Origin: Fabrea salina
Taxonomy: Eukaryota > Ciliophora > Heterotrichea > Heterotrichida > Fabreidae
Length of the DNA stretch: 64,000 nucleotides
Direction of reading: 5' to 3'
Assembly (NCBI GenBank): GCA_022984795.1
Contig: JALIHJ010000009.1
Span: forward strand, 124,001 to 188,000
Shown here: positions 1 through 64,000 of the stretch, piece by piece
Numbering within the stretch: the stretch's first letter is position 1
How the letters are laid out: every line of letters begins with the position of its first letter
Notes under the pieces: model-generated
Told to the model about the DNA's origin: nothing
What the model saw: the letters and a program-made list of their open reading frames with translations, nothing else
The model's database searches: none
Program-made: the position numbers and the translations under genes

Positions 1-2
1 TG

Positions 3-3000
3 GGGTTTTCTCACTTGCCTTTAGCCCACATGACTCTTAACACCTTGAATTCTTGGACTGAAGAGATTCCTATGGAGGAACTCCAAAAATACTTACCTGA
101 ACTCTTGCCTGAACTGTCTCCTTACTTAAGCATCGATAAGGTTTCTCAAGAACTCCAAGGAGAACCTGATCAAGTGTTGCAAGACCGTAAAAAAAGAAAA
201 ACCGTAGCTTACAGAGTAGTTAAGTTCTTAGGGTCTCTGGGAGGAATGGCCCACTACATTGTGGGAACTAAAAACAAAGACTTGAACTTGTCTTGGGACA
301 CTGAACCCAGAGTTAAGGTTGCTTTGCCATTGCATACTTCTAAGTTCGACACTTACTTGGATCCACTTATTCCTAGAATCTTGTACTTGGCTGAACACTC
401 CACTCACAGAAGAATTAGGGTGGTAGCTTGTGAGTTGCTGCACTCCTTGATACTGTTTATGATAGGCAACAATGCCCAAGCTGGCCGGAAAAGAGACTCC
501 ATGCCCTTCTCCAAAATTTACCAAAAACTATTTCCAGGAATTTACAGACTTGCAGCTGAAGTAGAACCTGTAGTCCAGCAGGTTTTTGAACCCCTGGGAA
601 AACAACTTGTAAGGTGGTTTGCAAGGTCTAGAGGTGCTGAACACCCTGAAACAGTTGCTTTGTTAGATGCCCTTATGCAAGGTCTGTGTGAAGAGTCCAA
701 CGCAGCTTTAAGGAAGATGTCAGCTTCGTGCATTGCAGAGTTTGCTAAAGAAGTTTTAAGCCAACCCCAAGTAGTGCAGCACTTTAAGTCGATTCTAAGA
801 AGAATTGAAACCTTTGCAAACCATCCACACACTCACAAGAGAATGGGAGCTGTAGCTTGCATCAGAGAAATACTACATAGTTTAAGCTTAAACCAAGAAC
901 TAGTAGACAGGTTTTACCTAGAAACAGGGCATGTTTTGTTTATGACTACTAAGTTGTCTCACTACGACAAAGACAGCGACTTAGAAGTTTGTGTGGGTGC
1001 TATTGAAGAGTACCTGAACTATTTCCCTAAACACTTAGAAGTGCTAGTTAATAACAACCAAAAAAGAGCTTACCACTCTGACTTTTATGAGTTTTTGGAC
1101 TGGTTATGGACCATGTGTGGCAGAAGTGAAAGAAACTGCAGGGAGTTAGCTCAGCAAGCAATAGTTCAGGGACTGGAACTTTTAGGGTACAATTTTTCAA
1201 GTTGGAGTTCAGTAAAGCCGGTCAACCAAAACTTTAGTAACTTTGAGGAGTTTGAAGGAGTTTTGGACTTGTGTGTTTGGTGCGCTGAGCATGGACTTTC
1301 CTTGGACTTCAGTGCTTACGAGCCTGGCATCCAGCAGTTTTTAGAAGCTAAAGTAACTGAAGAGGACATACAAAATAGACTTTACGCATTCAAGGTAGTT
1401 TTTAGGTTCCACAAAACCTGTTCAAGGGCAATAAGCACTGACTTACTGATAGGGCTGATCATAACTCCTGAGAACTGGGGACTAGTTCCTCAAGTAGAGA
1501 CTCCAGAACTGACAGAACTCTACCAAAGCATAAGGGACTTAGCTATAGAGGTGCTGCCCCCTTTGAACCTTTGTCAGTATGTTACCGCTGAGTTTTTAAA
1601 CGAAGTTTCTTTGAAGGACGAAAGAGTTCTGTGCTTGTGTTTAGACTCTTTGGCCAAGTTAGTATCTGGAAACACTTACCCTGAGGTTAGAAATCTGATA
1701 TCTGAAGTTCTTGAACCACTGATTATTGAGTTTTTGTCTCAAGAGTCACTTCCTCAAGTAAGAAAGGGCAAGGCTCTTTTAAGGTTCTTTACCCAGTTGT
1801 CTTTAAAGCCTTACACTTTAGGCTGCTTACTCACAAACTTAGTTCTTTACCAAAACTCAACTGAAGAAACTCTTGCCTATATTACTAGTCACTGGATAGA
1901 GTCAATACCCGTTTTACTTAGGAACTTAGCCACTAAGCCTGAAACTTTGCTCAGCATACTAATTGCAGTGCTGCAAAGTGGCTCTGAAAAAGTTAAGAAC
2001 AAAGAAATGAGTTTAGGCGAGTTTGTAGAGGGGTTCACTATGAACTCAGCAAGTGTTATTGCACCACTGAGTTTACTGCCAAGCCAAGAAGTGTGTTCAG
2101 GAATAGTAAGAGTTTACTGTGTGTTTTTGGACTACTGCAAAAGTTTGAGTTTGTTTGAAGAAGGAGTAGACTTAGTCAAAAGCAAAAAGGACTTTACAAA
2201 CCATTTGATGGACCTTATCGGCAGCTTCCTGAGAGAAGAAAGAGAAGCAGCTATCAAAAAGCAAGGCTTGAACCTCCTAGCTGTTAGTTGGAATTACAAA
2301 GAAACTCACAGGTGGGAAGAAATTAAGAACTTAGTTGAGAAAACTAAAACCAAGCACTTTTTATCCTCTACTTTGGGAATTCCTTCTAGCAAAGAAAGTT
2401 ATGAATTTGACCAGTTAGTAAGAGCTTTTTTGGAACTTGTAAGGACCTCTGGAGACCTTGAGGCACTTGAGTTTATTTACCCACTTTTAAGAGAAGAAGA
2501 ATCCGGCTACGAAAAAGAAATTACTTTTGTTATAAGTGACTTAGTTGACTCTTTACTAATCAAAGAACCCAGAACTTACCAAGAAGTCTTTAAGCACTTA
2601 GTTGAGCAGTTTCTGAACCCTAAAATTGACACTAGCATTAAAAACAACTTAAGGTGGGGAATCGCGAAAAGGCTTCTTTTACCCATGATGGATAGTTGTG
2701 ACGAGTCGCTTTTAGAAGCACTTGTGGTAGACCACACACATAAGTTTTTGAATCAACTCAACAATTCTAAGTTCAGTGAGTTAAGTGACTCTAAAGACTA
2801 TTTTTTTAACCTTTACGAAAAAGTTTACATTTTGTTGTTTTTTGAAAAAGGCTACTCAAGAATACCCTCTTCTGAACTTAAAGAAAGCACACACAAAAAG
2901 CTTTTTGGGGAGAACTCCCAAGGCAACGAGCTCACTAAACAACTGATTTCTTTTTGCAACAAATATAGAAAATCCAAACCTGAAAGACACGAAGTTATTG

Positions 3001-6000
3001 GCGGAATTCAAGGGTTTGAGCAATGCTTAAGGGACTTTGCCAGTGCTTGCTACACCTGTTTGTTAACTTGCATTAGAAAAACTCAGAGCCAAGAAAAAGT
3101 CTACACTAACTTTTTGTTCAAAGATCAAGTTTGGGGTTACTTAGTTGAAGACAAACAGTTCTATGAATTTGCTCCACAAACTAACTTTAAGTTGTTGAGA
3201 GTTGCAAGCAAACCTAAACTTGCTCCAGAAAATAAGTTAGCAAGCCACTTTATAAGTTCTTCTTTGTTTTCTCAGGACTTTAGTTACAAGCCCCCAAAAG
3301 AAGAAATTCCTGAAGAAACAACAGAAGACGAACTAGAATTAGACGAATTCAACTCACTAACAGTTATGAGGCCTTTACTCAGTGCAGTTGACAGACTCCA
3401 ACAGTTATTTTCTGAAAGTTGGTTCGATATGCCTCAGTGGATGCAGTGCTTGCATTCCGAAATCTGCAACCCCAGCAACAGTTTAAGTGTTAAACTGCTG
3501 GTCATCAAGGTAGTTCTTAACAGACCTGAAGTTTTTAAAAAGTGGAGTGACCAATGGTTTGAACCCATTGCAAGAGTCATGAGTGGCAGTAACGGAGGAA
3601 CTGGATTCCACTACTTTTTAAGAGATGTGTGCACCCTTTTCCTTTATGAGTGGGAAGTGGTTCCAAACGGCAAAGAAAGAACAGCAACGGTTTTCGTTAA
3701 CTACTTGATAAGAGTAGGTGCAGACACCACTAAAGCTATATTAGAAAGCAACTTAGAAATCATAGGCAACTTTCTTAAACTGTGGAAAAGTCTGGTTACT
3801 TTGGAGCACAAGTACGTGAAAGGAATGATTTCTAGACAAAAGCAAAACGAAGAAAAACTAGTGATTCCTTGGAAGATCTTGGGAATAGCTGTTTATGGAC
3901 TTGCTGTTGACTACCAAATTCCTGTTTTAGAGAACTTCCAACCCAAAACTCACGAACTTGACTCAGCCCTTGTAGCTTGTTTGGACTTCAACCGAAGACA
4001 AATCGTAAGAATGGCTGCAGAAGTCCTAGGCAAGCGACTGCACAACAACCCAGAACTCCTGCAAAGAGTCCAAGAAATCGTCCTTTCAAACAAAGACACC
4101 ACCAAAACTGTAGCTATTCTTGAAAACGTCACAAAGGGCTACCCCTGCATTTATGACTGCAAAAACGTAGCTTTGAAACTATCTGGACTCACTGGAACTC
4201 TGAGTGGAGTGTCCCGGGCAGGCATTCTCAAAAGCGTTTGCAAGTACTCGGAGTACATAAAGACCTGTGAAGACTTTTATAACTTACCAGAACTCATTGA
4301 GTATATATACCGGGACAGAGAAAAAATAGCCAACGACAACGAAGAAACCCACAGACTGGAATTACTCAAACTGCTGAACACTATTATTCCTTTAAGTGTG
4401 AATCCTAGTGTGGAAAAAGCTATTGGGGGGTTTTCTCCATTGATAAAAAGGTTCTGTCTTACTACAAACCAAGAAATCAGAAAAAGCTTGTACGAATTCA
4501 TGCAGAAACTATTTGACCAAGCTAAGCACTTTTCTGACAAAAACAAACTCAGGATGCACTCTAGGGACGTATTGTTAAAGGCTTTAGGAGACACTTCGCC
4601 TGAGCTGTCAGACATGGTTGCTGAGTTTTGGCATCAACAAGAAAGACTCTCTCACAACCCTGTGCACAGAGTTATTCAGTGCTTGGTAGAACTCTACTCA
4701 AAAGGTTCAGAAGAACTTTGGTTGCTAGCTTCTTCTCACTTGTGCCTTAAACTAAGTTCACTCAGCACAGACTACAACAGACTCATGTTTGACCAGCCTC
4801 TAGCTGAGTGCGAGTTCGAAGAACTAGAGATGAAAACAAGCACACAGAGTTCTATGCCACTTACTCCCCAGTTTTCGCAAAGTTATTCCAGCCAACTCAC
4901 TAGTCGTTCCAAAGAGCCTCCTTCTCAGGCTTCAGACTTTGCAATTCCTAAAAGAATCAGAATAAGGCACCACATAGAAGGCTCACAGGCGTCCCAAACA
5001 CAAAAAAAAGAACTCTTAAAAAAACAACAACAACAAAGAATAACTGAAAGGGCCAAAGAACAAAGAGCCAAACAAGTAGAAGTGATGCGTAGGTACAGAG
5101 TGGGGGAACTACCTGACATTCAAATTCCCCTTTCAGACTTACTAGGGCCTTTAATTTGGCTTTGCAGACTAGATGCAGAAATTGCCAGTCACATGTGGGT
5201 AGTTATTTGTTCAGGACTCTGTTTGCAAAACATTGACCAAGCAAACAAAATTCAAATAGTGAAGGGCCTAGACAGAGTGCTTAAGTCTAGTGAAAGGTAT
5301 GACCCTGCAGTTATTTCCTGTGTACACAGAACTGCTTGTGAAATAGTTAAACACAACGGACAACTCGCCCAAGAACTCCACTCAGAACACATTGCAAACA
5401 GCGGAGTTAAGGGACTGAGTTACCAAAGTGCAATCATGCTTTTGCAAGAGTGCATTCTTAGATACGAAGTTCCAGTTAAGTCCAAAAGACGCAAAGTCAC
5501 TGCTAAAAGTGGAACTGAAAATGCCAAAGTCGACGGAAACACCAAAAAGATGTGGATAGCACTCACAAGAGTCTACGAAGAAATGGGAGACACTGACTCT
5601 GTGAAGGGACTCTGGATGAAAGTAGCCCCAGAACAAGTCATACAAGCCTTTGATTGTAAAACAAGAGGCGAAATCAAAGAGTCCAAAGAAATGTTCAGAG
5701 AAATCCTAGAAAAGCAAGAAACTGACCCAGAGATCACTAAAGAAGTGCAAAAAGAGTACTTAGAAGCCCTAGGTGCACTTGGTAAGTGGAAGGAAGTAGC
5801 AGAAGCCACTCCTAGCACCCACCCTTTGCACATCAAAGCTTTACTAAGACTAGACGAATTCGAACAGGTAGAAAACGTTATGAAAACCCTCAACCCTTCA
5901 GACCTGTACAAAATTTACCCCTATGAAATGGCAGTACTCAGCATCACCCAAGACGACTCTGACAGGGCAAAGTACTACTTAGACGAAGAGTTTGCTAGGT

Positions 6001-8927
6001 TTGTTGAGCAGTGGCAATCCCTGCACCCTTTGTCTGACTCAGCAAGGCACAAACTAGTGCAGAAAGTTTCGAAGATATTTGACTGCACACAAGTGCTGAA
6101 GGTGTTTAACTTGAACAAAGAAGAAACTCAGGAAGAATTCCTAGGAAGACTTGAGTCGAGTTTTTTGAGCTGGCGCAATAGAAAGCCTTCTTTGTTCTAC
6201 GACGAACTTAAGGTGTGGGAAGAACTGCTGTACGCTAGAGTGCTTTTCTACGACAAGTTAAGGAACAAGCACAAGTTCGAGTCCCCCCGACTAAGGGACT
6301 TCAGAAGTGTTTTGCATGCAGATACTTCTGAGTGTCCTTTGAAACTAGGGTACTTAAGCGTAGCAGATACCTTTTTAAGAAGAGGTTTGAACTTAAGGGA
6401 AGAAGCAGGATTCACTCACTTCGAACTTAGTTCAAGTGTGCTGAGACTCAGGGCCAAACAAGAACTCAAGAACTCCTACAAGTGCTCTGTAGACAAAATC
6501 AACTCTACTTTTCAAGCTATAATCAAAACAGCCGACAGTTTGCAAGTCGAAGAAGGCCAGGCTTTCCAGCACCTAAAAGGCAACCTTTACCAAAAACTCA
6601 CTCAGGTGTACTTGAGCAAACTCGGCAGGGAAGTTTCAGAGTTGCTTCCAGAAGCTGCTAAAGCTGCTTACGACCACCTTTCTTCTTCAACAACTTTGAA
6701 TTCCAAACTTAAACTTACTAAGTTCTGTGACCAGTTGTTGAGAGTTCATGAAAGTGAAAACGAAGAACAAAGAATGGTTATGGGAGTTTGCTTCAACAAG
6801 ATGAAAATTCAACCCCAACTCTTGGCTAAAACCCTGGTTTCTTGTGGACTTGAGTGCATGGCTTTAGGCAGCAAACGAGCGCACAACATGTTTCCTCGCT
6901 TTCTAGAGCTACTTAAGTACGAAGGAGTTGCTGGAGTGTTTTCAGAAAGAATTGAACAAGTACCTACTTGGATGTTTATAAGGTGGATTTCACAGATTCT
7001 AGCCATTATTGACAAGGAAGAGTGTAATGCCCTAGCTGGGGCAGTGCACAAGTTAGTTCAAAAGTACCCCCAAACAGTGTTTTATCCCTACAAGTGCTTT
7101 ATGAGTGTTGGAAGTGCCTCAGAGTTTTACAAGTTGCATTATGCCAACAGGTCCCAAACTTGGCTAGTTTTAGAAAGCCAGTGCCAGAAGTTCAGTAACT
7201 TAAACTGCTTCGTAGAAGCTTTGAACTACTTAACCCACCCAGAACACAGACTTCAGCAGTGCATAGAGTCCATTAAAGAAGCCATTAAAGAAAACGAAGC
7301 AGTTCCTGGCTACTTGGCCTTTCTGGCAAAAGAACTACACAGAAGCGTTATAAGTACTGAGAGTCCTCTGATAGGAAACTTGATTGGAAGCTACAACAAA
7401 AAATTTGCTAAGGACTGGAGCAGAGTTATCAGCAAGGTTTTTGGAGAAGAAGCAAACAACTTAGAGCACATGGAGAGCAACCAAATAGTTTCAGGACTAG
7501 ACTCTATACTTAAGAAGTTAAGACCCCAACTCCAAAACTTGTCTCAGGGCAACGAAAAACTAAACACTTTTAACGAGTGGCTTGCTGACTACGACATCAC
7601 TAGCCATATGAGTGAGCCTATTCAGATTCCAGGCTTGGTGTCTGGAATTAACGAACCATACGAAGGTTCTGAAGTGAACGTGGTGTCTTTTAACCAGAAC
7701 TTGCTAATTTTAGGTTCCATCAGACGTCCTAAGCGTCTGGGAATCCATGGTTCAAACGAAAAAGAATACTTAGTTTTAGTAAAAGGAGGAGAAGACTTGA
7801 GACTTGACCAAAGAATTCAGCAGATATTTGCAATAATGAACGAAATCTTCCACTCAGACCCTGTGTGCGGGGGTTTAGGACTGAACTTAAAAACTTACAA
7901 TGTAGTTCCCATGACTAAGCACTTAGGAATTCTGGAGTGGGTCAAAAACACAGAACCTATCAAGAACCTTTTAAACCAAGAACTTTTACGCCACTACAGA
8001 ATCAACAACATCACTAGTTTAGAAGGCTACAAAAGCAGAATGTCTTGGCTGAGTTCTTTAGGCAAAAAAAGTGCCAGCAGCCATATTCAGCAGCAACACA
8101 TTATAGCACTCCAAGCTTCGCCTGAACAAATAATACTGGACTTCAATAACCAACAAGAACTAGTTCCCTGGGACTTGATTAGACAAACGCTGCTTGGACT
8201 AAGTTCAACTCCTGAGAGTTTCCTATACATCAGAAAGCAGTTCACTCTTTCACTTGCAGCCATCAGCATTGCAGGCTACATTCTGGGAATAGGAGACAGA
8301 CACCTTGAAAACTTACTTCTGGACACACAAGACGGAGGGATACTTTCAATTGACTTTGGAGTGGCTTTTGGGAGTGGAGTAGGTTTAGGAGTTCCCGAAC
8401 TGATGCCTTTTAGGCTCACTAGACAGTTTGTAAGTGTGCTGAACCCTGAAGGCCCAGAAGGTCAGTTAAGACATGCCATGATTCACGCTCTAAAGGCTTT
8501 GCAGAAGCACAAAAACCTGATTCTGGACTCCTGTGAAGTGTTTATAAAAGAACCCTTGTTGGACTGGATGAAGTACGCAAGAAACAAGGAACAAAACATA
8601 GGAGCTTCAGAGTCTTATGTTTCTCAAGAGCACTCTTGGTTCCCCAAAAGAAAACTAGAAATCCTCAGAAAAAAGCTAGATGGAACCAATTCTGCCCAAA
8701 TCATGCTGGAGGAACTCCAAGCTACTCAGCACTCCAAAAAGGTAAAACTTACTTAGAACTACACTGAAAACTTAATTCAAACCATACAAGGCCCCCCTGA
8801 CTCGCTAAGAAGGAAACTTTACGGAAAGAAGCTTAACGTAGACCAACAAGTAGACGTTTTGATAGAACACTCAACCGACTCCAACATTCTAGGAAGGACT
8901 TGGATTGGCTGGATGCCTCTTATCTAA
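3..8927 (+). CDS. PRKDC: DNA-PKcs-like PI3K-related protein kinase (5' part outside window)
   Basis: Serine/threonine kinase of the PIKK family that acts with Ku in non-homologous end joining. The frame is open to the left edge and the first residues already resemble HEAT repeats well inside DNA-PKcs, so the N-terminus lies outside. About 2,970 residues are visible: HEAT repeats, a hinge at 4830-5010 rich in SQ/TQ, the family motif YRVGELPDIQI near 5095-5130, FAT repeats, then the kinase with DRHLEN (about 8297-8314), IDFG (about 8348-8359) and PELMPFRLTRQF just after, typical of DNA-PKcs rather than ATM, ATR or mTOR. A 15-base intron at 8742-8756 (phase 0) contains an in-frame TAG; after splicing the frame gives a FATC tail with NILGRTWIGW close to the vertebrate end. 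Catalytic residues look intact. Family assignment is strong; a role in programmed DNA rearrangement is inference. Confidence 0.93.
8742..8756 (+). other. 15-nt intron in DNA-PKcs-like gene
   Basis: GTAAAACTTACTTAG, phase 0, with A at position 10. Removing it restores the frame into the FATC domain; keeping it ends the protein at the TAG. Confidence 0.93.
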
Positions 8928-8946
8928 CAACTGCCATAAAGTTTAA

Positions 8947-9492
8947 ATGGTATTTTGCTCATTATTGACGCCAGCTTTCAGTTTTGGAGTTGAAGACAAC
9001 TTGCACCAGGAAGCAGCAGAGAACTTTGGAGTCAGCACTGGAGATCTAGAGTTATTTGCATTGGTGCCTTTGTCAGAAGTGAAGAACCCAAGTCAAGTAG
9101 CTGTGCAACTCAAAACTTCTAGTTTGTCATTGTCCGCAATAGAAGACCTACTGACCCAAAGGGACCAACTGCAAGTACAACTTCAAAAAACAAGTGAGTC
9201 TTTGTATACATACAACCAACAAATCAGCCAACTGTGCTCTCCAAACCAACCTCAGCTTGAAAAAATATTGAAACTTGAAGAAGACAACAGAAAACTCAGA
9301 CAAATGCTTAAAACTCAACTTGAAAACGCTGAAAGTCTCAAAGTCGCTACACAGAAAACAGTAGAAAACTTAAGAGAAGAGTTTAACATGCTGGTGAAAG
9401 AATTAATGAACGCCAAAGAACCCAAACTTAAGTCTGAAGAAAAACCTAAACGGAGTGACAAAAAGTCTATAGTGCCCAAACTAAAGCTTTAG
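8947..9492 (+). CDS. Small coiled-coil protein, function unknown
   Basis: Encodes 181 residues. I do not recognise the family. The first 60 or so residues are mixed; from about residue 65 to 155 the sequence is a charged heptad-like coiled coil (repeated Q, E, K, L), and the last 25 residues are a lysine-rich tail. The short hydrophobic start (MVFCSLLTPAF) could be a weak signal sequence, but it lacks a convincing basic part and cleavage site. The gene starts 19 bases after the DNA-PKcs-like stop on the same strand. No intron was seen. It is probably real: it is one open frame filling the gap between two genes with codon use like its neighbours. Confidence 0.7.
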   Translation: MVFCSLLTPAFSFGVEDNLHQEAAENFGVSTGDLELFALVPLSEVKNPSQVAVQLKTSSLSLSAIEDLLTQRDQLQVQLQKTSESLYTYNQQISQLCSPNQPQLEKILKLEEDNRKLRQMLKTQLENAESLKVATQKTVENLREEFNMLVKELMNAKEPKLKSEEKPKRSDKKSIVPKLKL

Positions 9493-9559
9493 TGGTAATT
9501 TAGTAAATATATCTATAAAGGGTTTAAACAAGAATTTAAGCTTGTTTGGTGACTTATAA

Positions 9560-10192
9560 ATGGGCTGTGGAAAAACAACTGCAAAAGAAGCTCATGTGCC
9601 TGAAAGTCAGGAACCCCAAAAACCTCAAGAACCTCAGAAATCCCAAGAAGCTAAAAATACCAACTACAAAAGCATTGCAAGTTTATACGTAAAAAACGAA
9701 TCTGCAGAAACAAAACTGAGCCCCAAAAAGTATTTTGAAGTTCCGAAACAAGTTAAAGTGCTAGGGAACTCTTTGCAAGTCGAAACAAACTCAGAAGACT
9801 GGTTGCACTTAGTTTTTAAAGGAAGAGTAACCAACAAGTTATACTTACAAATAGAAATAACACAGGGGGAAAAGGTATTTATAGGAGGAGTGGCTAAAGA
9901 AGACTTAAGGGGAATAGGAACTAAGAAACTCGATCAAGAAAGCGGTCTAAGAGTTTACACCTACGATGCAAGTGGCTTGGTGCACTCTCAGTTTGGAAGC
10001 TTTTCTTACAGTCAGTTTTTGTGGAAAGCAAGCCAAGGCGAGGTAATGAGTGCTGAGTTCTTAGCCCAAGAAATCAACTTTTACAAAAACCAAAGAAAAA
10101 TATACACTCATGACTTTGAAGAAGAAGTTGTGCCTGTCGTTTCTCTGTGCGGTTTGGGCACAGCTGTTAAATTAGTTGGTTTAAGTAATTAA
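9560..10192 (+). CDS. SPRY-domain-like protein with N-terminal acylation signal
   Basis: Encodes 210 residues. It starts MGCGKTT, a good N-myristoylation signal with a neighbouring cysteine for palmitoylation, so membrane anchoring is likely. A low-complexity stretch rich in P, Q, E and K follows (about residues 13-32). From about residue 65 to 207 the pattern resembles a SPRY/B30.2 beta-sandwich, especially the end, where INFYKNQRKIYTHDF precedes VVPVVSLCGLGTAVKLV; SPRY domains commonly have F-Y-x-N-G followed by a P-A-V-S-L strand. SPRY domains bind proteins, often in ubiquitin ligases or RNA-linked complexes, but the partner is unknown. The fold call is by pattern only. Confidence 0.65.
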   Translation: MGCGKTTAKEAHVPESQEPQKPQEPQKSQEAKNTNYKSIASLYVKNESAETKLSPKKYFEVPKQVKVLGNSLQVETNSEDWLHLVFKGRVTNKLYLQIEITQGEKVFIGGVAKEDLRGIGTKKLDQESGLRVYTYDASGLVHSQFGSFSYSQFLWKASQGEVMSAEFLAQEINFYKNQRKIYTHDFEEEVVPVVSLCGLGTAVKLVGLSN

Positions 10193-10255
10193 CAAGAAGT
10201 TCCGTTGCAGTATGGCATTAATTTACTATAGAGATTACGTTATATTCCAGTTAAA

Positions 10256-11272
10256 ATGCTGGGGCTTATAAACATAATGAAAGAGACGCTTAAATTATCT
10301 ACAGCTATAAAAAAGGCACTTAAGAGTGAAGACTTTGAAGAATTCAAATCTTTTAAAGTAAAAAGAGGAGCTTGCTACGGAAAAGCCAAAATATCTATTT
10401 TGCATGTAGCTATAAAGTACTCATCCCGGCTTAAGTTCATAAAGCACTGCATTTACAAATTAAAAGCCAACCCAAAGACAAAGTGCGTAAAGTCTGGGTC
10501 CACAGCCCTTCACTACGCAGCAAAATACGGAAAAGTCGCCTTTGTGAACTTTCTGGTTTCAAAGTGCGGCTTGGATGTCAATGAAGCTGATAAAAAAGGT
10601 AGGTCGTCTGTTTTGATTGCAGCTAAGTACAATCAGAAAATCACTTTTGAGTTGCTACTCAAACTAGGAGCAGACATTAAAAAAGTTGACAAAAGAAACT
10701 GGGGAGTAACTCATTGGGCTTCAAGAAATGGCAACTTGGAACTTTTGAAAAGTGCGTTACAAAGTGGAGCTTCCTGCGAAGTTCTTACTCGGAACTTTGA
10801 GTCTTGTGTGCATCTAGCTGCTTGGAGTGGCAATCTGGAACTTTTCCAGCACTTGGTTTCAAGTCCAGAATCAATTGTCCGTTGCAGTAAAAAAGGAACT
10901 ATTTTGCATTACGCTGCTGGAAACTGGGAAGTAATTGACTGGATTTTGAGAAATAACTTGTTAGGGAACTTGCCGAAACTCTCAGTACTTCTAGAAATAG
11001 AAGCGCCCTTACAGTTGATTTGGGATTACTGTGTTTGGGAACTTAACCTAGGTCTGGTTTTCTTGTACGACCGAGATGACATTTTCGAACGCATGCTAAA
11101 ATACATCAAAGACTTAGACCCTCAAGTAACCATAAACTACAAAGTTGGACCCAAGTGTCTGGAGCTACTAGTGGGTTTCCGGGCTTGGAAAAAGTACAAA
11201 GCGTTACTTTTCTTGTATAAGAACGACAGAAGCACTAAAGAGACCCTAGGAAAACTCCCCCTCCTCTTTTGA
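10256..11272 (+). CDS. Ankyrin-repeat protein
   Basis: Encodes 338 residues. Five or more ankyrin repeats are visible between about residues 35 and 230, with the usual G-x-TALHYAAKYG, GRSSVLIAAKYNQ, NWGVTHWASRNGN and SCVHLAAWSGN helix starts. The last 100 residues have no repeats I recognise and are rich in W, L and K. No signal peptide or membrane span is seen, so a cytosolic adaptor is the simplest reading. The start ATG follows an AT-rich 63-base gap; a second ATG seven codons later is also possible. It ends with TGA. Ankyrin proteins are very numerous in ciliates and the partner cannot be told from sequence. Confidence 0.85.
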   Translation: MLGLINIMKETLKLSTAIKKALKSEDFEEFKSFKVKRGACYGKAKISILHVAIKYSSRLKFIKHCIYKLKANPKTKCVKSGSTALHYAAKYGKVAFVNFLVSKCGLDVNEADKKGRSSVLIAAKYNQKITFELLLKLGADIKKVDKRNWGVTHWASRNGNLELLKSALQSGASCEVLTRNFESCVHLAAWSGNLELFQHLVSSPESIVRCSKKGTILHYAAGNWEVIDWILRNNLLGNLPKLSVLLEIEAPLQLIWDYCVWELNLGLVFLYDRDDIFERMLKYIKDLDPQVTINYKVGPKCLELLVGFRAWKKYKALLFLYKNDRSTKETLGKLPLLF

Positions 11273-11313
11273 AAGAACTTTGCGACTACATTTAATTAAT
11301 AACTCTACTATAA

Positions 11314-12519
11314 ATGCAAGAGAATTGTAAATTTTTAGCTAAAGTCGAAGACAAGGAAACAGAGATACTTATAACCAAAAACTCAGTAGAGTGGTTTACC
11401 TCTAAAAAAATCTACAGTGTGCCTTTCAGCTTAGTTGTCGGAACAAGAATTAGCAATAAGCACCCCTGCACAATCAAGTTGATGTTTTTTGACCTTGAAG
11501 GAAAGAAGTTCAGTCTTCAAAGGTTCTTTTTGCCAGAGTTCAGAAAACTCTCGCAGGAAGTTTACTCCAGAACTTGCGAGTGTCCAGAAAGGAACATTTG
11601 TGTGGTACTTAACCCGATTTCGGGAGAAGCTAAGGGGGCTAGGCTCTACCAAGAAGTTCTGCACCCTGTTCTGAAGTACTCGCCTATTCCTTTCAAAACT
11701 TTTGAAACCAACTCAGGCGACTTTATTGCAGACATGTGCCGCTACATTGACTTGTCTAGGTTCACAGAGTTTGTGTGTGTAGGTGGGGACGGCACTGTCC
11801 ACCAGTTACTTACGTGCCTCCAGTACTTCCAACCTGAGTTGCTGGACAACATTAAAGTGGGGATCTTTCCTGCTGGGTCTAGGAACTCTTTGGCTGTAGA
11901 ATTGGGCTGCAAGTTACCCTGTTTAGCTGCTTTGTACATAGTTAAGAACTACAACTTTCCTGGAGACTTAATTAAAGTTGAGTTAGACTCAAGGAAACTT
12001 TTGGCCACTACATCTGTTAACTGGGGAATTGTAACTTCTATTGTGGAGGAATCGCAAGAATTCAGGGCTTTTGGGGCTTTTCGTTATAACCTTTTAGGAA
12101 TCAAGCGGTTTTTCCAAAGGTGGAAACTTTATAGAGGAACAGTGAAGTACAAAGTAAACGACCAAAAGTTCGTAGTAGAAGATAACTTCTTGATGTGCTT
12201 AGTGGGCAACCACAGACTTCCTGACTCAAGGAGTTCAGAAGTGATTAGTCCTAGTGAAAGAATCAACAACGGAAAGTTAGGTCTGACCTTGCTAGTGAAC
12301 ATGGGCAGGTACAAGGCCGTTAAGTACTTTTTAGAAAGAGCCCAGGGCAAAGAACAATCCAACGACCAAAACACTTACTACGAAAAGGTTGACAAAGTCA
12401 CTATTGTCCCCAAAAAAGAGTTTGCGTACAACATTGACGGCGAAATATACTACTCTTCTAAACTAAAGCTGGAAGTTTGGCCAGAAGCCATTAAGTACAT
12501 CGGGCACCCTCTTTACTAA
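11314..12519 (+). CDS. Sphingosine/ceramide kinase-like lipid kinase
   Basis: Encodes 401 residues. Residues 1-90 look like a small PH-type membrane-binding domain. From about residue 94 comes a DAGK catalytic domain: VVLNPISGEAKG, the nucleotide-binding GGDGT (157-161) and PAGSRNSLA (186-194), which matches the sphingosine/ceramide kinase signature better than the GTGNDLA of diacylglycerol kinases, with the middle G changed to R. The C-terminal lobe ends with VTIVPKKEFAYNIDGE, where the family has its usual D-G-E. The likely reaction is ATP-dependent phosphorylation of a sphingoid base, ceramide or related lipid. The product is a single exon that converges on mS41 with 11 bases between stops. 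Confidence 0.85.
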   Translation: MQENCKFLAKVEDKETEILITKNSVEWFTSKKIYSVPFSLVVGTRISNKHPCTIKLMFFDLEGKKFSLQRFFLPEFRKLSQEVYSRTCECPERNICVVLNPISGEAKGARLYQEVLHPVLKYSPIPFKTFETNSGDFIADMCRYIDLSRFTEFVCVGGDGTVHQLLTCLQYFQPELLDNIKVGIFPAGSRNSLAVELGCKLPCLAALYIVKNYNFPGDLIKVELDSRKLLATTSVNWGIVTSIVEESQEFRAFGAFRYNLLGIKRFFQRWKLYRGTVKYKVNDQKFVVEDNFLMCLVGNHRLPDSRSSEVISPSERINNGKLGLTLLVNMGRYKAVKYFLERAQGKEQSNDQNTYYEKVDKVTIVPKKEFAYNIDGEIYYSSKLKLEVWPEAIKYIGHPLY

Positions 12520-12530
12520 GTAACTCCATG

Positions 12531-12881
12531 TTATTCTTTAGGCACCGCAGTTCTTTTTTCAAGAAGTTCGAAGGAAAGAACTCCTCTTCTCAGGTACTCG
12601 TTGATTCTTAAAACGTACTTCCTTTGTCTTGGAGGAAGCCCCTTCTCCTTCAAGTACTTAGTTTTGGAGTCCAGTACTTCTTGAACAGACTCAAAGTTGT
12701 CTGAGTACTCTTCTGTGTCGCCTCCGATCTTGTTGAAGAACTTCTGGACAGTCCAGTCTTCAGGAGCCTGCAGGCCAAGTCCAGGGGGAGGTGTAATAGG
12801 CGGGTTGCAAAACACACGCAAGCGTGGGGACTTAAACCGGGGTCTTATGAATCTCACTGGTAGCTTTACCAAACCTAGCAT
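12531..12881 (-). CDS. Mitochondrial small ribosomal subunit protein mS41 (FYV4/IGR family)
   Basis: Encodes 116 residues. The N-terminus is basic and Arg/Pro-rich with hydrophobic spacing (MLGLVKLPVRFIRPRFK), fitting a mitochondrial presequence. The core WTVQKFFNKIGGDTEEYSDNF matches the short IGR helical motif of mS41 (yeast Fyv4), here IGG rather than IGR, followed by the conserved stretch that ends with LRINEYLRRG. It would be part of the small subunit of the mitochondrial ribosome. The neighbours are also mitochondrial (SLC25-type carrier, uS15m). Length fits the family. It lies 19 bases downstream of the RIIa gene on the same strand. Confidence 0.78.
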   Translation of the reverse strand: MLGLVKLPVRFIRPRFKSPRLRVFCNPPITPPPGLGLQAPEDWTVQKFFNKIGGDTEEYSDNFESVQEVLDSKTKYLKEKGLPPRQRKYVLRINEYLRRGVLSFELLEKRTAVPKE

Positions 12882-12900
12882 TTTATTTCATATTCTTAGA

Positions 12901-13179
12901 TTAACCTTGGGCGTTCATTACAAAGTTTACCTCGTCCTTTAAAGCTTCTCTGTCGAAGAAGCTGCCTGCGAACTCCAAAACGTTTTCTGGGTGCTCGTCC
13001 AAAACCTCTTTCATAAATAACTGAATCATCACAGAGAGTTCAGGGTGTGTCCTTAGGTACTTTTCGTTTTCTTGTCTGATTTGGAGTTTTTTCTTTTCGA
13101 GCTCTGGCACTTGGGCATTCAGGATCCCTGGAATTCCTATAGCGTCGTGCACGTTCTTAGTTTCAGTTTCCTCTGACAT
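12901..13179 (-). CDS. RIIa-domain protein (RIIAD1-like)
   Basis: Encodes 92 residues from the ATG at 13179, which starts MSEETETK. An upstream in-frame ATG would lie inside the end of the preceding gene and is less likely. Residues about 30-75 (YLRTHPELSVMIQLFMKEVL, then HPENVLEFAGSFF) match the RIIa dimerisation/docking domain of PKA regulatory subunits and of small ciliary proteins. Such domains dimerise and bind amphipathic helices of AKAPs or radial-spoke proteins, so a role in the cilium is plausible. Only 1 base separates its ATG from the stop of the carrier gene upstream (TAAAATG), so its promoter and leader must lie within that gene. Confidence 0.75.
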   Translation of the reverse strand: MSEETETKNVHDAIGIPGILNAQVPELEKKKLQIRQENEKYLRTHPELSVMIQLFMKEVLDEHPENVLEFAGSFFDREALKDEVNFVMNAQG

Positions 13180-13180
13180 T

Positions 13181-14068
13181 TTAATTAAATTCAATTAAAG
13201 AAAAGCAAAAGTTCCTTAAAAGTTCAAGCAGCATAAACATGAACCCAGCTGGCGGCAAACTCCTCATAAGGCAAACGTTGTAGCCTCTGTAGAACCCTAA
13301 AACTCCGTCTTCTTCAAGTAACTTTTGAACACTCACCAGTAGCGTTGTGGTTCCTGATTGCAGAATGGTTTGAAGTACTCTGTAAGGGTAAGTAATTGTA
13401 ATTGCAATAAACTTAGAACTAAACCCCATCACTAAGTAAAGAACTCCCAAAGAACCTCCACTTAGAATTACTCCTGAACTCCTAACAAAGTAAGTTTTCA
13501 TTTCTTCGTAAACAATGAACTGGGCTACACTTTCAAGTACGTACAGCAATGACACAAAGTAACCTGAGTACAGACTTGAAACCAAAGAAGAGTCAACCAC
13601 TTCTTCCAAAACTCCTTTTATGGAGTTGTTAAACCTTTTGTCTCTAATAACTCGAGTTTTCAAGTTGGCAAAAGGAACATAAACAGTTACATAAACCAAT
13701 CCAGCAACCAAGGAGCAAAACACCACTAAACTTCTAGGGTCTTTGATACCCACAACTTGCTTAGCTGTTTCAAAACACAGGAAAAAAAAACCCCATGCAA
13801 AAGAGTGCCCCAGTATGCTAGCAATGCTTCCACAGTAAAACTGAGATACTCCTCCCAAAGAATACTGGGACTTCACAAGAGAAAAGTAGGAAGAATCCCT
13901 AGTTAGCCCTAATTGAAGAATAGTTTCTAAGTACTCTAAAGGGTAAAAAAAGGAAATAACTAGCCCTGCCGCTACAGTTCCAGTAACTGTGTTTATCAAG
14001 ACTGTTAGGACTTGTTGGTTCCAAGTCAAGCCTTTCAGAAGCTCTGCTTGGCTCAGTAAACCTTCCAT
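13181..14068 (-). CDS. Mitochondrial carrier family (SLC25-type) protein, divergent
   Basis: Encodes 295 residues, the usual length for a three-repeat carrier. Each repeat shows a weakened form of the P-x-[DE]-x-x-[KR] signature: YPLEYLET near residue 43, VPFANLKTR near 135 and YPYRVLQT near 230. Six hydrophobic segments and short glycine-rich turns (GFYRGYN, FYCGS) follow the carrier plan. It should sit in the inner mitochondrial membrane and exchange a small solute, but the charged contact residues are too altered to name the substrate. The ATG is 23 bases from that of uS15m on the other strand, and its stop is 1 base from the ATG of the RIIa gene. Confidence 0.8.
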   Translation of the reverse strand: MEGLLSQAELLKGLTWNQQVLTVLINTVTGTVAAGLVISFFYPLEYLETILQLGLTRDSSYFSLVKSQYSLGGVSQFYCGSIASILGHSFAWGFFFLCFETAKQVVGIKDPRSLVVFCSLVAGLVYVTVYVPFANLKTRVIRDKRFNNSIKGVLEEVVDSSLVSSLYSGYFVSLLYVLESVAQFIVYEEMKTYFVRSSGVILSGGSLGVLYLVMGFSSKFIAITITYPYRVLQTILQSGTTTLLVSVQKLLEEDGVLGFYRGYNVCLMRSLPPAGFMFMLLELLRNFCFSLIEFN

Positions 14069-14091
14069 TTAATTTTAGCAACCCATTTATA

Positions 14092-14676
14092 ATGCTTGCG
14101 GCTAAATACCTAACAAAAGGACTTTTCCACATACCCAAAGTTTCTATTTCGATGTCCAGAGCTAAACGTGAAGAAAGAACTCGAAAAGCTAGGCAAATGC
14201 GAAAACAAGCGTCCCAGGTTAAGTTTCCAAAAGTATCGCCTTTAGCTCGCAAGTCAATAGCAAAACCCATTCCGCTAGACAATAGACCTTTAAAAGGACT
14301 TTACAGGTCCAACTTAGAACTAGTTGAGGAAGTGGGCAACCCTGAAGTTATCCAAGCTCTTAGCTTAGAAAACTCAGGCTGGGACGACATCAAAGCAGTA
14401 CGTTTTCAAAAGATCATTCAAAGGTACGGCGAGGACCCATATGACACAGGCAACTCTGCTGTGCAAGTTGGGTGCCTTACAGAACGCATCATTGCTCTTT
14501 CGAGACACTTAAGGACTCACAACAAAGACGTGTCTGCTTTTTTAACTTTGAGGAAGAAACTAGACCAGAGACGCAAAATGATGAGTTACCTAAGCCGAAC
14601 TAACTACTACATGTACGAAAGGATTTGCCACGACTTAGGTATCAAGCAAATTGAGTTTGCGCACCCCAAATGGTAA
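14092..14676 (+). CDS. Mitochondrial ribosomal protein uS15m
   Basis: Encodes 194 residues. The first 55 or so are basic and rich in R, K and S, as in mitochondrial presequences. From about residue 110 it is a clear S15 domain: DTGNSAVQVGCLTERIIALSRH, then the THNKDVSAFLTLRKKL stretch and the RRKMMSYLSRTNYYMYERIC helix, all rRNA-contacting parts of the family. It belongs to the small mitochondrial ribosomal subunit. It runs divergently from the carrier gene and converges on the next gene with 10 bases between stops. Confidence 0.92.
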   Translation: MLAAKYLTKGLFHIPKVSISMSRAKREERTRKARQMRKQASQVKFPKVSPLARKSIAKPIPLDNRPLKGLYRSNLELVEEVGNPEVIQALSLENSGWDDIKAVRFQKIIQRYGEDPYDTGNSAVQVGCLTERIIALSRHLRTHNKDVSAFLTLRKKLDQRRKMMSYLSRTNYYMYERICHDLGIKQIEFAHPKW

Positions 14677-14686
14677 AGGTGCATGA

Positions 14687-16204
14687 CTAATCACTAAAAC
14701 ATTTAGAAAACATTAGGTCTTGCACGCTTTGGAGGCTCCAAACTACCAAAGCTAAAGAGTGTTCTTCTGTTTTAAGGTCTAAAGCTTTTTGGAGTTCTTC
14801 TGTTAACGTTTTAAGCGGAGCTTGAAGTTCCTTTGGCTTAACTGAAGAGTACCTAAGGATGCTTTCAAGGAACTTACTGGAAGACTGGTAGGTTTCTGTG
14901 TAGTCAAGTAGAGGCCTTAGGTTCAGAGTGTACTTCAGTATTTGAGTGTACTGGTAAAAGTACCTTTTAGTCTTCACAAAGCTTCTACAAAGAGTGTCTA
15001 TTAAAAGACTTATGGCTTTGTCCCAGTGGTAGTTTTCTACAATGTTTTTAACTAGTTTGGCTCTATGGCTTTCTTTGAACTTCTTTATGAACTCTTTGAA
15101 CAAAGAAAAGGTTCTGTGTTTGGTATCTTTAGAGTAGTTGCCTCCTGAAACATCCAAGCAAGCAATGCAAATTTCAAGTGTGCTGAACTTGTTGGTTTTT
15201 CCTACTGGTGACTTAAGAGACTTAAAGCTCCCTTCAAAGTAGTAAATGCAGTGACTTAGAGTCTTTAGAAACAGATCAGGGAACAACTTAGCTGAGTGGG
15301 AAACTACTGGCAAGTATATTTGGAGTCTTTTCAAAGGAGAGTAAACTAAAGGCAGTTCTAAGGCTTTGCTTTCCAAAGAAAAACAACTAAGCACTGCCAA
15401 ACCTCTTTGGAACTTTTCTGTTCCTGGGTATGTTTTAACCCAGTGTTGGAAGATTTCTTGGAAGTTGTAAATTTCGCTAATTCTCTCTGCAATTTCTAGC
15501 TTTTTTTCAGAGAACTTGCTAGAAACCTCGTAAATCCCAATGAGGAAAAGCAAAAAGGAAAGACACTCGTGGAAACAATGGTACCTCACTGCTATTTTTC
15601 TGTTGCAAATCTGTTCTAAGATCTCATTGACTTCAATGCCTCCTAAAACAGCATAACACTCATCTAAGTCCTCTTCCAAGTACTCCAAAAAGGGAGTCAG
15701 GTCCTTTAAACCCCTTGCTAAGTGCTTGGTTTTGAAGTTAGCAATTAACCCAGGAACATAGAAGCATAAGGCACTTTTAAAGATGTCTTTGGCATCAGGT
15801 TGGTCTTCAAGTAACTCTTGCTTAACTTTTTCTATAGGGTGGAGGCTTTCGTCTGACTTTAAGTAAGACAGCAAAGCATTCATTTCAAGTTGCAGTTCAC
15901 GTGGATTTGAGTACCTAGCTATGTAACTTGCTAAGTTTTCTAGTTGAGGAGGCATTACCATTCCCACTATTAACTGCAGTCTGAAGGTTCCTTCAACTAA
16001 CTCTGGACCTGATTCCTGGAAAAACTCTTTCCCAGCAAAGCACAAACTCTGCAGAGCTTCAAGTTCTGAGTTGCTTAATTCGTGTTGGACAGAATTCGCA
16101 AAGTCAGTGAAACAGTGAACTAGTGCTAAACGTCTAAATTCCTCTTGAGGAGTTTCTTGGTAAAGTACAATTTGTTCTTGAAGTGCTGCTAACTCACGCG
16201 CCAT
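14687..16204 (-). CDS. Alpha-helical protein, possibly glomulin/ALF4-like
   Basis: Encodes 505 residues from the ATG at 16204 (MARELAAL). The sequence is almost wholly helical, with leucine-rich antiparallel helices of ARM/HEAT type and no catalytic motifs, signal peptide or membrane span. A faint similarity to the glomulin/ALF4 family (cullin-RING regulators that bind the RING protein) appears in the C-terminal third, in the pattern RAKLVKNIVENYHWDKAISLLIDTL followed by a final helical hairpin. This is a guess from pattern and not a firm assignment. Its start codon is 3 bases from that of the HAUS5-like gene on the opposite strand. Confidence 0.6.
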   Translation of the reverse strand: MARELAALQEQIVLYQETPQEEFRRLALVHCFTDFANSVQHELSNSELEALQSLCFAGKEFFQESGPELVEGTFRLQLIVGMVMPPQLENLASYIARYSNPRELQLEMNALLSYLKSDESLHPIEKVKQELLEDQPDAKDIFKSALCFYVPGLIANFKTKHLARGLKDLTPFLEYLEEDLDECYAVLGGIEVNEILEQICNRKIAVRYHCFHECLSFLLFLIGIYEVSSKFSEKKLEIAERISEIYNFQEIFQHWVKTYPGTEKFQRGLAVLSCFSLESKALELPLVYSPLKRLQIYLPVVSHSAKLFPDLFLKTLSHCIYYFEGSFKSLKSPVGKTNKFSTLEICIACLDVSGGNYSKDTKHRTFSLFKEFIKKFKESHRAKLVKNIVENYHWDKAISLLIDTLCRSFVKTKRYFYQYTQILKYTLNLRPLLDYTETYQSSSKFLESILRYSSVKPKELQAPLKTLTEELQKALDLKTEEHSLALVVWSLQSVQDLMFSKCFSD

Positions 16205-16207
16205 ATT

Positions 16208-17776
16208 ATGGATTTGGCTGAAGCCTTTTGCAACCACCTAAAAGACAAAGGTTACCAGGGCAGCTTGGACTCGGAAGAATTTACACAAGTCATGCAAGGA
16301 GTAGCTAAGCCTATTTTTCAGTTTCTAGTCAACAACTGGAAAACTCAAGAAGAAGCTGAGTTTATTAGAGGGAACTTACTTGTGCACTCAAATTCTTCCA
16401 CTGAAATTCCAGAAGTCAACACTAGTTCTCACGAGCAGCTACTTCAAGAGATTTCTAGCAACCAACTAGAAATCGGCAGACTCCAAAAACAGCTTAAAAT
16501 CAAAAAGCTAAGGAAATCACTTATCAATGCTTACAGCCAAAAAATCACAAAGGTTACTGGTAAGCTAGAAGACTACACTTTGCAGCAAGAAAAGCAAGAA
16601 AGCTCTTTCCCAAGCCAAGACTCATTAAATCAAGTAAGTGAAAGACTCGCTTACTTAATTTCCAGAAGCAAGTCTTCACTTAACTCCTCAAACATCAAAG
16701 GAATCCTTGACTCCTTAGGGGTTTCGCTCCAAAACAAACCTTTGTTCGACTACTTAACAAAAGAAACCCAAAACGCCCACAAAGAAGTTAAAAAACTAAC
16801 AGAAAACTTCAAACCCCAAGAACAAATGACTAAGTTCGGCATGGAAGTTGTCAAGAAAGAAAACACTTACCAAGTCAAAACACTCGACACCGATAGAGTT
16901 ATTGACAAACTCTCCCAAAGCATTGAAAAAAAACGCGAAGAACACTGGAAAGCCTTTTTAAAAGTAGAAAACTTAATAGAACAGACTGAAACTACCCGCA
17001 ACAAATTCAAAACGCTTTATGAAAGAAAAAAAACCAAGTCAAAAAAGAACCAAAATATTGAAAAACTCCACGAACTAGAACTAAAAGTAGCTACCCTCAA
17101 AGCCCAGAACGCCGAACTAAAAGCCAACATAGAGTATATAAACCAACTCAAAAAAGACCACAAACAAAAACTCCTAATTATTAAAAACCAGCACTTAAAA
17201 CTAGACCAACCCTCCCAAGAAAAACAAAAACTCTCTGAAAAAGTCCACGAAGTCATGACTCAAAACACAAACCTCAGAAGGAACCTTACTAAGTACAAGC
17301 TACGCATAGAAAAGTTCATGCAAGAACACATTGTTTCTTTAAGAACTAACTTGCCCGACTTGCTCAAGCCCTTATTTACTTGCGTCATAAAAGAAACACA
17401 GGAATTCTTGCAAGCCAGTGACTTTCTAAAGCCCTTAAACGTTCCTAACCCTTCTTTGCCCGAAACAACTGTTAGCTCTATTCCTAGTCCTACAAGCCCT
17501 CACCTTTTCAAAGTCTACAAAGCTACTGGACTCCCTGTGTACTTTACACCTGAATTTTTAAAGTTTGTCCTTGAGAAGTTAGTTACTGAGGAATCCGAGG
17601 AGTTCTTTGTAGAAACAAAACAAGAAAAACAACCTAGAAAAACCATAGCTATCGACAGACTCAACCAAATCAACGAAGCCCTTGACTACGAAGAGTCCAA
17701 ACTAACAGAAATCCAAGACAAAGAAACTAACTCTTGGAAGTTTTCAAGCTTCATGTACAAAAATGAATTTAGTTAA
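16208..17776 (+). CDS. HAUS5: HAUS5-like augmin complex subunit
   Basis: Encodes 522 residues. The N-terminal 60 residues (AKPIFQFLVNNW ... EEAEFIRGNLLVH) match the HAUS5 N-terminus, which in animals reads IWAYILQHV...KKIRGNLLWY. Long coiled coils fill about residues 70-380, and near 435 a short segment with ATGLPVYFTPEFL resembles the KLGLPPG region of HAUS5. Augmin binds existing microtubules and recruits gamma-tubulin to branch new ones, in spindles and possibly in the cortical arrays of large ciliates. It is a single exon. The stop codon overlaps the stop of the convergent CHAT gene. The match is by pattern; another coiled-coil microtubule protein is the alternative. Confidence 0.65.
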   Translation: MDLAEAFCNHLKDKGYQGSLDSEEFTQVMQGVAKPIFQFLVNNWKTQEEAEFIRGNLLVHSNSSTEIPEVNTSSHEQLLQEISSNQLEIGRLQKQLKIKKLRKSLINAYSQKITKVTGKLEDYTLQQEKQESSFPSQDSLNQVSERLAYLISRSKSSLNSSNIKGILDSLGVSLQNKPLFDYLTKETQNAHKEVKKLTENFKPQEQMTKFGMEVVKKENTYQVKTLDTDRVIDKLSQSIEKKREEHWKAFLKVENLIEQTETTRNKFKTLYERKKTKSKKNQNIEKLHELELKVATLKAQNAELKANIEYINQLKKDHKQKLLIIKNQHLKLDQPSQEKQKLSEKVHEVMTQNTNLRRNLTKYKLRIEKFMQEHIVSLRTNLPDLLKPLFTCVIKETQEFLQASDFLKPLNVPNPSLPETTVSSIPSPTSPHLFKVYKATGLPVYFTPEFLKFVLEKLVTEESEEFFVETKQEKQPRKTIAIDRLNQINEALDYEESKLTEIQDKETNSWKFSSFMYKNEFS

Positions 17777-20700
17777 TAATTAGAAGAATGCGTTTTTTTG
17801 GGTTTGCTTGAGTTTTTCTTTTTAAGTTTTTTCTTTGATTTTTTAGGTTTTTTCTTTTTGGGTTCTTTAGAAGGTGGGTCAGGTATTTCTACAGAGATTG
17901 CAAACCCGTCAGAAAAACTACTGCTGGACTTTTCTAGGTTTAAGTTGTACTGCAATTCCTCCATGTTTTTGTTTTTAAGTCGTTTAGCCAACTCAACTAT
18001 CTTCCCGGGCAAGTTCATGCAGCGCTTAAGAGGTTCACAGTCAGTAAGAACTCTGGCAATGTCTAAGTCGGAGTTGTTGCACACTAGTTCTTCTCTAGTA
18101 AGGTTCCTTTCTAAGGTAGCCATGAGCAAAGCTGCAGACTCTAAACTGTCAAGAGGTTTAAGGTTCAGTTTGGAGCACTCTAACTTAAACTCGACAGGGC
18201 ACGACAAAACACAAAAAGCTATTCCACACTCTTGGTTGAGTATCTGCAACAAGTTAGCAAAAGATTCGCCAGAGGCCCTTATTAAATCTTCGCAGTCGTC
18301 CAGAATGATAAGCATGTCTTTTTCTTCAAAAGATTTTCTGATATCTACTTCTTCTTCCACCAGTCCTTCGTTCATGAGTTCCTTCATGAATTCTGAAATC
18401 GTTGACTTTTTGCGTAAACCAATGTGGAAAATTCCTTGCTTGAAGTAGTTATGTGCGTTCAAAAAGTACCCTACACGCTTCAGAAGTGAACTTTTGCCTA
18501 TGCCTTTAACTCCATTCACATGGAGTATTTTTCTGTGCTTCAGGGCAGAAACAGCTTTGTACATCACGCACTTTCTGCCTACAAAGGCGTTTTCACGTTT
18601 TTTAATGTTGGTGGGGGGCTTTGGTTTGGAGGTGTCAAAGAGGCTTCCGGACTGAAGTCTTGCTTGGGAAGACAGTATTCCTACTTCTTCGTCACTAAAA
18701 AGTGCTGACTTGGCATCGCCCAAAAGAACTGGGCCTTTTCCTTGGTAGTTGCCTTTGCGGTGGGGTATGTGTTCAAAAACTACTTTGTTTTCTAAGGCGA
18801 AGTAGTCAGACACGTTTTTAGCAATACTCCAGGCTTCTCCTAAACTTTTGCCTTTGATTAAGTGTTTGTAGAATTCGTCACAGAACTTCCCTAAAGTCTT
18901 TTCTATCAAAATCTGAACTTGAGTCAGGTAGGGCGAAGTCAAATAGTCTTTGTAATCAAAACAAACCACATTAGGAACAAGTGACTCTTCGAAAACATAC
19001 TGGCCGAGTTCAAAACTCTGTGGTGTTGCAAACACTATTAAGTCCACGCCGTGTTTCCTAAGTCCGTCACCTAGCAACTGGACAATCTCTTCAGAGTTAA
19101 GTACTAAACTAGAACTGTCTTCTTTTTCAAGAACCAAACACTCACGTTTGTTGGAATAAGAACTGATGTGGAGAACTCTGCAGCCTTCACTTAAGTAACT
19201 TTTAATTTTGTTTTCAGTGGCTATGTCAAAGTGGATGTTTATGAGTTTTTGCTCCTTCATCAGGACTCTCGACAAGTTCTCTCTGAAGTTCGAAAAAAAG
19301 TTACAAATGTTTTCAGGTTCGTAAACCTCTCCGTTTTCAATCTCTACCAAAGAAAAAGCCCTCAGCACCAGAATTAAGTTTTGGTTCTTTTGACGAATTT
19401 TGTCAAATAAAAATTCTAGCTTGTCGTTAGTTTCTTGTTCTGCTTTTCTGTCTTTGTACTTCTTAGCACGGTTCCTAGCAACGTTCCAGAGCTTCTCCGC
19501 TTCGATTAAGTTGCCCATGTCTAGGTTGTACTCACCCAGCATTTGCAGAGCTCTGATTTCAAGTCCCCTTAAGTTCTTTTCTCGGAAGATCTTTAGCGCT
19601 TCATTTATGTCTTCTTTAAACGAAGAACCTAGCTTCTTAGTGAAGAGTCTCCAGTCACACAAGCCCATTAGTGCCCTTGCCTTTCCTAAACGGGCTTCGT
19701 ACTGGTTGTGTTCTTTGAACCTTTGGACTGAGTCCAAAAAGCATTTTTCTATGAACTCCACTGAGACTTCTAAACTCCTTTGTGAGCTCAAAAAGATTTC
19801 TTTCAGAATTAAGGCTTTCAGCAAAAGACCCTCTGCTTGGTAGTCTTTCATCTTTTTAATTGAAAAGTCGTTGCAGGCTTTGTCAGCTTCTTCTTTAGCT
19901 TTGTAAAGGTCTTTTTTGTGGTAAAGCAGTATTCCTGCCCTTGTAAGACGGCACTTTAAGTAGAGTTCATTGAAGTGCAGGGTTTTCAAGCAGTTTCTTG
20001 TTTGGTCCAAAGCTTCAAAAGCTTTGTGGGTCTTTTTGAACACAAGGTAAAAGCAAGTCAAGCACTGTCCAATGTCAAAAACGCAGTTCCCAACTACTGA
20101 CTTGCTTTCATCTTCCAAGTTCAAGTAGAGTTTGGTCATAGTGTCTTTGTCCAAAAAGTGCCAAAAGTTCTCTTCCATCATTAATAGCCTTTTGTGGATC
20201 GAAAAGTGCTGTTTGTTGCAAAGAATGCTTTGCCGCAACTCTTTGATGTCATCAATATGGTGAATTTTAGTTTGCCAAGTAGTTGTTGGGGCCAAGGCAC
20301 TAGAGTTACTTAGGGACTTCATAACTTCTGAAACCGCCACTCCTTCAGTTTTTATAAGTTCGAACAGCAAAGCTGAAGCTAACTTTGACAAAAACATAAG
20401 GCAGTCAAAAGCGTTTTGTGGGTTGTAGTTGTTTTCTTGGAGCATGAACTCCTTAATGCTGTTTGAAACCTTAAGTACTTGGTTGTTGGACTCTGAAAGC
20501 CAAATTTCAGAAACTTCTTGGTTTTGGAGTTCGTTTTGCTTGTCCATCACAAGTTCAAGTATTTTTTTCCACTTGTAAGGCTTTCCGTGACACAGGTACT
20601 TAAGGTCGCCTTTGTAGACGCCTTTAGGCATAAAAGAAACCAAGGACAAAAAGTCTATTGACTCAGGTAACCTATTGCGGAGGTAAAGCATTGAAAGGTG

Positions 20701-22695
20701 CAAAGACACATTTTCTTTGGCAGTGCTGGTGGTGCTGGACTCTGTTTCTGCTAGGACTTCGCTGGCAGGCCTTTCCTTGAGCAAAGGAATCAACTTCAGC
20801 AAGTCAGAAGTGTTAGTTCCAGTCCTCCGAACTATTTGCTTTATTTTGTCTTTTTCGGTGCGCATAACGCTTCTAGGAAGCACTCCTCCAATGAACTTCA
20901 AAATAGCATTTCTTTCTGTGAATAAGTTAAGTTTGTACCTGGAGGACTGGTCTAAGTTCAGGGGGTTCTGGCAAACCACCCAAAACTTAGGGAACGAAGT
21001 CCTTTCTAGCATATAAGTTATTTTTTGGTTGAAGTGTTCTTCGTGGCGCTTAGCTATTAAGTCCAGGTTGTCAAGTATCACTAGAACTTGTAAACGGTCC
21101 ATCGTTCTGCAGAGTTCTTCTCTAGACTTGCTCCAGGGGTTTTTGAGTTCTTCAGCTAGCATTTGGTTTATTTTCCCTGCGTTTGTGACGTCTTTGCAGT
21201 CTAAGTAAATAACTCCGTGCTTAAAAAGCTTCCTTTCACAGGCATACCTAGCTGTTGTTTTGACTAGCAGTGTTTTGCCTACGCCTAGTTCCCCGTCTAC
21301 TACAACTAGTCTGTTTTTTCTTGTGTTTTCAAGGAGGTCTATCATTTCTGAGTTCCTAGCTAACATCTTAGTCCTTACTAAAGGGGGTTTGAACTCAAAG
21401 TCCCACTTGCTGTTGAGGATCTTAGGTCGTTGTTCGGTTCCAGTGAACACAGACATGTGCTTAACTTTTTGGTCTTTGCAGAGAAGTTTGAACTTAAGAC
21501 CTTCGTTGTGGGGAGCTTCGGGGGAGCAACAACAAATCACCCACTTGCCTTCTTGGATTTCATCTTCACTCGGAACTCTTTTGGGATCGTAAGTGGACAA
21601 AAACTCCTTGGCCCAGGAACAGTCTAGCTTGTGGATGAAGCTTTTGTTGTTGCACTTGCAGTCAGGAGTGTGCTTTGTGTGGTCGTGTTTGGAGGTTTTC
21701 CAGGCACAAGTTGTTTTGTGAATGTGAGCGCAGCAGCAAGCAGGTTGCATGTTGCTTTGTTCGCTTTCTACTAAACTAGAAGCTTCTTCAAAAGCTTTCA
21801 GAATACTTTTACCGTTGAATATTTTTTTGTAAAAGCTGCAAGCAAAAGTAACGGCAGCGTCATCTAAGATCTTGCACTGATCGTGGATAGAAATCACGCA
21901 CTCTATTCCTGCGTCCAGAAAGACGTCACCTATTGCTTCTGAAAAACAAGCACTCACTATAGCAATTTTAAAACCTTTGTTGCACTGGGATATGGCTTTA
22001 TAGAGTCTTTCTTTGGTTATTTCGTCACAACGCCCTGTCATCTTGCTGCTTTCAAAAGCAAGCACAAACCCTTCCTTGTCTTGGTAATAGCCGTGGCAGC
22101 TAATATGCACTATGCTAGGGTTGCACTCAAGAGCTTCTCTGAGGTTTTCTAGAGTAGCTGTGGAAAACCTCATTCTCGGGTTGATATGCCCTATTTCAAA
22201 GGCCTTAAGTAGTTTGTCCCTTTCTTTTTCGAAGTCCAAGTTCCAGTCGTCACAAGGGCTGTCTTTACCTTTGTAGCGCCTTACCAAAGGAGCTGCGTAA
22301 AGCATAGCTATGTCTACTTGTTCTCTCGACTTAACAGGTGAGTTTTGGGCCTCTAAAAACATAGTGTAGTTTTCAATGGGTCTCAAAGAGTTTTCGAGTT
22401 CAGAAAGTTTTTTGAAAACACAAGCGAACTGGTTTGCTTCGCCATTGCGAATTTTAAGCGTGATTGGAGAAGTAATAGGCACTTTGTCTTCCAGGTTAAC
22501 TTTGGAGTAACAACCGAGACTTAGGTCTAGGAGGAGTAAAACTGGGTTAAATAGGCACGCGTTATTCTCTTTAAGCAGCTCTAGAACTTCCAAGTAAGGA
22601 ATGGAGTTTTGGAAGAGGTATTTTTCTGGGAGCTTAAATGCGTATTGTTCGGAAGGGCCTAAACTTCCTAAGTCGTAACTATACTTAATCCACAT
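17773..22695 (-). CDS. CHAT-protease/STAND NTPase with duplicated CHAT-NTPase architecture
   Basis: Encodes 1,640 residues as one exon. In order: N-terminal region (1-120); CHAT caspase-like protease (about 125-310) with the His in ISCHG (H201) and Cys in VSACFS (C250); a Cys/His-rich segment (about 320-400); an NB-ARC/STAND NTPase with P-loop GELGVGKT (468-475) and Walker B LVILDNLD; winged-helix-like and TPR-like helices (about 670-1095); a second CHAT-like domain (about 1100-1330) where the His aligns with Y1180 and the Cys with T1224, so it should be inactive; FVGR and a second NTPase with P-loop GVKGIGKS (1395-1402) and Walker B MLIILDDCED; and a lysine-rich tail. CHAT-STAND proteins in bacteria and fungi sense a trigger, oligomerise and cut a target, often in cell-death defence. 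The role here is inferred, and no substrate such as a gasdermin lies in the window. Confidence 0.88.
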   Translation of the reverse strand: MWIKYSYDLGSLGPSEQYAFKLPEKYLFQNSIPYLEVLELLKENNACLFNPVLLLLDLSLGCYSKVNLEDKVPITSPITLKIRNGEANQFACVFKKLSELENSLRPIENYTMFLEAQNSPVKSREQVDIAMLYAAPLVRRYKGKDSPCDDWNLDFEKERDKLLKAFEIGHINPRMRFSTATLENLREALECNPSIVHISCHGYYQDKEGFVLAFESSKMTGRCDEITKERLYKAISQCNKGFKIAIVSACFSEAIGDVFLDAGIECVISIHDQCKILDDAAVTFACSFYKKIFNGKSILKAFEEASSLVESEQSNMQPACCCAHIHKTTCAWKTSKHDHTKHTPDCKCNNKSFIHKLDCSWAKEFLSTYDPKRVPSEDEIQEGKWVICCCSPEAPHNEGLKFKLLCKDQKVKHMSVFTGTEQRPKILNSKWDFEFKPPLVRTKMLARNSEMIDLLENTRKNRLVVVDGELGVGKTLLVKTTARYACERKLFKHGVIYLDCKDVTNAGKINQMLAEELKNPWSKSREELCRTMDRLQVLVILDNLDLIAKRHEEHFNQKITYMLERTSFPKFWVVCQNPLNLDQSSRYKLNLFTERNAILKFIGGVLPRSVMRTEKDKIKQIVRRTGTNTSDLLKLIPLLKERPASEVLAETESSTTSTAKENVSLHLSMLYLRNRLPESIDFLSLVSFMPKGVYKGDLKYLCHGKPYKWKKILELVMDKQNELQNQEVSEIWLSESNNQVLKVSNSIKEFMLQENNYNPQNAFDCLMFLSKLASALLFELIKTEGVAVSEVMKSLSNSSALAPTTTWQTKIHHIDDIKELRQSILCNKQHFSIHKRLLMMEENFWHFLDKDTMTKLYLNLEDESKSVVGNCVFDIGQCLTCFYLVFKKTHKAFEALDQTRNCLKTLHFNELYLKCRLTRAGILLYHKKDLYKAKEEADKACNDFSIKKMKDYQAEGLLLKALILKEIFLSSQRSLEVSVEFIEKCFLDSVQRFKEHNQYEARLGKARALMGLCDWRLFTKKLGSSFKEDINEALKIFREKNLRGLEIRALQMLGEYNLDMGNLIEAEKLWNVARNRAKKYKDRKAEQETNDKLEFLFDKIRQKNQNLILVLRAFSLVEIENGEVYEPENICNFFSNFRENLSRVLMKEQKLINIHFDIATENKIKSYLSEGCRVLHISSYSNKRECLVLEKEDSSSLVLNSEEIVQLLGDGLRKHGVDLIVFATPQSFELGQYVFEESLVPNVVCFDYKDYLTSPYLTQVQILIEKTLGKFCDEFYKHLIKGKSLGEAWSIAKNVSDYFALENKVVFEHIPHRKGNYQGKGPVLLGDAKSALFSDEEVGILSSQARLQSGSLFDTSKPKPPTNIKKRENAFVGRKCVMYKAVSALKHRKILHVNGVKGIGKSSLLKRVGYFLNAHNYFKQGIFHIGLRKKSTISEFMKELMNEGLVEEEVDIRKSFEEKDMLIILDDCEDLIRASGESFANLLQILNQECGIAFCVLSCPVEFKLECSKLNLKPLDSLESAALLMATLERNLTREELVCNNSDLDIARVLTDCEPLKRCMNLPGKIVELAKRLKNKNMEELQYNLNLEKSSSSFSDGFAISVEIPDPPSKEPKKKKPKKSKKKLKKKNSSKPKKTHSSNY

Positions 22696-22719
22696 TTATT
22701 AGTTATCCTAAGATAAACT

Positions 22720-23445
22720 TTATTTATAATATAAGCTTGGAGAAACTCCACAGGTGTCCCTGTAAGCTTTGAGTCTTTTAAGACTGTAGTGCTGAACTAA
22801 GTCTTCTTTACTAGAAGTACTTTCCACTTTTAAGGCTTCACACAGAAGCAGGAACTCCTCGAAATCTTCGATTTCAGCATAGAACCTTTCAGCAACTTTC
22901 ATACACTCAATTAGCTTTTGGTTAGGAAACTTAGCGAAATAGTCTTCCCAAATGTCAATTATAACTTTTCCCAAAACTAAGTCCCTTGCCTTTGACTTGC
23001 CCAGAACTGCTTCTGGTTGAGGAAGCAGTTCTATTAAACACCAAGGATTGCTTTTGTAGGTTTCCCACAACTCTTTGGGGTCTTCTATTTGTAGTTTTTC
23101 CCATATCCAACTTTCTAGTTCTCCGTGCAAGGCAAGTGAGTCTTCGTTTTCAGTGTGCACTGAGTCGTCCAATGGACGCAGGGCGTGTATTTGAACTGGC
23201 ACAATGTAAGTGCTAGGCCGGGTGCTTCTAGTGAAGTTGTTTCGCGAAGCCAGTATAAGCCAACTAGGAATTTCAGTGTGGTGTGCGGGTTCGGGGTCAT
23301 CAGCTATGCTGGGTTCAAAAGCCCTAGGTACTTGGTGCTCGCCCTCTTCGATGCTGTCGGGATGTTGGCACCGCATCCCTCTTGGCGAAGAAATGTAAGG
23401 ACGTTCTATTTGAGTTCTTTCTTCCCCAATGTCTAATATTTCCAT
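22720..23445 (-). CDS. Protein of unknown function
   Basis: Encodes 241 residues from the ATG at 23445 (MEILDIGEE). A longer frame exists upstream but would run into the start of the MORN gene, so the shorter start is preferred. Residues 1-100 are polar and probably disordered; residues about 110-240 look like a compact helical domain rich in W, E and L (WIWEKLQ, WETYKSNPW, IIDIWEDYF). I do not recognise the family. It has no signal peptide or membrane span. It lies 24 bases upstream of the CHAT-STAND gene on the same strand and 20 bases from the divergent MORN gene. Confidence 0.65.
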   Translation of the reverse strand: MEILDIGEERTQIERPYISSPRGMRCQHPDSIEEGEHQVPRAFEPSIADDPEPAHHTEIPSWLILASRNNFTRSTRPSTYIVPVQIHALRPLDDSVHTENEDSLALHGELESWIWEKLQIEDPKELWETYKSNPWCLIELLPQPEAVLGKSKARDLVLGKVIIDIWEDYFAKFPNQKLIECMKVAERFYAEIEDFEEFLLLCEALKVESTSSKEDLVQHYSLKRLKAYRDTCGVSPSLYYK

Positions 23446-23465
23446 TATTAACAGTAAGATAATCC

Positions 23466-24722
23466 ATGGGACAAGCAAGCTGTTCCAGCTGTGAATGCGG
23501 AAAAGACCAGTCAATTGAATTCAGTGTAGAACAAAAAAACTTCCAAGAACACCAACTAGTTCCTGAAATAGTTCTTCCTTCAGAAAAGGTAACTCCTCAA
23601 CCCACTCCCCAAGGCAAAGTTATGCCTCTTCGTTTGGTTTTGAAACTCCAATCTAAGTGGCGTGCTTATAAAGAAAGAAAGCAGTACCTTACTTACAGTA
23701 GCCAAATCGACTACATAGTGTATTTTTCAAACCAAGAACTCATGGAAACTGTTAAGCCAGGAAGACTAGGCAGTACTCAAAGAGTAAATGCTTTGCCTTA
23801 CAAGTACAAAAGTGCAGGAGTGTACATTGGAGAGTGGAAAGGAGGCTTCAGGGACGGTTGGGGAATTATGCATTGGAACAACGGGTCTAAGTACGAAGGC
23901 GAGTGGGGTTGGGGAAGACCCTTTGGCAAAGGAAGGTTTACTTTTTTAGACGGAGACAAGTTTGAAGGTGACTGGAGAGACTACTACATTCCTCAAAAAG
24001 AAATTACAGAAAAAAACAACCAAGATGGGTTTCTGTGGCTTTACAAAAAGCAAAACCAACTCTTAGAAGAAAACAACCTGGAGCCTTTGTGCAAAGACAA
24101 CAAAAAGCAAGTTGAAAGCATTTACGAAAAACTAGTTGACATCAGGGCTTACGTTAAAAAAGTAGAGTCTAGGGTAATTAAGGCAGGAGTTCCTTCTCAC
24201 TTAGTAACTTCTAACTGCAGAACCTTTTCCCAAAAGTTTTACGAAGACGGCTCTGTTTACATTGGGGAGTGGAAAAACGGAAGAAGAAGTGGAAGTGGAA
24301 AACTCGTAGAAAAAGACGGAACTGTCTATGAAGGTGAGTGGAGAAACGATATACCTTACGGGCACGGAAAAAAGACCTTTTCCAACGGAACTTATTACAT
24401 AGGTGGAATCAAAGGCAGCTCAAGAGAAGGCTGGGGAGAGTTCTTTTGGGACGATGGGTGCTTTTACGTAGGAGAATGGGAAGGAAACTGCATGCACGGA
24501 GTAGGGGAGTTTGTGTGGCCTGACAAACGCACCTACAAAGGGGAATGGGAAAATGCCAAGATGCATGGGTTCGGAATCATGATCGGCAAAAAGGGCCACA
24601 AGTACGAAGGCTACTGGCGTAAAGGAAAAAGGCACGGAAAAGCCTACACGAAAGACAGCCAAGGAAAGGTTTCTCACGAAGAATGGCTTAAAGGCAAAAG
24701 GATTATGTTTAATAATTCGTAA
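23466..24722 (+). CDS. MORN-repeat protein with N-terminal acylation signal and IQ-like motif
   Basis: Encodes 418 residues. It starts MGQASCSSCECG, a strong myristoylation plus palmitoylation signal. An IQ-like calmodulin-binding stretch (LVLKLQSKWRAYKERK) lies near residues 58-73. Three MORN repeats follow (about 118-170: YIGEWKGG, YEGEWGWG, FEGDW), then a helical linker and about six more from residue 260 to 405 (YIGEWKNG, YEGEWRND, YVGEWEGN, YKGEWENA, YEGYWRKG). MORN proteins mark membrane-cytoskeleton junctions and basal bodies in protists. In this cell a cortical role is likely, though inferred. It ends 11 bases before the Miro start. Confidence 0.88.
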   Translation: MGQASCSSCECGKDQSIEFSVEQKNFQEHQLVPEIVLPSEKVTPQPTPQGKVMPLRLVLKLQSKWRAYKERKQYLTYSSQIDYIVYFSNQELMETVKPGRLGSTQRVNALPYKYKSAGVYIGEWKGGFRDGWGIMHWNNGSKYEGEWGWGRPFGKGRFTFLDGDKFEGDWRDYYIPQKEITEKNNQDGFLWLYKKQNQLLEENNLEPLCKDNKKQVESIYEKLVDIRAYVKKVESRVIKAGVPSHLVTSNCRTFSQKFYEDGSVYIGEWKNGRRSGSGKLVEKDGTVYEGEWRNDIPYGHGKKTFSNGTYYIGGIKGSSREGWGEFFWDDGCFYVGEWEGNCMHGVGEFVWPDKRTYKGEWENAKMHGFGIMIGKKGHKYEGYWRKGKRHGKAYTKDSQGKVSHEEWLKGKRIMFNNS

Positions 24723-24733
24723 TGTAATAATTT

Positions 24734-26542
24734 ATGAAGGACTCCATAAGAGTGTTGATAGTAGGAGACGAGAAAGTTGGGAAAACTTCTTTGATAAAAG
24801 CCTACACCTCTGACCAACTGCCTTCTGAGTTGCCAAGTGTACACCCCCCAGTTAAGTTCCCTAAGGAATTGAGTGAAGCCCACTGCGATGTTACTATGAT
24901 TGACACCTTTTACAGGCGCGACAGAGAGGCAGACGGCACTATTGAAGAAGAACTCTGTAGAGCTGATGTGGTGTTAGTTGTGTATGATGTAACTCGGCCT
25001 GAAACTATTGACCGACTAAGAGCTTTTTGGCTGCACTTTATAACAAGCACTTGCGATCTGCCTATTATCCTTGTAGGCAACAAAGCCGACCTCAAACAAG
25101 AAAACGGAAACTCAGAACAGTTCGAAGACATAATGAGGCCACTTGCTAAGGAGTACAGACAGTGCGAGATCATCATTGAAGTTTCTGCTAAAAAATTCAC
25201 AAACTTAAGTGAGTTATTTATGTGCATGAGCAGGGTAGTTTTGTACCCCTCCCCTCCTTTATACGACTCAGTTTATAAAGAACTAACTCCAAGCTTCGAA
25301 AAAGCACTTAGACTTATATTTAGGCGCTGTGACCAAGACAAAGATTTCCACCTTAACGACAAAGAGTTCTTGGAACTCCAAGAAGAAGTTTTTGCAAACC
25401 AACTAGAACCCCTGAAGTTGGATTGGATTAAAGAACTCATTCAGGAGCAGTGTGAGCACGGAATAACAGCTGAAGGAATCAACATTTGGGGGTTCCTGCA
25501 CCTTAACAAAATGATGATCCAACGCCTCAAAATTGACGTGTGCTGGCACATTTTGTCCTACTTTGGGTTTGACAAGAACCTTGAAATTCCAATAGAGTAT
25601 CCCCTCAAACTTAAACCTTCCCAGTCCGTAGAACTTTCAAGAACGGCTATTACGTTTTTAGTGTCAATATTTAAACAATTCAGCCGGGGAGAAGTTCTTC
25701 CTTTCAATGAAATAAAAGAAATATTCAGCACAGTCAGCACTGCTCCTTGGGAACCCTCTAGAAGTGACGACCAAGCATGGCGCAAGATTGAAAAAATAGT
25801 GCCTTTAACTCCGGACTTTTGTTTGGACTTGCATGCTTGGTTAGCACTTTGGCACTTACTTACGCTTCAGGACTTTTCAAACACCCTTAAGTACCTAGTT
25901 TACATAGGGTTCCCTTTCAACTACTCAGAGGCCTTTTTCTTGACTGGAGAAAAAGACGTGATGAAGGTTTCTTCCAAAAAAGTGCTGTGTGGAGTAGTAG
26001 TTGGAGATACTGGAGTGGGCAAGTCTAAATTTATTGACTGCTTTTTAGGAGACACACAAACTGAAGCCAGGCCTTCCAGCACCCTGAGGTGGGCTTGCAA
26101 AGTAATGAAACAGTCTGCACAGCCTTGGGACTCAAGGTACTTAGCTCTGGTAGAGGTTCCTCTTATTGACTTACACAAAATGCCAGAAGTCCTGCCTAAG
26201 TGCGACGTTTTGGTTATGCTTACTGACAACTCAACCCAAGCTAACCAGTACCTAGAGTGCCAAATAAACGTTTCACCCTACATTCCAAAAATAAAGGTAG
26301 TAACTAAAAGCGAGGAACCCCTGCCAAATCATGTTGATATGGAAGCCCAAGTTCCTGCAGACTTGTACTCTGAAGTATTCAACATAGCTGTGAGGCCTTT
26401 AAGCGGTCTGGACAAAGACTTCCGAGAAAGTTTGATTAAAAAGCAAAAAGAAAAACTAAACTCCAGCCTTATAAGGGTAGGAGTGGCTGTTTCTGTTGTT
26501 ATAATGGGGTTCTTCACTCTAAAAAAACTAATTCCAAAGTAA
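24734..26542 (+). CDS. RHOT: Miro, mitochondrial Rho GTPase
   Basis: Encodes 602 residues, normal for Miro. The first GTPase has P-loop GDEKVGKT (11-18), an unusual switch II (MIDTFYRR), and NKAD. An EF-hand with a complete calcium loop (DQDKDFHLNDKE, near 200) is followed by a second, degenerate EF/ELM unit. The second GTPase has P-loop GDTGVGKS near 424; its remaining motifs are weak, as in other Miro proteins. A single membrane anchor closes the protein (about 578-597, then KKLIPK), placing it in the outer mitochondrial membrane facing the cytosol. It links mitochondria to motors and to calcium signals. Domain order and length make the call firm. Confidence 0.95.
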   Translation: MKDSIRVLIVGDEKVGKTSLIKAYTSDQLPSELPSVHPPVKFPKELSEAHCDVTMIDTFYRRDREADGTIEEELCRADVVLVVYDVTRPETIDRLRAFWLHFITSTCDLPIILVGNKADLKQENGNSEQFEDIMRPLAKEYRQCEIIIEVSAKKFTNLSELFMCMSRVVLYPSPPLYDSVYKELTPSFEKALRLIFRRCDQDKDFHLNDKEFLELQEEVFANQLEPLKLDWIKELIQEQCEHGITAEGINIWGFLHLNKMMIQRLKIDVCWHILSYFGFDKNLEIPIEYPLKLKPSQSVELSRTAITFLVSIFKQFSRGEVLPFNEIKEIFSTVSTAPWEPSRSDDQAWRKIEKIVPLTPDFCLDLHAWLALWHLLTLQDFSNTLKYLVYIGFPFNYSEAFFLTGEKDVMKVSSKKVLCGVVVGDTGVGKSKFIDCFLGDTQTEARPSSTLRWACKVMKQSAQPWDSRYLALVEVPLIDLHKMPEVLPKCDVLVMLTDNSTQANQYLECQINVSPYIPKIKVVTKSEEPLPNHVDMEAQVPADLYSEVFNIAVRPLSGLDKDFRESLIKKQKEKLNSSLIRVGVAVSVVIMGFFTLKKLIPK

Positions 26543-26585
26543 CTTTAGAGTCTTAAAAATTAAAGCTTTAACAGTTGAAAAAAAT

Positions 26586-27191
26586 ATGAGTAGAAATCCT
26601 GTACAAGTAAAAGTAGTTCTTTTGGGGAACTCAGGTGTAGGCAAGTCAAGCATTGTCCTCCGCTTTGTAGCTGATAACTTCAAAGCAGACGCCGAAGCAA
26701 CCATCGGTGCTTCCTACATGGGACGCATGCTGCAATTCAATGACAAAATGATGAAGTTCAACATCTGGGACACTGCTGGCCAAGAACGCTACCATAGCCT
26801 GGCTAAAATGTATTACCGTGACGCCAACGCTGCCATCATGGTTTATGACATCACCAACCCAGAGAGCTTCCAAGGCCTCAAGAGGTGGCACAGCGAACTG
26901 CAAGAATTCGGGCCTAAAGACATCATAGTGGCCATTGCTGGGAATAAAGAAGATTTAGTTGAAACTGAAATGGTTTCCCAGCAAGAAGCCCAACAATACG
27001 CCCAAAGCATAGGTGCAATTTTCAAAAAGACTTCTGCTAAAACTAACTACGGAGTTGAGCAGCTGTTCAAAGAGATCGCTACTAAGATTTGCCCAGACAT
27101 CGAAACTGCTGCACCACAAGCCAGAAGAGAAACTGTGAGTCTCAAAAAGGCTGAACCTTCAGATAGTAATAAGAAAAAAGGGTGTTGTTAG
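26586..27191 (+). CDS. Rab5-like small GTPase
   Basis: Encodes 201 residues with every G-box intact: GNSGVGKS (14-21), TIGA (39-42), WDTAGQE (61-67), GNKED (119-123), TSAK (149-152). ERYHSLAKMYYRDANAAIMVYDIT is very close to Rab5/Rab22/Rab21 and the C-terminus GCC is a double geranylgeranylation site. It should act in early endosome fusion and phagosome traffic. Codon use is somewhat richer in C-ending codons than its neighbours, as expected for high expression. The stop codon directly abuts that of the convergent PDI-like gene, with no base between. Confidence 0.92.
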   Translation: MSRNPVQVKVVLLGNSGVGKSSIVLRFVADNFKADAEATIGASYMGRMLQFNDKMMKFNIWDTAGQERYHSLAKMYYRDANAAIMVYDITNPESFQGLKRWHSELQEFGPKDIIVAIAGNKEDLVETEMVSQQEAQQYAQSIGAIFKKTSAKTNYGVEQLFKEIATKICPDIETAAPQARRETVSLKKAEPSDSNKKKGCC

Positions 27192-28703
27192 TTAAAGGTC
27201 TTGTTTGTAAAGGTTCGACTCAACAAACTCCTGAAGGGTTTCAAAGGTAATGGGTCCGGCGTAGGGGACTGCTGACTTCTTTTTGTTTTTGGGAATCAAC
27301 AACACGTAAGGAAGAGACCCTCTTTGGAATTCTCGTGGAAGTCTGTTTTGAGTGCCTTCGATCTTGTTAAAGTTAACGTCTGGGTTGTCTTGCATGTCCT
27401 TGGCCAGTTTTTCTAGCTCCTTAACTTGTGCCAGGGAGTTGGGGTCGGATTCTAACTAGGAGTTACCTTTGTAAACTAATAGCACTTCGCTAAAGTCAGT
27501 TTTGAGTATGTCTTTCCTTATCGTTTGGGAAACAACAACTTTCACTCCGTTTTCGTACTTGTTTTTAGGGGGCTTTTGGCTTTTTAGGTAGGGGTCGATG
27601 CTTCTTTCGTTGAATTTTTTAAGGAAGTCCTTAACTTGGTTTTCGCTTATTTTGCCGTCATCTACTAAGTCTTCTTCTTGGAGCACGTAAACGTCCCTCT
27701 CAACTTTTATTAGCAAAATTAAGTTGTCCACTTTCAGTTCGTGCTTTTGGAGTTCGGACTCGAACTCTTTGATGTCTCCTAAAGCAAACGAAAACTTCCG
27801 TTCATCTAAATTCTTTCTGAAGTCTTTTTTAATAGCTGGGTAAAGTTCTTCTACGTGTTTTTTAACTCTGTCTAAAAAGCTCTTTGAATCAGTTTTCATC
27901 AAAAGCAACACAATGGGCCTTTTAGGGTGTGATAAGTACTTTAGGTTTTCTAAGCCAGCCCAAGTAACCTGTGAATAATAGTTTTTCTCCACAAAAGTTT
28001 GGATTTCTTCAACGGAAGAAAAGCTACCAAGTACTTCTTTTTGTGGTTCTTTGGGAGTCAAAAGCACTTTGGGGTAGAGTATCAGGATTTTGTTGGGAGA
28101 GTCTAAGTTAAACTTGCTGCTCCACTCGCCTTGGTCCTTTACTTTTCCAAACAAGTACTTTTCAGTGTTGTTTCTAGCAAACTCTTCGAAAAGTTGGTAC
28201 TGTTCTCCTGTAAACTCTTCAAACACGCCTAGAATCATACTTTCAAGGGGCTTAGTTTTCTCTAAAAACTTATCCAGTTCCTCAACTTCAAAGAACTCGT
28301 GAACCAATTTGGCTTTTTCTTTAATACTGGCAACTAAGTGTTCTTCAGTTTTAAGTCCATTGTAAATGTTGACGTCTTCTCTGTTGGGCATGTAGTAAAC
28401 TAAGTTAGGCATCCCTGTAAGTCTGTACCTTTCTTGAGCAAACTTGTTTTGGGGGTTTGTTAAGTCAAGTTTAGCAAGCTTAGCAGGCAACTGGGTTTTA
28501 GCAAGTTCTTTGGCAGCTTTGAAGTAAGTGGAAGAGAACTTTTTGCATTCAAGAGAAAAAGGAGCATACAAGTTAATTACTCTGACTTCGTTTTTGAACT
28601 CACTCAGGAAGTTGTCTAAGTCGTCTCCCACCAGTTCAAAGATCTCTCCTTCTTTGATGTAACCAAACACAGGGGCAAGAAGCAATGCTAAGAATAGCGC
28701 CAT
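27192..28703 (-). CDS. Protein disulfide isomerase-like protein lacking both CXXC active sites
   Basis: Encodes 498 residues after removal of one 15-base intron (27452-27466). The signal peptide is MALFLALLLAPVFG. The a, b, b' and a' thioredoxin-fold plan and length fit PDI, but the first active site reads NLYAPFSLECKK, with SLEC where CGHC is expected, and in the last domain the spliced sequence reads LLVYKESDPNSL with no cysteine. It should therefore not exchange disulfides; a chaperone or client-binding role in the ER is more likely. I see no KDEL-type retention signal at the C-terminus (YKQDL is a degenerate form). Its ATG is 1 base after the stop of the CFAP97-like gene. Confidence 0.85.
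27452..27466 (-). other. 15-nt intron in PDI-like gene
   Basis: On the minus strand GTAACTCCTAGTTAG, with A at position 10 and an in-frame TAG if retained. Splicing joins VYK to ESDPNSL and continues the thioredoxin fold. Confidence 0.9.
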
Positions 28704-28704
28704 T

Positions 28705-29319
28705 TTAGTCTTTTATTAAGTTAATACGTGGAGTTTCTATAGAACCCGAAGGCTTTGACCTTCTTTTTGAGTTTTCTACCTTTTGGACCTAAGTAAACAT
28801 TACAGAGCTACACCGCAGGATCAAAGGCACTAGTCTTTTCTTAGCTAGTCTTTGCAGGTGTTCTGAGCGTTTGGTTTTAGAGATTCTTTCTTTGTAAGAA
28901 ACGAAGGACTGGTACTGCCTTTCTAGTTTCTTTTTGGACAAGTTGGACTCTTGACTGGCGAGTTTCCTGTAGAGAAGCATGTTTTGACTTGCAATTCTTT
29001 TGGCTTCATCCCGTCTTTTAGTAGAGTTCAAAGACTTTCCGTAGTATTTATAACTTTCTGGACTTTCGTAATCTCTGGTTTTGTATATCCTTCCCACAGA
29101 GATGTCTGCTAGTCTTTTGTATATCCGCATGTTGTCCTCAGTTTTTACCTTTGAAACTAACTTCAATGGGCTTTTGTACTGGGGAATTTTAGTTCTGTAA
29201 CTAAACGGATAAGAGTTGTCTATTGCCTTTCTGATGTTTTGTACTTTTAATTTGTGGATTTTTTGGGCTTTTTCTTTTTCAGTGATTTGCGTTAGTTCGA
29301 ACTCGTTCCACTTATACAT
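28705..29319 (-). CDS. CFAP97-like (hemingway) ciliary protein
   Basis: Encodes 199 residues: 172 codons, a 15-base intron (28789-28803), then 27 codons ending TAA at 28705-28707. The protein is very basic and helical, with spaced repeats of the form N-M-x-x-Y-x-R-L (DNMRIYKRLADI near residue 62; QNMLLYRKLASQ near 118), resembling the CFAP97/KIAA1430 motif where a bound asparagine and L-x-R-L recur. That family acts in ciliary and flagellar axonemes. The evidence is pattern only. Its stop lies 1 base from the ATG of the PDI-like gene. Confidence 0.65.
28789..28803 (-). other. 15-nt intron in CFAP97-like gene
   Basis: GTAATGTTTACTTAG on the minus strand, phase 0, with A at position 10. The frame continues for 27 codons after it. 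Confidence 0.85.
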
Positions 29320-29463
29320 TAAATATTTATTAAAGCACTAAGCTAAATTATTTAGGACCCGATGAGGTCGTAAAAAGTTTAGCTTTACGTAAAGAAGCAA
29401 GTTGTGGGTAGCAGAGTTGTAATTCCCTACAGGTACTTTTGCTGGTTGTTTAGAGTTACTAGG
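29320..29463. other. Gene-free stretch, content unclear
   Basis: This is the first half of the 277-base gap between the CFAP97-like and F-box genes. It contains short self-pairing segments (GACC/GGTC around 29356-29369; TGTGGG with CCCTACA around 29403-29432) but no tRNA-like or other RNA signature I can name. It must include the promoter of the CFAP97-like gene. Confidence 0.4.
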
Positions 29464-29572
29464 GGTCTGGATTGTGCCTGGTCTCTGGAAAGCACAAAAG
29501 ACCACAAAACTTCAAGGAATCAAAAGGAGTGCTAGACGGCAAGGCCCAGGTAGCCGATAAGTTCTGACATAT
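29464..29572 (+). ncRNA. Possible H/ACA-type small nucleolar RNA
   Basis: This lies in the longest gene-free stretch of the window (29320-29596). A first hairpin pairs GGTCT (29464-29468) with AGACC (29499-29503), with an inner GTGC/GCAC stem and an unpaired pocket between them. ACAAAA (29504-29509) follows where an H box (ANANNA) should be. A second hairpin can pair AACTT (29508-29512) with AAGTT (29559-29563), with inner GCTA/TAGC and GGC/GCC stems, and ACA (29567-29569) follows as the terminal box. Such RNAs guide pseudouridylation. The second outer stem overlaps the H box and its left pocket is long, so the call is tentative. Confidence 0.35.
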
Positions 29573-29596
29573 TATAATCTAAGTTCTTTTTGAAAA

Positions 29597-31447
29597 ATGA
29601 ACTCCCAAGACGTGCTAAAAATAATTGCTGGTGGTCTTACCTACCAAGATCTCCTCAGTTTCGCCCAAGTAAATCGGTTCTTCAATTCTGTCAGCAAAAA
29701 ACCAGAACTCTGGCAAAAAGAATGTGCTAGGGTTTTCTTTGGATGCTTAGATTTGTTTGGGTAAGTGCTATTTAGCGAAATAACTCTAGCAGGGGAATAT
29801 CTTTACAGCAAATCAAAAACTCCTAATTGGAAACTGCTATTAAAAGAAAGAGAGCAAGCTTTTCAAAGGTGGCGGGTGTTGGAAGGGTGCATTGTAAGTT
29901 CACTTGAGGAGTTAGCTTCCGAACTGTTCAGTGTTCTACGGGAACCAGTGCTGCCTCCTCCTCCTTTGCGCAGAGAACCTAAGAATTACCCCACAGTTCT
30001 GCAGGACCTCATAGGCCATGCTTTCAGCGAACCTGATCCCTTTTCACTTCCCTTGCCTGGGGAAATAGAGTTTATTCTAGACCCTCTTTTCGACTCGGTT
30101 GATGAATTGTCAAGTGAGGTAAGTTCTAAGTAGTTCTCAGACGAAAAGTCAGTTGACCAGTTAGCAATAGCAAGATGGATGCTCAAGTCCCAACCAGGAG
30201 ACAGAAGTTCTTCTTTGCTAGGGTCGGACTTGTCATGTGTTTCAACTGCGTATTCTCTGACGAACTCCGATACAGACCTAAGTTTGCCATTTACATATTC
30301 GAGATGCACTATGTCAACTGCAGAGCCCTTTTTGCTGAGATTCTGGAAAGCACTCAAAGAAAGCATTAAAGTCCAGTGTAAAGGTGTTCTGGCGGACCTT
30401 AGAGCTAAAAGAGAAGCTGGAGAGTTACTTAGTGGTTATGTTCAGAAATGGAATGCTTACTGTGCTGCCATAAGCAAACTTGACTACTCGTTTGGTACTT
30501 TCAGTGCTGTTTTGAACCAGGTTTATGATGAAAAGTGGGAGAATTCTCCCCGGAACCCGCCTTTTACAGTGATGCGTATGATGGTAATTATGTGGAGAAG
30601 AGTTGTTTTAAACGAAATCAAAGAAGACTTGCTGGAGGCTTTAGTTATTCTGTACCAGAACATAAGGAACAACTTAGTCAAGAATTGCCCACATTTCTGT
30701 GGAAACAAGCAGCAAACCAAAGTTGAACCTGAAGTTCTTTTGATGCAATCGTAAGACTTACTTAGACTGATACAAGCTTTAGTAGACATCAGTGTTAACG
30801 AACTTTCAATACACTACATTGACCACACTCAGTTTCGCACTGAAGGGATTTATTCCTTTGTAAGTGCTAAAATCATACGCCTCACAGAGGAGTTTTACTG
30901 CACAATAGAAAAGTTCCCCTTAGCAGCCTTTGAAAACATTTCTGACCAAGATTTAAACATTGGCTTCCAGGTGTTTTTGCCCTGCACTACTAAAGAAATG
31001 CAAAAACTGAAACTCGAAACCCACCTAGAAGTTATGAAGAGCCACTACTTCAAGCAGTACCAACAGTTCATACCTATAGGCACCTTGGAAGACCCTTCAC
31101 TGAACACTTACGTCTACACTGCTTTTGGGAAGATGCTTTTCAACAACGATAAAAGTGAAAATGCTTCTAGGAAAGTGAAACAGTTCATTTGCCACCTTTC
31201 AGAAAAAAGTGAGCTGAGTCACGCAATGAAGTACAACGACATGGTAAACTACACATAGGATAAAGATCTCAAAGACCTAAGAGAGTGCAAGTCTTTCCAA
31301 GACTCTTTTATTGAAATGCAAAACAAAAGGATTGGAATGCAACTTGAAGTCCCTCCTGAAGAAGCTATTTTGTTTTCAACAGCCCAAGACATCACTCCTG
31401 CCCAACTTTGCTCGATTATAACCGCTAATAAGGTTTATTCAAACTAG
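29597..31447 (+). CDS. F-box protein with long unknown C-terminal region (five exons)
   Basis: Encodes 596 residues from five exons joined across 15-base introns at 29761-29775, 30119-30133, 30751-30765 and 31244-31258. Each intron removes an in-frame stop and the frame then runs on without a break. Residues about 5-55 look like an F-box (SQDVLKIIAGGLTYQDLLSF, VNRFFN, PELWQKEC), which would bind Skp1 in an SCF ubiquitin ligase. The remaining 540 residues are helical, with a proline-rich patch near 105, and I recognise no substrate-binding repeat. Four introns in 1.85 kb is the highest density in the window. Its last 9 bases overlap the end of the convergent phosphatase gene. Confidence 0.8.
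29761..29775 (+). other. 15-nt intron 1 of F-box gene
   Basis: GTAAGTGCTATTTAG, with A at position 10. It splits a glycine codon (GG|C). Confidence 0.88.
30119..30133 (+). other. 15-nt intron 2 of F-box gene
   Basis: GTAAGTTCTAAGTAG, phase 0, with A at position 10. It contains the in-frame stop that would end the second exon. Confidence 0.88.
30751..30765 (+). other. 15-nt intron 3 of F-box gene
   Basis: GTAAGACTTACTTAG, with A at position 10. It splits a serine codon (TC|A). Confidence 0.88.
31244..31258 (+). other. 15-nt intron 4 of F-box gene
   Basis: GTAAACTACACATAG, phase 0, with A at position 10. After it the frame continues for 63 codons to TAG at 31445-31447. Confidence 0.85.
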
Positions 31448-32542
31448 TTTATTTGAGAACTTAGAAGTAGATTGCCTGGGACTCCTCCTAGTTCTAGGAG
31501 AGTTAAGGCTGCCTTGCATGAATTCTTTGGTGTAGTCTTCGTAAAAGGTCCTTAGGTGGAAAGTCTGTTGGTTTACTTCTCTTACGTCGTGGGCTTGAGC
31601 AAGCATTTTGATGTAGTCCATCAAGTTGTAAAGCTCTTTGTCGTAGGGGTCGTCGTGCCAAGATATGATTGGAATACCGTTGTCTAGTTGGTACCCGAAA
31701 GAGTAAGCTGCGTTGTCTACGATGACTATGTCCTGCATTCTTCTGTTGGCAAAGATTCTTAGGTCTTTTATAAAGACTCCTTCAACAACTAAACAGTTGT
31801 CTCGGTAAAACCTTTGGTGGATAAGTTCTTTTTCAGGGTCTAAGTGGTCAAGGACTACGTCTGCATAGCATCTGTGGGAGGCAGTAAACACAAACACTTC
31901 AAAGTGTTTACTGGCTTCTTCAAGACATTGCTTTGCAAAGGGCCGAATGTTAATGCCAGCTTCAACCACTTCCCCAGTAGGGAAAGTAATGGGTAAAACT
32001 ACATCTGGGCTGTTGTACACGCTTTCCACACAGTGCACTAAAGTTTCGTCCAAATCAAAAACAATGGTTTTTTTGTTTTCGTAACCAGGTCTTTTGGGAA
32101 CATTGACTCTTTTTTGTCTGAGTTGGTTCAAATCAACACTGGGCATAGTCCTTACAAACTTGATTGCCTGGAAGGTTTGGAACAAGTGCTCTTTGTAAAG
32201 CACTTCACTTCGGGATTTAGTTTCTGCTGGAATAGGTTTTGACTCAAAGGGGTTTTTTACTTTCGTAATGAAACTATTGGTATTAGGCATAGTTTTTGCA
32301 CTTTCAGACTTGAAATAAGGCTTTAAGGAGTAGTTGGGAGTTTGGGTTTTAGGTGAATTAAGAGCTCTAGAAGTTTTGGGCTTGATGCTTCTGGAATTAG
32401 AAGGGGAGTTCTTTCCAAGCACTGGAAGGTCTTCGTCTAATTTAAGACTTTCTATATTACGAGTAACATCTATTTGCAGCTTTTGCGAGCTTTTCACAAG
32501 GCGGCTGTTCTGGGAAAAGTATTTCGGAGGCCTTCGGGACAT
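31439..32542 (-). CDS. SCP/FCP1-type protein phosphatase (HAD superfamily)
   Basis: Encodes 367 residues. The first 150 are polar, S/P/K-rich and probably disordered. The catalytic domain begins with KKTIVFDLDETLVH; the DLDETL (163-168) holds the nucleophile Asp and the acid/base Asp of the DxDx[TV] motif. FVFTASHRCYADVV, RRMQDIVIVDNAAYSFGYQ and ISWHDDPYD complete the family pattern. SCP/dullard enzymes dephosphorylate serines in the RNA polymerase II tail or in lipin-type proteins; no membrane segment is present, so an SCP-like nuclear role is somewhat more likely. It ends with TGA, 9 bases inside the end of the F-box gene. Confidence 0.92.
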   Translation of the reverse strand: MSRRPPKYFSQNSRLVKSSQKLQIDVTRNIESLKLDEDLPVLGKNSPSNSRSIKPKTSRALNSPKTQTPNYSLKPYFKSESAKTMPNTNSFITKVKNPFESKPIPAETKSRSEVLYKEHLFQTFQAIKFVRTMPSVDLNQLRQKRVNVPKRPGYENKKTIVFDLDETLVHCVESVYNSPDVVLPITFPTGEVVEAGINIRPFAKQCLEEASKHFEVFVFTASHRCYADVVLDHLDPEKELIHQRFYRDNCLVVEGVFIKDLRIFANRRMQDIVIVDNAAYSFGYQLDNGIPIISWHDDPYDKELYNLMDYIKMLAQAHDVREVNQQTFHLRTFYEDYTKEFMQGSLNSPRTRRSPRQSTSKFSNKLV

Positions 32543-32628
32543 TTCTATTAATTTAAAGCAGAAATTACCAGGGAATTACTGCTACTTAGAGCGCGCCATA
32601 TACATACTTAATAATAAATAAGCGGGAA

Positions 32629-35600
32629 ATGTCCGAAGTAGAAACTATCCTAGCGGGAGTTTTGTCTCCAGAAAAAGACACTCGTGCTCAAGCAGAAAGT
32701 AGCCTTAACACTCTTTTGCAGTCCCCAGGAGGAGTGCTTAGTTTAGCAGAAGCCTGCAAGTCTTCGAACTTACAAATAGCTTATTTAGCTCTTGTTTTGT
32801 TCCGCAAAAAGTTCCTAGACAACAAAGCTTTTTCTTCCCTGGAAGCTCAAACCAAGGCTTCTTTGAAGCAAACTTTCTTGTCCCAAGTTGTGCCCGCTGA
32901 CATAGGTTACTTGAAGAAACTTGGCATTGTGCTGGTCAACATTGCAGACCTAGAAAACGACGTGAATGGGTACTTCAGCTACATTTCCCAGTGGGCAGGC
33001 AACGAAGGGCTTAAAGAATTTGCTCTTCTGCAACTGGAGTTGGCTGTTGAGTTCCCCAACTTAATGGAAGTGCTTAGGTCAAACTCAACTGAAGTCATGA
33101 ACATGCTTTCTACCCACATGGCTGACCCCAGCATGGACGTAGTTTTGAGTGCCGTAAACACTGCTGCGGCCTTTATGTCTGGACTTCCTGACGAAGCTAC
33201 TTTGCTGAACTTTGCCAACTCTGCAGAACCTATGATCAACGTTCTAACTTCTACACTTCAGCAGCCGGAACTCAACCACGAAAAGGTAAAAGCTGCTTTA
33301 AACAGTTTTGCTGAACTCACTGAAGCCTTTCCGAGGTTCTGGAAACAAACTTTGTCCAAGCTAGTTTACGTGATGACAAGTATTGCGAATGCAACTCAGT
33401 TTTCAGAAGAAGTAAGGAATGGAGCTGTTGAAATAATAGTGACTCTGATACAAAGAGCCCCAGGGATGGTTAAGCAAGAAGTCTCTTCCGTACAGGAAAT
33501 CTGCAAAACAGCACTCAACCTTACTTACGAGGTAGACTTTAAGGACGACCTTGAAGGTTGGAACCTAGAAGAAACAGATGACGTCACAGCTAACGACCCC
33601 TACAGTTTAGGCAAAGACCTTTTGAGCAAAGTAGCTGTAAGTCTAGGAGGAGAAAACGTACTGCCTTTCTTCTTAGAAACCATTCCTAACTTTTTAAAGG
33701 ATGCAGACTGGGCTAAACAACACACAGGAATTCTTGCTTTGGGACTGATAGCAGAAGGTTGCCAAAACAAGTTTAAGGAAAACTTAGGCGAAATCCTTAA
33801 CATGATAGTGCCTTTTGCCGACTCCGAAAACCAAAGACTGAAATGGGCCACAGCTTCTGCTTTGGGTTGGTTGTGCACTGAGTTCGAACCCCAAATTCAA
33901 AACGAGTACCACTCAGTTATAGTTCCTTCACTCCTCAAGATAATAAACATTTCTAACCTTGAAAGAGTAAAGGCACATGGAGCCAAAGCTTTAGTGAACT
34001 ACTCAAAAGGATTACTGCTTGATGAAGTTTCTGACGTTTCACAGCCTCTTACTCAGTACGCTCCCTTGCTGCTGCAGTCCTTGGGTAAACTGTTGGAAGA
34101 AGCTGTTTCCAAAAGCACCTTTAACGTTATAGAAGAGGTTCTAAAAGCTATTTCTACAACAGCTACTGCTATGGAGTCTGAGTTTGCACCTTACTACGGA
34201 GAGTTCATGCAAGCACTCAAGACCTTTGCTAGTATTACTGCTGACACTACTCAAAAGCAAGAACTCAGAGCTAACTGCATTAAATGCATTGGCCACCTTA
34301 TAGAAAGTGTAAGCAGTTCCCCCCAGCAGTACATAGAAGACGCCAGGCAAATCCTCAGGAATCTTTTGTCGCTTAAGGAGTCCATTGACTCAGAAGATCC
34401 CTCTTCACTTGCAATAAACGAAGTTGCTCCTCAGTTTTCTATGCTTTTGAAGCAAGAATTTTCAGAGTTCCTTGGATCTTTTGTGCCTGAACTTCTTCAA
34501 AAAGCCTCCCTTCAAATAGACATGTCTTTCACAGATGCAGACGAGCCTCAAGAACTAGCACCAGGGATGAATGCCATTACTTTTGAAATGAAAGGACACG
34601 GAACTAAGCAACTAGCTATAAACACCACTTCTTTGCAGCACAAAGTTAACGCTTGCAGAATCCTGTACGACCTTGTGTGCAACCTTAAGTCTGCTTTTGC
34701 TCCTTACGTGGAAACTACTGTGTCCACAATGAAGAACTTGTTTAACTTTTCTTTCAACGGAGATGTCAGGAAGTTCAGCATCAAAACTGTTGCAGCAAGT
34801 GTTGGCTGTTGTGCAGACGAAGTCCAGGCCCAAACTCTTTTAAGAGTAGTTCTTCCTATATTCACTCAAGAGTTGCAAAATGCACAGATGCTAGCACAAG
34901 ACGCTAAAAGACTACTTAGAGGAGTTCTGGAAGCTTTGGAAAACGTCCAAAACTTGGCCGTGATTGGGCTAGCAGGAGCTAACGAGTTGGCTAACTTGCT
35001 TGCTTCCCACGCTAAACAAGTCTTTGAGAGAAAAGTTGCAAGGGCAAACGAGATGCAGCAGTTTGCAGATCCTGAACTCTACACTGACGAAATAGAAATG
35101 CTGAAGTCTGAAGACGAGGTTGACGACAAAATCTTACAAACCGTTATGGAAATTGTAGGCAAGCTTCTAAGGTCTTTTAAGTCAGAATTCCAAAGCACCT
35201 TTTTGAACTGCTTCAAAGACATGTACAGCCAGTTGCTAGTTAAAGCTTCTCCTAGCGATTTAGAACTTCTCTCTGCCGTGTGCATGTTTGATGACTACGT
35301 AGAGTACACTCACGACTTAATGTGGGACAACGATAGGTCCCCTATAGTTGACAACATGCTTAAGAACTGTTCTTTGAACAACCCTGAAATCAAACAGTCA
35401 GCTGTTTATGGAGTGGGAGTGTGTGCACAAGTAGCTGACAACTCAAAGTTCCAAGTGTATCTTCCAAGTGCCCTTGAAGCAGTAAAGTCGGTTTTAAGCC
35501 AAAAAGACTCTAAGTACGATATTGCCAGGGACTGTGCAGTGGGTGCCCTTGGAAAAATAGCTTTGTACCAAAAACAAGACATGATCCAAGAGTGGATTTC

Positions 35601-35799
35601 CTACTTGCCAATTAAAGCTGAGCCTGAAGAAGCTCAAAGCGTTAACAAACTGTTTTTGAATAACCTAAGCAACCTGTCTGGGTACCAAGGAACTGATGAA
35701 GTGATTAGACAACTAGTTGCTCTTATCAACCAAGAGTCAACTAAAGAAATCCTGGACGAAGAAGGCAAACAAATTCTTGCTGGAGTTACTTCTCAATAA
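32629..35799 (+). CDS. Importin-beta family nuclear import receptor (importin-5/4, Kap121/123-like)
   Basis: Encodes 1,056 residues, the usual length for importin-4/5. It is built of tandem HEAT repeats throughout. The N-terminus (ILAGVLSPEKDTRAQAESSL, then LAYLALVLFRKKF in the second repeat region) follows the importin-beta N-terminal plan that binds RanGTP. Around residues 360-430 comes WAKQHTGILALGLIAEGC and LKWATASALGWLCTEF, typical of importin-5/Kap121. An acidic DDVTANDPYSLG loop is also in the family position. It carries ribosomal proteins and other cargo into the nucleus. It is a single exon, ending 26 bases before the FHA gene. Confidence 0.93.
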   Translation: MSEVETILAGVLSPEKDTRAQAESSLNTLLQSPGGVLSLAEACKSSNLQIAYLALVLFRKKFLDNKAFSSLEAQTKASLKQTFLSQVVPADIGYLKKLGIVLVNIADLENDVNGYFSYISQWAGNEGLKEFALLQLELAVEFPNLMEVLRSNSTEVMNMLSTHMADPSMDVVLSAVNTAAAFMSGLPDEATLLNFANSAEPMINVLTSTLQQPELNHEKVKAALNSFAELTEAFPRFWKQTLSKLVYVMTSIANATQFSEEVRNGAVEIIVTLIQRAPGMVKQEVSSVQEICKTALNLTYEVDFKDDLEGWNLEETDDVTANDPYSLGKDLLSKVAVSLGGENVLPFFLETIPNFLKDADWAKQHTGILALGLIAEGCQNKFKENLGEILNMIVPFADSENQRLKWATASALGWLCTEFEPQIQNEYHSVIVPSLLKIINISNLERVKAHGAKALVNYSKGLLLDEVSDVSQPLTQYAPLLLQSLGKLLEEAVSKSTFNVIEEVLKAISTTATAMESEFAPYYGEFMQALKTFASITADTTQKQELRANCIKCIGHLIESVSSSPQQYIEDARQILRNLLSLKESIDSEDPSSLAINEVAPQFSMLLKQEFSEFLGSFVPELLQKASLQIDMSFTDADEPQELAPGMNAITFEMKGHGTKQLAINTTSLQHKVNACRILYDLVCNLKSAFAPYVETTVSTMKNLFNFSFNGDVRKFSIKTVAASVGCCADEVQAQTLLRVVLPIFTQELQNAQMLAQDAKRLLRGVLEALENVQNLAVIGLAGANELANLLASHAKQVFERKVARANEMQQFADPELYTDEIEMLKSEDEVDDKILQTVMEIVGKLLRSFKSEFQSTFLNCFKDMYSQLLVKASPSDLELLSAVCMFDDYVEYTHDLMWDNDRSPIVDNMLKNCSLNNPEIKQSAVYGVGVCAQVADNSKFQVYLPSALEAVKSVLSQKDSKYDIARDCAVGALGKIALYQKQDMIQEWISYLPIKAEPEEAQSVNKLFLNNLSNLSGYQGTDEVIRQLVALINQESTKEILDEEGKQILAGVTSQ

Positions 35800-35825
35800 T
35801 TAATTAATTGAATAAATATTTGAAA

Positions 35826-36731
35826 ATGGATCCTACAAGCAACCCAAAAAGCTTCACGATCAAAGTAAAAACTAAACAGATCATAAACAACCAAGGAAAA
35901 AGTTACCAAGTTACGCCTTCAGGAGTAAAGGAATCCCCTCGAGTCAACAAAGAACAAAAGGTAAGAATTGGAAGACTCCAAAGTTCCCAGTACGGCTACA
36001 ATGACATAGTGTTGCCCCAAGAAGACAGATTTGCTAGTAGAATTCACTGCTACATAAATTACGAGCGTTTTTTCAGTGATGGAATTCCCCCAGACTGGCT
36101 GGCTTTTTTAATGGGAACTCACCCCAAGCTAGGCAGCAAGTCGCCAGTTAAGTACCTTTCTGTGGAGTTGTGTAGGTATATTTTAGAGTTCCTTAAACAA
36201 CCAAAGTTGTTTTTAGTTGACTTAGGAAGCATTTGGGGCACTTACATAAGACTTGAAGAGCCAGTTAGTTTAGAGCCAGGAATGTACTTCTGCATTGGAG
36301 AAGACACTTTGATAGACGTGGTGCAACTAACCAAAACATATACTGCCAAGTCCCTTGGACTGGCAGACAGAACTCACCTAGAAACCCTAGACCAAGTACC
36401 TCCTTTTATCCAACTCCAAGTTAGTAGCAAGTCACTAGAAAACGAAGAGGTCCAAAAACCTATGTTTGCTAAGACCTCAAAAGAAACTTTTACCATAGGA
36501 AAGTCAGAAACTGCAGACTTAAAAGTATTTGAGAATTCCATACTGGACTGTCAGTGTAAAATAAAGTTTAAGAAAAACAAGTGGTTTGTAGTAGACAAAA
36601 CCAAAGGCACGTGGCTCTCACTCAGAAAAAGAAAAGCTTTTGAAAAAAGAGGCTTTACCCCTTTTAAGCTTTCAAACGGAAGTCAGTTCAAGGTTTCAGA
36701 AACTGTGATGCAAGTTGAATGGAAGAAGTAA
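35826..36731 (+). CDS. Protein with two FHA domains
   Basis: Encodes 301 residues from the ATG at 35826 (MDPTSNPK). The first FHA domain spans about residues 35-165: VRIGRLQSSQYGYNDIVL, then RFASRIHCYINYE (the R/S...H core that reads phosphothreonine) and LVDLGSIWGTYI, with a long insert between strands. The second spans about 220-298: FTIGKSETADLKV, DCQCKIKF, WFVVDKTKGTWL and SNGSQFKV; here the S-x-x-H becomes D-C-Q-C, so phosphopeptide binding may be lost. There is no kinase or other catalytic part. It is probably a phospho-dependent adaptor; the partner is unknown. Confidence 0.85.
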   Translation: MDPTSNPKSFTIKVKTKQIINNQGKSYQVTPSGVKESPRVNKEQKVRIGRLQSSQYGYNDIVLPQEDRFASRIHCYINYERFFSDGIPPDWLAFLMGTHPKLGSKSPVKYLSVELCRYILEFLKQPKLFLVDLGSIWGTYIRLEEPVSLEPGMYFCIGEDTLIDVVQLTKTYTAKSLGLADRTHLETLDQVPPFIQLQVSSKSLENEEVQKPMFAKTSKETFTIGKSETADLKVFENSILDCQCKIKFKKNKWFVVDKTKGTWLSLRKRKAFEKRGFTPFKLSNGSQFKVSETVMQVEWKK

Positions 36732-36791
36732 CTAAGTGTTTCTAGAAGTTTCTCGAATCCAAACTTCCCATATTACTAACACGTAATAAAA

Positions 36792-38276
36792 ATGCAAGTG
36801 AAAGGGTTGATTTTGCTGTGCTTAGTTGTAGTGGGCTTGGCAGGAGAAGATTACTACAGACTTTTAGGAGTGCCTCGCAACGCTGACGAAAAAGCTATTC
36901 GGAAAGCCTTTAAGAAACTTACTTTGAAGTACCACCCTGACAAAGTCAAAGACAACAAAGAAGAAGCTGAACAAAAGTTTATGAAAATAGCAAACGCTTA
37001 CGAAGTTCTGATGGACAAAGAAAAAAGAGCTATTTACGACAGGTACGGAGAAGAAGGCCTTAAAGAAAGCCAGCAACAACAACAACAACAACACTCCCAC
37101 ATGAACTTTGATGACGTTTTCAGTAACTTTTTTGGAGGAGGGAGACAAAGGTTCTTCCAACAAGGAGGAAGGAACTTTGAGTTCCACTTTGGAGGACAAG
37201 GGTTCCAAAAACAACCACAAGAAGAACCCAAAACACCTCCGATGTTTGAAAAAACAGATGTTTTGGAACTTGAAATGTCTAACATCAACCAACTCTTCCG
37301 CAGAGAAGAAGTTTGGATGGTGCTTTTTTACGGAAAAAACTGCAAACAGTGCGAAGAGATCAAAGAAACCTGGATTGAACTAGCCAACAAGTTGTACGGA
37401 ATCATCAAACTAGCAGCTGTGAACTGCGACGAAGACGAGGAACTCTGTGAAGAATTTGACGTGTACAACACAGGAACTATTGTTTACTTCCCAGACAACA
37501 CAGCTTCGAGTCACGAAAAGTACACAGGAGAAAGGTCTTACAAAGCTATTGCTGACTTTGCTGTTTCCAAAATGCAAAGTTTCGTGAGGTATGTGAATAA
37601 AAACAACTTTGAAGAGTTTTACCACAGTTACCCTTCCAAACTAAAAGTTGTTTTGTTCACGCAGAAAAAAGCCACTCCTCCCCTGCTTAAAGCCCTTTCG
37701 AAACAGTTCAAAGACAAAGTTTTGTTTGGGGAAGTCAGGCAAAGCGAAGCTGACCTAGTTGAAAGGTTCCACGTGGAGAACTTCCCAACAATTATGGCTT
37801 TGAAAAACGAAAACCAAGGAGAAGCTTACAAAGGCGAAGTTAAAAAAGACTTTTTGGAAAAGTGGGTAAGGGAAATGGCCTATTCAACAGGTTCACAAAA
37901 ACCCACAGCAAGGGAGTACACTAGAAATGCATTCATCAGCGGAAAGTGCAACAAGTCTGACCCCAACTACTGTGTGATGTGGTTTGTGGAAGAACCTACT
38001 CAGGAAGTCAAAAACACTCTGCAAAAACTAGCAGAGGTGTTTGAAAAAGACCCAGTTGACTTTTACTGGTTAGACAAGCGCAAGTACTCTTCTTTTGCAG
38101 AGGAGTTCGAAGGAGAAGTGGTTATCTACAGAGCCAAAAGGAAGAAGTACTCCACAATCAACTGCTCAGATGAGAGTTGCATAATAGACCATGTTTCAAA
38201 TATTCTTTCAGGAGGAGGTGCCTTTAAAAAACTAGATGTTTTCCCTGAACCCATTGAACTTAAACCTGAGTTGTAA
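36792..38276 (+). CDS. ER J-domain/thioredoxin protein (DNAJC16/ERdj5-like)
   Basis: Encodes 494 residues. The signal peptide is about residues 1-18 ([18 protein letters not shown]). A J domain follows at once with HPD at 48-50, so it can stimulate an Hsp70 such as BiP. A Q-rich linker (94-100) and a G/F-rich stretch follow, then a thioredoxin domain with an intact CKQC (184-187), and two further thioredoxin-fold units that lack cysteine pairs. The combination places it in ER folding or disulfide reduction. No KDEL or membrane segment is seen at the C-terminus (LKPEL). It is one exon. The PDI-like gene at 27192-28703 is its nearest functional relative in the window. Confidence 0.88.
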
Positions 38277-38287
38277 CTTAAATTAGC

Positions 38288-38512
38288 TTAAACGTAAAGT
38301 CCTGCCCAGAGTAATCCAAATAAAGCTGCAAAGCCCCAGAGTAAACTTACCACAATTGCCAAGGAGACTTCTTTGAATAGGGACCTTTTAGGGTTGGTGA
38401 CTTGGTACACAAAAAGCCATGAAAACATTAGGAATCCAGTCACAAACAGCACCAAACTCAGTAGTCCGTGTTGGTTCTCAGAAACAGGTGGAAAATAGTA
38501 CTTACCTTCCAT
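38288..38512 (-). CDS. TMEM258: TMEM258/OST5 subunit of oligosaccharyltransferase
   Basis: Encodes 74 residues with two membrane spans. The sequence from FVYQVTNPKRSLFKEVSL to the end, LLWAGLYV, matches the very conserved small OST subunit TMEM258 (yeast Ost5), whose end reads LLLWVGIYV. It sits in the ER membrane and stabilises the complex that transfers glycans to asparagine. Length is normal for the family. Its ATG lies 5 bases from the ATG of the next gene on the opposite strand, and its stop is 11 bases from the stop of the J-domain gene. Confidence 0.92.
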   Translation of the reverse strand: MEGKYYFPPVSENQHGLLSLVLFVTGFLMFSWLFVYQVTNPKRSLFKEVSLAIVVSLLWGFAALFGLLWAGLYV

Positions 38513-38517
38513 TTATT

Positions 38518-39600
38518 ATGCTTTTGTTTCTAGTGTTGGGTTTAGGCAAAACACTGGGGGACATAATACTAGGAGTTGAAGTGTCTGAAGTAGGCACTAC
38601 TACTCCTCCTGTGATACTGCCCTGGACCACAGAAAGTACCCCTTCAGAAATCACCCCTGAAGGCATTTACCAACACCAACAACTAGGAAGCCAACTCAAA
38701 GCTAAGTACTTGCACTTGCTAAAAACACAAAGTCAAGTTGAAGTTAGAACTGTAGACACTGAAAGCGCCCTGGAGAGTGCTAAAGCCCAACTTAAAGTTA
38801 TTTTCGGGGAAGAGGGTGAAGTGAACCAAGAAAGCAGCCACATACTAGACTTTAAGTGGTGTGAAAGAATTTTCTGGTTGATGGAAAGAGACAGGTTCCA
38901 AAACAAAGAATATTTAAGTTTCATGGAAAAGGCTGAAAGACATTTAGAAGAATTTCAGAAACTAAGTGCAAACAACTCAAGTGACATTCATTCCATAAAC
39001 CAAATAGGTGAAGCAGTGCTAAGCTACCAGTACAGAAACAAAGAACTCAGGATGACCCAAGAAGCAAAGGAGCTTGCAATAGAGGGAAGTTACAGGTTTA
39101 AAGACAAGTTAGTGTTGGGTTCTAGAGACCAAGGAAAGCTAGCTTTGCACGGATTCTTTACTCACTTACTTGAGACTCTGCACAACAGTACCCTGGACCC
39201 TTACAAGTTTAAGATTTTTATTACAGAAGAAACCTTCTTTTTGGGGTTACTGAAGATGCTGGGTCTTTATGAGCCCCCTTTAAGCCCCTCTTCTTCACTT
39301 GTGATTGAGTTACACAATGAAACTGAATACTTTTTAAGGTTCTTTTATAACGGGGAGTTAGCACAAATTGCTAACTGCGGCACAGACTGCAAGCTCAGTG
39401 ACTTCCAAAGCTACGTTAAAAAGAAGACTTTTGAGTCGGATGAAAAGTGGAAAAGACTCTGTGGAAAAGTAGGGGACCCTCCACCAACTTTTTGGAAGCA
39501 ATATGTACTTCCTGCTTTAGTTTGCATTGCTTTGTTTTTGTTTTTCAAATACAACATGTCTTTTGCCACAACAATTGCAAAGAAGTTCAAGCGGGATTAA
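38518..39600 (+). CDS. Histidine acid phosphatase-like membrane protein, catalytic residues missing
   Basis: Encodes 360 residues from the ATG at 38518. A longer frame upstream would overlap the start of TMEM258. It has a signal peptide (MLLFLVLGLG...), a luminal domain, and a C-terminal membrane span (about 328-345) with a short basic tail. The acid phosphatase plan is clear: TPEGIYQHQQLGSQLKAKY, RTVDTESALESAKAQL, and MLGLYEPPLSPSSSLVIELH. The catalytic RHGxRxP is replaced by VSEVGTTTP near residue 24, and the later HD is replaced in FITEETFFLGLL. It is therefore probably not an active phosphatase; a receptor, binding or structural role in the endomembrane system is possible. Confidence 0.82.
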   Translation: MLLFLVLGLGKTLGDIILGVEVSEVGTTTPPVILPWTTESTPSEITPEGIYQHQQLGSQLKAKYLHLLKTQSQVEVRTVDTESALESAKAQLKVIFGEEGEVNQESSHILDFKWCERIFWLMERDRFQNKEYLSFMEKAERHLEEFQKLSANNSSDIHSINQIGEAVLSYQYRNKELRMTQEAKELAIEGSYRFKDKLVLGSRDQGKLALHGFFTHLLETLHNSTLDPYKFKIFITEETFFLGLLKMLGLYEPPLSPSSSLVIELHNETEYFLRFFYNGELAQIANCGTDCKLSDFQSYVKKKTFESDEKWKRLCGKVGDPPPTFWKQYVLPALVCIALFLFFKYNMSFATTIAKKFKRD

Positions 39601-39623
39601 TTAATTCCTTCAATAATCTGAAA

Positions 39624-40463
39624 ATGTCGATTTTAAACCCCCAAACTCCAGCATTTGAACCTAACGCGTACCAAGTTTTAGACTCAAGGATCAAAAATGT
39701 GTGGAAGTACAACTTCAAACAAGAAATTCTGAGAATTTCAGAGTTGTTGGAGAAGTACAACTATGTTGCAATGGACACCGAGTTCCCAGGAATAGTAGTA
39801 AGGGTTATGGGAGAGCTCAGCGACGTTCAGTACCAGCAAATCCGCCACAACGTAGACTCTCTTAAGCTGATCCAACTTGGCATTACTCTTTCTGACGAAA
39901 AAGGAAACAAACCTCCAGGAGTGTGCACTTGGCAGTTCAACTTTCAATTTAACACTCAAGTTGACACCCACGCTGAAGATTCGATTACTCTGCTTAAAAA
40001 CTCTGGTCTTGACTTTGATGCTCTTAATAGAGATGGAATCTCCAGAAGTGTTTTTGCAGAGTACTATACAGTTTCGGGACTTTGTCTCAACGAAGATGTG
40101 AACTATATAACTTTCCACAGTGGGTACGACTTTGGTTACTTACTAAAGCAACTCACCTGCAGAAACATTCCCTTTACACAGGGTGAGTTCTACAGCCAAC
40201 TGAACCTTTACTTCCCTAACTTTTACGACATCAAACAAGTCGTTAGAGGAATAGACAAGTACAGAGGAGGACTCACTAGAATTGCTGAAATTTGTGGAGT
40301 GAAGAGAATAGGCTGTATGCACCAAGCTGGTTCTGACAGCTTAGTGACAGCAGACACCTTTTTCAAGATTAGAGATGAGTGCACAAGTTTGGAGGAGCAC
40401 AAGAACATTATTTGTGGGCTGAACGGAATGAACCGGGACGACTACGGGCCTTCTTTTACATAG
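39624..40463 (+). CDS. CNOT7: CAF1/CNOT7 deadenylase of the CCR4-NOT complex
   Basis: Encodes 279 residues from the ATG at 39624 (MSILNPQTP). It is a DEDD-type exonuclease with every key residue: AMDTEFPG (D51, E53), FHSGYDFGYLL for the third acidic residue, and HQAGSDSLVT for the last His/Asp pair. The RVWKYNF-like start (IKNVWKYNFKQEI) is typical of CAF1/POP2. It shortens mRNA poly(A) tails in the cytoplasm. It starts 23 bases after the preceding stop. Confidence 0.96.
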   Translation: MSILNPQTPAFEPNAYQVLDSRIKNVWKYNFKQEILRISELLEKYNYVAMDTEFPGIVVRVMGELSDVQYQQIRHNVDSLKLIQLGITLSDEKGNKPPGVCTWQFNFQFNTQVDTHAEDSITLLKNSGLDFDALNRDGISRSVFAEYYTVSGLCLNEDVNYITFHSGYDFGYLLKQLTCRNIPFTQGEFYSQLNLYFPNFYDIKQVVRGIDKYRGGLTRIAEICGVKRIGCMHQAGSDSLVTADTFFKIRDECTSLEEHKNIICGLNGMNRDDYGPSFT

Positions 40464-40479
40464 TAATACATAGTAATAA

Positions 40480-40722
40480 ATGGAAAGAGTGGTTGTTCAG
40501 AAGAAGTCTATGAAAGTGCCACTAGAAGCAGGAAAGGTTTACTACTACTGCGACTGTGGAAGGTCAAGGAATCAACCTTTTTGCGATGGCTCGCATGAAG
40601 GAACTATCTTTAGCCCAATTGCGTTTACAGTTGACCAAAGCAAGGTTTACTCTATGTGTGCGTGCAAGTACACCAAGAAAAAGCCTTACTGCGACGGGTC
40701 CCACAGAAGAATTGACTGGTAA
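40480..40722 (+). CDS. Double-CDGSH iron-sulfur protein (CISD3-like)
   Basis: Encodes 80 residues with two complete CDGSH motifs, each binding one [2Fe-2S] cluster through three Cys and one His: C24, C26, C35, H39 and C60, C62, C71, H75. This double arrangement matches CISD3 (Miner2), a mitochondrial matrix protein; a clear presequence is not visible here, although the first 12 residues are basic and hydrophobic. It is probably involved in redox or iron-sulfur handling. The upstream gap is only 16 bases. Confidence 0.93.
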   Translation: MERVVVQKKSMKVPLEAGKVYYYCDCGRSRNQPFCDGSHEGTIFSPIAFTVDQSKVYSMCACKYTKKKPYCDGSHRRIDW

Positions 40723-40757
40723 TAAATAAAGTTGTGTAGTAGTGAAATTTAAATTAA

Positions 40758-42455
40758 ATGTCTCAAAGAAGCAACGAAGAACTTTTGGAAGAAAGGATAT
40801 TTAGCATTCGCAAAACACTCAACCAACTAAACGTAGAAGTAGCCGAGTCCTCTAAAGATGCAAGTCCGCTCCAAGAGTTTTTGGAAGAAAGGTACCTAGA
40901 GCCCAAACTTACAGACCTAGACTCTCCACAAAACTACAGCAAAACTTACTCTGAAAGCAGTAAAGTTTAGTTAGGGTCAGCACTTAAAAACTCTTACTCA
41001 GCAGACGACTTAAAAGCTTCAATGGATGAAGAAATAATCAACTCCCCGCAATTCAAGGAACCAGACCAGTTCTTCAGAAAAAACCAAGAAACTTCCAAGA
41101 ACTTGCCCATAGAGGCCTCCCACTTCACAAACATGAAGTCACTTAAAACTAAGGTCCAAGAAAAAGACCAAATAATCGAAAGACTTACTAAGTCCCAAGA
41201 CGAACTTATGCAAAGCTTAGAAAACACCAAAAAAGAACTCAGAGAAGTCAACAAAAAGAAAGACCAGCAAGTTTATGACCTCACTAGACAACTTCAAGAA
41301 AGCAAAAGGGCGGGAGAGGAGCACCTTGCTACCATTAGGTCGCTTGAAAATGAAGTAGCCGCCTTGCGCAAAAGCAAAGGTTCAAGAAGCCAAAAAGAAA
41401 CTTTAGAAAGTCTCAAAAACACAAACAGAGACCTTGAAAAAAAAGTAAGCAACCTTGATTACGAGAAAAAGCAACTCCTCAGAGAAAACCAACTTTTAGA
41501 ACAGAAACTTGAGTCCTTTGAAAAAGAACTGAAGTTCATTGAAGACAAGTACTCAAGCATGAAGGAAGAAATACACAAACTGAGACAAACCAACAGTGAC
41601 TACGAAAATCAAATACTTGAATTCAAACAAGAAAAAGTAGAGCACTTAAAAAAACTAGATGAGTACAAAGAAGCAGTTTACGAAAAAGAAACGGAAGTCA
41701 ACAACCTCTGGAACGAAAACCAACATTTGAGAAACAGAACTTACAGCTTCAGAGAAACGTGCAAGTACCAAGACAAAGAAAACTACCAAGAACTCGAAAA
41801 CAAGTACTTTCAGTTGCAGGACGAAAACCAAAGACTTAAAAAACAAATTGGACGCAAACCCAGCTCCAAAGAAATCCAAAGAGCATCCAAAAAACTAGCT
41901 GAACTCGAACAAGTAATTGAAGCCACACAAAAAAGAGGTCGGAGTGTCTCCACGGGCAGAATCAGAGCAAGGTCCAACGAAAGACCTCCTTTGCACGGAA
42001 AGATCTCAGATGCCACTTGCCGCAAAATGGTTAGAGAACTCATGAACGAGTACAAAGTAAAAAACCCTAACGACTTAGCCCCACGCATCAGAGCAGTTAC
42101 CAACGTCAGTAAAGAAAAGTTGTTTATTGAGCGGATTGAAAAACTCGTAATGGACTGCTCTCCTCCAGGAGCTTTTACTAAAAAACCTTCCCTGAAAAGA
42201 ATTTGGAAGTGGATTCGGAGACTTGTAGACGAGTACCTTAAGATCAAAAGACAAAGTCCCAACGCAGAAGTTATTTTGAGACTCACCGACGCACTAAACG
42301 TAGAGTACCCTGAGGAAATCATAAGAAGCATACAGAAGATACTGGCTGAAAACGAAGAAGTTTACTTGGTCTTAAACAAGTTAAAGAAGCTTTTGAGGCT
42401 AGGCCCTGCAGCTACAATACCCGAAATATCTGAGGAAATCCAAAGAAGGTTGTAA
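40758..42455 (+). CDS. Coiled-coil protein with conserved-looking helical C-terminal domain
   Basis: Encodes 560 residues after removing a 15-base intron at 40960-40974. Residues about 120-380 are a continuous coiled coil (K/E/Q/L heptads). The last 150 or so residues form a distinct helical domain (ATCRKMVRELMNEYKVKNP, LFIERIEKLVMDCSPPG, LKRIWKWIRRLVDEYLKIK, EVYLVLNKLKKLLRLG) that I do not recognise but which looks folded. The build is that of a centrosome or basal-body protein; this is inference. It converges on COQ6 with 6 bases between stops. Confidence 0.78.
40960..40974 (+). other. 15-nt intron in coiled-coil gene
   Basis: GTAAAGTTTAGTTAG, with A at position 10. It splits a codon (A|GG) and removes an in-frame TAG; the downstream coiled-coil frame follows directly. 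Confidence 0.88.
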
Positions 42456-42461
42456 CTTAAC

Positions 42462-43694
42462 TTAATAATTTTTCTCCCAGGGCAAATCTTCAGGTGCAAA
42501 GTAGTCTCCACTCGCTACTCCTACAAAAAGTTTTCTCACAGGTGAAAGGTAAGAAATCAGTGAGTAGTGCAGGTTCCTTGCGTAGTGCAGAGGCTTAAAG
42601 TCAGTGTAAGCATACAACATGCCTTGCTCAAACCCGGCAATTGCTAAGTTGTAAGCTTTGGCTTTATTTGAGTACTCTAGAAGGGTGGAAATGTCCCCAG
42701 GGTCCTTTCCTACTCTTGCACCTTCGCACAAAACCTTAGCTAGGTTCATTGCGTCGTATACTCCTAAGTTGAAGCCTTGGCCTGCCATTGGGTGTATTGT
42801 GTGAGCAGCGTCTCCAATCAAAGCTACTCTAGGGTCTACGTAGGACTCAGCCTGCTGGAGCATGTAGGGGAAAGTAAACCTGTCTGAACCAAGTTCTGAT
42901 ATGAAGGGTGGGTGGATACTTTGTGAGGAAGGAAACTGAGTTTCAGCCTGGTTGGAAATTGCTGAGTTGATTTCACTTAAAAAGTCGTTAGTAGGTAAGT
43001 TTTTGACCCTTTCAGCTTCTAGAGGAGGAAGTGACCACACCACTGATACAAAGTCTTCCCAAAGAGGTAAGAGAGCTATAGGTCCTGTGCTTAAGAATCT
43101 TTGATAAGCTTCTGTGATTCCTCCGTGGACTTTAACGTTGCACACAAGTCCCATGTGGGGGTAGGACTTTCTCCAGGCTTTGATTCCAAGGTCTTTTCTG
43201 GTTTTGCTTTCTCTTCCGTCGGAGCCTATGACTAAACTGGAACTGAGTACTTTGCCTCCTTCAAGCAGAACTTCTACTTGTTCTCCTTTGCGCCTTACTT
43301 CTTCAACTTTGGTAGGAGCAATCACCTCCACACAGTCTAGTTCCTGAACTCTTTGCATGTTGGCACTTTGGATAGCAATGTTTTCCACTACCCAGCTGTG
43401 GCTCTCAGGAAAAAGCAACTCTCCTGTTCCGTAGTAGTCCCAAACATTCATGCCTGAGAAGTCTACTTTCCTTGATTCAGGAATGAAGCTCCAGGCATTG
43501 ATTGACTCAAGGAAGCGATGGGACTGAGGAGACACTGTGACTACTCGTGGGTCAGGAGTGGAGGAATCTGGCATTGGAGGAGGCTTCATAGTGTCAATTA
43601 GCTTGATTGAGTTGAAAAGGGACGACTGGCCCAGTGCACAGGCAAGTGCTGAACCTACCATGCCCCCTCCTACTATCACTACTTCAGAAGACAT
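42462..43694 (-). CDS. COQ6: COQ6 ubiquinone biosynthesis flavin monooxygenase
   Basis: Encodes 410 residues. It starts with an FAD-binding GxGxxG (VVIVGGGMVGSALACALG), carries LVIGSDGRESKTRKDLGI (the DG motif of this hydroxylase family) and ALIGDAAHTIHPMAGQGFNLGVYDAMNLAKVL, the second FAD motif of UbiH/COQ6. It hydroxylates the ring of the ubiquinone precursor at the inner mitochondrial membrane. There is no obvious cleavable presequence. The length is a little shorter than animal COQ6. The stop lies 6 bases from that of the convergent coiled-coil gene. Confidence 0.93.
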   Translation of the reverse strand: MSSEVVIVGGGMVGSALACALGQSSLFNSIKLIDTMKPPPMPDSSTPDPRVVTVSPQSHRFLESINAWSFIPESRKVDFSGMNVWDYYGTGELLFPESHSWVVENIAIQSANMQRVQELDCVEVIAPTKVEEVRRKGEQVEVLLEGGKVLSSSLVIGSDGRESKTRKDLGIKAWRKSYPHMGLVCNVKVHGGITEAYQRFLSTGPIALLPLWEDFVSVVWSLPPLEAERVKNLPTNDFLSEINSAISNQAETQFPSSQSIHPPFISELGSDRFTFPYMLQQAESYVDPRVALIGDAAHTIHPMAGQGFNLGVYDAMNLAKVLCEGARVGKDPGDISTLLEYSNKAKAYNLAIAGFEQGMLYAYTDFKPLHYARNLHYSLISYLSPVRKLFVGVASGDYFAPEDLPWEKNY

Positions 43695-43706
43695 TTTTAC
43701 ATTATC

Positions 43707-46331
43707 TTAGGATTCTAGTTTGCTTTGGACTTTCGGAACGTACTTTTTATGCTTGACTAAACTGTTGAGTCCGTTTATCCAGTTTTTAAAGGTAGTGTAG
43801 GATGTAGCTATCAAGTCAACTCTTCCGCCCTGGGTCAAATTAATACTAAAAGCGTAAAAACTGCACTCTAAGCACTTTTGTTTGTAAATTCTGCTTTGTG
43901 GGTCGTTTTCTTTGATCTCTGCGAACTTTTCGCTGTGCTGGGACTCAGCTTGGAATCTTTTGTTTTGAATTCTAAGAATGTTCATGGTGCTTTGAGGTAT
44001 AACTGGAGCTACCACATTGGCTAAACTAATGCTAGACTCAGGTGTTTGTTTAAACCTTTGTTTTATATCTAGTTTAGTAAGTGACTTGTGCAAACTTAAG
44101 CACCTCACTCCATAGCCACAACTCTCGGGGGGACTTTTGTCAGCACTCAAAGCGTCAAAAACTGTGGACTGTTCAGAGAGTTTAATGTACAAAGTAGAAC
44201 CCTTTATCAAGGGAATCACTCTTTCATGCAGAACCTTTTCAATTTGGGAGTCCTCTTGAGGGGGCTTTACAGAGTTCCTGATTGATCTAAGTTTATTGCC
44301 TTGACTAGAATGCCTTTTTATAAACATTCTGTGTTGATGTTTAATAGGCTGGACTGAGTTTTCTTGGAGTTTATTTTCAGAAAGATTTCTGAAGTGCGAC
44401 TTGGGTGGAGTTAAGTCTTTGTCTTCATAAAGCATAGGGCTTTTGGACCTAGAGTTTTCCTTATTTATTTTTGTGCTTGTTCTTTTTGCAAGCCCTAAGT
44501 TAGCTAAAGAGTTCTCCAAGGACTGGATTTGGGCTTTGCAGGACTCAGCTTGCTGCTCAATACTTTTTAAAGTTTCTTCACTCTTAGTTTCTATTGTTTT
44601 TATTCTTTGTTGGGTTTTCTTAAGGTTAGACTTGGTTTTTTCTATTTGGTTTGTGAGTTTTTGCAAGTTGGACTTTTTTACTTCTACAAAGTGTTTGGAG
44701 TTCTTAATTTCGGGTTTTTGGTTTTTCATTAAGTTTTCGATTTGGGAGTTAAGGGAGTCTTCTTCGCTTTGGAGTTGCTTTATAGAGTCTTTGTTTGGAC
44801 AGAGTTCAGATTTGGTGTTAGAAACCACTTGAGTGCTTTGTAAAAGCATTGGGTTCAGTATGTACTTTAGTTTGTAGGTGTCGGTGACTATGAGTCTTTC
44901 TTGCTTTAAGTACTGCTCTTGAGCTGACCTTATTTTTTCAGTACTCTGAGTACTTGGTATGCTTTGGATTTCTGAGTAACTTTGGAGTTTTTGGGTTAGT
45001 TGCTCTTTTTCGTTCAGTATGAGACTTTTGTCCCTTTCTAAGTTTTCAATGCACTTTTTAAAAAAGGCAGAACCACTTTGAAGGCACTTTCTTGCTTCTT
45101 CTTCCCTTTTTTTCAGCAACTCTAAGTACTTAGAAAGCTGACTTTGGAAATTAAACTCATACTCTTCTTGAGTTATTTGGCTCAGAAGTAAGTTTTTGAA
45201 CGCAGTTAGAATTGAGTCATCTGAAACTTTGTTGAATTCACTAGCTTCTGACAAGACACTTTCTACTTCGGACTTCCACTGGCCAATTGCAATGAATATG
45301 TTTCTGTACTTTCTTTGTTGTTCTTCAAAATAAACCTCGAGTTGTTCTACTTTTTCCCAGTTGTCTTGGCATGCTTTCATTTTTTCGCCGATTTCAGTTT
45401 GTTCTTTGTCCCACTTTTTTCTGGCAAGGTTTTCTTGTCTATTGACTTCGTTTAGTTGTTCCCTTAGAATTTGTTCGTCTAAGTCGTGGTTGAACTCAGC
45501 GTTGACTTCTAGAACCAGGTCAAACAGTTGAGGCAAAGAGAGTTCTTCGGACTTGTAACTTAAGTAATCTTCGATTTCTTGAAGTTCAGAGTCGCTTTTT
45601 TCTGAGTCGTTTTGAGAATTATCTACTTTGCTTTTAAACTCCTCCAGTCTAGAATTTATTTCGAACAGGCTTAATTCTAAGTTTTGGACCCTTTCTGCAA
45701 CTAAGAGTCTTTTGTGAGTTAAATTTACCTGCTTTTCTTGAGTTCTTAGGTCTTCCAGGTTCCCTGAGTAGTCTAGTTTGAGTCTTTCGTAAATTTCTTC
45801 AAGTTCTTCTCTAAGTGCTACTTTTTCAGCACGTTGTGCATACCTAGACTGTATTTCTTCGGCACACATATTTAGAGTGTTTTCTAGTCTAAATACTTCA
45901 TTTTGAATTTGAGTTTGCAAGGCAGTCAATTCAAGCTTGGACTTGCGAATTGAAGAAACCCGCCCTTCCAAAGGAGAAATCGATTCTCTCAATGCTTTGA
46001 TTTTTGAGTACAAAGAAGACTGGGAAGAGTACTCGTTTTGAAGACTTTGTAAGTAAGCAGATAATTGCTTCGCTTCAAGCTGCAAAGAAGACTTAGACTT
46101 CAGTGACTGGGCCTGCTTTTGGAGTTTTTGATTTTCAAGTTGTTTAAGTTTAGTTTTTAGTTGAGAAAGTTCAGACTCCAACTTAGCCTTTTGGGAACTT
46201 GGCTTGGTTTCTGGTTGAGCGGGAAATTTATCTTTAGAAGTGCTGTTTTGCAAAGGCTGGGGAAACAAGTTTTCAATATCCTTTAGTTCCTGGTCAAACT
46301 TTTCCAATTCGTCCTGGGGCAAAGCTTCCAT
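43707..46331 (-). CDS. Long coiled-coil protein with C-terminal PH-like domain
   Basis: Encodes 874 residues from the ATG at 46331 (MEALPQDEL). Residues about 25-620 are nearly continuous coiled coil rich in Q, E, K, L and S. A basic, disordered linker follows. The last 150 residues or so look like a PH-type domain: a beta-rich part (GVRCLSLHKSLTKLDI ... YKQKCLECSFYAFSINL) ending in the typical helix after VDLIATSYTTFKNWINGLNSLV. It is probably a cytoskeletal or membrane-linked scaffold. I do not recognise an orthologue. It ends 12 bases before the COQ6 start. Confidence 0.8.
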   Translation of the reverse strand: MEALPQDELEKFDQELKDIENLFPQPLQNSTSKDKFPAQPETKPSSQKAKLESELSQLKTKLKQLENQKLQKQAQSLKSKSSLQLEAKQLSAYLQSLQNEYSSQSSLYSKIKALRESISPLEGRVSSIRKSKLELTALQTQIQNEVFRLENTLNMCAEEIQSRYAQRAEKVALREELEEIYERLKLDYSGNLEDLRTQEKQVNLTHKRLLVAERVQNLELSLFEINSRLEEFKSKVDNSQNDSEKSDSELQEIEDYLSYKSEELSLPQLFDLVLEVNAEFNHDLDEQILREQLNEVNRQENLARKKWDKEQTEIGEKMKACQDNWEKVEQLEVYFEEQQRKYRNIFIAIGQWKSEVESVLSEASEFNKVSDDSILTAFKNLLLSQITQEEYEFNFQSQLSKYLELLKKREEEARKCLQSGSAFFKKCIENLERDKSLILNEKEQLTQKLQSYSEIQSIPSTQSTEKIRSAQEQYLKQERLIVTDTYKLKYILNPMLLQSTQVVSNTKSELCPNKDSIKQLQSEEDSLNSQIENLMKNQKPEIKNSKHFVEVKKSNLQKLTNQIEKTKSNLKKTQQRIKTIETKSEETLKSIEQQAESCKAQIQSLENSLANLGLAKRTSTKINKENSRSKSPMLYEDKDLTPPKSHFRNLSENKLQENSVQPIKHQHRMFIKRHSSQGNKLRSIRNSVKPPQEDSQIEKVLHERVIPLIKGSTLYIKLSEQSTVFDALSADKSPPESCGYGVRCLSLHKSLTKLDIKQRFKQTPESSISLANVVAPVIPQSTMNILRIQNKRFQAESQHSEKFAEIKENDPQSRIYKQKCLECSFYAFSINLTQGGRVDLIATSYTTFKNWINGLNSLVKHKKYVPKVQSKLES

Positions 46332-46451
46332 GACTATATTATTATGAATTTTGCTTAAGTCAAACTCCAGATTAATCTTTAACACAAAAACATAACTACT
46401 TATGCAATTAACTAAAATACAACCTAATTATATATTCTTTATAGACAAAAC

Positions 46452-46646
46452 CTAATCAAAACGGTTCGAAGGTTGTTGATCCTGCTCTCCCGATAAGTTA
46501 GCATTGTTAAACCTTCCAGGCAAAATCTTATTTCTAGGTTTTTCTGTTCTATCCAGGCGATTCATTACTATTCCTTGATTGGCGAATAGTTTTTCAGGAG
46601 TGGCTTGCTCGTCTAAGTTTCTGAGAAAACTTCTGTTTGAGTTCAT
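46452..46646 (-). CDS. Small protein of unknown function
   Basis: Encodes 64 residues from a true ATG. It is polar, N/Q/R/D-rich and probably disordered (NSNRSFLRNLDEQATPEKLF, then SGEQDQQPSNRFD at the end). No motif is recognised. It lies alone between AT-rich gaps of 120 and 94 bases on the same strand as its neighbours, and its base composition is coding-like in contrast to those gaps, which is the main reason to keep it. Confidence 0.5.
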   Translation of the reverse strand: MNSNRSFLRNLDEQATPEKLFANQGIVMNRLDRTEKPRNKILPGRFNNANLSGEQDQQPSNRFD

Positions 46647-46740
46647 TTATTATTGAAATATGTGGCTTGATAATTACTTTATTTACTGTTGTTGAAGCTA
46701 GCTAGTAAGACAACCATATTTCCTGAAGTAAACTTAAAAG

Positions 46741-48147
46741 TTATTTTACTCTATGATAAGCTAAACCCATAGCAGAAATGTTGTCGCCAAGGGATGTCAC
46801 TGAAATTACATCTAAGCAGGTAGGCACTAAAGCTAAACAGCACTCCATGTTGAACACGTCCCAGCACTCAGTTACGTGGTGTTCGTGGGAACCCACCAGT
46901 ACTTGGTTCTGGAGGTAAACTGGCCCTTTTTCAAAAGAAATACTTCCTAGTTGGATATCAGTTTTATTGCACGCGAACTGTCCTGAGATCAAAGCAGAAC
47001 GAGCAGCAGGAACCAAAGGATTTTCCCACTCCTCCGTTGAGCAAATAACCTGGGAAGATATTGTATGAAGGTGCAGTCTGTTAGTTGAATAGGAGTGCTC
47101 TTTCAGGTAGTGAATAAGAGAAATGAGGTCAGGCAAGTAGTCCGAAACTCCAGCTTTAGCAGGGTACCCTCTAAACTTAGTTTTTCTGAAGTAAGAAAGA
47201 AGTTTTCCAAGTTCTTGTTCGTTAAACCCAATTGAGTCTATTTTGGATAAAATGGACTGGAAAGCCTTGTAGAACTTGTTGTTGTGGAAGTCCCCTAGTT
47301 CAGCATGGACCTTTTTGTTTTGGATTTTGAGTTCTGCAATGCTGAGTTCAATGCTTTCCAGAAACTTCTTTTCGTTCTCAGACCCTTCCAGTAACTGGAA
47401 CCCCCCAAACACAACTACCTGTGTGTTGTTTTCTAGGTTTTTCAGCCCTTTTAAGTACTCAGGGTTGGTGTTTTGGATGTCATGGTTAGCGTAGAACCTA
47501 TTAGACCTTCCAGCTCTGTAGTTGCCCCAAACTTGGTTTTCTTTGTACTCTATAATTAAGTGAATATCTGGCTCATCTATAATTTCATTGAGTGCAACTA
47601 GTCTCTTAGGGAAAAACTCCGTCATCTCGTGGGATATTGGGCCAGAAATAGAAGTTTTGCAGCCTTCCTGGGCTATTCTTAAAGCCATTACGGCAGCATT
47701 ACCTCCTATTTTTCTTTCAGTGTTTAAGCCTTCAGTTATCTTTAGCAGTTCACTGAACAAAGCTTTGGGGACTCTGAATTCAGCTGCCTTTCCGTTTACA
47801 AAGCAGTCTGCAAAGGTTTCTAGAAACTGCTGCCTAGACCTAATGCTTGAGTGATATCTAGGTGCTTCTGGGGGCTCTAAGTAACTCAGCAGATCCTGGG
47901 CTTTTACCCTGACGTCGATCATACCTGCAAAGCTCAAAGCAATGTTGCAGTTGTGCTCATTAGGGTTTTCAAAGTGTTTGCACATAGAAATGTTGCGGTG
48001 AATCATAAGGTCTGAGTCACAAGCTGCACTTCTAAGCTCTTCCAAAGCCTTGGCGGATTCTACTTCCTTGGTTTTTTGGTAGAGTTCAGTCACGAGGTAA
48101 GCAATGCACAGGGTCTGTAAAGCAAACACAACCCAAAACGACTTCAT
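46741..48147 (-). CDS. ADPGK: ADP-dependent glucokinase
   Basis: Encodes 468 residues from the ATG at 48147. An N-terminal membrane anchor (WVVFALQTLCIAYLV) matches the ER anchor of animal ADPGK. Ribokinase-fold motifs are present: IGGNAAVMALRIAQEGC, VVVFGGFQLLEG, HLIIEY and, near the end, VTSLGDNISAMGLAYH, holding the catalytic Asp of GDxIS. It phosphorylates glucose with ADP as donor. The alternative, longer frame upstream overlaps the EF-hand gene and is rejected. Its ATG is 3 bases from that of the EF-hand gene (CATATTATG). Phosphoglycerate mutase, another glycolytic enzyme, is two genes away. Confidence 0.92.
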   Translation of the reverse strand: MKSFWVVFALQTLCIAYLVTELYQKTKEVESAKALEELRSAACDSDLMIHRNISMCKHFENPNEHNCNIALSFAGMIDVRVKAQDLLSYLEPPEAPRYHSSIRSRQQFLETFADCFVNGKAAEFRVPKALFSELLKITEGLNTERKIGGNAAVMALRIAQEGCKTSISGPISHEMTEFFPKRLVALNEIIDEPDIHLIIEYKENQVWGNYRAGRSNRFYANHDIQNTNPEYLKGLKNLENNTQVVVFGGFQLLEGSENEKKFLESIELSIAELKIQNKKVHAELGDFHNNKFYKAFQSILSKIDSIGFNEQELGKLLSYFRKTKFRGYPAKAGVSDYLPDLISLIHYLKEHSYSTNRLHLHTISSQVICSTEEWENPLVPAARSALISGQFACNKTDIQLGSISFEKGPVYLQNQVLVGSHEHHVTECWDVFNMECCLALVPTCLDVISVTSLGDNISAMGLAYHRVK

Positions 48148-48150
48148 ATT

Positions 48151-48954
48151 ATGTCGAATTCCAAGAGCTTTATTACAAGCACAGAAACAGGCAATACATT
48201 CCCCTCTGACTGGAGAAAGTTCATGCATGATGAAAGCCTCAACCGAGTCAAGCTTGACAATGATAGGATTTGGATGAAAAAGCACGGAAAAAAATTTAAA
48301 TTCAATAACGAGACAAGGTCCAAACTCAGAAGCATGTTTAAAGAACTAGATACAGACAGCTCGGGACTTCTGAGTGTAGAAGAAGTTTACGAAACACTGC
48401 TTTCTTTAGGAATAGTTCACGAAAAAGCCCAAGTAGAAACAATCTTTAAAAAAGTTTCCTCTGACTCTTCAGGCTTGATAGGATTTAAAGAGTTCCTCAA
48501 AATCTTCGAAGACTTAGATACCCAAAACCAAAAAAGTCCTATATGGAGCGAGATCTTCAAAGACAAAAACAACGAAGAAGGCGACTTGCCTTTGAGCCTG
48601 AGAATGAGTATTAAGAGGAGAAGCATGATGATGGGAGCTATTTTAGGCCAAACCCAAACTGAAAAAGAAAGAGGTAGAAAAGTAATTAACGCTTACTCTT
48701 TAGAAACTACTCAACAGAGCTTTTCACCCTCCAAAACCCAAAGACACATTTGGCGGAACTCTTCCAAATTCTCTGACGTAAAAGACAGAATCAAGCTTTA
48801 CAAGAAAAGGCATAATTCTATGGAAGAAAAACTCTACCAAACACAAACTTCTAGGAGTTGGGAAAAACCCAAAATCCCCATTTCTAAGTGCCCCAAGCCT
48901 CCATTCTACCACTTCAACCCACGACTGAAGAAACTAAGACTTCCTAACTTATGA
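48151..48954 (+). CDS. EF-hand calcium-binding protein
   Basis: Encodes 267 residues. Two EF-hands sit in the first half: DTDSSGLLSVEE near residue 67 and SSDSSGLIGFKE near 103; the first is a complete calcium loop and the second starts with S instead of D, so it may bind weakly. The rest is basic, S/K/R-rich and without a domain I can name. The ciliary and cortical proteins of this type are numerous in ciliates. It ends with TGA, 4 bases before the stop of the convergent PGAM gene. Confidence 0.85.
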   Translation: MSNSKSFITSTETGNTFPSDWRKFMHDESLNRVKLDNDRIWMKKHGKKFKFNNETRSKLRSMFKELDTDSSGLLSVEEVYETLLSLGIVHEKAQVETIFKKVSSDSSGLIGFKEFLKIFEDLDTQNQKSPIWSEIFKDKNNEEGDLPLSLRMSIKRRSMMMGAILGQTQTEKERGRKVINAYSLETTQQSFSPSKTQRHIWRNSSKFSDVKDRIKLYKKRHNSMEEKLYQTQTSRSWEKPKIPISKCPKPPFYHFNPRLKKLRLPNL

Positions 48955-48958
48955 CTTA

Positions 48959-49717
48959 TTACTTAGCCTTACCCTGTGAAGCAACAGCTTCTATTCTTTT
49001 CTTTAGTTCTTCTTCGTCAGCCAAGTAGTAGTGCCTAATAGGTCTTAAACGCTCGTCCAACTCGTAGACAAGAGGCACTCCAGTAGGAATGTTTAAGCCC
49101 ACAATATCTTCGTCACTCATTTGGTCTAGGTGCTTCACCAGTCCTCTCAAGGAGTTTCCGTGGGCAATCACCATAACCTGTTTTCCTGACAAAATATCTG
49201 GTGCTATGCAATCGTACCAGTAAGGCAGAGTCCTTTCAATGCAGTCTTTCAAGCACTCAGTTTTAGGAAGGCACTCAACAGGAACGTGGCGGTACTTAAG
49301 TTCGTGTCCTGGGTATCTGTCGTCTGTTTCTTCGAGTTGAGGAGGAGGAATGTCGTAGGACCTTCTCCAAACTTGCACCTGGTCTTCTCCGTGCTTGGCA
49401 GCAGTCTCGCTTTTGTTCAAGCCTTGGAGTGCTCCGTAGTGTCTTTCGTTAAGACGCCAGTGTTTTTTAATAGTCACGTACTCTTGGTCTATTTCAGAAA
49501 GCACAACATTCATTGTTTGTATGGCACGTTTAAGCACTGATGTATGCACTACATCGAAATTGAAGTTCTGCTGTGCGAGAAGCTGACCGCCTTCACGGGA
49601 CTCCTCTACTCCTTTTTGAGTAAGTGGAATGTCTGTCCAGCCCGTGAACCTGTTTTCTTGGTTCCAAGTGGACTCTCCGTGACGAATCATCACTAGCCTG
49701 TATGTTTTGGAAGACAT
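48959..49717 (-). CDS. PGAM: Phosphoglycerate mutase (2,3-bisphosphoglycerate-dependent)
   Basis: Encodes 252 residues from the ATG at 49717. [25 protein letters not shown] holds the catalytic His; [32 protein letters not shown] with the second His, and the [13 protein letters not shown] lid are all intact. It interconverts 3- and 2-phosphoglycerate in glycolysis. No targeting sequence is seen, so it is cytosolic. It is a single exon and is conserved throughout. Confidence 0.97.
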
Positions 49718-49826
49718 TTTTACCAACCAATTCCTAGTGTATTGTTGGAGTGGTCTATTGGAGTTTTGAGATTAAAATGGGTGTTAGGGACTTCACTGCA
49801 CCCAACACTTTTTAAGTAGTTATTAA

Positions 49827-51317
49827 ATGTGGCTTTTAGGACTTGTATTAACCTTAGGTCGTTTACTAGAGGTGTTTAGTTTCAAACTCTTACTGGTAGA
49901 AAACATCCCAATGGTTAGTTGCAGCAGGGAGGGGTACGAGTATGAGCTTTTAGCAAAGGCAATTTCTAGTCATGGTTACCTAGAGGATAAAGACTACACA
50001 GTTGAGTGCATTCAAAGCATTGAAGCTGCCAGTTACTCAGACGCAATAATCATAGGTGGAATAAGACCTAGAAGACAACTAATACAACAAGGCTTTGAGT
50101 TTTCAGTTCCAACATACACTTCTGGACTCAACTTTTTAGTCAAAAAAGTTAACTTAGACGACACGTGGAGACTTTTCAACGTGTTTAGCTTTGAGCTTTG
50201 GGTTCTTATTGTATTTACTCCTTGTGGAGTTGGGCTTTGCAACTGGCTTTACAACATGATAATAGCTTCAAGTCATTTGGAAGCTTTAAAAGACTTCAAC
50301 ATGCTGCTCAAATTAATTTGGGATTCTTACCTTAACTTTATGAAACTTAACCTGCCTGGAGGAATAGGCCTAGCGAAGTTCTTGAATCTCATTCTAGGCA
50401 TTACGATGGTTTTGCTGTTTTATGGGTATTTAGCAGGGTACATTTGCTTTTTGAATAGGGAACTCAAAACTAATATTACAAGTTTTGCAGACATTGCAGG
50501 CGAACTTGTGCTAGTTGACCCTACTTTTGAAAGAATGGCTGGACAATACTCTGTTTACTATTACAGGTTCAACGAAGATTTTCACACTAATTTTGAAAAA
50601 TTCCTAGACTTGCTAGACAACGGAGAAATTATGGCTATACTGGCAGATCATGCTTTTCTTTCGCACAAAGCTCAAATACATGATTCCTTTATTCTCAATA
50701 CCAATCCTTTACTTAGGTACAATTTGGCCGCGCTGTTTACTCAAGACTTAAACTCTAATGTTGCTTTTAACATAAACTCCAAACTAGCTGAAATGCACTT
50801 TAATGGTGAAAGCACGAAACTTGCTAGCTCTTACAAGCTTTATATTGACAAAGAAACTGAACATCAGCCCTCTATTGATGTTTTCGACGTAGTAGGATTC
50901 TATAGCATTATAGTAGGAACTTCTGTTCTAGCTATAGCTTTAAGCTTAATCCCTATTCCTCTTTTCAGAAGTCAAACCTGGGGAAACCTGTTTATAAAAA
51001 ACCCTGGTCTCACAGAAGCTGACTATATGATTACTCAAAGGCAAGAAAGCGAGATTGAAATGCAAAGGAGGACTAACTCTGAAATTTCTTTAGCTATTGA
51101 AAACATGAATGAAGGAAACACTGACTCTGCACCTATTCCTTTTACGCCTGAATTGTCGCCTGAAATGATTAAGATCCTCAGGAACACAACTTTGGCCTTG
51201 ATTATGTACGAGCAAGCTTACATCAACGACATTGACCAACTGCTTTCACTAATAGAAAGCCAGCAACAAAGAACTTCTAAACTCGTTGAAGCCATCAACA
51301 AAAGCATTAGTAAGTAA
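49827..51317 (+). CDS. Ionotropic glutamate receptor-like channel subunit
   Basis: Encodes 496 residues. A signal peptide is likely (residues 1-18). A short ligand-binding half (about 19-115) leads to TM1 (about 119-145), a poorly hydrophobic loop where the pore helix should be (about 155-180), TM3 (about 183-210, containing YLAGYICFLNREL, which recalls the Y-T-A-N-L-A-A-F-L gate of iGluRs), the second ligand-binding half, TM4 (about 352-382) and a cytoplasmic tail. Order and spacing fit the iGluR fold without the amino-terminal domain. Ligand residues cannot be judged. It could carry sensory or mechanosensory current. Its stop touches the stop of the TPLATE-like gene. Confidence 0.62.
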   Translation: MWLLGLVLTLGRLLEVFSFKLLLVENIPMVSCSREGYEYELLAKAISSHGYLEDKDYTVECIQSIEAASYSDAIIIGGIRPRRQLIQQGFEFSVPTYTSGLNFLVKKVNLDDTWRLFNVFSFELWVLIVFTPCGVGLCNWLYNMIIASSHLEALKDFNMLLKLIWDSYLNFMKLNLPGGIGLAKFLNLILGITMVLLFYGYLAGYICFLNRELKTNITSFADIAGELVLVDPTFERMAGQYSVYYYRFNEDFHTNFEKFLDLLDNGEIMAILADHAFLSHKAQIHDSFILNTNPLLRYNLAALFTQDLNSNVAFNINSKLAEMHFNGESTKLASSYKLYIDKETEHQPSIDVFDVVGFYSIIVGTSVLAIALSLIPIPLFRSQTWGNLFIKNPGLTEADYMITQRQESEIEMQRRTNSEISLAIENMNEGNTDSAPIPFTPELSPEMIKILRNTTLALIMYEQAYINDIDQLLSLIESQQQRTSKLVEAINKSISK

Positions 51318-54140
51318 CTACCTAATAACTTGGAGCTCCCCTTCACTTAACTCTTGCAAAAAGGTTTCCAAAGACCTGTTTATCATCAAAGAGTTTGAGT
51401 GACTTGAAGTCCTTACTTCAGTTCTTACATTTCTAGAGTTTCTGCTTCCTGAGATGTACAGCACTACTCTGTCACCTTGCAAGTTGGCAGCTTGCCAGCC
51501 AAGCTTGAAAGAACCAAACTCTTCTACGTACAAAGCTTCCTGCATGTACTTGCCTACTTTGTGCCTGACACTTTCGATGCTGCCCATACTGCACTGGGCC
51601 AAATCCCCGTACACAAGCCTCGTCCACAAACTAAGAAAATGTGAAACAGAATGTGAGGATGAAGTGTCTTTAAGCAGTAAACGAGGAAAAGGAACAGAAT
51701 AAATAAGAGTGTTGTATTGTGCACTTTCTTCAGGAAAAGAGTCTCCCTCCACTGAAACTTTTAGAGAAATTGAAACTTGGCCTGAGTCTTTAATGATAGC
51801 TCTCACTTTGAATTCAAAGGAATCCTCTGTAGAGAGTGAACTCACACTTGAACTGCGGGGCTGTTTAAGTCCGAATTTAAGGTTTTGGGAAATTAGGTAT
51901 TGGAACTTGATGTTTTGCAGTTCGAACTTAGTGGAATTATAAGCTTTGAAACAAAACACTACAAGGGAACTATTTGGATTTTACTATGAAGGGTAGATTA
52001 CGTTGTTGCACCACACCCGAATAGGGTCAGCTAACCCTGTGATTTCTTGCATCTCCAAGCACCTCCAATTCATTTCAGAAGCAGTTTGTTTAATTTTCAG
52101 CAGTTGCATGGGTTTTTCTGGGACTATAGTTTCATACTTAGTTCCTGGCTCACTGAAAATGTTTAGGGCTGCGTGCAAGGAGTCTTGGAAAAAACTGTCT
52201 TCTACAATTGAAATGCCCTTTTTTTGGTCAAGCACTAAGTCAAACTGGTCAATATGCTCTTGGCCTTCTTGCTTTGCTCGGTTAACAATTCCAATGATTT
52301 TGTAGGACAGCTCTATTATAGCTTCAGGTCCTTTGTTGCTTTCTAGAACTTCTATGAACTCCTCAAGTATCTTCTGGACGCTTTGACTTAGTTCTTCGTG
52401 GAAGCGAACTCCTATGTAAGCACAACTTGACAACAAAAAGGTTACACTTAGTGAAGAGCTTACACTCATTTCTGGACCTAAGAAGCCCATCATTTCTGTG
52501 TTGAACAAGCGGAGCCTAACCATTCTAACCAGCTTTTGAAGGGCTTCAGAGGAGTCAGGTTGCCAGTATTTTGCAAGGGTAAGCAAAGCTAAGTTTCTGG
52601 CATACTGATTAGGAATCGAGCAGTCTTCTGATTTTCCAGCTTCTATTCTAATTACAAGTTCTTCCATTAACTGAACTTTCCTTTCTGCGAAAGAAGTGTC
52701 TTTGCTCATTTCACAAAGCTTATCTAAAAGCATGAAGTAGTAACCTGCTGCATAAGTGAAACAGGACTCTTCCCAGTCCAGCACTCTGCAGCACACGTCT
52801 GCTACTTCAAAAGCCATTGTCAGCCAAACTTGGTTATTTTGTGTGTGCATTAAACAGGTTTCAACCAGACAATCCAGTACTTCTTCTCTGAAAGTTGAGC
52901 AATCTGACAACCACATTTCTACAAACCAACTTTGGGAAAACAACTGGTAGATTGCAGAGTTCTCGCCACTGCCAATGAGTTCTAAACTAATGGTAACTAT
53001 TGAACTAAGACAAGAAAGCACTACACTAAGTCTGTCTACAGTGTTTTCAATGCGTTTGGAAAACTCAATGGCTTTAAGGGATATAGAAAGTTGTTGCGAA
53101 ATAGGGAGTTTAGGCAACCCTGCTGTTACTAAAAGCAGAGAAGCTGCAGGCAGTTTTTCGTAGAGAGAAAAAGCTAGTAGTTTGTTGCACATCAGCCAAA
53201 TAGTTGAGTGGTGGGGTGCTAGAAAAAGCAAGCACTGGGATGCTTCCCAAACTACTGCTTTTTCTAGGTGTTGAACCATAGGAACTAAAGTAGAGTTTTC
53301 AAAGGTGTAATGAAGGTTAGGCAAGTCAGGCCTAAGCGATAGAAGCTTGCAAAGTGGATAAAGTCCTTGGATTCTAAACCGAATATCTAAAGCATTGAAC
53401 CTGTGAATTACCATTTCAAGGTTGTGGTTGATCAAAGACATGACGTAAACAATAAGGGGTTTTAAGAGTTCTTCGTTGCTGCCATTGGCTTCAAGTTCCT
53501 GAGAAAGTCCTCTGATCCTTCCCGTTTCACTTTCTTCAAAAAGCACTTTTAAGGCTTTGAACCCGAACAAGCACAACCAGTTGTCCTCTTTTAAAATCAT
53601 TTCAATGGTGTTTCTGAATAGTTCGCGTATAAAGTCTTGTCCTCTGAGGTTCTCTGCACCTAGTCCACACCAAATCTTCACTAAGATTTCAGGCAAAACA
53701 TCTAAAAAGACATACTGCTGTTTAGGGCCTTTTTCGCCTTTGACAACGTAAGAGACTTCAGCTTCTTTTGCCATAAGTATCTCCAAAGAGATTGTGACTG
53801 GAAGCAAGTGCAACATTCTGAGAGCGTAAATTTGGAGTTCGGGGTCTGAAGAAGTTCCTAGGTCAGTAGAAATTGTTCCAGAGATGTCTTCCCAAGGAAG
53901 GTCGTACATGCCTGCTGCTGCTTTAAGTACCAAGTAAGAAACTTGTCTGAGTGGTCTGGCTGCTCCTGGGAAGAAGCAGTTCTCTATCACATGAGGAATG
54001 TAAGGGAGAATGTTGTTTCCTTGGGCGATGTGGGTTAGAAGTAATTCCAGTGCTCTTTGTTGGTTGGTGAGTTCTCTCGAAGTGGGGTTCCAGTTTTGGT
54101 TTTGCAGGGGCTGGAAAGCTCCGAAGTTTTTGATTTCCAT
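51318..54140 (-). CDS. TPLATE-like large adaptor subunit (TSET complex)
   Basis: Encodes 935 residues once a 15-base intron (51970-51984) is removed. It is mostly HEAT/ARM helices with an adaptin-like trunk and ends in a beta-rich appendage. It resembles TPLATE in three places: the trunk stretch around residues 70-125 (LVLKAAAGMYDLPWEDISGTI ... ELQIYALRMLHLLP), the appendage starting SYSLVVFCFKAYN, and VPFPRLLLKDTSSSHSVSHF near residue 825. TPLATE belongs to TSET, an ancient coat related to AP and COPI complexes that acts in endocytosis. A divergent AP large chain is the alternative. The call is by pattern and should be treated as moderate. Confidence 0.55.
51970..51984 (-). other. 15-nt intron in TPLATE-like gene
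   Basis: GTAAAATCCAAATAG on the minus strand, with A at position 10. It splits a tyrosine codon (TA|T) and joins the helical trunk to the appendage. Confidence 0.85.
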
Positions 54141-54156
54141 GATTATTGCATTAGTA

Positions 54157-54645
54157 TTATTTGTACTTACAAACCCTTAGTTTTCTTGGCTTTGACCTGG
54201 TTCTTGGAACTTGGAAGGTCTCGTTTTGGAGTTTATTTGAGGAAGAAACCTTTTTTAAAGGAGTTAATCTTTTGCTTGACTTGGACCTTTTGAAGTCGTC
54301 GTAAAGCACGTAAAACTTTGAGTTGTTTTGAAAAGACTCTAGTTTAGAAGTCACCAGTTTTTTGGAAGGCGACCTAATAAGACTTTTTGAGAATTGCATA
54401 GGTAAAAGGTTTTTAGAACTTTTGCTGTTAAGAGAAATGGGGTTCCAGGGCTTTGGAACACTAGGAGACTCAGACAGTGGAAAGGGATCATATAACTCTA
54501 TCCCTGTGTTTTGGATGTGTAAAGGAGGCCAAGCTAAGCAGCAAGACAAGTTTGTTTCTAGCAGTGAATTAAGTGCTTTTTCTTTAGAGCCTCCAGTCGA
54601 AAGCGAAGTGTCTGTTGGGTTGGTTTCATTAGTTTTTAGTAACAT
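54157..54645 (-). CDS. Basic disordered protein, function unknown
   Basis: Encodes 162 residues. It is S/K/N/L-rich with almost no predicted fold; the C-terminal half is strongly basic (KRSKSSKRLTPLKK, RTRSKPRKLRVCKYK). No motif or family is recognised. It fits exactly between the TPLATE-like gene (16-base gap) and the four-span membrane protein gene (8-base gap) on the same strand, which supports it as a real gene. Confidence 0.6.
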   Translation of the reverse strand: MLLKTNETNPTDTSLSTGGSKEKALNSLLETNLSCCLAWPPLHIQNTGIELYDPFPLSESPSVPKPWNPISLNSKSSKNLLPMQFSKSLIRSPSKKLVTSKLESFQNNSKFYVLYDDFKRSKSSKRLTPLKKVSSSNKLQNETFQVPRTRSKPRKLRVCKYK

Positions 54646-54653
54646 ATCTATTA

Positions 54654-55349
54654 TTAAAGTCCGTCCAAGGACAAATTATCTTTCCAAACTTTCATGTTGT
54701 AAGTTGAGTAAAGCAAAGCGCCTGCTATCAAGTACCCAAAGTAAGCTGTGAAGTTGTAGAGATAGTGGTTGCACTCCATGCTTTCGCCATTCACGCCTTC
54801 TTTGGGGACCAACTCGTTGCTTAGGTTGCATAGCAAGTAGTTGTCTTCTTCTGACTGCTGAACTGCAAACAAGTCAAAGGTAGAGGCTAGTCCAAGCAAA
54901 AACATAAAGAAGTAAGCTGAGTTTATGTGGAGTTCTGAGAGCTTTTTGCTTTCTTTAGACAAAGCAGACAACCCTACTATCACAGAAAGGGCTGCAGCAA
55001 CAGAAAAGCAAATTCTCAGTTCAGAACTGGCATTTTCCCAAGGACACACTATTTCTGCTGAGGCTTTGGCTTGGTTGTTAATGTCTAGGGTGACTTGAGC
55101 TTTTAAGGGTCCTGTGAGCAACCTGCATGAAGCTACCGAACGCAAGTAGTTGCATATGTCTGGGTGTGCAGGGTCTGAGTTGTCAAGTCCACACGTCCAT
55201 GAAGAACCCATTCCCATGTAAGACAGAAATAGCTGCAATAAAAGCATAGCTAGGGTTACTAAAAGCACCAAGTATGCCTTTCTTGTGTTGTCAGGGGCTT
55301 CTAGTATTAGCTTTTTAGCCTTTTCAGTTGAATGCTGGAATCCAAACAT
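54654..55349 (-). CDS. Four-span membrane protein, function unknown
   Basis: Encodes 231 residues. Hydrophobic segments lie at about 24-45, 111-128, 142-162 and 203-220, with two outer loops bearing cysteines (TCGLDN, DICNYL, SCRLL, IVCPW; LLCNLS, MECNHY) and N-glycosylation sites. The shape is like tetraspanin or claudin-type proteins, but the CCG of tetraspanins and the W-x-x-C-C of claudins are not clear, so I do not assign a family. Location in the plasma or vesicle membrane is inferred. Confidence 0.7.
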   Translation of the reverse strand: MFGFQHSTEKAKKLILEAPDNTRKAYLVLLVTLAMLLLQLFLSYMGMGSSWTCGLDNSDPAHPDICNYLRSVASCRLLTGPLKAQVTLDINNQAKASAEIVCPWENASSELRICFSVAAALSVIVGLSALSKESKKLSELHINSAYFFMFLLGLASTFDLFAVQQSEEDNYLLCNLSNELVPKEGVNGESMECNHYLYNFTAYFGYLIAGALLYSTYNMKVWKDNLSLDGL

Positions 55350-55455
55350 TTATATTCCGTTTTGCATTTAATCAAAGCAATATGAAGCTCCAAACAGAAG
55401 CGGTAGTATGCTCGGCTAGGTGTTTAAGAATTCTAATAAATCCATTAATACAACC

Positions 55456-56067
55456 ATGTATCGAAACAAAAGAAGTGCTTCTAATCCTAACGTAGAGAAC
55501 TACCAACTTAACCAAGAATTGGAACCACAACCAGGCAAAGAACCTAGTCTTTCCTCGTTCATTTCTTCTTCTGTAAGTTTTGAGAACCAAACTGTTCCTT
55601 TCCAACAGTTCAAAGAAAAAACTTTGAGGTTTTTAAATCAAAAACTAGGGAAAGTCCAGGCAAATCCGCTGGACACAAGCATAATGCAGCTTATCAAGGA
55701 CTTAAACTCTTCGAAACTTGACAACTTGCCTACTTTAGAAGAAACGTCTGGGTCTTTCGAAGAAATACTGGTGTTTCCGTCAGAAGACTTAAGAACTTCT
55801 ATAAGGACTTCTATGAATCAGATTATTCAAGCCCAAAAAAATAGGGAGCTAACTCTCGAACGCAAACGCAAAAAACTTAAAAACAAGCTACTTGAAATTG
55901 TAAAACAAACCATTTCTGGACAAGAAACAGATAGAGACCCCAAACACCTAAGAAGCTCAGTTAGTTCTGACGCTACTGTTTCTGGACCGGGCTCATCTTT
56001 CTTAAATTCAGACCCAAGTTTCATTAATATCGATAGTTCATTCACCAGACCCTTGAGGAGGAAGTAG
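55456..56067 (+). CDS. Small protein of unknown function
   Basis: Encodes 203 residues from the ATG at 55456 (MYRNKRSAS). Polar and largely disordered, with a short basic helical stretch in the middle (NRELTLERKRKKLKNKLLEI). No family recognised. It is divergent from the four-span protein gene across 106 bases and ends 63 bases before the carboxypeptidase start. One open frame and normal codon use are the only support. Confidence 0.6.
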   Translation: MYRNKRSASNPNVENYQLNQELEPQPGKEPSLSSFISSSVSFENQTVPFQQFKEKTLRFLNQKLGKVQANPLDTSIMQLIKDLNSSKLDNLPTLEETSGSFEEILVFPSEDLRTSIRTSMNQIIQAQKNRELTLERKRKKLKNKLLEIVKQTISGQETDRDPKHLRSSVSSDATVSGPGSSFLNSDPSFINIDSSFTRPLRRK

Positions 56068-56130
56068 GTTTTTGTAATTAAATGCTTTGAATTACTCTAG
56101 AAATTTAAACGTATTTCATTCACACTAAAT

Positions 56131-58515
56131 ATGCTGTTAAACGAGGCAGGTAATGAAACTAGAGGAGCTTTAGTGTTTGACTCACATGCTTTACGGCCTA
56201 CAGATTCCTTTGAACCAGAAACTATCCCCCAAAGAGAAATCTCCTCCAAAATTTCCAAAAGGATTTCTAAGGCCCCTGAATTCGGTAGTTTATAATTAGA
56301 CCAAAGTCAATTTAAGAGCCTGGGTTTGTTTCCTCCCCACAAAGCTTCAACAATTAACTGCAAGTTAGTGTATCCACCAGATCACACCTTGCATTTTGAA
56401 AGCAGGTTTGAAAGTGGGAACCTGGAAAAAGCTTATAAGTTATCTGAAGATGAGTACAACCTTTATTTAGAGTTTGACGTTTCAACTAAGAAGCACACCC
56501 AGTGGTTTTACTTTTCAGTCAAGAACTACAAAGCAAACCACCAAGTAAAGTTTAACATTGTGAACTTAATGAAGTACGACTCACTCTACAACAACGGACT
56601 CAAACCAGCTGTGTACTCAGTGAAGGATTTTGATGAGTCTGGTTTAAGGTGGTACAGAGCTGGCGAAGAAATATCTTACTTCAAAAATTCATCAGAAAGC
56701 GAGTCAAAAAGGGGTTACTTCACACTAACTTTTAAGTACACTTTTAAGCATCCCAACGATACAGTTTACTTTGCACACTGCTACCCCTATACCTACACTG
56801 ACTTGAATAACTTTCTGAAAAAACTAGAGGAGTACCCCAGTATTGCTAGAGTTGACTCTCTATGCAGCACCCTAGCTGGGAATTCTTGCCCAGTAGTTAC
56901 TATTACTTCGAAGATTCAGACTTACACAGAGCCCAGCTCTGAAAACCTTAAAGTGAACAGAACTGCTGCTGGCAGGGCAGTTGTGAGGTTGAGGGAAGCC
57001 AAAAAAAGCAAAAGTGGAGCTAGTATGCCAGAAACTGAACACAAAACTAAAAAAGGAGTTATGATCACAGCTAGAGTTCATCCAGGCGAAACTAATTCTT
57101 CGTACTTAGTTGAAGGCTTAATTAAGTTTTTGTTGGGAAATTCCAAAAGTGCCCGAGCACTGCGAAAGAACTTTGTGTTCAGGATAATCCCAATGCTGAA
57201 TCCTGACGGAGTAGTGTATGGCAACTACAGGTGCTCTTTACTTGGAGTAGACTTAAACCGAAGGTGGCTTAAGCCCAACAAGTGCCTGCACCCTACAATT
57301 TTCTACGCAAAAAGGTTTGTTCAAATGTTTTCGGAAGAGCACGAGTTAGCTATGTTTTGTGACATCCACGGACACTCTATGAAGAAAAACGTGTTTATGT
57401 ACTCTTGCTGTGTTTTGGGAAACAGATTTGAGGACAAAAGGAAAAACATCCTAATCAAACTCATTCCTATTTTGATGTCTGAAAAAAACAAAGTGTTTAG
57501 CTTCCCAGACACTAGGTTCCAAATAGAGAAGAAAAAAGAAAGCACTGCCAGAATAGTTGTGTTCAAAGAAATGAACGTTCTGAACAGCTACACTTTTGAG
57601 ATCAGCTTCTTCGGGCCTGAGCACAGTGCTACTTTGGAGAACAGAGATCCCTTGATCAATGAACCCTCTCAAGATGCCCATTTGCTTGTGTCACACCTCG
57701 AAACTTTAGGAGCAGACTTAGCTGAGGTTTGCTTAGCTTTTTCTAACAAAAACTTGTTTAGGAGCAAACTTGAAGAAATTAGAACTAAGTTCTCAAGTCA
57801 ACCCCCAGAAAAGTCCTTTGCCAAACGAAGAAGCGTTAAGCGCCCAGTTAACCAAACAACTCTAGATGTTCCAAGTGAAGACTTAACTATGACTTCTGCT
57901 TTAAGGGCAATTGAGTGCACTGAAAACATTATGGAGATTGAAAATTTATGGAACATCAACGAAGAGTACGACAACAAAGAGTCAGTGTCTGGTTCTTCTG
58001 AGTTCGAACCTAAGTTTTCGCATGAGTTCAAAAGGAAGCTCAACGTTAAAAGAAGCAGAAGCGTAATCAAGCAAAACCAGTCCCCTGAAATTGCTAAAAA
58101 CCGAAACACCCCAAGCTCCCGTAGGAACCAGTCCTACTTGCCCGAAAACACTGAGAAATCCCCTATGCTCCAAGACCACCTTAAAAGACTGCAAAGTTTG
58201 AGTAATTTCTAAGTAGTTAGCTTTTGGAACAAGCACACTCCCCAAAACAAAGACTTAGCTAAGGACCACTCAACTTCAGCTTCTTGCAACAACGAAAAGT
58301 CAGAGTTAGTTCTTCCAGACCTTAACCCCTTTGTCTCTAAAAAACATACAAAAAAACTAAGAACCAAGAAGTCTAATCTTTCACCAGTTAACAATCCTGG
58401 TTTGGGTTTCCAGAAATCTAGAAGGTCTAACATGAGGGTGCTGAGAATAGTAGGCAACTTGGAGTTTAAACGGAAACACTTCGATTCTGTGAACTCTAAT
58501 CTAGGCGAACTCTAA
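56131..58515 (+). CDS. AGBL: Cytosolic carboxypeptidase (CCP/AGBL family), tubulin deglutamylase-like
   Basis: Encodes 784 residues from three exons; the 15-base introns are 56285-56299 and 58202-58216. The N-domain of the family (KLVYPPDHTLHFESRFESGNLEKAY and QWFYFSVKNYK) precedes an M14 metallopeptidase with all zinc and catalytic residues: ARVHPGETNSSYLVEG (His and Glu), PMLNPDGVVYGNYRCSLLGVDLNRRW, MFCDIHGHSMKKNVFMYSC (second zinc His) and YTFEISFFGP (catalytic Glu). These enzymes trim glutamates from tubulin tails in cilia. The last 170 residues are basic and disordered. Without the introns the frame would seem to lack its first 52 codons and its last 99. Confidence 0.93.
56285..56299 (+). 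other. 15-nt intron 1 of carboxypeptidase gene
   Basis: GTAGTTTATAATTAG, the only one of the eleven starting GTAG rather than GTAA; A at position 10. It splits an aspartate codon (G|AC). Confidence 0.82.
58202..58216 (+). other. 15-nt intron 2 of carboxypeptidase gene
   Basis: GTAATTTCTAAGTAG, with A at position 10. It splits an isoleucine codon (A|TT); 99 further codons follow to TAA at 58513-58515. Confidence 0.82.
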
Positions 58516-58534
58516 TGTTAATAATACTAAGACA

Positions 58535-59767
58535 ATGGACGCAAGTGAAGGTAGAAAATCACTGAGGACAGGTGGAAGGTCTAGAAACAGTGTGTTGAAG
58601 ATTAAGTGTGAACTTAGAACTGACAATACCCCCGCTCCGGGTAATTTACAGCGGAGCAGATTCCAACGTAAACATAACCTTAAGCTAGGGTCGATTGTGT
58701 ATGAAAACTCTAATTCACGCAACCACTCTCCCCTTTCTTCAATTAGAATTCTTACTCCTTTAGCTACTACTTTCAAAGCAAAAAACACTTTCCAAAAGCC
58801 CAATCTCCAGATTTCAAACCCAGAATCGAGACTCAAGCCCAACTCTCCTAACTTCACTCCGCTGTTCAAAGACAACCAAAGTTCTACTAGAAACTCCCAG
58901 CCCATAAGAAGGTTCAACACCACTGTTTTTGAAAAGAAAAAAGAAAAAAACTTAATGGAAGACTACTTAATGGGCAAAATCATAGGCCAGGGAGCCTATG
59001 CTGTGGTGCGGCAGGGCTGGGACAAGTCTTCTAACACCCAAGTTGCTATAAAGACTTACGAAAAGGCAAGAATTATTGACCCCCACAGAAAGAAAAATGT
59101 CCAAAGAGAAATTAAAATACTGAAAATGCTGGATCACCCTAATATCATGAAACTTTACGAGGTAATTGATACCAACAAGTACCTTCACTTAGTGTGTGAA
59201 TTTATTTCAGGGTGCTCTTTGAGGTCCATTATGAAGTCCCGAGGCAACGCAGGACTGAACGAAAGAGAAGCCAAAAAGTACTTTAGACAACTAGTCTCTG
59301 CAATTGAGTACTGCCATAATAGAAACGTAACTCACCGCGACCTTAAGTTCGAAAACGTGATAATAGACGACCGAAACAACGTTAAACTCATAGACTTTGG
59401 GTTTTCCACTTGCTTTCCTAAAGACAAAAAAGTCAAGTTGTTCTGCGGAACTCCTAGCTACATGGCGCCTGAGATTGTATCGAGAAAAGATTACAAAGGA
59501 CCCCCTGTTGATATCTGGGCTTTAGGCGTGCTTTTGTTTGCTATGCTGGCAGGCTACTTCCCTTTTAAGGCAGACACTGACAGGGAGCTGTATAGACAGA
59601 TAATCAACGTAGAGTGCAGAGTGCCAAAGTCCTTACCTGCTGATGTTAAGAACTTAATTGGGAAACTTTTAGCTTCAGACCCAGACAAAAGACTCACCAT
59701 CGATGCCATAGTTAACGAAGAGTGGTTGGAGAATAGCTACCAGTTTCGACTCAGTGAAAATTCCTAG
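58535..59767 (+). CDS. Serine/threonine protein kinase, CAMK group (AMPK/MARK-like)
   Basis: Encodes 410 residues. The first 140 are basic, disordered and S/P-rich, a likely regulatory tail. The kinase domain (about 144-402) has every catalytic element: GQGAYAVV (151-158), the Lys in VAIK (K173), HRDLKFEN (267-274), DFG (287-289), CGTPSYMAPE (304-313). DIWALGVLLFAMLAGYFPF and the (R)DLKFEN form indicate the CAMK group, near MARK/AMPK/NIM1. No C-terminal UBA or KA1 domain is present. It begins 19 bases after the carboxypeptidase stop. Confidence 0.92.
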   Translation: MDASEGRKSLRTGGRSRNSVLKIKCELRTDNTPAPGNLQRSRFQRKHNLKLGSIVYENSNSRNHSPLSSIRILTPLATTFKAKNTFQKPNLQISNPESRLKPNSPNFTPLFKDNQSSTRNSQPIRRFNTTVFEKKKEKNLMEDYLMGKIIGQGAYAVVRQGWDKSSNTQVAIKTYEKARIIDPHRKKNVQREIKILKMLDHPNIMKLYEVIDTNKYLHLVCEFISGCSLRSIMKSRGNAGLNEREAKKYFRQLVSAIEYCHNRNVTHRDLKFENVIIDDRNNVKLIDFGFSTCFPKDKKVKLFCGTPSYMAPEIVSRKDYKGPPVDIWALGVLLFAMLAGYFPFKADTDRELYRQIINVECRVPKSLPADVKNLIGKLLASDPDKRLTIDAIVNEEWLENSYQFRLSENS

Positions 59768-59786
59768 TATAAATAGGTGTTAATTA

Positions 59787-62700
59787 CTAATTTAGAAGTT
59801 CCAAGTAAATTTCTGTGGGTGCTTTGCTGATGAGTTCTGTTGACAAATTGTTTTGGGCAACTATTGCTTTCTTAGCTTCATAGAACAGACTGTTGACGTT
59901 GTTAATGGGGTAGTAAAAGTCCCAGGTTATTCTAACTAGTTCACTGGAGTACCCACTAACCTCTAAGTTTGGAAAGCTGAAGTCTAAGTTTAAGTTTAGG
60001 TCTTCTGGACCAATTCCTTCTTTTTCAATAACTAAATCCATGTACGCCTTAGATATTTCAAGCAAGCTGCTGTAACTTTGAAAGGCTTCAAAACCTCCAA
60101 GTGCAGTTTTAAGTTCTTTGTCAGCTTGCATCAGTTTGTTTAGCCAATTGCTTTCTTCAGTGTACCTTTTCTGGGAGTACTGACACTCTGAAACGCAACT
60201 TGGTCTTGGTTGAGTGGAACTTTCGCATTCAAAGTCAGTAACACGGCAACTTTCTTGGTTTAAGAAGCTAAATTTTTCACATGGTTCCGAAACTTGTCCT
60301 TGGCATTCTTGGTCCCAAACCTCACAGGTTGTAACTTCCTCCAAACAGAGGGTTTCCACTTTGCTGCATTCGTCTGGTATTGAAGAGTCATACTCTGCAC
60401 AGTAAGTATCGAAAGACAAGCAATAAGTAGCGAAAGAAGAGCAACTTAAACTTACGTTTTCACAACTAGTACTGTTTTCCAAACACCTTATTTGTAGTGC
60501 ATACTCCAAACATTTAGGCTGAGGGTTGTTTGTACACAGTGTGGTTTCTGGACAGGGTTCACTGCAAACTGAAATACTAGAGACCCTTTGTTTTTGACTT
60601 TGAATGTTGGTTTCGCTGAGTTCTAATGCCAAAAGTCCATTTTCAACCCAGTTTTGGAGTGCATAGTTAACTTGATGTTCCAATGAGTCTACTTCGAGCA
60701 AGTCTGAGTATACACTTGTGGTTGCTTCTCTTATGCTTTGAGAAGTTTCAATGCTTACAAACAAGTTGAATTCATAAACTCCCCTAAAAGGGTTTCCTGT
60801 AATGTTAAAATAACTTTCGTAGTCACCCAAAAGCATAACTGAGTCCTGGTTAATTCCCCACATGTTAACACTCATTTCTAAAGACCCACTTACTTCTTCT
60901 TCAGTGTAAGCAAGTTTAGCAGTTAGTTCCTTTTCTGTTTGGTTTCTAATTGCTATGTTTTGGTGTGCGCACTTAAAACTAGCCAAGTCAATGTAAACAG
61001 TAAACTGGGAGTCGTAAAGGTACTTGTTAAGAGACACTTCTCCAGGAATTCCCATAAAAGTCACAGGACCCCAAATATCAAAGCCTGAGTGGGCTTTTGC
61101 AGAACTTGCAAGTCTGTAGTTTACCTGTAACCCACTGGGGAACTTTAGAGTTGTGCCTAAGTTTGAATAGGGCACTCTAAGTATAACTCCGTAAAAAGTT
61201 TGGTAGTCAGTACTTGTCATGGTTAAAAAAAGTTTGTTATATTCGTAAACTATTGGGTCAAACTCTACCTGCGCAGTTCCTGGCCACACAGTTGACTCGT
61301 AGAAAAAGTAAGCACTTCCGTAAGAAATGCTTTGTGTGGTGTTGTCGGGGAGTTTCTTAACATCCAATGTTAACTTGTCAATCAAGAGCGAGTCTATTTC
61401 AAAAGCTGAATCCCAAGTTCCTTGCAGAAAACCTTTAAGTAAGTACTCTCCATCAAAATTAGTTATGTTTCCTGCAAATTCTAGCACTGAAAGCGAGTCC
61501 CCAACTACTTCAAAGTACCCGAAAACAAATTCTTCTTCATAAGGTTCGAAGTACTGGATGATTTCTGCATCTTCTATCAACAATCCATTTGCAAACTCGA
61601 AAGGCTGCAACTCCCCCTGGGCTTTAAAGTTCTCGGGGTAGTACTTTGAATTCATTAGCACAGAGGAAATATTGAAGTGAGTAAACTCTTGAAGGCCTTC
61701 TAATTGGTAGTTCAAGTGCACTCCAAACTCAAAAAAGTAGTTGTAAGGCAAGCCCAAGCCACTTGTATTCAGTTGCGAAGTGCTGCTTAGCACAGAAGAG
61801 TTGTTCCCAACTACTTCGTAACTTAAAATCTTTTGGCCAACTAAGTAGTTTAAGCTTTTAGTTTGAATTTGGCTTAGTTTAAATCCACACTCAAGCACTG
61901 TATTGAAACGACCAATAAACAGTGTAATAGAGGAGTCTTTTTCATCTATAATTTCTGAGGTCGACTCTGCCACTACATAAGTTTCAGGCAAAAAATACAG
62001 GGTAAAGACTGGATTTAGTAGTTGGACTCCATACAGCTTTTGACTTAGGCTAGAGTTATGAGGGTACCTAGGCACCAAGTAAAGAGGCTCGAAGTACAAA
62101 CCTTGAGCAAAACTTTCCAGGTTTTCGATAGAAATAGCACTAGGGTCTGAAGCAAACCTAGCCTCCATAAAATACTCTTCTGCGGTTGATGCGTGCAGTA
62201 AAGCATCAAACAAATACTTCTCTTTAGCCCATTTAGCAGAAAAGTCTAGAAAGCATTTTGTTGAGTTCTGTGGCAAAGAAACCACTAAACTCACACTTTG
62301 AAGAAGAACCTGAGGAGCCACTGCAAAGTCAGGAACTCCAGAAAGTATCTGGCTGGTGTAGAGTTCAAAAACTTCTGAAGAGTTCTTTGCAAGCAAAAAA
62401 TTTACTTGTATGGGAAAAAGCTTTAAATAAGAATCTAGTCCTCTAGGTTCACTTACTAAGCTACAGCTTTCGTACTTTTCTAGAGCTGCTAACCAGTTTT
62501 CTATAGAGTAAGTTTGTCCGTCCACTTCAACTTTAAGCAAAGAAGAATCCTTTGAAACTATGGAAAAGTCTTCTTCTATACTGCCAACACTGGCAACTCC
62601 AAAGTACTCCTCGTACTGAAGCACAGGAGTTAGAGTTTGGGTAATGTTTTCCAACTGAAGAAACAGCGTATTGCTGAACCACTTAGTGTCAAAAGCTTCC

Positions 62701-63158
62701 CAAACAATTTTAAACTCTTTCCAGGAGTAAGTGGTGTAGGCACCCCTTGCAGCCATTCCTACAACGCTGTAGAGTTTTTCGTTTGCTTCAAAAACTTCTA
62801 GCTCAAGTAGTTCATTGTAGTTTGATTGAAGCAAATCCTTTGTCATGTCTCCAAAGTCAGGGTTGTTTTGCACTTGAGCTGTTTCTACACACAAATTGCT
62901 TTTCCCAATAGCTACGTAAAATGCTTCAGCTTCTACATACTCACTTAAGTCGTTGATCATACCACGCAGTGCTTCAGAAGAAGAAAGCAAGTAGCCTTCA
63001 ATCTTAAAAGCATTTTCATAAGTGAGTTTATAGGCTTCACTAGCGCCACATAGTCCGCATAAGGGATATCTGCACTCAATCTTCTGGGAGTTCATGCCTT
63101 CTTCAACTAGAACTTCTGTTGCTGCAGCTAAGCTTACGAATAAAGCTACCAACTTCAT
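59787..63158 (-). CDS. Large secreted or surface protein with regular cysteine ladder
   Basis: Encodes 1,123 residues. A signal peptide is clear (MKLVALFVSLAAATEVL). Residues about 25-860 are beta-rich with few cysteines and many N-x-S/T sites. Residues about 865-995 hold some 20 cysteines, many spaced six residues apart (C-x6-C), for example CLENSTSC, CENVSLSC, CSSFATYC, CLSFDTYC. The last 125 residues are helical to mixed, without a membrane span or GPI signal that I can see. I recognise no family. It is probably secreted, in the endomembrane lumen or part of a surface or granule layer; this is inferred. Confidence 0.75.
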   Translation of the reverse strand: MKLVALFVSLAAATEVLVEEGMNSQKIECRYPLCGLCGASEAYKLTYENAFKIEGYLLSSSEALRGMINDLSEYVEAEAFYVAIGKSNLCVETAQVQNNPDFGDMTKDLLQSNYNELLELEVFEANEKLYSVVGMAARGAYTTYSWKEFKIVWEAFDTKWFSNTLFLQLENITQTLTPVLQYEEYFGVASVGSIEEDFSIVSKDSSLLKVEVDGQTYSIENWLAALEKYESCSLVSEPRGLDSYLKLFPIQVNFLLAKNSSEVFELYTSQILSGVPDFAVAPQVLLQSVSLVVSLPQNSTKCFLDFSAKWAKEKYLFDALLHASTAEEYFMEARFASDPSAISIENLESFAQGLYFEPLYLVPRYPHNSSLSQKLYGVQLLNPVFTLYFLPETYVVAESTSEIIDEKDSSITLFIGRFNTVLECGFKLSQIQTKSLNYLVGQKILSYEVVGNNSSVLSSTSQLNTSGLGLPYNYFFEFGVHLNYQLEGLQEFTHFNISSVLMNSKYYPENFKAQGELQPFEFANGLLIEDAEIIQYFEPYEEEFVFGYFEVVGDSLSVLEFAGNITNFDGEYLLKGFLQGTWDSAFEIDSLLIDKLTLDVKKLPDNTTQSISYGSAYFFYESTVWPGTAQVEFDPIVYEYNKLFLTMTSTDYQTFYGVILRVPYSNLGTTLKFPSGLQVNYRLASSAKAHSGFDIWGPVTFMGIPGEVSLNKYLYDSQFTVYIDLASFKCAHQNIAIRNQTEKELTAKLAYTEEEVSGSLEMSVNMWGINQDSVMLLGDYESYFNITGNPFRGVYEFNLFVSIETSQSIREATTSVYSDLLEVDSLEHQVNYALQNWVENGLLALELSETNIQSQKQRVSSISVCSEPCPETTLCTNNPQPKCLEYALQIRCLENSTSCENVSLSCSSFATYCLSFDTYCAEYDSSIPDECSKVETLCLEEVTTCEVWDQECQGQVSEPCEKFSFLNQESCRVTDFECESSTQPRPSCVSECQYSQKRYTEESNWLNKLMQADKELKTALGGFEAFQSYSSLLEISKAYMDLVIEKEGIGPEDLNLNLDFSFPNLEVSGYSSELVRITWDFYYPINNVNSLFYEAKKAIVAQNNLSTELISKAPTEIYLELLN

Positions 63159-63190
63159 AGTCGTTTTGAAATGGCAATAAACCTATTTAA

Positions 63191-64000
63191 ATGGGAGGAC
63201 AAGTCTCGGTGGATTTAGGTCCGGTTTACATACAAGTTGTAATCTTTCTGAGGGAAACTCCTAAAAACCACACTTACTGCAACTTTTACTCTGAAACCTT
63301 TCAAGGAACCTTTTACTTCACCAAAGTGCACAAAGAAGAATACCAGAGTTTTAAACACTCAGACTTATACAACAAACTTGAAAAAGACGGAAAACCTGTA
63401 CCTTTCACTGGAATAAGGTACGACAAGTTCCACGAAAAAATAGCTCAGGAGTACAATGTTGAGCTAGTGTCACATGTTAAAACTGCAGGAACTATCAAAG
63501 CAATTGACTCTTTTTGGAACTGCAACAAATTTGGGTTTTACAAGTATAAAGGCGACTACACTGTTCCCAAGCCAGTTGACTTGCGATTTGCTGAAGAAGA
63601 GTTTGAAAAAAAAGACCTCAGTGACGAGCCTGGACTTTACCCTTATATTCTGCTGAACATACGTTCTGGAGTAAGTGTTCACTTAGTAGAGTCAAAAACT
63701 CAGTTCCGAAAGCTAGGAGGTTCAAGCATTGGAGGAGCTACTTTTTGGGCTTTGATGAAACTTGGAGGTTACTTTGCCAAACCTGAAGAGGGCATTGACG
63801 CTGCACTTAGAGGGGACAACACTCAAGCTGACATGACTGTAAAAGACATTTACGGAGGTAGTTACGAAGTGTTAGGACTAGACGCTAGCATCATTGCAAG
63901 TTCTTGTGGAAAAATGCAGCAACCAGGTTTAAGAGTGGACTCTGGAAACTACGCTAAGTCAGTGCTGCTTTTGATGCTGTACAACATGACGCAACTTACG
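63191..64000 (+). CDS. Pantothenate kinase-like protein (type II PANK), 3' end outside window
   Basis: 270 codons are visible and the frame runs off the right edge. The match to eukaryotic PANK is plain in the second lobe: LLNIRSGVSVHLVE, RKLGGSSIGGATFWALMKL, RGDNTQADMTVKDIYGGSYEVLGLDASIIASSCGKM. The first lobe is divergent: the ATP-binding DIGGTLxK is replaced by DLGPVYIQ in the segment starting at residue 8, and the TGGGAxKF stretch by TAGTIKAI. It may therefore be an inactive relative, as PANK4's kinase part is in animals, or simply divergent. PANK makes 4'-phosphopantothenate, the first step to CoA. It is divergent from the secreted-protein gene across 32 bases. Confidence 0.82.
   Translation, partial: MGGQVSVDLGPVYIQVVIFLRETPKNHTYCNFYSETFQGTFYFTKVHKEEYQSFKHSDLYNKLEKDGKPVPFTGIRYDKFHEKIAQEYNVELVSHVKTAGTIKAIDSFWNCNKFGFYKYKGDYTVPKPVDLRFAEEEFEKKDLSDEPGLYPYILLNIRSGVSVHLVESKTQFRKLGGSSIGGATFWALMKLGGYFAKPEEGIDAALRGDNTQADMTVKDIYGGSYEVLGLDASIIASSCGKMQQPGLRVDSGNYAKSVLLLMLYNMTQLT

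Follow-up and report, generated by a model that had tools for sequence, protein, structure and literature searches.

Separase is a eukaryotic CHAT-related protease that carries a pseudoprotease part and helical repeats and that is not known to have P-loop NTPase domains. In the caspase-8 and cFLIP couple, a live protease is governed by a dead homologue, and the two are encoded by two genes. The joining of CHAT to NLR/STAND switches has been described for fungi and bacteria, and in fungi, the genes of some NLR-type proteins with a CHAT protease are located close to gasdermin genes (PMC12881547, PMC10197012). Here, we focus on a gene lying in a window of 64,000 nucleotides, by which we mean the whole stretch of DNA that was analysed. 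Its product is predicted to bring together, in a single chain, a live CHAT protease and a pseudoprotease copy of it, each of them followed by an NTPase.

This gene consists of 1640 codons that remain open under the standard code, with two in-frame TAA codons immediately upstream of the ATG and the stop at 17773. The protein successively displays CHAT1, a Cys/His-rich module, a NACHT-type NTPase 1, helices with a TPR part, CHAT2 and a STAND-type NTPase 2 (Table 1). The order CHAT, NTPase, TPR-like, CHAT-like, NTPase given by the original prediction is thus borne out, with CHAT, NACHT and nSTAND over their Pfam cut-offs, CHAT2 recognised by profiles, and a TPR part that is weak. A chance or low-complexity origin of the domains was ruled out by Pfam, by Smith-Waterman scores with shuffles, by hhalign and by the pairwise z values. 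An artefactual fusion of gene models was also discarded, because a paralogue located on a separate contig shows this layout too, again in one continuous frame. The genome amounts to 18.33 Mb in 103 contigs, and the window is part of one of them, C92, which ends on both sides with CCCTAACA-type telomere repeats and therefore resembles a whole macronuclear chromosome. We take this type of repeat to be that of heterotrich ciliates, and the ciliate origin that had been claimed from the sequence fits with it.

Table 1. Position of the features of the CHAT gene and of its neighbours in the window
Feature	Residues	Position	Strand	Remarks
Whole gene	1-1640	17773..22695	-	1640 aa, single unbroken frame; paralogue elsewhere with matching layout
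N-terminal domain	1-90	22426..22695	-	22% identical to paralogue
CHAT1	125-318	21742..22323	-	Pfam CHAT; catalytic pair intact
Predicted catalytic His	H201	22093..22095	-	Gln in paralogue
Predicted catalytic Cys	C250	21946..21948	-	Asp in paralogue
Cys/His-rich module	319-404	21484..21741	-	15/17 Cys/His identical in paralogue
NTPase 1	436-600	20896..21390	-	NACHT/AAA_22 type
P-loop of NTPase 1	468-475	21271..21294	-	
Helical region	601-900	19996..20895	-	24-26% identity to paralogue
TPR-like helices	901-1095	19411..19995	-	TPR_12
CHAT2	1096-1330	18706..19410	-	predicted pseudoprotease; profiles and model fold
NTPase 2	1361-1570	17986..18615	-	nSTAND/NB-ARC type
P-loop of NTPase 2	1395-1402	18490..18513	-	
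Tail	1571-1640	17776..17985	-	14% identity to paralogue
HAUS5/augmin-like subunit gene		16208-17776	+	Pfam E 2.7e-10
Candidate 264-aa frame		22720-23514	-	directly upstream of CHAT gene; no Pfam match
Miro-like gene		24734-26542	+	Ras and both EF-associated domains

In CHAT1, the Pfam CHAT model (PF12770) matches residues 156-312 with an E-value of 4.6e-14 (53 bits for a cut-off of 24), spanning positions 107-269 of the 289 of the profile. H201 and C250 align with residues that are invariant in six CHATs from bacterial plasmids, which had been selected on their match to CHAT1, and the profile of these six aligns with CHAT1 in hhalign over 155 columns, catalytic pair included (E 8.7e-18). CHAT1, which keeps the His/Cys pair, is thus predicted to be a live protease. 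When its profile is compared to the PDB sequences, the sole significant match is 8tl0, a SAVED-CHAT protein (E 3e-7), which is also the best PDB fold match of the CHAT1 model (E 2.4e-9); pLDDT blocks of this model range from 79 to 95 over residues 151-310, save for 57-74 at 201-230. In PADLOC, SAVED_CHAT gives a weak match that is limited to residues 179-299 (E 3.9e-4), and the SAVED domain is absent from the Pfam match list of the window protein. The NCBIfam scan of the protein gave no match near a cut-off; caspase_w_EACC1 was found at 192-256, with an E-value of 0.0013 and 18.3 bits of 140.

CHAT1 is followed by the Cys/His-rich module, whose conservation sets it apart from the rest of the protein. 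Indeed, the paralogue keeps 15 of the 17 Cys and His found within residues 315-404, whereas it keeps 14 of the 72 that lie outside this segment, and with 40 identical residues out of 80 aligned (50%), the module comes at the top of the regions compared. The retention of these 15 Cys and His suggests metal binding, and we thus consider the module as probably metal-binding. The strand that comes right after it (residues 402-406, in a block of pLDDT 88) corresponds in the alignment to the final strand of CHAT2 and to the ends of bacterial CHATs, from which we infer that the module interrupts CHAT1 just ahead of its final strand; it would thus apparently sit within the CHAT1 fold. It has no counterpart in CHAT2, its own model is of low confidence (pLDDT blocks 35-58), and neither Pfam nor the PDB returned a significant match for it. 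Searching the genome with the module alone, in six frames and ignoring introns, retrieved only the two paralogues, a number that is a lower bound.

The second CHAT is more remote. Pfam does not call CHAT on residues 1100-1330, and nothing significant was found when the CHAT2 profile was compared to the PDB sequences. Three kinds of sequence comparison nevertheless relate CHAT2 to CHAT, as does, less independently, its predicted fold. The Smith-Waterman alignment of CHAT1 with the CHAT2 region is co-linear and scores 52, a value reached by one of 500 shuffles; for the four CHAT1 x CHAT2 pairs that can be made across the paralogues, z lies between 3.7 and 6.0 (a score equalled by at most one of 300 shuffles), against 1.3 or less for 16 control pairs of a CHAT with an NTPase. 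In hhalign, CHAT2 aligns with CHAT1 over 174 columns (probability 96.2, E 2.3e-9) and with the six bacterial CHATs (probability 81.2, E 1.2e-5), while the control alignment of CHAT2 with NTPase 1 gives a probability of 1.0 and an E-value of 0.052. An HMM was also built from 85 bacterial and viral CHAT frames, namely the best matches listed and five viral loci, and used with a search space set to 1000. On the isolated CHAT2, the E-values of the whole stretch are 5.9e-7 in the window protein and 0.0018 in the paralogue, and those of the best single piece 0.0034 and 0.0088, respectively. In the context of the whole protein, the i-E-values of the pieces are 4.9e-4 in the window protein and 0.19 in the paralogue, which is weak.

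The model of residues 1090-1585 has a mean pLDDT of 74.9, with core blocks of CHAT2 at 82-95 and one at 74, and the five PDB chains that match it best all belong to 8tl0, the SAVED-CHAT structure (best E 3.6e-9). For both models, the CHAT fold is not independent evidence, because the input alignments are rich in bacterial CHATs. The idea that the 1100-1330 region could be unrelated to CHAT is contradicted by the profiles, which relate it to CHAT, and the model, whose best match is 8tl0, is consistent with them. At the catalytic positions, CHAT2 carries Y1180 and P1225 in place of His and Cys, and the paralogue Glu and Pro, so that CHAT2 is predicted to be a pseudoprotease devoid of the catalytic pair. 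At the level of the sequence, this agrees with the claim that one CHAT copy is active and the other dead, CHAT1 having the pair and CHAT2 lacking it.

Both NTPases look like apparently intact STAND-type NTPases, and each of the four NTPases that the two paralogues contain shows, by eye, a P-loop and a Walker B. For NTPase 1, Pfam NACHT gives an E-value of 7e-15 and 55.7 bits over two stretches (the best one at 462-570) for a cut-off of 26.7, or 41 bits on NTPase 1 alone; AAA_22 gives an E-value of 3.1e-14, and NPHP3_N a weak match under its cut-off (E 5.4e-5). NTPase 2 is recognised by nSTAND1 at 1367-1531 (29.0 bits, cut-off 27.1) and by nSTAND6 over two stretches (30.5 bits, the best one at 1373-1440, cut-off 27.7), and when taken alone, it scores 23 bits against NACHT, which is below the cut-off. 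This means that the STAND assignment of the original prediction stands, with profiles of this type over their cut-offs, but that NTPase 1 is nearer to NACHT than to the NB-ARC that had been proposed. The two NTPases are related to each other (Smith-Waterman score of 88, reached by none of 500 shuffles; hhalign E 5.2e-16). The PDB fold matches of NTPase 2 are mainly AAA+ proteins, with the plant NLR resistosome 6j6i at rank 8 and the Dark apoptosome 3j9l at rank 34. In PADLOC, NTPase 1 matched mad8 (E 2.4e-6) and NTPase 2 matched PDC-S01 (9.5e-5), and there was also a match to TRIP13 (0.0011); we did not retain the PADLOC matches as specific defence systems and read them as generic NTPase or CHAT similarity.

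The genome also contains NACHT/AAA-like P-loop matches near the ends of contigs. Three tandem copies are found by the telomere of contig C7 (C7:1-10000), and further matches occur in the first 10 kb of 18 more contigs and in the last 10 kb of C70, the corresponding frames being mostly of 320-590 aa. The three C7 copies form one family, the one in the middle sharing 50% and 70% identity with its two neighbours, and they start with what appears, by eye, to be a mitochondrial presequence.

The remaining parts of the protein are less characterised. The first 90 residues have no Pfam match, their best PDB profile match is not significant (E 0.3), and their model shows pLDDT blocks of 29-72. STAND proteins carry an ARC/winged-helix part after the NTPase, a position that matches that of region 601-900 here; no profile came above its cut-off in this region, of which residues 601-760 are modelled as helix and coil only, with a low confidence (pLDDT blocks 35-63). 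TPR_12 is weak in the window protein (E 0.29) and reaches 1.1e-4 in the paralogue, under the Pfam cut-off. Finally, 16 of the last 40 residues of the tail are Lys.

The comparison with the paralogue is informative with regard to the dead copy. Searches of the 18.3-Mb genome gave one such paralogue, which lies on a different contig, shares the layout and is 28-29% identical. No third copy was found with either whole protein or with CHAT1 alone as a query, in six-frame searches that ignore introns and that make two a lower bound, and the search of the genome with the CHAT family model retrieved only the CHAT1 of the window. In the paralogue, CHAT1 has Gln and Asp at the catalytic positions and scores 22.8 bits against Pfam CHAT, just below the cut-off of 24, and on the bacterial CHAT profile (the 85-sequence HMM), it reaches 49 bits against 88 for the CHAT1 of the window; as for its NTPases, NB-ARC is over the cut-off and NACHT just under. 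It is thus predicted that, of the four CHATs of the gene pair, one is live, and that the genome holds a live/dead and a dead/dead version of the same protein. Identity between the paralogues is 32% for CHAT1, 30% for CHAT2, 32% for NTPase 1, 34% for NTPase 2 and 23% for the TPR part. The CHATs devoid of the pair are thus kept about as well as the NTPases, which suggests selection on the pseudoprotease fold. In the CHAT tree, both CHAT2 copies group together with a support of 100/100, and both have Pro for Cys; it is therefore probable that CHAT2 was already dead when the two genes diverged, while the CHAT1 of the paralogue presumably lost its catalytic pair later.

Relatives were sought beyond this genome. 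Among 72,556 plasmid records, 19 match, 18 of them at the CHAT part and one at the NTPase, and none of these matches covers 80% of the query. The protein search of phage records gave no match, and viral contigs contain no relative by whole alignment or by the Cys/His module, while a search for CHATs of bacterial type gave five loci in them. None of the 85 bacterial and viral CHAT frames has a second full CHAT, the closest being a weak partial stretch in one frame (i-E 0.65), and in six bacterial genomes, the 131 PF12770 matches all appear, on inspection by eye, to fall in separate frames; degenerate copies could escape both counts. A P-loop motif is present in 10 of the 85 frames, after the CHAT in eight of them and before it in two, as judged from a motif search only. 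On the Nostoc plasmid pn3 (3524-6705), a CHAT gene is directly followed by a NACHT gene, which is a two-gene form of the CHAT-NACHT pair.

The origin of the second unit was approached with trees, in which branches are long. A branch separates the four ciliate CHATs from the other CHATs in 62% of 200 bootstraps; the four ciliate NTPases are united in only 4% of 200, and two bacterial rows fall beside NTPase 2. In pairwise scores, NTPase 1 of the paralogue and NTPase 2 of the window reach 184, against 98 for the best of nine bacterial NTPases with any of the four, whereas NTPase 1 of the window scores 88 with its own NTPase 2 and 86 with one bacterial NTPase. An origin of the second unit by internal duplication of the CHAT-NTPase pair is thus plausible. 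The original prediction of a wholly duplicated unit stands in that the pair is present twice, but there is a single Cys/His module and a single TPR part.

Around the gene, the HAUS5-like gene overlaps the stop of the CHAT gene by its 3' end, tail to tail. On the other side, the far end of the 264-aa frame overlaps a MORN gene on the opposite strand, and the second half of the Miro-like gene has sub-threshold GTPase/P-loop matches and a terminal hydrophobic stretch. No effector gene was recognised next to the CHAT gene among the neighbouring frames scanned (HAUS5-like, MORN, Miro-like and two without a Pfam match), in agreement with the absence of a nearby target gene that had been noticed at the outset.

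The reading that we favour, with a probability of about one half, is that of a nucleotide-gated CHAT cysteine protease whose chain would also include a pseudoprotease partner. The chain would oligomerise once NTPase 1 has bound NTP, and CHAT2, held by NTPase 2, would pack on CHAT1 in cis or on the CHAT1 of a neighbour, this packing setting whether CHAT1 can cut. The Cys/His module may, from within CHAT1, sense the metal or redox state or shape the substrate cleft, and the dead/dead sister could co-assemble with the live protein, restraining it or acting as a scaffold. The substrate would probably be among the cell's own proteins, either a single one or a small number of them. The idea of an internal regulator is strengthened by the paralogue, whose CHATs both lack the pair yet are conserved, while the regulation itself is something that we infer. 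More tentatively, one can imagine a cFLIP-like pseudoprotease placed in the chain, each CHAT having its own nucleotide switch. Together with the dead/dead sister chain, it would make up an assembly of four CHATs, encoded by two genes and gated by the NTPases and by the metal-binding insert, in which each pair of chains would have a single live site.

Two other readings concern the role of the protein and need not exclude the nucleotide-gated protease mechanism. It could be a housekeeping regulator of signalling or of the cytoskeleton (cell cycle, cilium or cortex), making a separase-like use of its CHAT protease with no link to immunity. The few copies, the same layout in two diverged paralogues, the nameable neighbours, which are of housekeeping types, and the weak NPHP3_N match at NTPase 1 go in this direction, as does separase, an essential CHAT-related protease that is said to hold a pseudoprotease part; but separase is not known to have a P-loop NTPase, no particular process is indicated, and in so compact a genome the neighbouring genes are of little informative value. 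We hold this role for rather unlikely. The role in defence or death that had been proposed from the sequence seems unlikely to us. The protein would then be a CHAT-NLR receptor, as in fungi and bacteria, with invaders being sensed by the TPR region, the NTPases oligomerising and a pore-former, for instance a gasdermin, being cut by CHAT1. Its kinds of domains do match those of the gasdermin-linked fungal NLRs that bear a CHAT protease (PMC12881547, PMC10197012), the SAVED-CHAT filament is the best solved fold match of both models, and there is the weak PADLOC SAVED_CHAT match (E 3.9e-4). However, the genome-wide search for gasdermin (PF04598, introns ignored) gave one sub-threshold match, of 16.2 bits for a cut-off of 25, in a frame of 3954 aa, and no gasdermin-like gene adjoins the CHAT gene; the genome-wide search is a weak test, as PF04598 may miss microbial gasdermins. 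Immune receptors usually expand in copy number, whereas two copies were found here, as a lower bound, rather than an expanded and varied set. It is because no gasdermin passes the cut-off, no neighbouring effector is recognised and only two genes were found that the defence reading, thus left unsupported, was not adopted.

A last possibility would dispense with proteolysis altogether, the protein being a non-enzymatic STAND scaffold in which the CHAT1 residues were kept by chance, on their way to the state of the sister. Three of the four CHATs of the gene pair indeed lack the catalytic pair, but the CHAT1 of the window keeps positions that are invariant in the six bacterial CHATs compared, and its 88 bits on the bacterial CHAT profile contrast with the 49 of its sister, all of which makes this scaffold highly improbable. 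To come back to the nucleotide-gated protease, a live and a dead CHAT in one chain, along with a dead/dead sister, would offer a compact test of the control of a caspase-like enzyme by a pseudoprotease. In addition, the Peptidase_C14 model (PF00656, metacaspases and caspases) has no match in the genome at E-values up to 1, introns being ignored, and the present protein bears on the use of protease switches in eukaryotes that may lack metacaspases.

Our literature search, which was thin for subscription journals, gave no paper joining the CHAT domain with ciliates or Stentor, and none on tandem, inactive or pseudo CHATs or on CHAT-NACHT. Among the known systems, the fungal CHAT-NLR receptors resemble the window protein by the presence of a CHAT protease and an NLR-type receptor in one chain; the window protein differs by its two CHAT-NTPase pairs, its pair-less CHAT2, its Cys/His module and the lack of a recognised gasdermin. 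The bacterial CHAT-STAND proteins and CHAT-NACHT neighbours share the CHAT1 alignment with its catalytic pair and, in some frames, the succession of a CHAT and a P-loop, but there is no second full CHAT in any of the 85 bacterial and viral frames, where the window protein has CHAT2. SAVED-CHAT (8tl0) is the top fold match of both halves of the window protein, which has no Pfam SAVED domain. Separase is alike in being CHAT-related with a pseudoprotease part, and the window protein departs from it by its two STAND-type NTPases. As for caspase-8 and cFLIP, two genes are involved there, whereas here one chain holds both the live CHAT and a dead copy, and the sister gene looks dead throughout. Thus, CHAT, STAND and CHAT-STAND were already known, and what is new is the predicted live/dead arrangement with two NTPases, together with its Cys/His insert and its dead/dead sister.
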